Shown here: piece after piece, positions 1 through 40,387 of the stretch
Layout of the letters: each line of letters opens with the position of its first letter
How positions within the stretch are numbered: the stretch's first letter is position 1
DNA from: Verrucomicrobiota bacterium
Lineage (GTDB): Bacteria > Verrucomicrobiota > Verrucomicrobiia > Opitutales > Opitutaceae
Length of the DNA stretch: 40,387 nucleotides
Direction of reading: 5' to 3'
Assembly: GCA_030605125.1 (NCBI GenBank)
Contig: JAUWBD010000021.1
Span: 1-40,387 of the forward strand
Notes under the pieces: model-generated
Told to the model about the DNA's origin: nothing
Seen by the model: the letters and a program-made list of their open reading frames with translations, nothing else
The model's database searches: none
Made by a program: the position numbers and the translations under genes

Positions 1-645
1 GTCGATGGCGGAGAAGAGGTCGCCGAGCTTCGGAAAACCGTAGTTTCGGGAATCGAAGGAGCCCTGGTTCGAAATGTGCGAACCCACGCCGCCGAGGAAG
101 GCCCAGCCGTCGGCGTCGGCGTGCGCATCGACCGCGCTGCGTAGCATCGAGATCAGCTTCTGGTCGCGCTTCAGCATGTCGGCGCTGGGCTTGCTGCGCG
201 GGGTCTGCGGGGTGGGCTTGGTCTCGTCGAGGTAGAGGAAGCGCGTGCAGGCGGCGACGAAGGGCGCGGCGGCGTTTTTGCCGCCAAAGCCGATCACCTG
301 TTTGCCGTCGGCGCGGAGGCGGAGCACGAGCGGCGTGAAGTCGCAGTCGGAGGAGACGAGGCAGAAGGTGCCGACGCGCTTGGTGTAGAGGATGTCCATC
401 GCCTCGATGAGCAGCGCCATGTCGGAGGCGTTTTTGCCCTTCACGAGGTCGAAGTGCTGGATGGGCTGGATGGCGTATTCGTGGAGGATCTTCTGCCAGC
501 CGGCCAACTCGGGCTTCTGCCAATTGCCGTAGGCGCGGCGGATGTTGACGACGCCGTAGCTGGCGAGCTCGGCGATGATGAAGTCGATGCGCCCGGCGGG
601 CGCGTTGTCGGCGTCGATCAGGAGCGCGATGCTGTCGGTGGTCAT
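1..645 (-). CDS. NYN domain (LabA/DUF88-type) protein, C-terminus cut by the window edge
   Basis: The minus-strand frame is open from ATG (643-645) to the window edge, giving 215 residues without a stop. It begins MTTDSIALLIDADNAP, the first acidic strand of the NYN/PIN-like RNase fold. KNASDMALLIEAMD and SSDCDFTPLVLRLR follow, carrying the further conserved aspartates. After a linker, a second part (LISMLRSAVDA...FPKLGDLFSAID) looks like the start of an OST-HTH/LOTUS RNA-binding module, a usual partner of NYN in bacteria. NYN proteins are thought to be single-strand RNA nucleases; the substrate here is unknown. It lies 68 bp downstream of the DUF2243 gene on the same strand and may be cotranscribed. 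Thirty-seven bases of its 5' coding region recur exactly at 8821-8857. Confidence 0.85.
   Translation of the reverse strand, partial: MTTDSIALLIDADNAPAGRIDFIIAELASYGVVNIRRAYGNWQKPELAGWQKILHEYAIQPIQHFDLVKGKNASDMALLIEAMDILYTKRVGTFCLVSSDCDFTPLVLRLRADGKQVIGFGGKNAAAPFVAACTRFLYLDETKPTPQTPRSKPSADMLKRDQKLISMLRSAVDAHADADGWAFLGGVGSHISNQGSFDSRNYGFPKLGDLFSAID
567..603. repeat. 37-bp exact direct repeat, copy 1 (inside the NYN gene)
   Basis: This stretch lies in the coding sequence for about residues 15-27 of the NYN protein. It is identical, in the same orientation, to 8821-8857. Similarity stops abruptly on both sides. A 37-bp exact match 8.3 kb apart is not expected by chance, so a small duplication or patch transfer is likely; the coding copy is probably the source. 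Confidence 0.85.
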
Positions 646-713
646 GAGCGGAGGGTGTCGCGCGCCTCGTGGCACCGCAAGCGCGCCGGCATGGGGATGC
701 GGCGCCGCCCAAA

Positions 714-1214
714 TCATGCCGCCGCGGGCGGCGGACGCCGCCTCGCCGTCGTTGCTCTCACCAGAATAGTGCCCAAGCCCAGCAGCGCGACCCCCGAGGC
801 GAGAAACAGCAGGTCGAAGAGCAGTTCGTGGCGGTGCCCGGGCCGGACGTGGTGCAGGCCGAGCAACTGGTGGTTGATGAGGCCCTCCACGAGGTTGAAG
901 GCGCCCCAGCCGGCGAGCATCGCTCCCGCCAACACGCGTCCCGACCAGGCCGTCGCGTGGGCGCGGTGCGCGGCGGCGGCGCGGAAGAGCAGCGCCACGC
1001 CCGCCAGCGTGAGCAGCCAGGTGCCGAGATGGAAAAAGCCGTCCTGCCGGTTCTGGAGTTTCAGCATCTCGACCGACTCGGGCTGGCAGGTCGCGGTGGT
1101 GCAGACGAGGTGGTGCCAGCCAAGGATCTGGTGCAGCACGATGCCGTCGGCGAAACCGCCGAGGCCGAGCCCGAGCACAAGTCCGGCTTTGGTGAGAGGG
1201 GAGAGCGAAGTCAC
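714..1214 (-). CDS. DUF2243 family membrane protein
   Basis: About 166 residues from the GTG at 1212-1214. An upstream ATG at 1311-1313 would add 33 mostly Arg/Pro residues that look non-coding, so the GTG is preferred, though without a clear ribosome site. Four hydrophobic segments are visible (AGLVLGLGLGGF..., GTWLLTLAGVALLF, RVLAGAMLAGWGAFNLV, LLFDLLFLASGVALL). The DUF2243 signatures are GFADGIVLHQILGWHH near the N-terminus and NLVEGLINHQLLGLHHVRPG in the second half. The His pairs in the membrane suggest metal or haem binding, but the family has no established function. It sits directly upstream of the NYN gene on the same strand. Confidence 0.8.
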   Translation of the reverse strand: MTSLSPLTKAGLVLGLGLGGFADGIVLHQILGWHHLVCTTATCQPESVEMLKLQNRQDGFFHLGTWLLTLAGVALLFRAAAAHRAHATAWSGRVLAGAMLAGWGAFNLVEGLINHQLLGLHHVRPGHRHELLFDLLFLASGVALLGLGTILVRATTARRRPPPAAA

Positions 1215-1401
1215 TCCGCGGAGCTTAACACGCCGCCGCCCGCGTGCCCATGGGGCGCGGCGGAGGGTCCTGGGGCAGGTCCTGGATGGTGGCTTTACCC
1301 GCGGATTTCTCATAAAGTTAAGCGATACTTCTCAAGGCTTGGCGCGCGCCTAGGTTGGGCGGGCTTTCCCTCGTTACCTCACCCCGTCTCCGGCTCTCCC
1401 C

Positions 1402-4400
1402 ATGCATTACCTTTCGCCTGGCCTTTGGCGCGCCTTCGCGCTCGCGTCCGCCCTGCTGTCGCTCGTCTCGTTCGCGAGCGGCACCGTCCGCATCAACGAG
1501 CTCGTCAGCTCCAACGGCAACGGCCTCGCTGACGAGGACGGCGACCGCTCCGACTGGATCGAGCTGCACAACACCGGCCCCGCCGCGGTGGACCTCACCG
1601 GCTGGGGCCTCTCCGACAGTGCCGCACCCTTCAAATGGACCTTCCCCGCGGGCACCACGATCGGGGCCGGCGCGCACCTGATCGTCTGGGCCTCCAGCAA
1701 GGACCGAGGCCCCGGCGGCAATCCCCGCCAGCCTTCCGAGGTGTCGGGCCTCGTCCTCTGGCTCGACGCCAACCAGGCCGGCACCACCACCGACAACACC
1801 GCGCTCGCCTCCTGGCCCGACCGCAGCGGGCTCGCCAACCACGTCACCCAGGCCACCAGCTCGCGCCGTCCCCGCTACCGCACCGGCGTAATCAACGGCC
1901 TCCCCGCCATCTCCTTCGACGGCGCGACGCAGGACTTCAATTTCCCCAACACCACCTTCGCCGGCATGAGCAACCTCGCCGACTTCACCGTGCTCGCACT
2001 CGTGCGGTGGAACGGCAAGGTCATCTCCGGCATCTGGGGCACCGGCTCGCCCGGGACCAACACCAACAACCTCCACTTCGAGATCCGCGACGGCGGCCTG
2101 CTGCGCGCCCGCCACGGCAACCTCGACTCGCTGCAAGTCCCCGGCGCCGTCGCGTCCGGCGCGTGGAACGTCCTCTCGCTCACGCAGCGCGCCTCGCTCG
2201 AGGATCCCGGCCTCGCCCTCTTCCGCAACGGCGCGCCCATCGGCACCTACGCCGGCAGCCCGGGCACCACCGTGCTCGCCAACTACCAGGGCTTCGTCCT
2301 CGGCAATTCGCACAACACCAACCGCAACTTTGAAGGCCACATCGCCGAGTTCATCCTCTTCAACCGCCGCCTGCCCGACGAGGAACGCCGCGGCGTCGAG
2401 GCCTACCTCAACCAAAAATACAAGCTCGGCGGCAGCCCGCACACGAACTTCGCGATCTCCGCCGGCGGCGAGGCGATCACGCTCACGCGCCCCGACGGCA
2501 CCACCGCCGACCAGTCGCCCCCCGTCGCCCTCCCGCGCGACATCGCCCTCGGTCGCGCGCCCGGCCAGGGCGACACCTGGTTCTACTTCGACCAGCCCAC
2601 GCCCGGCGCGGCCAACACCACCCCGGCCTACGTCGGCTTGCTCGACCCGCCGACCTTTTCCCATGCGCCCGGCTTTCGCACCGCGCCGCACCCGCTCGCC
2701 ATCACCCACGCCGACTCCGGCGTGACGCTGCGCTACACGCTCGACGGCTCGCGCCCCACCGCCTCGTCGCCCGTTTACACCGGCCCGCTCACCATGGCCG
2801 ACCGTAGTGCCGAGCCCAATACGATCTCGCAGATCCCGACCAACTTCATCACCGGCGAGCGCGGCTGGCAGGCGCCCCCCGGCCTCGTGCGCAAGGGCAA
2901 CGTCGTCCGCGTGCGCGCCGAGCGCCCCGGCCACCTGCCTGCCTACGCCAACGGCACCTACTTCGTCTTCCCCGAGGGCGCCGGCGCCTACTCCGTCCCC
3001 GTCATCTCCATCTCGACCGACGCCGCCCACCTCTTCGATTCGCAGACCGGCATCTACGTGCCCGGCGTCCACTACACCGGCGATCCCGCGACGGGTAACT
3101 ACTACCAGACCGGCGGCGCCTGGGAGCGGCCGGCCGAGTTCGAGTTCTTCGAGACCGACGGCCACCTCGCCCTCCGCCAGGGCGTGGGCCTGCGCATCCA
3201 CGGCGGCTTCACCCGGCGCTTTCCGCAAAAGACGCTCCGCATCTACGCCCGCTCCGAATACGGCGCGAGCGAGCTGGCGTATCCATTTTTCCCCGACGAG
3301 GCCGACGCGTCCTTCAAGCGCCTCATCCTCCGCCCCTCGGGCAACGACTGGGGTGGCACGATGTTTCGCGACGCCACCGCGCAGACCCTGATCCGCGACT
3401 TCAACGTGGACACCCAGGCCTACCGCCCCGCGGTCGTCTTCCTCAACGGCGAGTATTGGGGCATCCACAACATCCGCGAGCGCTACGACAAACACTACCT
3501 CGCCCGCACCTACGGCGTGGACCCCGAGAATATCGACTACCTCTCCGGCTCGCCCGTCGAGGTCGATGAAGGCGACGCCCTCCACTACAACCAGACGCTC
3601 TCCTACATCCTCGCCGCCAGCCTCGCCGACGAGTCGCGCATGGACCACGTGCGCACGCGCGTGGACCTGGACAACTTCATCGACTACTACAGCGCGCAAA
3701 TCTACTTCGGGAACAACGACTGGCCCGGCAACAACATCGACTACTGGCGCGCCCGCGTGCCCTACGATCCCACCGCGCCCGCCGGCCGCGACGGACGCTG
3801 GCGCTGGCTCCTCTACGACGTGGACCGCTCCCTCGGCCACACCACCGCCGCCAACTTCGACATGATCGCGTGGACCACGCGTTCGCACGAATCCACGCGG
3901 ATGTTTCGCGCGTTTCTCCAAAACCCCGGCTTCCGCGACGCCTTCCTCAACCGCATGGCGGACCACCTCAACAGCGCCTTCGTGCCCTCCGTCGTCGCTG
4001 CCACCGTCGATCGTCTCAAGCCGCCCGTGCAGAGCTCCATCGCCGAGCACATCGCCCGCTGGTCCCGGCCCACCAGCGTCGCCGAATGGCAGAACCGCGT
4101 GAACGAGATGTATGCCTTCGCCGCCGATCGCCCCGGCTTCCTGCGCCAGCACCTCATCTCGCACTTCTCCGTCGGCCCCGCTCGCGCCCTCACCATCGCC
4201 GTCTCCGACCCCGCGCACGGCACCGTGCGCGTCAACTCGCTCACGATCGACGCCGACCTCCCCGGCGTCGCCAATCCCGCCGCGCCCTATCCGTGGACCG
4301 GCATCTATTTCCAACAAGTGCCCGTCACCGTGCAGGCCATGCCCGCCCCCGGCTTCCGCTTCGCCGGCTGGCAAGGCCGCGCGGAGACGACCGATACGCT

Positions 4401-5484
4401 CACGCTCCAGCTCGGCTCCGCGCTCACGCTCACCGCGCTCTTCGAGGTGGACCCCGATGCCGCCGATCCCCGCGTGCCCGCGCCGCACTCGCTCGCGAGC
4501 GGCTCCTACACCTTCACCGAATGGCCCGCCGCGTCCGCCGCCGGCACCTACCCGCCGCACATGGTGTTTCAACAAACCGCGCAGGCCGATCCCGCCCTCG
4601 CCACCGAGCTCGAGAGCCTCTGGACCTTGCCCTACAACATCGAGAGCCGCAGCCGCATCAACGGCCTCGACGCCGCCGGCGTCTCCTTCATCAACACCGG
4701 CAACACCCAGGAGGCGCCCGAGGCCGGCTTCCTCGGCTCGGCCGTCGTCGCGCTCGACACCCGCCACCGCGCACAGGTCGCCGTCACCTGGACCGGCGGC
4801 ACCGTCGCGCCCAACAACCGCATCTACGCGCTCCGGCTCCAATACCGCCTCGGCGACACCGGCCCCTTCACCGACGTGCTCGATGCCCTCGGCGCGCCCG
4901 TGGAGTATCAGCGCGCTACGACAGGCCACTCCGCGACCCTCGGCCCCGTGACGCTCCCTGCCGCCACCTGGGACCAGCCCTACGTCCAGCTGCGTTGGAA
5001 ATACCATGCCGTGTCCGGCACCTCCGGCGCCCGCCCGCAACTCCGCCTCGACGACATCCTCGTGACGAGCGTGCCCGCGCAGGCCTTTGGCGACTGGAAG
5101 CTGCTCAACTTCCCCAACCCCGCCGACCGCGCCGACCCGCTGATCTCCGGCCCGCTCGTGGACCTCGCCGGCGACGGCGCGCCCAACCTCCTGCGCTACG
5201 CCCTCGACGCCGCGCTTGGCGAACCGGCGAGCGCCTTCCTTCCCGAGGCCGAGCTGGCCGGCGACCGCCTGAGCCTCCGCTTCGCGCGCGATCCCGCGAA
5301 GCGCGACATCACCTACCGCGTCGAAGCGAGCTCCGACCTCGCGGGGCCGTGGAGCGAGACGCTCTACGACTCCGACCTCGACTCGCGTCCCAACAACGAC
5401 GGCGCGCACCACATCGTCACCGACACCGTGCCGCTAACCGAGACCCCGCGCCGCTTCCTCCGCCTGCGCGTGAACCTGAAGTGA
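1402..5484 (+). CDS. Secreted CotH-kinase-like protein with LTD, LamG, chitobiase-C and InlB-type repeats
   Basis: A 1360-aa exported multidomain protein. The signal peptide is about residues 1-27. A lamin-tail domain (LTD) starts at 28 (RINELVSSNG...SDWIELHNTG) and runs to about 102. A LamG/ConA-like domain (VSGLVLWLDA...) fills about 113-345, and the LTD then resumes (HTNFAISAGGEAITL...PTPGAANTT, 347-406). A chitobiase-C-like module (YTLDGSRPTASSPVYTGPL) lies at about 415-465. The CotH kinase-like domain is about 530-915, with GLRIHGGFTRRFPQKTLRIY, LRPSGNDW, NGEYWGIHNIRERYD and the acidic motif YDVDRSLG (D806, D808). A divergent InlB B-repeat follows at about 928-1015. The C-terminal 340 residues resemble carbohydrate-binding or choice-of-anchor tails. 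CotH in spore-formers is a protein kinase; what the bacterial exoprotein versions phosphorylate is unknown. It probably forms an operon with the lipoprotein gene 23 nt downstream. Confidence 0.9.
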   Translation: MHYLSPGLWRAFALASALLSLVSFASGTVRINELVSSNGNGLADEDGDRSDWIELHNTGPAAVDLTGWGLSDSAAPFKWTFPAGTTIGAGAHLIVWASSKDRGPGGNPRQPSEVSGLVLWLDANQAGTTTDNTALASWPDRSGLANHVTQATSSRRPRYRTGVINGLPAISFDGATQDFNFPNTTFAGMSNLADFTVLALVRWNGKVISGIWGTGSPGTNTNNLHFEIRDGGLLRARHGNLDSLQVPGAVASGAWNVLSLTQRASLEDPGLALFRNGAPIGTYAGSPGTTVLANYQGFVLGNSHNTNRNFEGHIAEFILFNRRLPDEERRGVEAYLNQKYKLGGSPHTNFAISAGGEAITLTRPDGTTADQSPPVALPRDIALGRAPGQGDTWFYFDQPTPGAANTTPAYVGLLDPPTFSHAPGFRTAPHPLAITHADSGVTLRYTLDGSRPTASSPVYTGPLTMADRSAEPNTISQIPTNFITGERGWQAPPGLVRKGNVVRVRAERPGHLPAYANGTYFVFPEGAGAYSVPVISISTDAAHLFDSQTGIYVPGVHYTGDPATGNYYQTGGAWERPAEFEFFETDGHLALRQGVGLRIHGGFTRRFPQKTLRIYARSEYGASELAYPFFPDEADASFKRLILRPSGNDWGGTMFRDATAQTLIRDFNVDTQAYRPAVVFLNGEYWGIHNIRERYDKHYLARTYGVDPENIDYLSGSPVEVDEGDALHYNQTLSYILAASLADESRMDHVRTRVDLDNFIDYYSAQIYFGNNDWPGNNIDYWRARVPYDPTAPAGRDGRWRWLLYDVDRSLGHTTAANFDMIAWTTRSHESTRMFRAFLQNPGFRDAFLNRMADHLNSAFVPSVVAATVDRLKPPVQSSIAEHIARWSRPTSVAEWQNRVNEMYAFAADRPGFLRQHLISHFSVGPARALTIAVSDPAHGTVRVNSLTIDADLPGVANPAAPYPWTGIYFQQVPVTVQAMPAPGFRFAGWQGRAETTDTLTLQLGSALTLTALFEVDPDAADPRVPAPHSLASGSYTFTEWPAASAAGTYPPHMVFQQTAQADPALATELESLWTLPYNIESRSRINGLDAAGVSFINTGNTQEAPEAGFLGSAVVALDTRHRAQVAVTWTGGTVAPNNRIYALRLQYRLGDTGPFTDVLDALGAPVEYQRATTGHSATLGPVTLPAATWDQPYVQLRWKYHAVSGTSGARPQLRLDDILVTSVPAQAFGDWKLLNFPNPADRADPLISGPLVDLAGDGAPNLLRYALDAALGEPASAFLPEAELAGDRLSLRFARDPAKRDITYRVEASSDLAGPWSETLYDSDLDSRPNNDGAHHIVTDTVPLTETPRRFLRLRVNLK

Positions 5485-5507
5485 GCGCTACCTGGCACTC
5501 CCCTTCG

Positions 5508-7850
5508 ATGCGCGCCTTTCCTCTCAAAAACTCGCTCGCGGTCGGCGCGCTCCTCCTCGTGCTCGCCGGCTGCGCGCATCCTCCCGCGGGTAACGCGTCG
5601 TCCTTCGCCAACTCGCGAGCCTCCGCGCCCGCGCCAGTCCCGGCCCGCGATTTCGTCGAGCTCGATGCCGACCGCGACGGCCTCTACGACGACGCCGAGC
5701 GCAAGGCCTTCCTCGACCTGCTCGCGCAACACGTGCCCGACCTCGGCGGACCCTTCGACGCCGACGGCGACGGCCGCGTGACCATCGCCGAAATGGAGCA
5801 GGGCCGCCACCCGCTCACGCTGCGCATCCCGCGGGATTTCCCCGCCAAAAACGTCCACATCCCCTGGACCATCGACCTCTTCCCCGAGTGGCTCTCGACC
5901 GCGTATCTCCAGGACGACGTCGCCGCCACGGGCGAAATCGCCGAGCACGCCTCGCGCGGCTTGATCAAGCGTCCCGCCGCGCAGGCCGACGCCGCGCTCC
6001 GCCCGCGCAAACTGCGCGACGGCGGCGGCGTCGAGTTTGCCGCCAACTCCGGCCAACACCTCTCGATGGAGGGCCACCGCGACGCCTTCCTCAACTACCG
6101 CTGGTGCATCCTTACCTTCCGCATCGACGGCCGCTCGGGCACCAACACCGAGACCGTGCTCGTGGACATCAACCGGGGCGACACGTCCAACAAATCCACG
6201 CCCAAGATCTGGTTCAGCAAAAAGACCGGCCTGAACATCCAATACGTCGGCCGCAACGCCGGCGGCCTCGACCGCCGCGTCATGAGCACGAAGCACATCG
6301 TCGCCGACGGCCGCACCTGGAACGTCCTCGTGTGCGGCGTCCGCTTCGGCCAGATGTTTGCCTCGGTCAACGGCGTGCCGCTCCGCACCCGCGAGCCGCA
6401 GCCGCCGCGCTTCGCGGGCGAGTGGCCCTTCGAGGCGACGTCCTTCATCGGCGACGCCCGCCCGGGCAACAGCGCCTGGGCCTACGACAGCTTGATCTTC
6501 GGCCTCACCGAGCCCTCCGAGGCGATGGTGCGCAAGATGACCGGCTGGGCCGCCCACCGCCTCGACATCGCTCGGCGCCTCCCGGCCGACCACCCCTACG
6601 CGACGCAACGCCCGATCGTGGACGCCGAGGATCTGCCCGCGCGCTACGTCCACGACGAGGAGCGGTGGGCCGCGTGGCGCGCCGCGCTCAAAGACGAATC
6701 GCGCAAGGCCAACGCCGGCGGCCCGCGCGTGGAGCCGCGCGTTTTCGAGCGCGTTTTCCACGACGACTTTCGCGCCTACCGCATCGGCCAGAGCACCAGC
6801 GGCGAGGGCGACCTCTGGGTCGGCTACGGCTTCAACGCCGCGGTCGGCGGCCAGGCCCCGCTCATCGAGCCCGGCGCCTGGCCCGACGCCTACACGCACG
6901 ACGCCGCGAAGGGCTTGCAGACGCTCTCGCTCGTCACCACCCACTCCAGCACCGCGGTGCGCGGCAGCGCGATCTACACCGTCAACGACAGCGGCCACGG
7001 CTACACCTGGGCCGGCCCGAAGGTGTTTCGCATTCGCTGCATGTTTCCGAAGATCGAGCCGGCCGACCTGGCACCCGGCCTCTTCCCCGCGTTTTGGTCC
7101 TACGGCATCGAGTGGCTTTTCTGGCGCACCTCGAACCGCATCGAGAACGACTGGTTCGAGTTCGACGGCAAAAACGGCCACCACCTCAACGCCATCTGGA
7201 CGCACGTCCACTACTCGCACATGCGCGACAACGTCTTCGCCAAGCAGGCCACGCGCTACCCGAGCGACCAGTTCTACGGCGGCGAGCTGACCGAGGCGGC
7301 GAGCGGCATCCCGGGCGGGCTCTACATCTGGGACGGCCAGTTTCACACCTGGGAATGGGTGATCGACGAGGAAACGACCACGATCAACGTCACCATCCCC
7401 GACGGCGCCGGCGGCGAGCGCTGGGTGGAGATCACGCGCGGCCCGACCTCGCCGACCTACCTCGAGCGCCAGTTGCTCATCCTCGACTACGCGCTGAAGA
7501 CCCGCGTGCGCCACCCGACCAAGCGGCAGGACTTCGTGGTCGATTTCGTGGAGGTGCTGCAAAAGACGTCCGACCTCGAAAAAGTCCCCGCGCCCTTCAC
7601 CGCGCGCCCGCGGCTCGCTCTCAAGGGCAAACTCGCCGCCGGCGCCACGATCACCTGCGAGGCGAAGGTCGATGGCGTCACGGACCTCCGCTACTTCTGG
7701 TTCGCCGACGGCTACCCGCTGACCTACGGCCCCTCGCCGACCTACACCCTCACGGCTGCCGATGTTGGAAAACAAATCCGCTGCATGGTGAAAGCCGTCG
7801 GCGCGCTCGATTCGCCCGAAGCGTGGAGCGTGCCGCTGCGGCACCCCTGA
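5508..7850 (+). CDS. Lipoprotein with paired EF-hands, LamG-like and GH16-like domains
   Basis: 780 aa from the ATG at 5508. The frame stays open much further upstream, but the lipoprotein signal MRAFPLKNSL...LAGC fixes this start, with the lipobox Cys at 22. Two canonical 12-residue EF-hand loops follow: D53-x-D55-x-D57...E64 and D84-x-D86-x-D88...E95. A LamG/ConA-like segment occupies about 165-355. At about 410-690 a beta-jelly-roll region contains FPAFWSYG and then E546-N-D548-W-F-E551-F-D-G-K. That matches the GH16 catalytic consensus E-x-D-x(1,2)-E-x2-G-K, except Asn replaces the usual aliphatic residue. The last 80 residues look Ig-like. I infer a surface-anchored glycan hydrolase or lectin; the substrate cannot be read. 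It follows the CotH gene by 23 nt. Confidence 0.8.
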   Translation: MRAFPLKNSLAVGALLLVLAGCAHPPAGNASSFANSRASAPAPVPARDFVELDADRDGLYDDAERKAFLDLLAQHVPDLGGPFDADGDGRVTIAEMEQGRHPLTLRIPRDFPAKNVHIPWTIDLFPEWLSTAYLQDDVAATGEIAEHASRGLIKRPAAQADAALRPRKLRDGGGVEFAANSGQHLSMEGHRDAFLNYRWCILTFRIDGRSGTNTETVLVDINRGDTSNKSTPKIWFSKKTGLNIQYVGRNAGGLDRRVMSTKHIVADGRTWNVLVCGVRFGQMFASVNGVPLRTREPQPPRFAGEWPFEATSFIGDARPGNSAWAYDSLIFGLTEPSEAMVRKMTGWAAHRLDIARRLPADHPYATQRPIVDAEDLPARYVHDEERWAAWRAALKDESRKANAGGPRVEPRVFERVFHDDFRAYRIGQSTSGEGDLWVGYGFNAAVGGQAPLIEPGAWPDAYTHDAAKGLQTLSLVTTHSSTAVRGSAIYTVNDSGHGYTWAGPKVFRIRCMFPKIEPADLAPGLFPAFWSYGIEWLFWRTSNRIENDWFEFDGKNGHHLNAIWTHVHYSHMRDNVFAKQATRYPSDQFYGGELTEAASGIPGGLYIWDGQFHTWEWVIDEETTTINVTIPDGAGGERWVEITRGPTSPTYLERQLLILDYALKTRVRHPTKRQDFVVDFVEVLQKTSDLEKVPAPFTARPRLALKGKLAAGATITCEAKVDGVTDLRYFWFADGYPLTYGPSPTYTLTAADVGKQIRCMVKAVGALDSPEAWSVPLRHP

Positions 7851-7894
7851 TACCGACGGCTGTGAAGAACTAGCCTTTTGGAAGTCTGAAATTT

Positions 7895-8025
7895 GACCAC
7901 AGATCGCACAGATATCACGGATAAGAAGCAGGATGTTCCCCAGTCATCATCCGCGCCCATCCGCGTGATCCGCGGTTAAGGTCCTGCCTTTGCCCCATCT
8001 GTGTTCATCCGTGTAATCTGTGGTT
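7895..8025. repeat. Composite inverted repeat element A (unit NNCACRGAT)
   Basis: The left arm (7895-7922) has three 9-bp units of type NNCACRGAT after a GACC cap. The right arm (7996-8025), inverted, has three matching units ending in GGTT. Between them lies a GC-rich version of the right arm (7948-7977) in the same orientation. The two right-arm copies are each 30 bp and differ at 8 positions, all transitions. Flanking TCTGAA/TCAGA bases extend the pairing. The transcript could fold into a long imperfect hairpin. It begins 45 nt after the lipoprotein stop, so it could act as its 3' end, but there is no coding content. Similar motifs recur in environmental bacterial genomes (my recollection); the function is unknown. 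Confidence 0.85.
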
Positions 8026-8126
8026 AAAGTCTGAATTTTTTTAGCTGCTGGTATGATCCGCATCATGGGGCGCCGGCTTTGCCGGTTGGCGTAGGCTTGG
8101 TCTTTACTGGCATTCGGCGACCGGTG

Positions 8127-8633
8127 TCACTTCACGAGCTGTAGGGGCTCGCTGGATACCCTGCCGGTCCAGTAACCGAATCTCCCGTCGTAGATGTCCT
8201 CGGGACTGTAGGTGACGGTGATCTCTTCCAGGTCGGCGGCAGACTTGATCTCGACTTTGACGATCGCGGCTTCGCCGGGACGGAGCTCGACCAGGCGCAG
8301 GTCGCTCCGCGAGGGGATGACGAGCGTCTGGCCGTCCTTCAGGGTAAACTTGTTCACGGTGAGGCGAACTTGCCGCTTTGGCTCGGTGCCGGAGGTTTGG
8401 GCAAGGCCGTCGGTGATGACGGTGAGCGGGGTCTCGGACACGTTTTTCAGCGGGACCATGAAGGCATAGTGCCAGCCTTGCGCCTGGATCCATCCCCGCG
8501 AGGCGGCGTCGAAGGTCTGCACCTCCGTCGGTTCCTTCCCGAGCAAAACGGGCTGGAGCACTTGAATTTCCTGGGCGGCGGCGAAGGCGTGCAGTGAAGC
8601 AGCACAAATCACACAAGTGAGAAGGGTTTTCAT
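8127..8633 (-). CDS. Small secreted protein of unknown function
   Basis: 168 aa starting MKTLLTCVICAASLHAFAAAQ, a clear signal peptide with cleavage near residue 20. The mature part is beta-rich (FMVPLKNVSETPLTVITDGL, RQVRLTVNKFTLKDGQTLVIP, EAAIVKVEIKSAADLEEITVTYSPEDIYDG), suggesting one Ig- or jelly-roll-like periplasmic domain. I do not recognise a family. It is monocistronic on the minus strand, divergent from the methyltransferase gene across a 319-bp gap. Confidence 0.7.
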   Translation of the reverse strand: MKTLLTCVICAASLHAFAAAQEIQVLQPVLLGKEPTEVQTFDAASRGWIQAQGWHYAFMVPLKNVSETPLTVITDGLAQTSGTEPKRQVRLTVNKFTLKDGQTLVIPSRSDLRLVELRPGEAAIVKVEIKSAADLEEITVTYSPEDIYDGRFGYWTGRVSSEPLQLVK

Positions 8634-8952
8634 GGATGCACTGGGGAGTCTGGGTTCACAGGGGCTACGAAGCGCGAGCCTACTGCCTTCGGGGCGCGAG
8701 GCGCGCTAATTTTTGGTCCGCCCTTGGCTCGAAACCCTCCCGGTATCCCTTCGCTCGGTCTGCTCCGAAATCTGCTCGCCCTTTCGCTTCGCCGCTCCGC
8801 CGCCCAATCGCGTCAGTTCGGCTCGGCGATGATGAAGTCGATGCGCCCGGCGGGCGCCGGGCTCCTCGGTGAAACGCGGAGCCGGGAAACCCGCTTGCTA
8901 GGCCGGTCCGTTGATTCAGGTTCGGGCACGCGTCGGGTCGGACGCCATTTCC
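8634..8952. other. 319-bp divergent intergenic region containing the second 37-bp repeat copy
   Basis: This gap separates the small secreted protein gene (minus) from the methyltransferase gene (plus). No convincing gene is visible. It holds copy 2 of the 37-bp repeat from the NYN gene at 8821-8857. Upstream of that copy, at about 8720-8815, is a C/T-rich tract with several TTCGC-type words. No strong promoter pair was identified by eye. Confidence 0.6.
8821..8857. repeat. 37-bp exact direct repeat, copy 2 (intergenic)
   Basis: Identical to 567-603 and in the same orientation. The copy is outside any plausible gene and about 95 nt before the methyltransferase ATG. Flanks on both sides are unrelated to the flanks of copy 1. 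Confidence 0.85.
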
Positions 8953-9678
8953 ATGAAGAAGCTGTTCGATAATCCCTTGGGGGCGCGTCTCCGCGGTGTT
9001 CTGCGAAAAGTTCGGGGAATCGGAAAGCGGGGGCCCCTCCCGAAAAAAGACGATCCGGAGGCGGTGTTTACCGAGATCTTCGAGCGCAACGCGTGGGGCG
9101 GCGTCGATTCGGTTTCCGGCCCCGGATCGGATGATCTCCAGACGCGCGTCGTCGTCGGCGAACTGTCCGCGGTGCTCAGGGACTATGGCATCAAGCGCAT
9201 GCTGGACGTGCCCTGCGGCGACTTCCACTGGATGCGGCACGTCGGGCTGGAGGGCGTCGATTACACGGGGGCGGATATCGTCGCCGAGCTCGTGCGATCG
9301 AACAACGCGCGGTTCGGGAGGGCCGGCCTGCAATTTCGAAAGCTGGATCTCACGCGCGACCCCTTGCCCGAGGTGGATTTGATTTTTTGTCGCGACTGCC
9401 TGGTGCACCTTTCCTTCGAGGACGCGTCGAGGGCCTTGGCGAACATCCGCGGCAGCCGGTCGGGCTATTTGTTGTCCACGACCTTCACCGCCCGGACCAC
9501 GAACGAGGACATCAAGACCGGCGGGTGGCGGCCGCTGAACCTGGAGCTGGCCCCGTTTGCGCTGCCCAAGCCCCTGAAGGTCATCACCGAGGGTTGCACC
9601 GAGAACGACGGCATCTACCGCGACAAGTCGCTCGGTTTGTGGAGAATCTCGGACCTGCCGGAGAGCTTCCGCGCCTGA
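8953..9678 (+). CDS. Class I SAM-dependent methyltransferase
   Basis: 241 aa from the ATG at 8953 (MKKLFDN). A TTG at 8911 is also in frame but would add an unlikely leader. The Rossmann-fold SAM site is visible: motif I is LDVPCGD (84-90), followed by HWM; the ribose-binding acid is D108 in YTGADIV; motif IV is DLIFCRD (142-148), followed by LVHLSFEDA. The basic N-terminus and FERNAWGG are shared with small methyltransferases often found near glycan or sulfotransferase genes, but none lies here. The acceptor substrate is unknown. It is convergent with the M28 peptidase gene. Confidence 0.8.
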   Translation: MKKLFDNPLGARLRGVLRKVRGIGKRGPLPKKDDPEAVFTEIFERNAWGGVDSVSGPGSDDLQTRVVVGELSAVLRDYGIKRMLDVPCGDFHWMRHVGLEGVDYTGADIVAELVRSNNARFGRAGLQFRKLDLTRDPLPEVDLIFCRDCLVHLSFEDASRALANIRGSRSGYLLSTTFTARTTNEDIKTGGWRPLNLELAPFALPKPLKVITEGCTENDGIYRDKSLGLWRISDLPESFRA

Positions 9679-9717
9679 GCGAGGGCGGGCGGTCGCTTCC
9701 TGCGGCCCGCGCCGCGG

Positions 9718-10815
9718 TCATGCGGCCTGGCGGCGCCCGCGGAGTATTCGCGAAAGCACTACGACGGCGCCGGCGACGCCCAGGAACGCGATGGCGGGCA
9801 GGTAGGTGGACATTCGCCGCAGGGGGGCGCTCGGCTTGGGCGCGGGCAGCGTCACCGAGGTGTCGGCGAGGCGGCGCACCATCAGCTCCACCGCCTCGCA
9901 GACCTCGGCCAGCCAGCCGTAGTCGAGCGTCTCGGGCGTGTCGGTCTTGCGGTGGTAGTGCCGGTGACGGAGCGGCGCGGTGTCGGTGAGCATCAGGGCC
10001 GGGTAGTGCTCGACCCAGAAGGACCAGTGGTCGGAGCTCCAGGCGAGCGGGAGGTGCGTGGGTGCGGTGAGCGCGCGGAAGGGGAAGCCGTCGGCCTCCT
10101 CGCGCAGCACGCGCTCGGCCTGCTCCAGCAGGGGGCGGGAGAGCGGATTGGCCACGACCGCGAGAAAGTCGCCGGTGGGCGGCAGCACCACGCCGCGCAG
10201 GGAGCCGCGCTGCGAGCCGGGCTCTTTCGAAAACGCGCCGAGGCTTTCGAGGCAGAGCATGCCCATGATCTTGTCGCCCCGGCGGCGGCAGGCCCGCACG
10301 TAAACGCGGCTGCCCATGCTCGGACGGTGGGTGAAGGGCGATTCCTCGTTGGTGAAGGCGACGAAGCGGATCGTGCGCCCCGGCCTCGAGTCTCGCAGGC
10401 GCTCCGCCAGCTCGAGCAGGACGGCGAGCGAGGAGGCGTTGTCGTCCGCTCCGGGCGAATCTTTGTGCGAGTCGTAGTGCGCGCCGACGAGGATGATTTC
10501 CTCGGGTCGCTCCCGGCCGGTGATCTCGACCTCGATGTTGGAGAAGAGGCGCCCGCGCGCCCCGTAGCGTTGCCGCTCCGGTTGGTAGCCCGCGTCGAGG
10601 AAGCGCGCCAGCAGGCAGGATTCCGCCTGACGGAGGTTTTCGTAGTGGTGGAGATTGCGCGGCCCGATCTCGGAGGCGAAGACGCGCACCGTCGCCTCCA
10701 GTCGCGCGGAGAGCGCCGAGGGCGGCGGCGGGGATTCGTTGCCCGCGCTTGGCGGGGTGGGGGTGGGCGAAGCGGTGCGGGGGGCGGCGAGGTCGGACGG
10801 GTTTCCAAGGTGCAT
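9718..10815 (-). CDS. M28-family zinc aminopeptidase with C-terminal membrane anchor
   Basis: 365 aa. The dinuclear zinc site of family M28 is legible: H113-x-D115 in GAHYDSH, the bridging Asp in PGADDNASS (D124/D125), the catalytic E157 and ligand E158 in NEES, E190 in CLES, and a late His (about H288) in HYHRKTDT. The N-terminal 35 residues are Pro/Ser-rich with no obvious signal peptide. One hydrophobic helix (about 338-356, YLPAIAFLGVAGAVVVLS) precedes an Arg-rich end, so the protein is probably tail-anchored at the inner membrane. M28 enzymes remove N-terminal amino acids from peptides. It lies downstream of, and on the same strand as, the P-loop gene, but a likely terminator and 262 bp separate them. 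Confidence 0.85.
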   Translation of the reverse strand: MHLGNPSDLAAPRTASPTPTPPSAGNESPPPPSALSARLEATVRVFASEIGPRNLHHYENLRQAESCLLARFLDAGYQPERQRYGARGRLFSNIEVEITGRERPEEIILVGAHYDSHKDSPGADDNASSLAVLLELAERLRDSRPGRTIRFVAFTNEESPFTHRPSMGSRVYVRACRRRGDKIMGMLCLESLGAFSKEPGSQRGSLRGVVLPPTGDFLAVVANPLSRPLLEQAERVLREEADGFPFRALTAPTHLPLAWSSDHWSFWVEHYPALMLTDTAPLRHRHYHRKTDTPETLDYGWLAEVCEAVELMVRRLADTSVTLPAPKPSAPLRRMSTYLPAIAFLGVAGAVVVLSRILRGRRQAA

Positions 10816-11021
10816 GGTGTGTCTGCTGACCCGCCTCCGGAGGGAGTGGATTCGCGAAATACCGTGCAGGCTCCGGCGCCGCGATGGCCAGGCGGCGCAT
10901 CTCGCTCTCGCCCAGGCGAAAGAGCGTCGGGTCGGTCTGGCGCCCGCGGCCGCTTTGGGTGTGGCGTCCGGGCTCCGGCTCGGCGACGCCCCCCTCCGAG
11001 GCGTCTGGTCCGAAAACGAGC

Positions 11022-11052
11022 GGGCGCGCGCCTTTTCGCGGAGCGCGCGCCC
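11022..11052 (-). terminator. Likely rho-independent terminator of the PEPCK/HPrK-like gene
   Basis: A perfect 10-bp GC stem (11022-11031 with 11043-11052) closes an 11-nt loop, 25 nt beyond the stop of the minus-strand P-loop gene. On the minus strand a short T-run (GTTTTC) follows a few bases after the stem. The T-run is short, so termination strength is uncertain. Confidence 0.6.
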
Positions 11053-11077
11053 GGGGGGTTTGCGTTTTCGCTATGCT

Positions 11078-13030
11078 TTACTCCTCCGCGTCGGCGCGGG
11101 GAATGAGGGCCTCGTAGTCGGCGAGGGTGCCGCCGGCGAGGCAGGTCTCGATGATCTTGCGGCCGAGCGGCAGCAGATCGGGGCTGAGGAAGCTCTCGAG
11201 CTCGCGGGCGAAGAACTCGTTGAGGAGCTCGGCGCCGCGGTCGTAGGCGACCTCGCCCACCTCGGGCTGCAGATCCACCTCGAAGAACCAGGAGCCGATG
11301 GTGCCGCCTTCGACCTGGATCTTGTGCGGGGTGTAGCCGAGGAGCGGGCAACGCGAGGCGCGGAGCTCACCCTTGGCGAACTTCGCGCCGCCGCGGCGGG
11401 CGAGGTATTCGCGGGTGATCCACTGCGGCATGAAGCTCACTTCCCAGGCGCCGACGTGCTGGTTGGGGATCAGCACGTAGTCCACCTTCGGGTGTTCGGT
11501 GATCTGCTTGAGCAGGAGGTTGGCCTGATCGACGCGGCGGCCGGTGGCGAAGGGCCAGTAGGAGCCCACGCCCTCGGACGACATGCCTTCGCTCGACACG
11601 ATGCTGGGGTTGGCGTGGCCGCGCGGGGCGACCAGGCGCCAGAGCCAGGCGAGCGCCGGCGGCAGCACGTGGAAGAGACCGAGGATGCCGTAGGTCGGCT
11701 GCTCGCGGGTGCAGGGCGGGCAACGCACGCCGAAGCTGCGGATATCGACATCCACCGCGCCGTCCACCACGCCCGGGACGATCGAGCGGGGCATGACGAT
11801 GCGGGGGTTGGGGCAGGGCTTGCCGGGGCTGTCCTCGATGTGCTCCCAGATCAGCGCGGTGGCGCCGGGGTGCGCGTCGATGTTGAGGAACAGGAGCGGC
11901 AGGCCGGGCTTGAGCGTGAGGGCCTCGAGGTGCGGGTCAATGCCGTAGGAGGTGATGTGGTTGACGCGGACGAACCACGCGTCCTCGGCGTCCATGACCG
12001 CGAGCTTGCCCTTGCCCCGCTGGAGCGAGGGGTGGCAGAGGGCCATGTCGTCCGTGACGGGGCGCACGTCACAGGCGCGGGGCAGGATGACGGTGCGCTC
12101 CTCGCCGTTGACGAGGTTGCGGCCAAGCAGCAGGGAGCCGTCGGCCTGGCGGTGCACGTGCTCGAGCATCTCGCTCTTGCCGCCGCCGCTGGCGCCTTCG
12201 TGGGAGATCACGATCTTGTTGCCGTAGGGCGTCTGCACCTGGGCGGTCGAGCAGTGGATGGTGGTCCAGCTCTCGTTTTCGCCGAGGTTGAGGAGGACGC
12301 CGTAGATGCCCTTCTTGGCGGAGGGGCCGGGATAGAGGTTGTAGCTGAAGAGCTCGTGCAGGCCCTCGCGGCGGTTGTGCACCACGATCTGCTTGCCGTT
12401 GAAGTGGGTGTGGCGGAAGGGCGGGGCGACGTAGATGACGGCGCCAGGCTTGAAGTCGGCCGGGACCTGCTCGGGCGAGAGCATGCCCTGGAGGAGGGCG
12501 AGGCCGAGGGCGAAGAAGCCGGCGTTGTCGGGCGCGATGACGATGGCGTGGGTGCCCTTGTCGCCGACGCCGGCGATGAAGGGGAACACGGCCAGCGGCT
12601 GCGTCTTCAGCCACTCGAAGGTGGCCTCGCGCAGCGGGGCGAACTCGGCGCCGAACTGGGCGCGGTAGGTGGGCTTGTCGGTCGGGCGCTCGTCGCCGAT
12701 CACCATGCAGTCCGGGTCGCGGCGGCGCATGTAGGGCTCGATGTAGTTCGCGGCGATGCCGTTGCGCACCTTGCAGGCGCGGGCCTCGAGCACGCGGCCC
12801 TTGCCGGGGACGTCGTAGGCGACATCGTGCCAGCCGTGCTTGGCGTCGCGGACGGCGAGGGCCACGAGATCATCCACGCTGCGCGCCACGGTGACGGAGG
12901 GCGCGGCGGCGAGGATGGCCTCGGCCTCGGCGGGAAGGGAGTAGGGCAGCTTGAATCCGGAGCCGCGCGGGGCGGCGGGGCCGGTCGCGCTGACCGAGGC
13001 GGATGCGGAGGCGTTGAGGGCTTTGCTCAT
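11078..13030 (-). CDS. PEP carboxykinase/HPr kinase-like P-loop protein (probably DUF4914)
   Basis: 650 aa from the ATG at 13028-13030 (MSKALNAS). The open frame extends to 13168 but that part looks untranslated. The clearest motif is a P-loop, G279-ASGGG-K285-S286-E287. Its GxSGxGKSE form matches HPr kinase/phosphorylase and resembles the PEP carboxykinase kinase-1 loop. Upstream lie PFRHTHFNGKQIVVHNRREGLHELFSYN and NESWTTIHCSTAQVQTPYGNK; downstream are acidic and CPPC motifs. Length and composition fit the uncharacterised family I remember as DUF4914, found in Verrucomicrobia and some anaerobes; I could not confirm this. I infer ATP- or GTP-dependent phosphoryl transfer in the cytoplasm. 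It is divergent from a PocR-AraC regulator with a 204-bp gap, which is likely its controller. Confidence 0.7.
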   Translation of the reverse strand: MSKALNASASASVSATGPAAPRGSGFKLPYSLPAEAEAILAAAPSVTVARSVDDLVALAVRDAKHGWHDVAYDVPGKGRVLEARACKVRNGIAANYIEPYMRRRDPDCMVIGDERPTDKPTYRAQFGAEFAPLREATFEWLKTQPLAVFPFIAGVGDKGTHAIVIAPDNAGFFALGLALLQGMLSPEQVPADFKPGAVIYVAPPFRHTHFNGKQIVVHNRREGLHELFSYNLYPGPSAKKGIYGVLLNLGENESWTTIHCSTAQVQTPYGNKIVISHEGASGGGKSEMLEHVHRQADGSLLLGRNLVNGEERTVILPRACDVRPVTDDMALCHPSLQRGKGKLAVMDAEDAWFVRVNHITSYGIDPHLEALTLKPGLPLLFLNIDAHPGATALIWEHIEDSPGKPCPNPRIVMPRSIVPGVVDGAVDVDIRSFGVRCPPCTREQPTYGILGLFHVLPPALAWLWRLVAPRGHANPSIVSSEGMSSEGVGSYWPFATGRRVDQANLLLKQITEHPKVDYVLIPNQHVGAWEVSFMPQWITREYLARRGGAKFAKGELRASRCPLLGYTPHKIQVEGGTIGSWFFEVDLQPEVGEVAYDRGAELLNEFFARELESFLSPDLLPLGRKIIETCLAGGTLADYEALIPRADAEE

Positions 13031-13234
13031 GGCGGGTGCTTTCTGGTGGTGGGTTGTTCGTGAAGGCGCGCGGGTCGCTGGATTGCGCCCTTGCACGCCG
13101 CACACCTTAGCGCAGCCCGGCCCAAACCGCTCCCGCGGGCTTGGCGGGAGCTGTGCGGATTGTGGCATCAGAAAATGCGCATATGGCGTTGGATTTTGCT
13201 TAGTGGGCGGCGGGCGATGGCTTAGGCTCGTCCA

Positions 13235-14128
13235 ATGCCCTTAGTGGTGAAACAGGCCCTTGCGGCGCGTCTGGCGGCTCTGCCGGAGATGCAAAGTTTT
13301 CTCGCGGACGCCTCGTTGGTGGCCGGGGTGCCGGTGCGTTTCTGGCCGGCGACCCCGCTCGTGGATGCGGTGCAGGTCGAGCCGGTGACCTTTTGCGCCC
13401 GACTGCGGCGCGAGGACGCCGGCTGCCGGATGTGCGTCACCTTTCGCCAAAAACTGCGCGAGGGTGCGGAGGCCGGGCCGGCGGCGGGGCTGTGCGATGC
13501 GGGCTTGGGGGAGTTGCTCGTGCCGGTGGCGGTCGGCGGCGTGGTGGCCGGTCATTTTTTGGTCACGGGGTTCCGCGAGGGCGCCGCCACCACGCAGACC
13601 GACAACCGGGCGCGGCACTTGCTCGGCCGGCGCGGCCTGGACCTGCGGGCCGAGGAGGTGTCGCGGTTGCGCGCGGCGGCGCCCCCGCTCGAGCCTGCGC
13701 GCCGGGAGGCGCTCGGGCGCTTGTTGCATGCGGGCGCGGAGCGGATCGCGCGGGCGATCAACGAGCACCTCAATCGTGCGCCGGAAGGCGTGCCGGAGCT
13801 GGTGGAGCGGGCGTATCGGATCGTGCACGCCGAGTATGGGCGGCGCCTGCGCGTGCCGCTGATCGCGCGCCGGCTTGGCGTGAGCGCCGCGCACCTGAGC
13901 CGGACCTTTCACCATGCGACGGGGCTGCGCCTCGTGGACTATGTGGCGCGTTACCGGGCCGAGCGCGCGCGGGCCTTGCTGGGGGGGGACGAGGCGCCGT
14001 CGGTCGCCGAGGCGGCGCGCGCCTGCGGCTTCGCCTCGATCTCGCAGTTTAATCGCGTGTTCCGCGCGACCTTTGGCGCGAGCCCGCGGGCGCTGCGCGC
14101 CGGAGAGCCTCGGCTGACAAATCCCTGA
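13235..14128 (+). CDS. AraC-family transcriptional regulator with PocR sensory domain
   Basis: 297 aa. The N-terminal two-thirds looks like a PocR ligand-binding domain: FWPATPLVDAV, then F-C54-ARLRREDAG-C64-RM-C67 and G-L-C87, a four-cysteine pattern common in this domain, followed by LLVPVAVGGVVAGHFLVTGF. The C-terminal 100 residues are a double HTH of the AraC type (LRVPLIARRLGVSAAHLSRTF ... SVAEAARACGFASISQFNRVFRATFGASPRAL). PocR domains sense small organic ligands; the ligand here is unknown. The gene starts 204 bp from the divergent P-loop gene, so regulation of that gene is the simplest inference. Confidence 0.85.
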   Translation: MPLVVKQALAARLAALPEMQSFLADASLVAGVPVRFWPATPLVDAVQVEPVTFCARLRREDAGCRMCVTFRQKLREGAEAGPAAGLCDAGLGELLVPVAVGGVVAGHFLVTGFREGAATTQTDNRARHLLGRRGLDLRAEEVSRLRAAAPPLEPARREALGRLLHAGAERIARAINEHLNRAPEGVPELVERAYRIVHAEYGRRLRVPLIARRLGVSAAHLSRTFHHATGLRLVDYVARYRAERARALLGGDEAPSVAEAARACGFASISQFNRVFRATFGASPRALRAGEPRLTNP

Positions 14129-14152
14129 CACAGCCGTGACCAGGGGCTGACA
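14115..14152 (+). promoter_or_regulatory. Four direct 5-bp boxes (TGACA) at exact 11-bp spacing
   Basis: TGACA occurs at 14115-14119, 14126-14130 and 14148-14152, with TGACC at 14137-14141. The period is 11, 11 and 11 bp. PhoB/OmpR-family response regulators bind head-to-tail repeats with this period (the pho box, for example). The block ends 25 nt before the first possible ATG of the vWA gene and 37 nt before the second. An OmpR/PhoB-type regulator is encoded in the same gene run, so autoregulation is plausible but inferred. The block overlaps the last codons of the upstream PocR-AraC gene. Confidence 0.65.
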
Positions 14153-14189
14153 CGGCGGCCGCGGGCTTTCCGGTAGGATGGCGGGTGCC

Positions 14190-15545
14190 ATGAAACGCAT
14201 CGCCTCCCTCCTCCTCGCCGCGCTCGGGCTCTGGCTCGCGCCGCTCGTCCTCGCCCGCGCACCGCTTCCCGCCGCCTCCTCCTCGGCCGGCGATCCTGTC
14301 CGCCTCCGCCTCGAACTCGATCGCCCCGTCCTTCCCGCCGATTCGCGCGAGACTGTGATCCTCAAGGTCGCGCTCGACGGCGCTCGCCCCGCCGCCTCCC
14401 GCCGCGCGCCGGTCAACCTCGCCCTCGTGATCGACAAGTCCGGCTCGATGGGCGGAGAAAAAATCGTCCGTGCCCGAGAGGCCGCCATGGAGGCCGTGCG
14501 CCGCCTCGCCGCCGACGACATCGCCTCGCTCGTCGTTTACGACGACCACGTGCGCACGCTCGTGCCCGCCCGCCGCGTCGGCGACGGTCGCGCCCTGCTT
14601 GCCGCCATCAAGGAGATCGAGGCAGGCGGCACGACCAACCTCCACGGCGGCGTGGTCGCCGGCGCCGAGGAGCTGCGCAAAAACATCGAGGGCCCCTACA
14701 CGCACCGCGTGCTCCTGCTCTCCGACGGCCAGGCCAACGTCGGCCCGAGCACCCCCGAGGCGCTCGGCTCGCTCGGCGCCCGCCTCGTCCGCGAGGGCAT
14801 CTCGGTGACAACCATCGGCCTCGGCCTCGACTACAACGAGGACCTGATGACGCGCCTCGCCCGCCGCAGCGACGGCAACACCTACTTCGTCGAGCACGGC
14901 CGCGACCTCGCCCGCATTTTCAACCAGGAGCTTGGCGACGTGCTCAGCGTGGTGGCGCGCCGCGTCGTCATCGAGATCGACTTCCCCGCCGGCGCGCGCC
15001 CCGTGCGCATCGTCGGCCGCGACGGGCACGTGGAGAACCGCCGCGCCATCGTGGAGCTGAACCAGCTCTACGGCGGACAGGAGCGCTTCGCGCTCGTCGA
15101 GGTGGAGCTCGATCCGGCGCGAGATCGCGCCAGCCGCCCGGTTGCCACCGCCCGCGTGCGTTACGAGGACGCCGCCACCGCCCGCCCCGCCGCACGGGAG
15201 GCGAGCGCCGCGGCGCGCTTCTCCGCCGATCGCGAGAAGGTCGTGGCCGCCGCCAACCACCAGGTGCAGGCCGACTACGCCGCCAACCGCCTCGCCGAGG
15301 CGCGCGACGAGGCCGTGACGCTCGCCGACGCCGGCCGGCGCGACGAGGCCGCCGCGCGCCTGCGCGAGGTCGGCTCCTCGCTCTCCGCGATGGGCGCGGC
15401 CTACAACAATCACGCCGTGGTCGCCACCGCCGCGCCCGCCCCCGCCGAGGCCGCCAAGGTCGAGACCGGCGGCTACGACAACGCCGCGCGCAAGGAGGCT
15501 CGCGCCCGTTCCCAGCAGACCTACAGCCAGCAACGCGCCGAATAG
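14190..15545 (+). CDS. Exported von Willebrand factor A domain protein
   Basis: 451 aa from the ATG at 14190 (MKRIASLLLAALGLWL, a standard signal peptide). An ATG at 14178 would add MAGA and cannot be excluded. The vWA domain (about 75-255) has a complete MIDAS start, IDKSGSMGG (D82, S84, S86), the threonine in GGTTNLHGG, and the later acid in LLSDGQANVG, so it should bind a divalent metal and a protein partner. The C-terminal part, with an Ala/Arg/Glu-rich helix (about 340-395), may form a coiled coil. It is first in a same-strand run (vWA, DUF4139, propeller, kinase, regulator, SOD). The partner is unknown. Confidence 0.85.
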   Translation: MKRIASLLLAALGLWLAPLVLARAPLPAASSSAGDPVRLRLELDRPVLPADSRETVILKVALDGARPAASRRAPVNLALVIDKSGSMGGEKIVRAREAAMEAVRRLAADDIASLVVYDDHVRTLVPARRVGDGRALLAAIKEIEAGGTTNLHGGVVAGAEELRKNIEGPYTHRVLLLSDGQANVGPSTPEALGSLGARLVREGISVTTIGLGLDYNEDLMTRLARRSDGNTYFVEHGRDLARIFNQELGDVLSVVARRVVIEIDFPAGARPVRIVGRDGHVENRRAIVELNQLYGGQERFALVEVELDPARDRASRPVATARVRYEDAATARPAAREASAAARFSADREKVVAAANHQVQADYAANRLAEARDEAVTLADAGRRDEAAARLREVGSSLSAMGAAYNNHAVVATAAPAPAEAAKVETGGYDNAARKEARARSQQTYSQQRAE

Positions 15546-15600
15546 AAACGACATCCGCGAATCTGTCGTTCATCCTTCGCGTTTTCACACGCCTCGCCCC

Positions 15601-17136
15601 ATGAAACCCTCCGCCCTCGCCGCCCTCGCGGCCTCCCTCGCGCTGCCGCTCGGCGCCGCCGCCCAGACCGCGCTCACGATCTACAACCAAAACTTCGCCG
15701 TCGTGCGCGAGACCGTGCCGCTCGATCTCTCGCCCGGCGTCAACTCCGTGACCTTCGACCGCGCCACCTTCCATGTGGAGCCCGACTCCGTGGTGTTGCG
15801 CGATCCGCGCGGCCGCGTGGCCCTGCGCATCCTCGAGCAGAGCTACCGCGCCGAGACCGCCTCGCAGGGCCTCCTGCTCTCGCTCTTCGAGGGCCGCGAG
15901 ATCGCCTTCGTGGCGCGCAATCCCGATGGCTCCGAGCGCCGCGTGCGCGGGACCGTAGTGCGTTCCGGATACGCGCCGAACCTCGCCGCGTCGCCGCGCT
16001 ACGGCCCGGCCTTCCGGCAGCGGCAGGTCGAGGTGGCCGGCGGCTGGGGCGGCAACCAGGGCGGCGGCTCGCCGATCATCGAGGTGGACGGCGAGCTGCG
16101 TTTCTCGCTGCCGGGCGAGCCGGTGTTTCCCTCGCTGGCCGACGACACCGTGCTGCGCCCCACGCTCGCGTGGCGGCTCCACAGCGACCGCGCGGCCAAG
16201 CTCGACGCCGAGCTCGGCTATGTGAGCGGCGGCATGTCCTGGGCGGCGGCTTACAACCTCGTCTCGCCCGAGAAGGGCGACACGCTGGAGATCGTGGGCT
16301 GGGTGACGCTCGACAACCAATCGGGCAAGACTTTCAGCGACGCGAAGGTGAAGCTGATGGCGGGCGACGTGAGCAAACTCGAGCCCGAGCGTGTCGCCCT
16401 CGGGGGTTTTGCTCGCGGCAGCGTTGATCCTTTCGCACCCGCCGCGCTCGACCCCGTCACTCAAAAAGCCTTCGACGAGTTTCACCTCTACTCGCTCCCG
16501 CGCCCGGTGACGCTGCGCAACCGCGAGACCAAGCAGGTCGAGTTCCTGCGCGCCACGGGCGTCAAGGCCCGCACCGTCTACGTTTACAACGGCGTATCCA
16601 TCGATCCACGACGCCACGGCGGCTGGAACGAGGAGGCGATCCGTGGCAACCGTGACTACGGCACGCAGTCCAACCCGAAGGTCTGGGTTTACCGCGAGTT
16701 CAAGAACACGAAGGAAAACGGTCTCGGCCTGCCGCTGCCGAAGGGGCGCACGCGTTTCTACCGTAGCGACGACGCCGACGGGGCGCTGGAGTTTACCGGC
16801 GAGAACGCGCTCGACCACACGCCCGAGGGCGAGACGGTGCGCATCTACACCGGCGACGCCTTCGACCTGGTCGGCGAACGCAAGCGGACCGACTACAAGC
16901 TGAGCAACCGCAACGACGAGCTTGAGGAGGCCTTCGAGATTCGCCTGCGCAACCGCAAGAAGGAGCCGGTCGAAATCCGCGTCACGGAGCGGATGTATCG
17001 CTGGTTCAACTGGAGCCTGCTCGAGAACTCCGAGCCCTACGTGAAGACGGACGATCGCAACATCGAGTTCCGCGTCACCCTCGCGTCGGACGAGGAAAAG
17101 GTCGTCACCTACCGCGTGCGTTACGATTGGAAGTAG
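15601..17136 (+). CDS. DUF4139 domain exported protein
   Basis: 511 aa with signal peptide MKPSALAALAASLALPLGAAAQ. The mature start (TALTIYNQNFAVVRETVPLDLSPGVN) and the later LSYRTGGMSW-like block, here VSGGMSWAAAYNLVSPEKGDTLEIVGWVTLDNQSGKTF, are the hallmark of DUF4139 proteins. So are the closing strands (FEIRLRNRKKEPVEIRVTERMY, EEKVVTYRVRYDW). The mostly beta periplasmic fold has no known activity. It lies 55 nt after the vWA gene and 57 nt before the propeller gene, so it probably shares their transcript. Confidence 0.8.
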   Translation: MKPSALAALAASLALPLGAAAQTALTIYNQNFAVVRETVPLDLSPGVNSVTFDRATFHVEPDSVVLRDPRGRVALRILEQSYRAETASQGLLLSLFEGREIAFVARNPDGSERRVRGTVVRSGYAPNLAASPRYGPAFRQRQVEVAGGWGGNQGGGSPIIEVDGELRFSLPGEPVFPSLADDTVLRPTLAWRLHSDRAAKLDAELGYVSGGMSWAAAYNLVSPEKGDTLEIVGWVTLDNQSGKTFSDAKVKLMAGDVSKLEPERVALGGFARGSVDPFAPAALDPVTQKAFDEFHLYSLPRPVTLRNRETKQVEFLRATGVKARTVYVYNGVSIDPRRHGGWNEEAIRGNRDYGTQSNPKVWVYREFKNTKENGLGLPLPKGRTRFYRSDDADGALEFTGENALDHTPEGETVRIYTGDAFDLVGERKRTDYKLSNRNDELEEAFEIRLRNRKKEPVEIRVTERMYRWFNWSLLENSEPYVKTDDRNIEFRVTLASDEEKVVTYRVRYDWK

Positions 17137-17193
17137 TCGTCACCCGATGGCGACGTCCGCCTGCGTCGTGTCTGTCTTTCGAAGCGAAACCCG

Positions 17194-19890
17194 ATGAAGC
17201 TGCCCCGCACCCCCGTCCTCCTCTCTGTGGCCTCGCTCGCGGCGCTCTTCGGTGCGGCTTGCGGCACGGCTCCTTCCACCGCGCCCGGGTCGGTCTCGAC
17301 CCGCGCGGAGCGCGCCGCCGCCCCGGCGGGGCCCGTGGTCCATGACCGCGGCGAAGTGAGCGTCGTGGCGAGAAGCGCCGACGGGCGGATCTGGGGCGTC
17401 GGCCCGCGCGACGGCGAGGCGCTCCTGCGTTGGGAAGACGAGGGCTGGAAAAAGGTGGAGTCCTTGGCCGAGCTGCCGGGGACTGTGATCGCCCTTGCGC
17501 CCGATCCCGCGCGCCCGGGCTTCGTGGTGTCGCTCAAGAGCAGCCGGCTCGAGGGTGGCGAGCAGTCGGTGTTGCACCTTCATCGTCATGGGGAGGGGAG
17601 CGAGCGAGTGGCCTTGGCGAGCTTTGCCAACACGATCCTTGTGGAGGGGCAGCGCCGGAGCCAGACCCCGTCGCTCGTGGTGGACGCGGCCGGCGATTAC
17701 TGGCTGAGCTTTCGCGCGCCGCTGCTCCTGCGGGTGCCGGCGCAGGGCGGCGAGCCTGAGCGCATCGAGGTGCCGCAGGCCTGGTTCAAGCCGATGCGGG
17801 GCACGGGAGTGACGCGCCATTTCGCGCTTCGCTTCACACCCGAGCCGGAGGGGCGCGGCGAAGGGTGGCTGTGGAGCGTGATCGGGGAGGCCATGCCCGT
17901 GGGCTTCGGTGCGCTGCCGCGGCCGGTGCGGCTGCGCGAGGGGCGGGTGGAGCCTTGTCCGCCGCTCGCGGGTTTGCCCGCCGAGGTGCCGTGGGTGAGC
18001 TGCGTGGTGGTGATCGGTCGCGGCCGCGCCATCTGGGCGCTGGAAGACGCCGGCCTGTGGGAGATCGATCTCGCGAGCGGTAAAGCCTTGCCGCTGCCTT
18101 CGCCGCCTGGGGCTTGGCGCATTCTTGATTACGCGCGTCCGGCAGAGGGCGTGGAGGTGGCGCTGGTGGTGTCGCCGCGGCGCTCTCCGGACCGTTTGTC
18201 GGGCGATGTGTGGGTGCGCCTCGCCGGCGGCGAGTGGCGCCTGGCGGGGCCCTCGGGGGATGTGCGCAGCAGCACCTCCGCGGTGGATGGCTGGCATATA
18301 CGTCCGCGGTCGTGGGCTGTGGTCGATGGCTTGTTGTTGGGCGCGCCTTTTACCTCGGGTCTGGCCGCGGTCGATCTGCGGGCGGAGCTTCCCGTGGCGC
18401 TGAGTCTTGATTGGCGCGCGGGGCTGCGGCTCGGCGGTCCGCGCGATCTCTTCGCGCTGCCGGATGGGCGGTTGCTGGTGCAGGGCTCCATCGCCACGGC
18501 CGCGCCCGCGGCGGAGTGGCGCAGGCTTTGGGCAAACGCGCTCGCGCTCGGCGAGGGCGAGCCAGGTGGCGGGGTGGCGCGCTTTACGGGGTCGGTGATA
18601 CGCGCGACCGACGGTCGGCTGTGGGCCCTGCAGGCCAGCGGACGGGGTGCGCCCTGCGTGCGACACTGGGATGGGGAGCGCTGGGTGCGCTGGGCGCTGC
18701 CTCCCGAGCGGGAGTGGTGGCCTGACGAAGGATTTTTTGTGGAGGCCGGGAGCGGACGCGTGGTGGTGACGGGCGAGGGTCCCAACACGCCCGCCTGGGT
18801 GCGTGACGAGGGAGCCGAAGGCGGCTGGCGTTCGCTCGGGACCGTGCGTGAGTGGCTCGCGGCCCGGGCGGACGCTGGCGAGGATGCGGAGGTGTTGCCG
18901 CGGTCGCGCGAAGGGTATTTGCGCCGGCCGATCTTCGGGCCGCAGGGGCGGGTGTTGATCGGGTATAGCGGCGGGCTTTGGCTGCGGCGCAAGGGGGAGT
19001 GGCTCTTCTTCTCCACGCGCGAACTGGGCGCGGCTGCCTGGCGTTACGGATTTGATGAGGACGGCGAGCCCTGGGTCGCCACGCAGCGCGAGCGGCGCCG
19101 CCTGTTGGCCGGGGGTGGAGTGGGCGCGCCCGAAGCATGGCGGGATCCGGAGGCGCGCGGCACTTCTTCGCACGCCACGCGGCAGCCGGATTGGCTGCGA
19201 GCCTGGCTGCGCGAGCGCACGGCGGAGGCGGTGCAGGTGGATGCGAGCGGCGTGTGGTGGATCTTGCGCGAGGGCGAACTGTGGGCGGCGCGGGAGGGCG
19301 AGTTTGTCCGCGTGTTTGAGGACGAGGAGCCCTCGCCCTTCCGCATCGCCCGGAGCGGGGGCTTTTGGTCGGTCGAGGTGGACGCGCGCGGGCATCGTTT
19401 TTTCGCGGCGACGTCGCCGGTTTTCCTGCCGGCGCTTCCGGCGCGCGCGCTGGAACTCCGATGGGAGGGGGGCGAGGACGAGGCGGATCGGGTGGGCGAG
19501 ATCATGGGCGGCGGCCGCGTCGAGTGGCGTCTGGGGGAGGAGCGCTGGCGGCCGGCGTCGGGCGGGCGGATCGAGTTGATCGAGCTGCCGGCCGGGGTGC
19601 ATCGGCTCGAGTTGCGCGGCGAGGATCGGCGGCTCAACCCGCAGCCCGCGCAGGTGCATACGCTGCGCGTGGACTACGACGAGGCGGCGCGGGTGGAGCG
19701 TTTGCTCGCGTGGCTGGGAGAGGCCTCGCGCCGCAACGAGGCGGTGCGCCGGCTGGCTCTGCGTGGTGCGCAAAGCGAGGCGCGCCTGCGGGCGGAGCTG
19801 GGCGCCGAGCAGGACGAGGCGCGGCGTTGGTGGCTGCGCGCGGCCTTGCAGGCGGTGGAGGACCGGCGTGGGCTCGGGGACGCGCCATGA
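17194..19890 (+). CDS. Propeller-repeat (two-component-regulator-propeller-like) exported lipoprotein
   Basis: 898 aa. An N-terminal hydrophobic stretch ends GAAC (Cys23), a slightly atypical lipobox; a secreted form is possible. The body repeats blade-like motifs such as DGRIWGVGPRDGEALLRWEDEGW (from residue 63), DGRLWALQ...HWDGERWVRW, and ASGVWWILREGELWAAREG. These resemble the Reg_prop repeats of sensor propellers. Near 775-815, VEWRLGEERWRP...AGVHRLELRGEDRRLNP is like the Y_Y_Y domain that follows such propellers. No kinase domain is attached. Its stop codon overlaps the histidine kinase start by 4 nt (ATGA), so the two are translationally coupled. I infer a periplasmic sensor partner of that kinase. 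Confidence 0.75.
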   Translation: MKLPRTPVLLSVASLAALFGAACGTAPSTAPGSVSTRAERAAAPAGPVVHDRGEVSVVARSADGRIWGVGPRDGEALLRWEDEGWKKVESLAELPGTVIALAPDPARPGFVVSLKSSRLEGGEQSVLHLHRHGEGSERVALASFANTILVEGQRRSQTPSLVVDAAGDYWLSFRAPLLLRVPAQGGEPERIEVPQAWFKPMRGTGVTRHFALRFTPEPEGRGEGWLWSVIGEAMPVGFGALPRPVRLREGRVEPCPPLAGLPAEVPWVSCVVVIGRGRAIWALEDAGLWEIDLASGKALPLPSPPGAWRILDYARPAEGVEVALVVSPRRSPDRLSGDVWVRLAGGEWRLAGPSGDVRSSTSAVDGWHIRPRSWAVVDGLLLGAPFTSGLAAVDLRAELPVALSLDWRAGLRLGGPRDLFALPDGRLLVQGSIATAAPAAEWRRLWANALALGEGEPGGGVARFTGSVIRATDGRLWALQASGRGAPCVRHWDGERWVRWALPPEREWWPDEGFFVEAGSGRVVVTGEGPNTPAWVRDEGAEGGWRSLGTVREWLAARADAGEDAEVLPRSREGYLRRPIFGPQGRVLIGYSGGLWLRRKGEWLFFSTRELGAAAWRYGFDEDGEPWVATQRERRRLLAGGGVGAPEAWRDPEARGTSSHATRQPDWLRAWLRERTAEAVQVDASGVWWILREGELWAAREGEFVRVFEDEEPSPFRIARSGGFWSVEVDARGHRFFAATSPVFLPALPARALELRWEGGEDEADRVGEIMGGGRVEWRLGEERWRPASGGRIELIELPAGVHRLELRGEDRRLNPQPAQVHTLRVDYDEAARVERLLAWLGEASRRNEAVRRLALRGAQSEARLRAELGAEQDEARRWWLRAALQAVEDRRGLGDAP

Positions 19891-21788
19891 AGACCGCCAC
19901 CCGTCGCCTCTGGCTCTACGGCCTGTTGTTGCTCCTGCCCGCGCTGGCGGTGGGCGGGCTCGCGCTGGGCCTGCTCGCGCGCGAGGAGGGCCGCCTGGCC
20001 GAGCGGGAGGAGGCGGCGGTCGAGGCGCGGCGCGCGGCGGTCGAGGCCCGGGCGCGGCTGATCGTGGAGAACATCGAGCTGATGCTGGGCGACGTGCAGG
20101 CCACGCTGTTGCAGACCCTCGCCGAGGCGCCGGCGGAGGAGCCGCGGCCCTTCCTCGAACGCTGGCGGGCCAACAACCCGCTGGTCGGCGACGTGTTTCG
20201 CGCCAGCTCCGAGGGCCGCGTGGTGTGGGGCGCGGAGGATGCGGACGTGCGGGCCTGGATGGCGGCGGCTCCGCCCTGGCGCGTCCCGGCGCCTTTGCCC
20301 GAAGGGTTCGCCGAGGGGATGTCGGCCTTCGGGGGCTTCGCGGACAGCCAGGCGGTCGAGGCGCCGCGCCGGGGCGTGGGCGAGAACGTGCTTCAATACC
20401 AACGCGCCCGCCAGGAGGTGCAGGAGCTGGCGCGGGTGGGCGCGGAGCCGGCCGACGCGACGCGGAAGGTTTCGCTGCAGGCGGCGGAGCCGTCCGCGCG
20501 GCCCTCCGCGGCTCCGGCCACCGCTCCGGCTCCCGCCGCCGCGCCGGCCTATCCGGCGCCGCAGGCGAGGGAGGCGCCGGCGCGAGACTTCGCGGACGCG
20601 GCCACGTCCGAGCTTTCACGGCAGCGTCGCTCGCAAGTGGCGCTGGTCGCCACGCCCTCGCCGGTGCCGGTGGTGCGCGCGGGCTGGAGCCCGTGGCGCG
20701 ACGCGGAGGGGCGGGCGCATTTGCTGGCCTGGCGCGAGCTGCCGGATGGCTCCTTCATCGGCTTCAAGCTGGCGCTTGAGGCGATAAAGCCCCGGCTCGG
20801 GGAGGTTTTTCCCGCGGCGGTCTCGGCCGGCGAAGCCTACGTGCTGCGCGACGCCGCGGGCGCGGTGTGGCACGCGGCGGGAGAGGCGGGGGCGCCGCTC
20901 CTGCTGGCCCTGGACCTGGCGGAGACTTTGCTGCCCGGGTGGAGCGTGGAGGCGCGGGATCGCGGCGCGCTCGCCCTCTATTCATCGGGCGGAGTTTTTG
21001 CCCCCGGCGCGGCGATCGTGGCGCTGCTCGTGCTCGCGATCCTTGCCGCCGGCACGCTGCTGCTGCGGCAGGCACGGCGCAGCGAGGAGGAGGCGGCGCT
21101 CAAGACCTCTTTTGTGGCCAACGTCTCGCACGAGCTGAAGACGCCGCTCACCACCATCCGCCTCTACGCCGAGCTGCTCGCGCAGGGCCGCGTGCGCGAG
21201 GAGGCGAAGCGGGCGGACTATCTTGCGACGATCGGACAGGAGACGGAGCGCCTCGCGCGCCTGGTGGGCAATGTGCTCGACTTCAGCCGCCTCGAGCAGG
21301 GGAAAAAGAAGTTCGCGCTCGCGCCCGTCGATCTCGCCGTGGAATTGCGTCGGCTGGCGGAGACGCATGCGCCGCGGCTTGCCGAGTGCGGGCTTGCGCT
21401 GCGCGTGGAGGCTCCGGCGACTTTCGCGCTCGAGACCGATCGCGACGCGGTGGAGCAGATCGTGCTCAACCTGCTCGACAACGCTTGCAAATACGCGGCC
21501 GCGGGCGGCGAGGTTTTGCTCAGCCTCGCAAGCGATCCCGCGAGCGGCGCGGCGCGCGTGAGCGTGGCCGACCGTGGCCCGGGCGTCTCGGCGGCGGACT
21601 GCGAGCGCATATTCGAAAAGTTTCATCGCGTCGACGAGCGCCTCACCGCGGAGAAGGGCGGGGCGGGCCTGGGCCTGAGCATCGCGCGCCAGCTCGCCCG
21701 CGGCCTCGGCGGCGAGCTGAGCTGCGCCCCGCGCGAAGGCGGCGGCGCGGTCTTCACCCTTACGCTGCCGCAGCGCCGAGATTTTTGA
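19887..21788 (+). CDS. Membrane sensor histidine kinase
   Basis: 633 aa from the ATG at 19887, which overlaps the previous stop; the frame is open further upstream but the coupled start fits the N-terminal membrane helix (LYGLLLLLPALAVGGLALGLLA, about 9-30). A long periplasmic part (about 31-370) contains an Ala/Pro-rich low-complexity linker near 200-245. A second helix lies at about 372-393. The cytoplasmic half has the H-box FVANVSHELKTPLTT (H415), the N-box NLLDNACKYAA, and G-boxes VADRGPGVS and GGAGLGLSIARQL, with an F-box-like IFEKFHR between them. All catalytic motifs are intact. It should phosphorylate the response regulator encoded 99 nt downstream. A composite inverted repeat lies between them. 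Confidence 0.9.
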   Translation: MKTATRRLWLYGLLLLLPALAVGGLALGLLAREEGRLAEREEAAVEARRAAVEARARLIVENIELMLGDVQATLLQTLAEAPAEEPRPFLERWRANNPLVGDVFRASSEGRVVWGAEDADVRAWMAAAPPWRVPAPLPEGFAEGMSAFGGFADSQAVEAPRRGVGENVLQYQRARQEVQELARVGAEPADATRKVSLQAAEPSARPSAAPATAPAPAAAPAYPAPQAREAPARDFADAATSELSRQRRSQVALVATPSPVPVVRAGWSPWRDAEGRAHLLAWRELPDGSFIGFKLALEAIKPRLGEVFPAAVSAGEAYVLRDAAGAVWHAAGEAGAPLLLALDLAETLLPGWSVEARDRGALALYSSGGVFAPGAAIVALLVLAILAAGTLLLRQARRSEEEAALKTSFVANVSHELKTPLTTIRLYAELLAQGRVREEAKRADYLATIGQETERLARLVGNVLDFSRLEQGKKKFALAPVDLAVELRRLAETHAPRLAECGLALRVEAPATFALETDRDAVEQIVLNLLDNACKYAAAGGEVLLSLASDPASGAARVSVADRGPGVSAADCERIFEKFHRVDERLTAEKGGAGLGLSIARQLARGLGGELSCAPREGGGAVFTLTLPQRRDF

Positions 21789-21867
21789 CCGCTAATATGC
21801 GCTAAAGGACGCTAAAGGAAATCCAAGGTAGGTTTGATTTAGCGGCCTTTAGCGAACTTTAGCGGTT
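21787..21867. repeat. Composite inverted repeat element B (unit CGCTAAAGGA)
   Basis: After a GACC cap, three 10-bp units (21790-21819) read CGCTAATATG, CGCTAAAGGA, CGCTAAAGGA. After an 18-nt spacer, three inverted 10-bp units (21838-21867) follow, TTTAGCG plus GCC, AAC and GTT. The arms can pair to a hairpin of about 30 bp with few mismatches. The cap overlaps the last two bases of the kinase TGA stop. The element fills most of the kinase-regulator gap. Confidence 0.85.
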
Positions 21868-21887
21868 CTCCTCTTCCCGTCATTACC

Positions 21888-22643
21888 ATGAAAGCCCGCA
21901 TTCTCATCGCCGAGGACGACGCCAACATCCGCCTCGGGCTCATCGCCACTTTGGAGAGCGAGGGCTACGAGGTCACGGCCGCCTCCGACGGCGCGCAGGC
22001 GCTCAAACTGTATCCGCAAGGGAGATACGAACTCGTGGTCCTCGACGTGATGATGCCCAAGGCCAGCGGCTACGACGTGTGCCGCGAGCTGCGCGCGGGC
22101 GGCTCGATCACGCCGGTGCTCTTTCTCACCGCCAAGGGCGAGGAGGTGGACAAGGTGGTTGGTCTCAAACTCGGCGCCGACGACTACGTCGTAAAGCCCT
22201 TCGGCGTGCGCGAGCTGCTGGCGCGCGTGGAGGCCCTGCTGCGGCGTGGCCGGGCGAGCGCGGCGGCGGCCGCCGCGCTCGGCGGAAACGGAGCCGGCGC
22301 GGCGCTTCCGCCGGTGTTTCGCCTCGGCGAGGCGGAGATCGACCGTCGCGCCTTTTCGGTGCGGCTGCCGGGGCGCGAGGCGGAGTCGCTCACGGCGCGC
22401 GAGCTGAAGCTCGCGGAGGTGTTTGCGGCGCATGCGGGCGAGACGCTCACCCGCGACCAGTTGCTCAACGCAGTCTGGGGGCTCGGCTACACCGGCACCA
22501 CGCGCACGCTCGACCAGCATGTGGCGCAGCTGCGCAAGAAGGTGGAGCCCGACCCGGAGTCGCCGCGCGCGATCCTCACCGTGCACGGGGTGGGCTACCG
22601 TTGCGCGGGGCCGTCGTCGGCGAACCCGGAGAAAATCCCGTAA
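21888..22643 (+). CDS. OmpR/PhoB-type response regulator
   Basis: 251 aa. Receiver domain: the acidic pair E9-D10-D11, phospho-acceptor D53 in [15 protein letters not shown]81 in FLTAKG, and K103 in YVVKPFGV. A 25-residue Ala/Gly linker follows, then a winged-helix domain (about 145-245) with [31 protein letters not shown] and [16 protein letters not shown]. PhoB/OmpR regulators bind tandem direct repeats of 10-11 bp. The four 11-bp-spaced boxes at 14115-14152 are a candidate target. Its cognate kinase is encoded just upstream. Confidence 0.92.
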
Positions 22644-22702
22644 GTCGGTGGGCAATCGCAGCGGAGGTTTGCGCCGCGGGCGGAGTCGGTTCTGCTGGGC
22701 GC

Positions 22703-23440
22703 ATGCACTTCCCCGCTTCTTTTGTTACCCGTCGTTCCCTCCTCAAGACCCTCGGCGCCGGCGCCCTGGTGCTGGGCATGGGCCGCGGCCCGGCCGTCGC
22801 GCAGTCCGCCGCGATGGCGCGTGGCGGGACGACGCCGCAGCCCTTCACCTTGCCGAATCTGCCCTACGCCTACGACGCGCTCGAGCCGCACATCGATGCG
22901 CGCACGATGGAGATTCACCACACGAAGCACCACCAGGCCTACATCACGGCGGCCAACAAGGCGCTGGAGGCGCGGCCCGATTTGCGGGAGCTCTCGGGCG
23001 AGCAGTTGATCGCCCGGCTGGATCTTTTCGAGGAGCCGCTGCGCACCACGCTGCGCAACCAGCTCGGCGGGCACCTTAACCACGCGTTTTTCTGGAAGCT
23101 GCTCGCGGCGCCGGCCGAGTATCGCGCGGGCCCGCTGCGCGGCGCGATCGACAAGCGCTTCGGCTCGCTGGAGGCGTTTCAGAAGGAATTCGCGCAGGCG
23201 GCGGCGAGCCGATTTGGCAGCGGCTGGGCCTGGCTGGTGTGGGAGGACGGCGAGCTGCGCGTCACCTCGACGGCCAATCAGGACTCGCCGCTCATGCAGG
23301 GCGCGCGACCGATCATCGGCATCGATGTGTGGGAGCACGCCTACTACCTCGCGTATCAAAATCGCCGCGCGGACTACGTGCAGGCGTTTTGGAAGGTGCT
23401 CAACTGGGACGCCGCCGAGGCGAATTTCGCGGCCGTGTAG
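22703..23440 (+). CDS. Tat-exported Mn-type superoxide dismutase
   Basis: 245 aa from the ATG at 22703. The N-terminus carries a twin-arginine signal ([19 protein letters not shown]), so the folded metalloenzyme should be exported to the periplasm. Fe/Mn SOD ligands are all present: H72 (IHHTKHH), H127 ([10 protein letters not shown]), D208 and H212 ([10 protein letters not shown]). G123 before the second ligand and Q193 in ANQDSPL match the manganese-type second sphere rather than the iron type. It dismutates superoxide to peroxide and oxygen. It starts 59 nt after the response regulator gene and may be read from the same transcript. Confidence 0.9.
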
Positions 23441-23561
23441 CCGCCCGATCGGCCGGGGGGCAGGCGTCCTCGCATCTCGATTCTCCGGAGGCGTGTCTCC
23501 GCGAGAGGTGATATTTGTCGCGGTCCGGCGTTTTCCGACTCCCCGGACGGGGAGGGGGAAA

Positions 23562-23638
<77 letters not shown>

Positions 23639-23744
23639 AAAATCTGAAGGAGGGGAGAGCAAGCCGGCCGCTCCGGCGGAGCGCAAGCGGTTTTTTGCGC
23701 GTCTCGATCGAGGGGCGGCCTAGGCTCGGCCGAGGGGAGGCGAG

Positions 23745-23773
23745 TTGACAGTCTCCGGATGTTCTGGTTTAGC
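23745..23773 (+). promoter_or_regulatory. Candidate sigma-70-type promoter
   Basis: A perfect -35 TTGACA (23745-23750), a 17-nt spacer and a weak -10 TTTAGC (23768-23773) stand 22 nt before the ATG of the secreted protein gene at 23795. The -35 box and spacing are good and the -10 is poor. Confidence 0.45.
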
Positions 23774-23794
23774 AAATTCCGTTCCTTCAACTCC

Positions 23795-24589
23795 ATGAAA
23801 ACATTCATCCTGCCCGTTATCGCATTCGCGGCGGCATCTTCGCTGTCCGCTGTCACGCCAGGGTCCGTTGCCACCGTCACCGTCGCGCTCACCGCGACCT
23901 ACACCAGCCCGGGGCTTCGCGTGGTCGATCCGGACACCAAAGAAGTCTCGATGGAGTATGAGAAGGTCACGGAGAAGACGAACGCCAGCGGCGACGTGAT
24001 CAGCGAGACCACCACGGTCAAGGCGGTCATGAAGACCGAGCGTTACGGCAACAAGGAGATCCTCACCGCGCTCCTCGAGAGCGACCAGCTGCAGGGCGAC
24101 GAGAATATCCGCGGCTGGACCATCGTCGAGGCGTTTGCGGCGAACGACGAGTCCGAGGACGACGGCCCCTCTCTTTATGCGGTCAAGTCCGGGCGCACTC
24201 CCGTGCCGATCCCGATGTCCGCCTATGACGTCGCTTTTGCGGAAGCGTTCTCCGGCTCGTTCACGAGCAATTTCGTGCGCGAGACCGAAACGGCTACGTT
24301 TTCCGGCAAATATCGTGGCGCTGTGGGCGTCCTGATCGGTGATTTCAATCTGCGCGGCCTCGCCGCGGGCAGCTATCGCTTGGTGAGCGGCAAGCTCGGC
24401 TCGGGCGAAAATGCCGTGCCTTACTCGTTTGAAATCGATGGTGCCGTGACGGTGAGCGGTCTGAGCGGCACCTACGGCGAGTCCGAGGAAGGGGAGGACG
24501 AAGAGGATGCCGTTCTCGGGGAAGGCCGCATCACCATCGCCGCGGCCCGCGTCGTGGATCTGGACGCCATCGGCATCGGTCCTCGCTGA
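23795..24589 (+). CDS. Secreted protein of unknown function
   Basis: 264 aa from the ATG at 23795 (MKTFILPVIAFAAASSLSA, a signal peptide). An upstream in-frame start would spoil the signal. The mature protein is beta-rich and begins with VTVALTATYTSPGLRV. It contains FSGKYRGAVGVLIGDFNLRGLAAGSYRLVSGKL and an acidic tract (ESEEGEDEEDAVLGEG) near the end. No family was recognised. A good -35 box precedes it. The next plus-strand gene starts 76 nt later. Confidence 0.7.
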   Translation: MKTFILPVIAFAAASSLSAVTPGSVATVTVALTATYTSPGLRVVDPDTKEVSMEYEKVTEKTNASGDVISETTTVKAVMKTERYGNKEILTALLESDQLQGDENIRGWTIVEAFAANDESEDDGPSLYAVKSGRTPVPIPMSAYDVAFAEAFSGSFTSNFVRETETATFSGKYRGAVGVLIGDFNLRGLAAGSYRLVSGKLGSGENAVPYSFEIDGAVTVSGLSGTYGESEEGEDEEDAVLGEGRITIAAARVVDLDAIGIGPR

Positions 24590-24665
24590 GTCGGCGAGGC
24601 GGCGGCGCGTCGGCCGACGGGCCGGCGCTTCCCGCTCGCTTTCTCAGGCTCCGACTCTGTGTCGC

Positions 24666-25274
24666 ATGAATCTGTTCGTTTCGCGCCGCGGCCTCTGGGT
24701 CGCGGCTTTTCTCTGCATATTCGCAGGAGCGTGGCTGTGGGTGCGTCGCGAGCCTGTTCCGGCGGGCGCCGGAGATGCTCAACCGGCCCCGGGTGCGCCC
24801 GCGGTGGAATCGGTGGGGCTCTTGGGCGGCGGGGAGGTCGCGCCCCCGCCGGCATCCCTCCCGGAGGCGGGCGCTCCTGGCGAGGTCGCAAGGGGGGCGG
24901 CGACTCCGGTGACGGATGTGTCGGCGCCGCCGGTGGCGGAGGGGCCCCATGCGGAGGAGCGGCAGGCCATCGCGGATTTGTCCATCACCTACGATCCACA
25001 GGAGGTGCCTCGGATCGCCCGATATCTGACACATGAGGATGCCGATGTGCGCCGCGATGCGGTGGACGGTTTGGTGCGTCTGGGCGCTCGGGAGGGCGCG
25101 GAGGCGCTGCGTGAGGCCGCGGCGAAGATGAAGGATCCCCGAGAGGCGGTGGCGATGCTGGATGCCGCCGCCTATCTGGAGTTGCCATCGCTGAGCAAGG
25201 CGCCGCGCAAGCGTGCGCCGCCGCCCGTGGCGCCGAGGCCTTGGTCGGCCCCGCGCCGGGCGGATCAGGAGTAA
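24666..25274 (+). CDS. Membrane-anchored HEAT-repeat protein
   Basis: 202 aa from the ATG at 24666. One membrane helix (about 9-27, GLWVAAFLCIFAGAWLWV) with Arg on both sides is followed by a Pro/Ala/Gly-rich linker (about 28-95). A HEAT-like pair follows: PQEVPRIARYLTHEDADVRRDAVDGLVRLGAREGAEALREAAAKMKDP (about 110-160). The tail is basic and Pro-rich. HEAT repeats usually bind proteins; the partner is unknown. Its TAA overlaps the convergent Gfo/Idh gene by 10 bp. Confidence 0.7.
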   Translation: MNLFVSRRGLWVAAFLCIFAGAWLWVRREPVPAGAGDAQPAPGAPAVESVGLLGGGEVAPPPASLPEAGAPGEVARGAATPVTDVSAPPVAEGPHAEERQAIADLSITYDPQEVPRIARYLTHEDADVRRDAVDGLVRLGAREGAEALREAAAKMKDPREAVAMLDAAAYLELPSLSKAPRKRAPPPVAPRPWSAPRRADQE

Positions 25275-26305
25275 ATTACCGGCAGGGACTTGCCTTCCCG
25301 GGCGCTGCGCATGGCGAGGTCGAGGATGTGGATCGGGCGGCGCGCCCACTCGCCGGTGATCACCAGCGCCTCGCCGGTGGTGAGGTGGGCGGCGATGTTT
25401 TCGTAGAACTTGTGCCCCTCGCCCTTCGGGTGCGGGGCGCGCTCGATGATCGTCTTGCCCGCGCCCTGCGGCGTGTGGGTCTCGGCGCCCGGCCACTCGA
25501 TGATGTGCGTGGCCTTGGTGCCCACGATCTTCATGAAGCCCTTGTCCGAGGCGGCGTCGAGGTGTGTAATGGTGAGGTTGATACGCTGGCCGGAGGCGAA
25601 GCGCACCGTGGCCTGCGCCTCGTCTTCGTTGGCGTCCTTGGCCCAGGGGAAGTCCGGCTGCGCGGCCCAGTGGCCGTTCCACGCGTAGCCGCTCACCTCG
25701 GTGACGGGGGAGGTGATGAGCTGGAGCGAGTATTCGAGGAGATGCACGCCCCAGTCGTAGAGGATGCCGCCGGAGATGCTGCGCGAGGAGCGCCACCAGT
25801 CGCCGGGGCGGCCATGCCCGCCCATGCGGAGGTCGATGCGCACGATGTCGCCGAGCGCGCCGCTCTTGAAGAGCTCAACCGCGCGAAGGATCCAGCCGTC
25901 CCAGTGGCGGTTGTGGTAGGTGCTCACGATCACGCCCTGTTTTTTCGCGGCGTCGATCATGGCGTCGCACTCCTCGGTGGTGATGGCCATCGGCTTCTCG
26001 AGCACGACGTGGCGGCCGGCGGCGGCGATCTTCAGGCCGAGCTCGGCGTGGGTGTTGTGCGGCGTGATGACGGTGACGAGATCGACGGCCGATTTGGCCA
26101 GCAGCTCGTCCACCGTGCCGTAGGTTTCGATGCCGGGGAAGTCGGCCAGGGCGACCTCGAGGCGCTTCGGGTCGAGCTCGACGACGGCGGTGGGCGTCAT
26201 GCCGGCGGCCTTCATCTCGTTGAGGTGCTGGCGGCCCATGTTGAAGGCGCCGCCGTAGCCGACGACGGCGACCTTGATGGCGGAGGGAGCGGAGTAGGTT
26301 TTCAC
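25265..26305 (-). CDS. Gfo/Idh/MocA family oxidoreductase
   Basis: 346 aa from the GTG at 26303-26305 (VKTYSAPSAIKVAVVGYGG). The open frame runs upstream into the ThuA gene but that part is a shadow. The Rossmann NAD(P) site GYGGAFNMGRQH, the HNTHAELGLK stretch and the catalytic-lysine motif EKPMA are all visible. The C-terminal beta domain contains GGILYDWGVHLLEYSL, with the conserved DWGVH motif. Such enzymes oxidise or epimerise sugars or inositols; the substrate cannot be read. It lies 65 nt downstream of ThuA on the same strand and probably shares its transcript, opposite an AraC regulator. Confidence 0.88.
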   Translation of the reverse strand: MKTYSAPSAIKVAVVGYGGAFNMGRQHLNEMKAAGMTPTAVVELDPKRLEVALADFPGIETYGTVDELLAKSAVDLVTVITPHNTHAELGLKIAAAGRHVVLEKPMAITTEECDAMIDAAKKQGVIVSTYHNRHWDGWILRAVELFKSGALGDIVRIDLRMGGHGRPGDWWRSSRSISGGILYDWGVHLLEYSLQLITSPVTEVSGYAWNGHWAAQPDFPWAKDANEDEAQATVRFASGQRINLTITHLDAASDKGFMKIVGTKATHIIEWPGAETHTPQGAGKTIIERAPHPKGEGHKFYENIAAHLTTGEALVITGEWARRPIHILDLAMRSAREGKSLPVIYS

Positions 26306-26370
26306 GGAGAGGGAGAAGGCGGTGGAGGCGAAGTGGGAAGATTGAGTGGAAGAATCGGAGTGGGGGCTGG

Positions 26371-27012
26371 CTAGAGGAGGCCGGCGGCCCAGAGGCAGCC
26401 TTGCACGGTGAGGCGGCGGGCGGCGGGGAACTGGATAAACTCGTCCGGGCTGTGGCCGAGGGCGTTGTAGAAAACGCGGCCGGCGCCCCAGGTCTTGATC
26501 CAGGCCACGGGCATCTGCACGGCGCGGCCCTCGTGGTGGTAGGTGGTGTCGGCGAGCACGTGCACGCCGGGGTCGGTCATCATGTAGTATTGCTCCGACC
26601 GATACGCGAAGCTCGCGGGGAGGCCGGCGGTGATGGGGCTGGCCCAGTCGGTGACGCGCACCGAGTAGTCGCCGACGTGCGGGTGGCCGAGGAAATGGCC
26701 GCCGACCATCCATTCGTAGTCGAGGCGGCCGCGGAAGGCGTCGCCCATGCCGCCGTGGATGCCGGCGAGGCCCACGCCCGAGCGCACCGCGGCGCAAAGG
26801 CCTTTTTCCTGCTCGTTGGTCAGCTGGCCCATGGTCCAGCAGGGGAAGATCAGCGCGTAGGCCTTGAGTTTTTCGGCGTCCGCGAGGGGATCGAGCGTGG
26901 TGACGATCTCCGGGGCGAGGCCGTGGGCTTGGAGGTCGGCGGAGAAAAGTTGGACGATCTTCTCAGGCTGATGGCCATCCCAACCACCGCAGACGAACAG
27001 GGCTTTTTTCAT
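26371..27012 (-). CDS. ThuA-domain protein
   Basis: 213 aa. It starts MKKALFVCGGWDGHQPEKI and shows the class-I-amidotransferase-like fold of ThuA: YALIFPCWTMGQLT, VGLAGIHGGMGDAF, YEWMVGGHFLGHP, ITAGLPASFAYRSEQYY, and GAGRVFYNALGHSPDEF. ThuA-like proteins are linked to trehalose and related sugar use and often sit beside Gfo/Idh oxidoreductases, as here. No signal peptide is visible, so it is probably cytoplasmic. It is the first gene of a two-gene unit, divergent from an AraC regulator 71 bp away. Confidence 0.88.
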   Translation of the reverse strand: MKKALFVCGGWDGHQPEKIVQLFSADLQAHGLAPEIVTTLDPLADAEKLKAYALIFPCWTMGQLTNEQEKGLCAAVRSGVGLAGIHGGMGDAFRGRLDYEWMVGGHFLGHPHVGDYSVRVTDWASPITAGLPASFAYRSEQYYMMTDPGVHVLADTTYHHEGRAVQMPVAWIKTWGAGRVFYNALGHSPDEFIQFPAARRLTVQGCLWAAGLL

Positions 27013-27083
27013 GGATTGCGAGGAAACGGCGCGAGCCTAGCATGGCGGGCGGCTCCTCGGGAATAGACGGGCCTTTCAAAAAA

Positions 27084-27929
27084 ATGGACTTTGGAACCAA
27101 GCACTGGGGTGCGTTTACGCGGCGGCATCCGAGCGCCTATCAGGTGATCAACGCCGCGCCGGCCTTCGCCAAGAACCACTGGGTTCGCACGGCTTTCGCG
27201 AGCTGCAACTTCTCCTTCATCCTGCGCGGGCGGGGCGAGTTTCACCGCCTGGGGCGGGTGTGGGCGGTGGAGGCGCCGTGTGTGATCACCCAGTGGCCGG
27301 GGGAGTCCCTCGAGTATGGGCCGCTGGGCGCGCCGGAGGAGACCTGGGACGAGTTTTATCTCACTTATACCGGCGAGACGAAGGCGCGTTTCGAGGCGGC
27401 GCGCCTGATCGACGGCGAGCGGCCGGTTTGGCCGCTCCGCGATGCCCCGACGGTGCGCGGGCTGGTGGAGGAGCTGCGGCGTCTTTCGCACGCCGCGGAG
27501 CCCGAGGCGGTGGTGGACCGGGTGGATCGGCTGTGCGAGCGCCTGATCTTGGAGAGCTGGCTAGGGCCGGTGCGACGCGAGGCGCCGGTGGGCGATGCCG
27601 CGACGGTGCAGGCGATCGCGGCCGCGCTGCGGGCGGGGCTGGCGGATCCTTCGCTCGATCCGGAGGCTGTGGCGGCGGCGCATGGTTGGTCCGTATCCAC
27701 GTTTCGGCGACGCTGGGACGAGGTGATGCCGGAGAGCCCGGGCCGGACCTTGCAGGGGCTGCGGATGCAGGCGGCTTGCCGTCTGCTGGTGGAGACGACG
27801 CTGCCGATCCATGAGGTGGCCGCGCGGGTGGGCTTCGCCGACGAGTATTATTTCTCCCGACGCTTTCGGATCGAGCAGGGGATGCCGCCGCGGGAGTATC
27901 GGCGGGCCTACGTGCTGCGGCGGGGGTGA
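27084..27929 (+). CDS. AraC-family transcriptional regulator
   Basis: 281 aa from the ATG at 27084 (MDFGTKHWGAF). An ATG at 27042 would add MAGGSSGIDGPFKK and is less likely. The N-terminal cupin-like sensor (about 25-110) includes FSFILRGRGEFHRLG and VITQWPGESLEYG, typical of sugar-responsive AraC proteins. The C-terminal double HTH (about 190-278) includes WSVSTFRRRWDEVMPESPGRTLQGLRM and IHEVAARVGFADEYYFSRRFRIEQGMPPREYRR. It is divergent from ThuA and Gfo/Idh with a very short gap, so it most likely regulates that pair. Confidence 0.85.
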   Translation: MDFGTKHWGAFTRRHPSAYQVINAAPAFAKNHWVRTAFASCNFSFILRGRGEFHRLGRVWAVEAPCVITQWPGESLEYGPLGAPEETWDEFYLTYTGETKARFEAARLIDGERPVWPLRDAPTVRGLVEELRRLSHAAEPEAVVDRVDRLCERLILESWLGPVRREAPVGDAATVQAIAAALRAGLADPSLDPEAVAAAHGWSVSTFRRRWDEVMPESPGRTLQGLRMQAACRLLVETTLPIHEVAARVGFADEYYFSRRFRIEQGMPPREYRRAYVLRRG

Positions 27930-28013
27930 GGGGGGGCGCCCGCGCGCGGCGCGATCGGTGAGCGCGGCGGGAGGCGGTGATCCGGGATTGGCTTGGCCGG
28001 CGCCGCGTCGAGC

Positions 28014-29030
28014 ATGCCCGCGATGGCCCGAAAAAACTCCGCCTCGAAAAAATCCAAACCCTCCGCGCGGCTGCGGCCCTTTCGCCGCACGCGCGCGTTT
28101 TTGTGGATCAACCTCGTCGTCGCGCTCCTCGTCGGCGGCTGGTATCTCGTCCAGCCTCCCGCTCGCCAAGCCGAGGTGAGGCTCTTGGTTGGCAACACGT
28201 TTGCGGCGAACAAGAACGTCTCGCCCATCGATGTCGCGTGGGACCTTTGGCAGATCTACTACTCGAAGGATTTCGTGGCGGCGCCGCCGGCCTCGGGTGA
28301 TCGCGCCTTCGCCTACGCGGGGCTGCCGCGGGTCGTCTCGCCGGAATTGCCCGCGAAGCGCGTGTTGGTGAACGAGGGCTACGTGGTCGGCTACGCCGAC
28401 GAATGGGGCACGCCGCTCTGGGCGGCCTATCGGATGAAGGACGTGACGCCGCTGCCTGCGGCGGGCGAGCGGCCCGGTCGTTTCGAGCCCGATCCGCGCA
28501 CGGTGGCGCGCATCTCGCCGGAGGCCTACACGGGCACCGGTTTTGATCGCGGCCACCTGGCGCCGAACTACGCCATCGCCACGCGCTACGGCGAGGCGGC
28601 GCAGCGGGAGACCTTTTTGATGAGCAACATCATCCCGCAGCGGCACGGGCTCAACGCCGGCCTCTGGAAGCAGCTGGAGCAGCGCGCCGCGACCAGCTAC
28701 CCCGCGCGCTTCGGCGAGGTATGGGTGATCGCGGGGCCGGTCTTCGACTCCGGCTCGTCCGCCCGCGAGCGCCGCATCGGAGGGCGAGGCGCCGGCGGCA
28801 CGGTGCGTGTGCCGGGCGAGTGTTTCATGATCCTCGCGGACGAGAGCGACGGGCGCGTGCGCACGCTGGCTTTTCTCTTCCCGCAGGAGCCGGCGGCGGG
28901 CGCCCGCCTGGAGGAGTTTCTCACCACCGTGGCCGAGATCGAGCGGCGCACGGGCCTGGATTTTTTTGCCGAGCTCGATCCCGCGACCCAGCTCGAGCTC
29001 GAGGCCCGCAAGGCGACCCGCGTGTGGTGA
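28014..29030 (+). CDS. Membrane-anchored DNA/RNA non-specific endonuclease (NUC1-type)
   Basis: 338 aa from the ATG at 28014; a TTG at 27993 and an ATG at 28023 are also in frame. A basic N-terminus (KKSKPSARLRPFRRTR) precedes one hydrophobic helix (AFLWINLVVALLVGGWYLV). The catalytic domain has the beta-beta-alpha-Me motif DRGHLAPN (general base H181) and the metal-binding Asn in FLMSNIIPQ (N205). GYVVGYADEWGTPLWAAYRM and the GPVFDSG strand also fit the family. These nucleases cut both DNA and RNA without sequence preference. Export or anchoring suggests nutrient or defence nuclease use outside the cytoplasm; no immunity gene is seen. Confidence 0.88.
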   Translation: MPAMARKNSASKKSKPSARLRPFRRTRAFLWINLVVALLVGGWYLVQPPARQAEVRLLVGNTFAANKNVSPIDVAWDLWQIYYSKDFVAAPPASGDRAFAYAGLPRVVSPELPAKRVLVNEGYVVGYADEWGTPLWAAYRMKDVTPLPAAGERPGRFEPDPRTVARISPEAYTGTGFDRGHLAPNYAIATRYGEAAQRETFLMSNIIPQRHGLNAGLWKQLEQRAATSYPARFGEVWVIAGPVFDSGSSARERRIGGRGAGGTVRVPGECFMILADESDGRVRTLAFLFPQEPAAGARLEEFLTTVAEIERRTGLDFFAELDPATQLELEARKATRVW

Positions 29031-29072
29031 GGCGGATGTGGCGCATGGGGGCGCCGCGGGTCTGGGCCAGGG

Positions 29073-29912
29073 TCAACCGCGCTGGCGGACGGCCTCGAAG
29101 AGGGTGATGATGGTGGCCATGGCGACGTTGAGCGAGTCGGCCTGGCCGGCCATGGGGATGCGCACGCGGGCGTCGGCCTCGCGCAGCCAATAGTCGCTCA
29201 GGCCGTATTGCTCGCTGCCCATCACGATGGCGAGCGGGCCGCGCAGATCGGTCTCGGTATGGAGCGCGGTGGCCGAGGGCGTGGTGGCGACGGCGCGAAT
29301 GCCGCGCGCGCGCAGCCACTCGCGCACCTCCTCGCTGCTCGCGATGATGACGGGCACGGAGAACAGCACCCCGGTCGAGGCGCGCACGACGTTGGGGTTG
29401 AAGAGGTCCGTCACCGGATCGCAGACGATGAGCGCGTCGGTGCCGGCGGCGTCGGCGCTGCGCAGGATGGTGCCGAGGTTGCCCGGTTTTTCGATGGCCT
29501 CGACGACGAGGAGGAAAGGGGCGCGGCCGGGGGCGGCGGTGGTTTTGGCGGCGAGGAGCGTGTCGAGGTCGGCGAGTGTCTTGCGCCATTGCGGGGCGAC
29601 GGCGAGCAGGCCGTCGGGGCGCTCACGGTAGGCGACCTTCGCGAAGGCGTCGCGCGCGAGTTGAAACACTTTTGCGCCGGCGGCCTGGGCGTCGGCGATG
29701 AGCGCGGCTTCGTTGCCTTGCTCGCCGGGATACCACTCGGGGCAGATGTAGAGCTCGGTGAAGGGGATGCCCTTGTCCAAGGCGCGGCGGATCTGGCGAT
29801 AGCCCTCGACGAGGAAGACCCCGGCCTCGTCGCGCGGGCGGCGGTCGCGCAGCTTCACGAGCTGTTTCACGCGAGGGTTTTGAAGGCTGGAGATCAACTC
29901 GACCGGAGGCAT
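29073..29912 (-). CDS. TrmH/SpoU-family RNA 2'-O-methyltransferase
   Basis: 279 aa. The N-terminal substrate-binding part (LISSLQNPRVKQLVKLRDRRPRDEAGVFLVEG) and the C-terminal SPOUT domain are complete. Motif 1 is EKPGNLGTILRSADAAG (N145, R151), motif 2 is IVMGSEQYGLS (229-239) and motif 3 is RIPMAGQADSLNVAMA (251-266). It should methylate a ribose 2'-OH in rRNA or tRNA; the target is not readable. It is convergent with the endonuclease gene and divergent from the rlmD-like gene. Composite inverted repeat C begins only a few bases upstream of its start codon. Confidence 0.9.
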   Translation of the reverse strand: MPPVELISSLQNPRVKQLVKLRDRRPRDEAGVFLVEGYRQIRRALDKGIPFTELYICPEWYPGEQGNEAALIADAQAAGAKVFQLARDAFAKVAYRERPDGLLAVAPQWRKTLADLDTLLAAKTTAAPGRAPFLLVVEAIEKPGNLGTILRSADAAGTDALIVCDPVTDLFNPNVVRASTGVLFSVPVIIASSEEVREWLRARGIRAVATTPSATALHTETDLRGPLAIVMGSEQYGLSDYWLREADARVRIPMAGQADSLNVAMATIITLFEAVRQRG

Positions 29913-29915
29913 GGC

Positions 29916-29995
29916 CCACGAAACACACGAAAGGGCGCGAAAAGAAAATCCTCTTCCCTCCGCCTTTCGTGTGTTTCGTGTGTTTCGTGGTTAAG
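29916..29995. repeat. Composite inverted repeat element C (unit CACGAAANN)
   Basis: The left arm (29917-29944) holds CACGAAACA, CACGAAAGG and a degenerate CGCGAAAAG. After about 20 nt, the right arm (29965-29992) holds TTTCGTGTG twice and TTTCGTGGTT, the inverted units with a GGTTAA cap. The element fills the divergent gap between the TrmH and RlmD-like genes. Each right-arm unit contains a GTG in the same frame as the downstream gene. Confidence 0.85.
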
Positions 29996-31267
29996 AAAAA
30001 AGCCTTCAACGACCGTCCCTTCGCCTATCACGCCGAGCTCGAGCTGGAGATCGCCACGCTCACCAACCTCGGTGTGGGGCTGGCGCGCGTGCCGCACCCG
30101 GAGGACCCGACCGCGCGCTGGGTGGTGATGGTGCCCTTCACGCTGCCCGGCGAGCGCGTGCGAGCGCGGGTGTTTCGCAACCACAAGAACTACTCCGAGG
30201 CCGATCTCCTGGAGATCGTGCAACCTTCGCCCGAGCGCGTGGCGGAGCCGCCTTGCCCGCTCTTCGGGCGCTGCGGCGGTTGCCAATATCAGCACCTGAC
30301 CTATGCGGCGCAGCTGGAGTGGAAACGTCGCCAGGTGGAGGAGTTGCTGCGGCACATGGCGGGCATCGAGTTCGCGGTTTCGCCGGTGGTCGGTTCGCCG
30401 AAGCAGTTTGGCTACCGCTCGAAGATCACGCCGCACTTTCACCCGCCGCGGCCGGGGACGGACGCCGCGCAGATGCCGATCGGGTTTCTGCGGCAGGGCA
30501 CGCGTTTCGACATCGTGGACGTGCCGCGCTGCCCGATCGCGACGGATGCGATCAACGCCGAGCTGGCGGCGGCGCGCGAGCGCGTGCGCGCCAAGGCCGC
30601 CGCGGGCGACTACGTGCGCGGGGCGACCCTGCTCCTGCGCGAGGCCTCGGGCGTGGTGACGACGGACTACGACGCGGTGATCACCGAAACGGTGGCCGAC
30701 CCGGAGCGCCCGGACGCGGCGCCGCTGCGGCTCAAGTTTCTCGCTCGGGATTTTTTCCAGAACAACCCCTTCATCCTGCCGGCCTTCACGGCCTACGTGC
30801 GCGCGCAGGCGGCGGCGAGCGGGGCGCGCTTCCTGGTGGACGCCTACTGCGGCAGCGGGCTCTTCGCGCTGGTCTGCGCGCGGGCCTTCGAGCGTGTGGA
30901 GGGCGTCGAGATCAGCGAGAGCAGCGTGGCCTTCGCGCGCAAGAACGCGGAGCTCAACGGCATCGCCAACGCGGGCTTTCGCGCGGGCGACGCCGCGGCG
31001 ATCTTCGCGGGCCTGGAGCTGCCGGCGGCCGAGACCGCGATGGTCATCGACCCGCCGCGCAAGGGCTGCGACGAGGCGTTTTTGTCGCAGCTTTTTGAAT
31101 ACGGTCCGGGCACGGTCGTCTATGTGTCCTGCGATCCGGCGACGCAGATGCGCGACCTGCGGGCCTTCACGGCGGCGGGCTACGCGGTCACGGCGGTGCA
31201 GCCCTTCGATCTCTTCCCGCAGACGCGGCACCTGGAGTGCGTGACGACGCTGCGGCGCGGGGTTTGA
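29987..31267 (+). CDS. RlmD/TrmA-family 23S rRNA or tRNA m5U methyltransferase
   Basis: 426 aa from the GTG at 29987, the last of three in-frame GTGs, all inside repeat element C. No ATG stands before the conserved region. A TRAM-like N-terminus (LELEIATLTNLGVGLARV) is followed by the [4Fe-4S] cysteines C90, C96 and C99 (CPLFGRCGGCQ) and probably C182 (PRCPI). Then come FFQNNPFILPAF, the SAM motif LVDAYCGSGLFAL, the catalytic DPPRKGCDEAFL and the nucleophile C382 in YVSCDPAT. It methylates uridine C5 in rRNA or tRNA; which one is not decided by sequence alone. A hairpin (31298-31318) lies 30 nt after the stop. Confidence 0.88.
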   Translation: MVKKKAFNDRPFAYHAELELEIATLTNLGVGLARVPHPEDPTARWVVMVPFTLPGERVRARVFRNHKNYSEADLLEIVQPSPERVAEPPCPLFGRCGGCQYQHLTYAAQLEWKRRQVEELLRHMAGIEFAVSPVVGSPKQFGYRSKITPHFHPPRPGTDAAQMPIGFLRQGTRFDIVDVPRCPIATDAINAELAAARERVRAKAAAGDYVRGATLLLREASGVVTTDYDAVITETVADPERPDAAPLRLKFLARDFFQNNPFILPAFTAYVRAQAAASGARFLVDAYCGSGLFALVCARAFERVEGVEISESSVAFARKNAELNGIANAGFRAGDAAAIFAGLELPAAETAMVIDPPRKGCDEAFLSQLFEYGPGTVVYVSCDPATQMRDLRAFTAAGYAVTAVQPFDLFPQTRHLECVTTLRRGV

Positions 31268-31297
31268 GCGGCGGAGCCGGGGGCTCAACGTGGGCGC

Positions 31298-31318
31298 GGT
31301 CGTCGGCAAGCGACGACC
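31298..31318. repeat. Perfect 8-bp inverted repeat after the RlmD-like gene
   Basis: GGTCGTCG (31298-31305) pairs with CGACGACC (31311-31318) around the loop GCAAG, 30 nt after the stop of the m5U methyltransferase gene. No T-run follows on the plus strand, so it may be a repetitive palindrome rather than an intrinsic terminator. Confidence 0.5.
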
Positions 31319-31394
31319 CTACGGGTGATTTACAGGCGGTGGACGTTTCGCGGCTCGCGCCGAGGCGGGCGGCGGTTTTGCTCGCGGGCCGTCC

Positions 31395-32447
31395 ATGTTT
31401 TCGCTGACCGGCTTTCTCGACGACACCCTCGGGCTCGGGCATCCGCTGACCTACCTCGCGCTGTTTCTGGCCGCCTCGCTGCTGCTGGTGTGGCGGCTGG
31501 AGGTGATGCTGGAGCGCGGGCTGGAGGGCACGGCGCTCGGCGCACTCGTCATGCCGCTCTGCTCGGGGCTGGGCAATCTGCTCTTCGTCTGGGTGGCGCG
31601 GCAGCAGGGGGTGCCGCAGGCGGAGGTGGCGGTGAACGCGCTGGGCAACAACCTCACGAACCTGCTGCTCATCCTACCCGGCGTGGCCCTCTTTGGCGCG
31701 CTGAGCCTGCGCGCGGCCGGCGGCGGCGCGGGCGGCAAGGGCCGCGCGAAGGGCGCGAGGAAAAAAGCCGGCGGGGGCGGGGGGCGTGGCAAAGCCGACG
31801 CGGAGACGGCGACCCGGCTGCACGCGCTCGCGCTTTTCCTCACGTTCGGCGCGGCGGCGGCGTTTGCGTTGATCACGTGGGCGCTGGGCCTGGACGGGCG
31901 TTTCGATCGCGGCGACGGCTTCGCGTTGATCGGCCTCTTCCTGCTCTGGCAGGGCTTTCATCTCTACGACGTGCGCAAGCACCAGATCACGCAGCGGCAG
32001 AGCTTGTCGCCGCTGATCGTGGTGGACGTGGTGCTCGCGCTGCTGGGGGCCTGGGTGTTGATGGTGAGCCTGGACTGGCTGGTGGCGTGGTTGCAGGCGC
32101 GGCCGGAGGGCAGCCTCGGCGCGGCGCATCTCGGCTGGGTGACGGCGTGGCTGATGGTGTTGCCCAACGCCGCGCTCGCCGGCTACTACGCGTGGCGCTC
32201 GCGCGCCGACATCGTCTATGCCTCGCAGGTCGGCGACGGGCACATCTGCATCCCGCTCTGCCTCGGGCTGGCGGCGGTGCTCATGCCTTTCGAGGCGCCG
32301 GCCTGGTTCGCGAACGCGTTGCTCGTGCTGGCGGGCGCGGCGGTGTTTCATGCGCTCTTCGTGGCGCTCTTTGGCGGGCTGCCGCGCTGGCTGGCGATCG
32401 TGCCCCTCGCCGGCTACGCGTGGTGCCTGCGCGAGGGGCTGACGTGA
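31395..32447 (+). CDS. CaCA-like (sodium/calcium exchanger superfamily) membrane protein, divergent
   Basis: 350 aa with about ten hydrophobic segments in two halves, split by a Gly/Lys/Arg-rich cytoplasmic loop at about 104-136. Each half has an alpha-repeat-like block: MPLCSGLGNLLFVWVA ... NALGNNLTNLLLILPG in the first, and MVLPNAALAGYYAW ... DIVYASQVGDGH in the second. The N-x-x-G-x-N-x-x-N-x-L-L pattern matches CaCA alpha-repeats. However, the acidic residue that normally follows the Pro (as in SLPEL) is Leu in the first repeat and Asn in the second. I infer a transporter of CaCA fold with altered ion choice. No partner gene is adjacent. Confidence 0.65.
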   Translation: MFSLTGFLDDTLGLGHPLTYLALFLAASLLLVWRLEVMLERGLEGTALGALVMPLCSGLGNLLFVWVARQQGVPQAEVAVNALGNNLTNLLLILPGVALFGALSLRAAGGGAGGKGRAKGARKKAGGGGGRGKADAETATRLHALALFLTFGAAAAFALITWALGLDGRFDRGDGFALIGLFLLWQGFHLYDVRKHQITQRQSLSPLIVVDVVLALLGAWVLMVSLDWLVAWLQARPEGSLGAAHLGWVTAWLMVLPNAALAGYYAWRSRADIVYASQVGDGHICIPLCLGLAAVLMPFEAPAWFANALLVLAGAAVFHALFVALFGGLPRWLAIVPLAGYAWCLREGLT

Positions 32448-32514
32448 ATCGGCGTCGTCGGGGGCACCACTGAAGCGAGGGTGCGCTACGCCGAATCCAT
32501 CGGTCCTTTACGGC

Positions 32515-33147
32515 TTAGGGTGCGGGCTTGATCTCGAGCACGCCGAGATAGGTGAAGTGATTGGCGTTGTTGTTGTCGGGTCCGGGCGTGATGCGGATGA
32601 GCAGCGTGCCGTCGGGCGCGGAGACGAGCGGCGGCGTGGAGACGGAGCGCGAGTTGTTGTTGGCTGCGTTGAGCTCGACGAAGGAGGTCTCGGCGCCTTC
32701 GAGCGTGTAGCGCGTGGTGCGGTTGTCGCCACCGGCGCCGAGACGGGAGGCGAAGAAGGTCAGCACGTAGCGCACGCCGGGTTTGAGGCCGGAGAGTTTG
32801 AGGACGGGGCGGACGTTTTCTTTTCCGCCGAAGGGCTCGACGTTGGCGTAGAGACTGTCGGCGACGGCGCTTGCGGGGTAGCCGGCGGCCTCGGTTTTCA
32901 CGCCGTTGGAGTTGGCTCCGTTGAAGGGCGCGACGACGCTGAGCAGCAGGCCGCTCTTGCCTCCCTTGGCGTCGATCAGGTTGAGGTTCGTGAGGCGGTG
33001 CTGGTTTTTTTCGTCGATGTTGTTCCAGGTGGCCGTGGCGTTGTCTTCGGTGGGGGTGGCGGAGGCGCCGAAATCGATGAGCACGCGCTCCGCGCGCAGA
33101 GCGGCGGAGGCGACAAGAAGAAGCGAGGCGAGGAGGGCGGTTTTCAT
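32515..33147 (-). CDS. Secreted beta-rich protein of unknown function
   Basis: 210 aa from the ATG at 33145-33147 (MKTALLASLLLVASAALRA, a signal peptide). The mature protein begins ERVLIDFGASATPTEDNATATWNNI, a start often seen in verrucomicrobial exported or surface modules. It continues as an apparent jelly roll (VRPVLKLSGLKPGVRYVLTFFASRLG, RYTLEGAETSFVELNA, GTLLIRITPGPDNNNANHFTYLGVLEI). It resembles a free-standing carbohydrate-binding-like domain, but I cannot name the family. It is convergent with the CaCA-like gene. Confidence 0.7.
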   Translation of the reverse strand: MKTALLASLLLVASAALRAERVLIDFGASATPTEDNATATWNNIDEKNQHRLTNLNLIDAKGGKSGLLLSVVAPFNGANSNGVKTEAAGYPASAVADSLYANVEPFGGKENVRPVLKLSGLKPGVRYVLTFFASRLGAGGDNRTTRYTLEGAETSFVELNAANNNSRSVSTPPLVSAPDGTLLIRITPGPDNNNANHFTYLGVLEIKPAP

Positions 33148-33652
33148 GGCGGGGTGTGGGACGAGCATGGGTGAAGACCGATATGGCGGCGAATCTGGAA
33201 TGGCCGGGAGGGGCTCGCGGCCGTGCGTGCTGGGTGGGGAAAGAATACGGAGGAGACGGGTCCAGGGGATGCGCGGACGATTCAGGCTGGGCGCGAGCGG
33301 TGGTCTCGGCGTGTCGAGTCAAAGTCGAATTGGCGCAACGGGTGCCGTCGCTGGCGAGGTGGCGGAGCTATGGACGAACAGTTGGACATGATGCCGGGCC
33401 ATGGTGAGCAAGTTTCTGGAAAACAGGAGATAGAGTAGCCTGTTAGCGTCATTGGCCGGGCTCGGCAGAATGCCGCGCCGGCGCATGCATCGCGCGGAAG
33501 ACGGCGTGCGCGCTGCGCGCAGCTAAGTGTTGCGCGGCGTGGGGGAAGTGGAAGGCAAGCGGTTTTGTAACGTAGTCATCGTTACTGTAACGTCCGCGCC
33601 CGCTTTCGTTTTGTCCGGCCTCGGCGGATACCCGAGACAGGCCTCCCGCCTT
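33148..33652. other. 505-bp intergenic region upstream of the PEP-CTERM gene
   Basis: The gap lies between the divergent secreted-protein gene and the PEP-CTERM gene. No credible gene is seen. It is locally less GC-rich near 33400-33445. It contains a palindromic box at 33566-33592 (annotated separately). No clear -35/-10 or sigma-54 pair was found by eye. Confidence 0.5.
33566..33592 (+). promoter_or_regulatory. Candidate operator: TGTAACG direct repeat with an inverted CGTTAC
   Basis: TGTAACG occurs at 33566-33572 and 33586-33592, 20 bp apart (about two helical turns). CGTTAC at 33580-33585 is the inverse of GTAACG, so a 6-bp dyad (33567-33572 / 33580-33585) lies inside the direct repeat. 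It is 60 nt before the PEP-CTERM start. The regulator is unknown. Confidence 0.4.
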
Positions 33653-36523
33653 ATGAAACTACCCCCGCTGCCCTCCTTCGCGACGATCGCGCTTGGCGTC
33701 TCCGCCACTTTTGTCGCCGGCCATACGGCCCTCGCCCAGTCCACCGGTTTTAATCAGACCGGCGCCGGTCCCTTCGACTACAACACCGCCTCCAACTGGA
33801 TCGGCGGAGCGATCAACGGCGTATGGGGCCCCGACCTCACGCTGGCGGAGAACCAAGCTGTGACGTTCTCGACGAGCCAAACTTTGGCTGCGACCAACGG
33901 CATCGCGCTCAACTTTAGCCACGCGGGCGCCTTTAGCACGACCCTTCGCTCCGATGGCAACGGCGCCCAGACGATCACTTTGGGCGGCGATGTTCTGGTC
34001 AATACCGCCAGCACCAGCCCTAGCCCGATCGTTTTCCTCGGGTCCTTCACGGCGAACCAGAATCTCTCGATCAATCTCGGCGGCGCCTCGCGCACCTTCA
34101 ACGTCACCTCCAGCGGCGCGCGCAACATCTCCGTGCGTGGCAACTTGGTTGGCACGCACGCGTCTGACGGCGTCGTGAAGATCGGTGCCGGCACGCTCAC
34201 CTACGAGGCCATCATGGGCTACACCGGCGAGACCAAGGTCAACGGCGGCACGCTCGCCCTCGCCGGCTCCGGCGCGGTCCCGTCCTCCGCGGTTTCCGTG
34301 GCCAACGGCGCCACGCTCAACATCAACAACTCCGGCAACGGCAACACCACCCGTGTCCGCGCCCAAAGCGTCGCGATCAACTCCGGCACCCTGAGCATCG
34401 GCAGCCACACCGGCAGCCTCGCCGCCTACGACGACCAGATCTCGGGTGCGATCTCGGTCGCGGGTGGAGGCACGATCACGATCAACACGCCTTCGAATAA
34501 GCACAACCAGCTCACGGCCGGTTCCTTTGTCCAGGCTCCCGGCGGCGCCACGCTCTTCCGCGGGCTGAATCTTGGCGTCAACACGGCCGCGTCGAAGACC
34601 GCGAACAGCTCGAACATCGTCTTCACCTCCGCCCCGGCTCTCTTTGGCAACGGCGCCGCCGGCACCTCCTCCGTCGGCATCATCGCCGGCGCCTACGGCG
34701 ACACGATCGCGGGCGGCAGCGGCACCGGCTTGGTGACCTACGACGCCACCCGCGGCGTGCGGCTTCTCGCCGGGTCCGAATACTCCACCACGCTCGCGCA
34801 CAACGAAGGCAACGTGAGCCTCGTCGGCGTCGCCGGTGGCGTTTCCGGCGCACCCCGCGCCGTCACCCTCGACGGCGCCGCCACCATCCAGTCGCTCTCG
34901 CTCAACACCAGCGGCGCCGCCGGCAACTCCGGCCTCGTCGTCTCGGGGACCGATGCCCTCACGATCAGCAGCGGCACGATTTTTGCCAACCAAGCCGTCA
35001 CCGGCACCGTGACCGCGAGCGACGCGATCGTCGTCTCCAAGAATATCCACTTTGGCGGAGTCGAAGGAAAGGTTCTCGTCGGCAACACCACCGGCGTCTC
35101 CAACAACATCACCGCCGCGCCCCTCAACCTCTCCGGCGTGATCTCCGGCTCGGCCGGTCTCACCAAGGCAGGCGGCGGCAACCTCCACCTCACCGGCACC
35201 GCCTCCAACACCTACACCGGCATCACCACGTTCAACGCCGGCAACGTCCTTCTCGCGAAGACCGGCGGCGCGCAGGCGATCACCGGCGATCTGGTCCTCA
35301 ACGGCGGCACCCTCGTGCAGAACGCCAACCAAATCGCCGACGGCGCGAACGTCACGGTCAACGGCGCCACCTGGCGCCTCGCACCCTCCGGCAGCGGCGG
35401 CACCGCCTCCAGCGAGACCGTCGCTTCGATCACGATCAACAGCGGCACCGTGCAGCAGTCCTCGAGCTCCGTCACCAGCGGTCAGCTCACTGTCACCCAG
35501 GCCCTCACGCTCAACGGCGGCACCTACTCCCAGGTCGGTGGCTACAAGGCCGCCGTCGGCTCGCTCGCGCTCAACGGCGGCACCAGCACTGTGAGCGCCG
35601 CCAACGGCACGACGACCACCGTGCTCACCGTGAACGGCGACCTCGCGATCACCAACGTCGCCTCGTTGATCGCGCAAAACGGCGCCGGCTACACGCCGAT
35701 CACCCTCAACGCCGGATCGGGCTCCGCCGCGGGCGCGCAGCTCGTGTTGCTCGGCGACCTGTCCTTCGTCGGCAACGCCACCAACGCCCACACCACCACC
35801 ATCGCGACGACGGTGAATGCCAACCTCGGCACCATCCAGCTCGGCGGCGCGCGCGAGTTCGACATCGGCGACGGCGCGGCGGCGAACGACCTCACGATCA
35901 ATGCCGTGCTCGCGGATCGCAGCTTCGGCGCGACCACCGTCGGCGGCCTCTTGAAAACCGGCACGGGCACGCTCGCCCTCGGCGGCGCCAACACCTACAC
36001 CGGCGCCACCACGATCAATGCCGGCACGCTCGCGCTTGTCGGTTCCGGCGCCTCGCTCCACTCGGCCTCCGCGCTCTCCGTCGCGCCCGGCGCTCGCCTC
36101 GACGCCTCCGCGCTCGCCGCCTGGTCGCTCAGCGCCGACTCCGGCACCATGATCGGCGTCGGCGCCTCGGTCGCCGGTCTCGTCAAGGCCGCGAGCCTCA
36201 ACTTCAACGGAGCCTCGCTCACCTTCGACTTCGGCTCCGTGTCCACGCTGGCCGAGAGCTACCAGATCTTCGACTTCGTCGGACTCGCCGGCTCGGGTGT
36301 CGGCGGCGTGGCCGCCACCGGCACGACCTTCTCCGGCACCTTTGCCCACGAGGGCGCCGGCGTGTGGTCGCTGGTCTCGGGGGAATACAGCCTCACCTTC
36401 ACCGAATCCACCGGCTTGCTGACCACGGCCTCGGTGATCCCCGAGCCGTCTGCGGTGGCTTTCCTGGCCGGCCTCGCCGGTCTCGGGCACGTCGTGTTTC
36501 GCCGTCGTCGTCGCGCGTCCTGA
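33653..36523 (+). CDS. PEP-CTERM protein built of autotransporter-associated strand repeats
   Basis: 956 aa from the ATG at 33653 (MKLPPLPSFATIALGVSATF..., a signal peptide ending near ALAQ). The body is Gly/Thr/Asn-rich beta-helix sequence. At least three clear autotransporter-associated strand repeats are seen: GAGTLTYEAIMGYTGETKVNGG (from about 180), GGGNLHLTGTASNTYTGITTF (from about 505) and GTGTLALGGANTYTGATTINAGT (from about 768). The last 29 residues are a PEP-CTERM signal: VIPEPSAVAFLAG, a hydrophobic helix, then RRRRRAS. PEP-CTERM proteins are processed by exosortase and tied to exopolysaccharide or surface display. There is no autotransporter beta-barrel. No exosortase gene lies in the window. 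A dyad box is 60 nt upstream. Confidence 0.9.
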   Translation: MKLPPLPSFATIALGVSATFVAGHTALAQSTGFNQTGAGPFDYNTASNWIGGAINGVWGPDLTLAENQAVTFSTSQTLAATNGIALNFSHAGAFSTTLRSDGNGAQTITLGGDVLVNTASTSPSPIVFLGSFTANQNLSINLGGASRTFNVTSSGARNISVRGNLVGTHASDGVVKIGAGTLTYEAIMGYTGETKVNGGTLALAGSGAVPSSAVSVANGATLNINNSGNGNTTRVRAQSVAINSGTLSIGSHTGSLAAYDDQISGAISVAGGGTITINTPSNKHNQLTAGSFVQAPGGATLFRGLNLGVNTAASKTANSSNIVFTSAPALFGNGAAGTSSVGIIAGAYGDTIAGGSGTGLVTYDATRGVRLLAGSEYSTTLAHNEGNVSLVGVAGGVSGAPRAVTLDGAATIQSLSLNTSGAAGNSGLVVSGTDALTISSGTIFANQAVTGTVTASDAIVVSKNIHFGGVEGKVLVGNTTGVSNNITAAPLNLSGVISGSAGLTKAGGGNLHLTGTASNTYTGITTFNAGNVLLAKTGGAQAITGDLVLNGGTLVQNANQIADGANVTVNGATWRLAPSGSGGTASSETVASITINSGTVQQSSSSVTSGQLTVTQALTLNGGTYSQVGGYKAAVGSLALNGGTSTVSAANGTTTTVLTVNGDLAITNVASLIAQNGAGYTPITLNAGSGSAAGAQLVLLGDLSFVGNATNAHTTTIATTVNANLGTIQLGGAREFDIGDGAAANDLTINAVLADRSFGATTVGGLLKTGTGTLALGGANTYTGATTINAGTLALVGSGASLHSASALSVAPGARLDASALAAWSLSADSGTMIGVGASVAGLVKAASLNFNGASLTFDFGSVSTLAESYQIFDFVGLAGSGVGGVAATGTTFSGTFAHEGAGVWSLVSGEYSLTFTESTGLLTTASVIPEPSAVAFLAGLAGLGHVVFRRRRRAS

Positions 36524-36528
36524 GGTGG

Positions 36529-36549
36529 AGCGCGTTGTCCCAACGCGCT
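36529..36549. repeat. Perfect 9-bp inverted repeat after the PEP-CTERM gene
   Basis: AGCGCGTTG (36529-36537) pairs with CAACGCGCT (36541-36549) across a 3-nt loop, beginning 5 nt after the stop codon. The stem is strong but no T-run follows. It may end or stabilise the PEP-CTERM transcript, or be a dispersed palindrome. Confidence 0.5.
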
Positions 36550-36610
36550 TGCTTTGGCGCGGCCCCGCCCATGTGCCAAAACCCGCGGGTTCCGCTTCCG
36601 CGGGCCTCCT

Positions 36611-36757
36611 TCAAATCGGCAGCAGCCAGCGCAAGACCGGCTCGGCTGCTCCGCCGACGAACAGGCTGATCGGAATGAGCAGGCGGGCGAGCCGCAGCGC
36701 GCGCGTCGGCTCCGGGACCAGCCGCGCGAGAGTGGCGAAGGCGGGATGGGTTTTCAT
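36611..36757 (-). CDS. 48-aa hydrophobic microprotein with a creD-type operator
   Basis: The small ORF reads MKTHPAFATLARLVPEPTRA...LLPI, with a basic N-terminal half and a hydrophobic C-terminal half (LARLLIPISLFVGGAAEPVLRWLLPI, about 23-48) likely to enter the membrane. It would be easily missed by size. Support comes from upstream: four TTCAT/TTCAC boxes at 11-bp spacing (36780-36817) end 22 nt before its ATG, nearly duplicating the block before creD. It lies 139 nt downstream of creD on the same strand but seems to have its own promoter. No family is recognised. Confidence 0.6.
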   Translation of the reverse strand: MKTHPAFATLARLVPEPTRALRLARLLIPISLFVGGAAEPVLRWLLPI

Positions 36758-36779
36758 GGCCGCAGTCTGCCCGCTCCGC

Positions 36780-36817
36780 GTGAAGCCCCGATGAAGCGCG
36801 CATGAACTCCGCATGAA
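36780..36817 (-). promoter_or_regulatory. Cre-tag-like operator upstream of the microprotein ORF
   Basis: Read on the minus strand: TTCAT at 36817-36813, 36806-36802 and 36795-36791, and TTCAC at 36784-36780, each 11 bp apart. It matches the block upstream of creD at 33 of 38 positions, including most spacer bases. The E. coli CreB site is TTCAC-N6-TTCAC with the same period. It is 22 nt from the ATG. Confidence 0.7.
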
Positions 36818-36896
36818 AAACGCGCGCCCCGTCGGTCGGACGAGGCGCGCGGTGCATGGGGGATGCGCGGGGCGGGAACGGGGAGCGGCGGGCGGG

Positions 36897-38246
36897 CTAC
36901 TCGCGCTCGTCGGTAGGCGGCACGGTGTTTTCGCGCGCCTCGCCGGCGGCCGCGGCCCAGTCGATGTTGCGCGTGGCATACATCACCAGGGCGAGCAGGG
37001 CGAAGAGCGCCACGGTGCCGGCGATCAGCGAGTAGTCCTGCATCCGCAGCACGAAGAAGAGAAAGGCATACACGCCCGAGAGCGCCGCGCCGATCGCGAG
37101 CGAGCGCCGGCCGCTGCGCAGGATGCTCACGCAGTAGAGCGTGACCAGCACGGTGGAGGCGGCCGCGGCCACGAGATAAGCCGCGCCGAAGGCGACGAAC
37201 TCGGAGAAGGCGAGCAGCGCGAGGTAGAAGAGCACGAGCGCCGCGCCGACCAGCGCGTAGTGGAGCACGTGCATCCGCAGCGCGGCCAGCACCTCGAAGA
37301 GAAAAAACGCCGTGAAGGTCAGCGCGATGAAGAGCAGCGCGTATTTCGAGGCGCGCTCCACCACGCGGTAGGCGTCCACCACCTCCACCAGCTCCACGCC
37401 GAAGGCCGAGGCGGCGAGCTGCTCGCGCGACGGCGCGCCCCGCTGGTCGGTCCACTGTTGCGCGTAGTCGCGGGAAAAATACGAGGCGTGCCAGAGCGCC
37501 GCGAAGCCCTCCGGGCCGATCTCGCGCCGGGTGGGCAGCAGCGCGCCGCTGAAGCTCGGATCGGCCCAGGAGGAGCGCAGCGCGACCTCCGTCTCCCGCG
37601 CCGTCGGGGAAAAGGCCAGGCGTCCGCTGCCGTTGAGCTGGAGCGTGAGCGCGAATTCGCCCGCGCCCTGCGCCGACTCCTGGCCGGGCAGCGCGGCGTG
37701 GAGCCCCGCTCCGAGCAGGGGCAGACGGGTGCCGGGCTCGCAGGGGAGGTCGTGCCCGCCCCAGCGCAGGGAGATCGCCTCGCGCGCGCCGCGGAGGTCG
37801 TCCACCCCGAGCGCGAGGTAGGCGCGGTCCCACGCGAGTTGATCCGCGCGGAGGCCGAGCGCGGCGGGATCGGGCGGGGCGAAGCGGCCCTTGATCTCGA
37901 GCCGGGCGGAATAGACCACGGTCTCGTAGATGCCCCGGTGGCGGCGCACGGGCTCCAGTTCGCCGCCGATCGACAGCCGTTCCGGGAGGATGACGGCGAG
38001 CCGGTCGGGCTCGTGCGCCGGGTGCGCCGCGACGCGGTAGGGCACGACGAGGAAGGGGCCGACCAAGCGCTGGGCGCGGCCCCAGGAGTCGGTGATTTCG
38101 GAGAGGGCGGCGTCGCGCCGGGTGGCGCGTTCGGTGAGGAGGCCGCCGATGAGCCAGAGCGGGATCTGGAGGATCGCGACGAGGATCAGGATGCCCAGCA
38201 AGCGGAGGGTGAGACGACCGTGGCGGAGAAGTGAAGGAAGGTTCAT
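36897..38246 (-). CDS. creD: CreD family inner membrane protein
   Basis: 449 aa from the ATG at 38244-38246 (MNLPSLLRHGRLTLRLLGILIL); an ATG at 38258 would add MLAP. CreD organisation is clear. An N-terminal membrane helix is followed by RRDAALSEITDSWGRAQRLVGPFLVVPY, a periplasmic beta domain (about 60-300) with YETVVYSARLEIKGRF and FGVELVEVVDAYRVVERASKYALLFIALTF, and then five or six C-terminal helices (about 290-430) with VLHYALVGAALVLFYLALLAFSE. In enterobacteria and Pseudomonas, creD belongs to the CreBC regulon and affects envelope integrity and beta-lactam responses; its biochemical role is not settled. A four-box operator lies 23 nt upstream. No creBC homologues are adjacent. Confidence 0.9.
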   Translation of the reverse strand: MNLPSLLRHGRLTLRLLGILILVAILQIPLWLIGGLLTERATRRDAALSEITDSWGRAQRLVGPFLVVPYRVAAHPAHEPDRLAVILPERLSIGGELEPVRRHRGIYETVVYSARLEIKGRFAPPDPAALGLRADQLAWDRAYLALGVDDLRGAREAISLRWGGHDLPCEPGTRLPLLGAGLHAALPGQESAQGAGEFALTLQLNGSGRLAFSPTARETEVALRSSWADPSFSGALLPTRREIGPEGFAALWHASYFSRDYAQQWTDQRGAPSREQLAASAFGVELVEVVDAYRVVERASKYALLFIALTFTAFFLFEVLAALRMHVLHYALVGAALVLFYLALLAFSEFVAFGAAYLVAAAASTVLVTLYCVSILRSGRRSLAIGAALSGVYAFLFFVLRMQDYSLIAGTVALFALLALVMYATRNIDWAAAAGEARENTVPPTDERE

Positions 38247-38269
38247 GGGCGCGAGCATGGCGGAGCCGG

Positions 38270-38307
38270 ATGAAGCCCGGATGAAGCGGGCATGAACTCT
38301 GGATGAA
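38270..38307 (-). promoter_or_regulatory. Cre-tag-like operator upstream of creD
   Basis: On the minus strand TTCAT occurs four times, at 38307-38303, 38296-38292, 38285-38281 and 38274-38270, exactly 11 bp apart. The E. coli cre tag that drives creD is TTCAC-N6-TTCAC, so the core and period are shared and the copy number is doubled. It ends 23 nt before the chosen creD ATG, leaving little room for a leader. A leaderless or very short 5' UTR is implied if a -10 lies in that gap. Confidence 0.75.
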
Positions 38308-38415
38308 ATCGGTGACGACGCGGGGGGGGCGGGGGAGGCGGCGGGGGCCCCGCTCGGGCGCCGCGGGAGGCGGAGCTTGTCGTGGCGCGGCGGGTCGGCT
38401 AGCAGCTGTCAACAT

Positions 38416-39372
38416 ATGCGAATCCGGCTCGCTTGGGTTTGGTTGGTGTGCGGCCTGGTGTCCGCCGCCCGGCTCGGGGCGGGCGATGCCGCGCCCTTGC
38501 GCCTGGTCGTCAACCCCTGGCCGGCCTCGGCGCTCAACGTGGAGGTCGCTCGTCAGCTCCTGGAGCGCGAGCTCGGGCGTAAGACGTCGGTCGTCGAGGC
38601 GGACGAGCAGGCGCAGTGGGAGTTGTTGGCCAAGGGCGAGGCGGAGGCGGTGCTGGAGCTCTGGCCCTCGGGGCACCGGGCCCACTGGCAGCGCTTCGTG
38701 GTGGAGCGGCGCGCGGTGGTGCCGGGCGGGCCCTTGGGCGTGCGCGGCCAAATCGGCTGGTTCACCACGCGCGCCACGCTGGAGCGGCACCCGGCGGCGG
38801 CGTCCTGGCGCGGCCTCGGCGCGGGCGGAGGCGCGGAGGTTTTCGCGAAGCGTCGCGGCGAGCGCGGACGCCTGCTGACCGGCGACCCGTCGTGGACCCA
38901 GTTTGACGCGGAGATCATCGCCAACCTCGGCCTTCATCTGGAGGTCGTGCCGCTCGGTTCGGAGGCGGCCTTGGTGGCGGAGGTGCGGCGGGCGGCGAAG
39001 GCGGGCGAGCCGGTGCTTTTCTATTTCTACACGCCGCACGCGCTCTTTGGTGAGCTGGATCTCGTGATGGTGGAGCTGCCGCGGCACGATCCCGACCTGT
39101 GGACAAAGGCGGGGCGCGGCGGGGCGGCCTGCGCCTATCCGGCGGAGCCCCTGACGAAGCTCTTTTCGGCGGGGCTGGTGGAGGCCGATCCGGTGGCGAC
39201 GGCCTTTCTCCGCGCGATGCGTTACGAGGCCTCCGCGCAACTGGAGATGTTGATGGCGCTGGAAAAAGGCTCAAAGCCCGCCGAGGCCGCAGCGACCTGG
39301 ATCGCGAACAACGAGGCGGTCTGGCGCCCGTGGGTGGGGGCGGCGCGGGTGGTCGCCGAGGCCGCGCGCTGA
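38416..39372 (+). CDS. OpuAC-type (glycine betaine/choline) periplasmic substrate-binding protein, orphan
   Basis: 318 aa from the ATG at 38416 (MRIRLAWVWLVCGLVSAARLGAG, a signal peptide). The fold signature of OpuAC/ProX binding proteins is visible: LRLVVNPWPASALNVEVARQLLERELG, EAVLELWPSGHRAHWQRFV, GQIGWFTTRATLERHP, LTGDPSWTQFDAEIIANLGL, and EPVLFYFYTPHALFGELDLVMVELP. The Trp and Tyr residues fit an aromatic cage for quaternary amines. No permease or ATPase gene is nearby in the window, so it either works with a distant ABC transporter or is a sensor. It is divergent from creD. Confidence 0.8.
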   Translation: MRIRLAWVWLVCGLVSAARLGAGDAAPLRLVVNPWPASALNVEVARQLLERELGRKTSVVEADEQAQWELLAKGEAEAVLELWPSGHRAHWQRFVVERRAVVPGGPLGVRGQIGWFTTRATLERHPAAASWRGLGAGGGAEVFAKRRGERGRLLTGDPSWTQFDAEIIANLGLHLEVVPLGSEAALVAEVRRAAKAGEPVLFYFYTPHALFGELDLVMVELPRHDPDLWTKAGRGGAACAYPAEPLTKLFSAGLVEADPVATAFLRAMRYEASAQLEMLMALEKGSKPAEAAATWIANNEAVWRPWVGAARVVAEAAR

Positions 39373-39385
39373 GCCGCGGGTGCTA

Positions 39386-40384
39386 GAGCATTTCAAATAA
39401 AACTGTAGCTATTTCTCGGGGGCCAGCTAAGGTGAGGAGATGAAGACGACATCACTCGACCTGAGGCAGCGGATTGTAGAGACCTACGACGAGGGGAAGT
39501 GGACCCAGGAAGAGGTGGCGAAGCGGTTTCGGGTGTCAGTCGGGCTGGTCAAGAAGCTGCTCTCCCAGAGAAAGCGGACCGGTCGGATCGAGGCGAGGCA
39601 CCGCTTTTCTGGAAGAAAGGCGCGGTTGTTGCCCGAGCGGGGCGCGCAGTTGAAGAACTTGGTGGCAACGGAGCCGGATCTGACTTTGGCGGAGATCAAG
39701 GAGCGCCTGAAGCTGGAGTGCTCGATCGGGGCGATCCACTGGGTCTTGGGCCGGCTGGGGCTGACATATAAAAAAAGACGCTCCATGCGGCAGAGCAAAA
39801 CCGTGCCGATGTCGCCCAAGCCCGTCGGCGGTGGAAGCGGGGACAAAGTGGCCTCGACCCGGCGCGCCTGGTCTTCATCGACGAGTCGGCGGCCAAGACG
39901 AACCTGACGCGTCTGCGCGGTCGCTCGCCGAAGGGAGAACGGCTGGTCTGTCATGCGCCCCACGGGCATTGGCGCACCACCACGATGATCTCCTCAGTGC
40001 GGCTCAACGGCGAGACCGCCTGCATGACCATCGAGGGCGCCACCAACACCGAAGTCTTCCACGCCTATGTCCGCGAGATCCTCGTTCCCACGCTCAAGCC
40101 GGGGGATATCGTCGTGCTGGACAACCTCGGGGCCCACAAAAACGCCCGCACCCTCGCTTTGATCGAAAAAGCCGGTGCCGAGGTCCGCTTCCTGCCCGCC
40201 TACTCCCCGGACCTAAACCCCATCGAGCTGATGTGGAGCAAAGTGAAGGCGCTCCTTCGCAAGGCGCAGGCACGCAACCACCCGGACCTCCTCGCGGCGA
40301 TCGCCTCCGCCTTGGCCGCCGTCACCCCGGAAGATGCTCTCGGCTGGTTTGCCTGCTGCGGCTATAGTTTTATTTGAAATGCTC
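39386..40384 (+). mobile_element. Complete IS630-family insertion sequence (999 bp)
   Basis: Terminal inverted repeats of 24 bp (39386-39409 and 40361-40384) match at 23 of 24 positions. A TA dinucleotide flanks each end (39384-39385, 40385-40386), the target duplication of IS630/Tc1-type elements. Inside is one transposase reading region in two overlapping frames. It inserted 13 nt after the OpuAC stop codon and breaks no visible gene. The window stops 3 bp after the element. Confidence 0.92.
39440..40377 (+). CDS. IS630-family DDE transposase, two frames joined by a -1 shift
   Basis: Frame 1 starts at the ATG at 39440, with a good AAGGTGAGGAG ribosome site just before it, and gives the helix-turn-helix part (MKTTSLDLRQRIVETYDEGKWTQEEVAKRF...). 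It would end at 39907. At seven A residues (39770-39776) a shift of -1 enters a frame reading KKTLHAAEQNRADVAQ, then LVFIDESAAKTNLTRL, which is standard IS630 sequence. The catalytic triad is intact: Asp codon at 39880 (FIDES), Asp at 40120 (VVLDNLGAH), Glu at 40225 (NPIELMW), with 34 residues between the last two, the D34E spacing. The stop lies in the right inverted repeat. The A-run suggests programmed frameshifting or transcript slippage rather than decay. Confidence 0.9.
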
Positions 40385-40387
40385 TAG

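Follow-up and report, generated by a model that had tools for sequence, protein, structure and literature searches.

A probable CreB-controlled and probably leaderless microgene downstream of creD in a member of the Opitutaceae

Downstream of creD in the 40,387-nt stretch of DNA analysed here (the window), a minus-strand open reading frame (ORF) is probably a microgene controlled by CreB, transcribed separately from creD and probably leaderless. The ORF occupies positions 36611–36757 (stop codon included), running from an ATG at 36757 to a TGA stop at 36613–36611, and encodes 48 aa, the size given in the preliminary description of this DNA. It is preceded on the same strand by a CreB-type operator at 36817–36780, an array of four TTCAY direct repeats with an 11-bp period that reads TTCATGCGGAG TTCATGCGCGC TTCATCGGGGC TTCAC, and by a −10 element, CAGACT (36769–36764), which lies 10 bp past the last TTCAY and 6 bp 5′ of the ATG. 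The gap between the array and creD (cell envelope integrity protein CreD; 36897–38246, minus strand; PF06123, 468.1 bits; NF008712, 469.6 bits, cut-off 275) holds an intrinsic terminator (36851–36821, minus strand) with a 13-pair GC-rich stem, the longest in the terminator scan, and a T5 tail that overlaps into the first repeat of the array; the corresponding 44-nt stretch has a folding energy of −27.7 kcal/mol (z −4.3). Past the ORF stop, a weak terminator-like hairpin (36608–36578, minus strand) has seven G–C pairs (36604–36582) followed by TTTTGG. A 46-nt stretch at this place folds at −18.4 kcal/mol (z −2.1), the T run is itself base-paired in the predicted fold, and the hairpin was not flagged by the terminator scan, which requires five T. 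A convergent plus-strand ORF ends at 36523. With terminator, operator, ORF and hairpin following one another in sequence, the 48-aa ORF thus forms a compact unit of its own. Elsewhere in the window, two plus-strand ORFs in different frames at 39440–40377, matching the IS630 helix-turn-helix transposase family and then DDE_3, look like a two-frame or broken insertion-sequence transposase.

The preliminary description had drawn attention to the resemblance between this array and the operator of creD (38307–38270, minus strand; four TTCAT repeats, 11-bp period), and this holds in full: the two are identical at 33/38 positions, and the distance from array to ATG is 22 nt at the ORF and 23 nt at creD (ATG 38246). 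If up to three mismatches are allowed, a three-repeat pattern matches the window four times, each time within one of the two arrays, where 0.04 matches would be expected. The exact three-repeat pattern yields five matches at three loci in the 4.88-Mb genome (reversed pattern, 0), namely creD, the 48-aa ORF and one radical-SAM gene, and exactly three places in the genome match a pattern of two repeats with the −10 and the start codon at the right spacing (control, 0). The third promoter (G000:C14:13254-13304; L032) lies 21 nt 5′ of a 468-aa gene on contig C14 with radical-SAM and B12-binding domains, and proteins in the blastp cluster of this gene are promoter targets elsewhere in the family (L065, L191, L192, L196, L075). 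That array and ORF should be neighbours by chance, without any regulatory relation, is therefore extremely improbable: an open 48-codon frame is expected in 68% of random sequences of the local composition, which makes such a pairing easier to obtain and the length of the open frame uninformative, yet the array is unique against zero genome controls and the promoter geometry is exact. The spacers of the two arrays agree at 14 of 18 positions, compared with a mean of 8.1 (sd 2.6) over the 1431 pairs of 54 arrays, 2.1% of which reach at least 14. This hints that the microgene array may be a duplicated creD promoter, although shared genome composition could explain part of the spacer identity and the 22–23 nt past the two arrays are dissimilar.

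The same arrangement recurs throughout the family as a rigid promoter grammar of repeats, 10 bp, an A...T −10 element and an ATG. Three repeats followed by the −10 element and ATG occur at 147 sites in 102 of 252 genomes of the family, presumably the Opitutaceae, and the reversed pattern has no match. A search of 200 family genomes for four repeats alone, whatever followed them, found the pattern in 38 (the reversed control gave two matches, both in one genome); with the creD promoter of the window added and the site at the 48-aa ORF left out, this provides 51 distinct readable sites. The −10 element (A at position 12 and T at position 16 after the last TTCAY) is found at 48 of these 51 sites, with shifted controls giving 0–5; an ATG stands at offset 20–26 in 44 of them, with one to six at seven other offsets; and both are in place at 43. 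In a slightly different set of 51 sites, the corresponding counts were 47 and 43. The ATG follows the −10 by 5–10 nt at 44 sites, most often by 6 or 7 (28/44), so the ATG of the 48-aa ORF sits at the commonest position among the family promoters. When a position-weight model was trained on 50 sites, with the ORF and creD promoters left out, the ORF promoter scored 59.9 and that of creD 62.0 against a training mean of 59.7; the best site elsewhere in the window, overlapping neither array, scored −11.6. For the spacer and −10 part alone, the ORF reaches 12.7 (training mean 7.8; random mean −9.1, sd 4.9).

For creD itself, the promoter geometry places a −10 element, CATGCT, at 38259–38254. The gene has a second in-frame ATG at 38246 and another 12 nt upstream (38258–38256) that overlaps the predicted −10, and the geometry favours 38246 over 38258 as its start. 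Among 60 creD loci from named genomes of many phyla (DNA up to 2 kb on each side), the three-repeat array is present in 11, all labelled Opitutia, Opitutae, Opitutales, Opitutaceae, Opitutus, Lacunisphaera or Verrucomicrobia; ten of these have the −10 and nine have it together with an ATG at offset 22–25, though the 11 are not independent of the 252-genome set, since several already belong to it. Within these bounds, the grammar appears to have been elaborated in this lineage. A correctly placed ATG is no proof of a gene: 29 of 133 distinct promoter–ATG units in the DNA examined open ORFs of at most 97 aa, and the nine of those that have at most 40 aa are likely wrong or broken frames.

The presumed controller is encoded elsewhere in the genome, on contig C70, by a CreB equivalog (NF008296, 312.8 bits; cut-off 273) and an adjoining CreC equivalog (NF008312, 555 bits; cut-off 356). 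The published cre/blr tag is TTCAC-N6-TTCAC (PMC4689548), and binding of CreB to the cre tag in vitro has been reported (PMC3962086). TTCAC-like tandem repeats with 6-nt spacers stand 5′ of the 48-aa ORF, and on this resemblance the arrays are CreB-type operators, with binding and control by CreB being putative. Scored as present at E ≤ 1e-75, CreB occurs together with the promoter in 81 of the 252 family genomes; 20 have CreB only, 21 the promoter only and 130 neither (Fisher 5e-27, uncorrected for relatedness and genome completeness). Of the 102 genomes with the promoter, the 21 that lack CreB at this threshold comprise eight with a creD match and 13 with neither. In genomes without such a CreB match, the same repeat grammar is seen 5′ of genes for ~190-aa proteins (L176 in G009, L177 in G002, L121 in G034 and others), of which the L176 protein is YceI-like by Pfam and shares its cluster with 15 further proteins; such genomes may have a second regulator that recognises a near-identical operator. 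The window contains a two-component pair of its own at 19890–22643, a histidine kinase and an OmpR-type response regulator with VWA and DUF4139 proteins encoded upstream. This pair was rejected as CreBC because the regulator (175 bits) and the kinase (136 bits) stay below the CreB and CreC cut-offs of 273 and 356, respectively, whereas contig C70 has both equivalogs.

The usual distance between a −10 element and the transcription start puts the start at or beside the ATG here. Given this spacing, a leaderless mRNA is predicted for the 48-aa ORF, with the −10 at 36769–36764 placing the start on the A of the ATG at 36757 or immediately adjacent to it. No AGGA, GGAG or GAGG is present 16 to 4 nt before this ATG. 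Such a Shine–Dalgarno motif occurs at five of 44 array sites, and at 0 of 20 other window genes, whose starts were chosen by the analyst; its absence at the ORF was therefore dropped as support for leaderlessness, leaving the position of the −10 element to carry the prediction. Some Verrucomicrobia are scarce in Shine–Dalgarno sequences, according to one report (PMC10783764). No standard sigma-70 promoter was found, as expected if CreB replaces the −35 box, but this is not proof of such a replacement.

The codon usage of the ORF is coding-like, on evidence that is good but not overwhelming. GC contents at the three codon positions are 0.73/0.52/0.85, close to the means of 21 window genes picked by the analyst from the ORF list (0.70/0.50/0.89). 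The codon score of the ORF is 0.076 per codon. Among random open frames with the local composition (mean −0.37, sd 0.14), 0.02% score as high, as do 2.9% of 960 wrong-frame gene windows. Some 6.8% of 192 true gene windows score at or below it, which places the ORF within the codon usage of its genome, at the low end of the range of real genes.

Relatives of the ORF were not found. In 252 family genomes, a search at E ≤ 0.05 returned the ORF itself and three weak matches (E 0.016–0.049) that are no more than chance would give. Scattered weak matches, many of them inside long frames, were all that 95 genomes (its own included) yielded at E ≤ 1; a pattern scan of the genome_contigs collection gave no homologue, and no Pfam family scored over its cut-off. 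The genus is represented by 14 other genomes, not all of them complete, in which neither creD nor CreB (E ≤ 1e-75) was found, and since no close relative examined keeps the locus, the missing homologues constitute weak evidence against a gene. The preliminary description had presented the ORF as a real small protein co-induced with creD. The shared operator, the terminator-separated unit and the coding-like codons bear this out in part and make co-induction with creD likely, while the lack of a homologue in 252 genomes tells, if weakly, against the protein being real.

This lack also lends some weight to the idea that the promoter was orphaned when a target on the creD side, for example a VIT-domain gene, was lost, leaving behind a decayed or random ORF. 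The VIT/VWA protein of L077 (PF08487, 120.9 bits) belongs to a 12-member cluster of proteins under CreB promoters, a VIT gene (124.7 bits) starts 27 nt past creD in G049, the closest creD relative, and the genome of the window has no VIT match at E ≤ 0.01. Moreover, some ORFs at other arrays look broken. Yet the codons of the 48-aa ORF are coding-like, its −10 and ATG are exactly placed, and it shows no convincing likeness to other promoter targets (best phmmer E 0.21); the sequence read from G049, moreover, shows no separate array for the VIT gene. We rejected the notion that the ORF is itself a VIT-gene remnant, given the missing VIT match in the genome and the lack of convincing similarity to promoter targets. 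An orphaned promoter as such we consider, on balance, rather unlikely. A tentative idea, less likely than not, concerns how a microgene of this kind could arise: any open frame behind the leaderless CreB module of the family might be usable, and a copy of the creD promoter behind the creD terminator might have given birth to a new, species-specific, stress-induced microprotein gene.

A short transcription unit without sequence relatives could also specify a CreB-induced regulatory RNA of ~180 nt in which the ORF is incidental. However, the predicted transcript begins at the ATG of a coding-like frame, as it does at protein-coding CreB targets, and Rfam has no match up to E 1 in 36400–38500; we regard such an RNA as very unlikely.

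Precedent for a small protein at this place comes by analogy from other short ORFs that recur under CreB promoters. A seven-member cluster of 40–85 aa is encoded near creD or creB. Its full-length members have 79–85 aa (L113, L148, L209, L105, L151), and two are shorter or cut (L153, L163); L113, L105, L209, L148 and the short L163 have a same-strand creD match downstream, L151 has a creB match, and L153 is cut by the contig end. The L113 protein has no Pfam match. The 79–85-aa proteins share small size and promoter type with the 48-aa ORF, but they are encoded upstream of creD or creB, whereas the ORF lies downstream of creD behind a terminator; moreover, none of them is among the phmmer matches listed for the ORF up to E 10, and the ORF falls into a separate blastp cluster. 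A further three-member cluster of 60–70 aa (L060, L061, L181; no Pfam match for L060) likewise shares promoter and small size with the ORF and is not among its phmmer matches.

Other frames behind these arrays differ in kind. Behind the CreB-type arrays of L038, L039, L040, L068 and L069 there is a short frame carrying the motif PRLxCALxGLLP; this frame also lies just past creD in L091 and L095, where it runs into an apparent prmA. It may encode a leader peptide or else the beginning of an extended protein; Rfam identified no RNA in L069 and L091, or in any of the four loci searched at gathering scores. Many family genomes also encode a short CreD-like protein (~223–252 aa) under a CreB-type promoter (L053, L070, L124, L134, L145, L202, L203 and others), and these genomes match only the C-terminal part of CreD.

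The membrane character assigned to the 48-aa product in the preliminary description is borderline. Its 19-residue Kyte–Doolittle maximum of 1.58 is equalled by 41% of residue shuffles. A single-sequence AlphaFold model contains helices at residues 5–13 and 17–45 (best of five models: mean pLDDT 79.7, pTM 0.41; the other four: pLDDT 64.9 to 74.7), and the longer helix fits a membrane-associated one without showing it. The further proposal that the product acts as a partner or subunit of CreD fared less well. Operator and spacing are shared, the ORF adjoins creD and is helical and moderately hydrophobic, and in several relatives an unrelated small ORF lies between a CreB promoter and creD. Against this, among 29 relatives with creD, not one shows even a two-repeat array on that strand within the 1.4–1.5 kb examined downstream of creD; nor is the ORF present at the other creD loci examined or, as a homologue, in the 252 genomes, so that co-conservation with creD was not observed. 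The borderline hydrophobicity and the terminator between creD and ORF point the same way, and co-regulation does not imply binding. None of the findings speaks for physical contact, and a partnership with CreD is improbable.

For the CreB-controlled microgene, the following course of events is likely. Phosphorylated CreB, encoded with CreC on the other contig, would bind the four 11-bp repeats as at creD and bring in RNA polymerase, thereby substituting for a −35 box. With the CAGACT element 10 bp downstream of the repeats as its −10, the polymerase would begin transcription on the A of the ATG or right beside it. Ribosomes would read the leaderless mRNA from its 5′ end and make a peptide of 48 residues that is mostly helical and moderately hydrophobic. 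The upstream terminator would keep the unit independent of creD, and the weak terminator-like hairpin lies past the stop. The peptide itself may be a species-restricted accessory product of an envelope-stress regulon, perhaps located at the inner membrane.

The family-wide promoter, which drives other small proteins as well, is of more interest than the 48-aa ORF itself. Its rigid grammar, with zero reversed-control matches, makes the CreB regulon of the family readable from genomes, suggests corrected start sites such as that of creD and draws attention to small genes that could be lost in annotation. Should leaderless starts be confirmed, the distance from operator to ATG would mark a coding gene, which would be useful for finding microproteins. 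Little has been published on CreD (PMC4689548), whose function is largely open, and searches of open-licence papers yielded no description of a CreB regulon or of leaderless CreB promoters in this phylum.

Compared with the CreBC regulon of E. coli, Aeromonas and Pseudomonas, repeat sequence and 11-bp period are alike, and creD, the hallmark target there, is present here together with CreB and CreC equivalogs. The version in this family differs in having three to five repeats and TTCAT as well as TTCAC (three of the four repeats in the microgene array are TTCAT, unlike the published tag), a fixed −10 and ATG spacing that implies leaderless mRNAs, and targets that include small orphan or lineage-restricted proteins. 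In its layout, the promoter also recalls the pho-box promoters of PhoB, where an OmpR-family regulator binds direct repeats that substitute for the −35 box, with ~10 bp between their end and the −10. The pho-box repeats differ in sequence from the TTCAY repeats seen here, and pho-box promoters are, to our knowledge, not generally leaderless.
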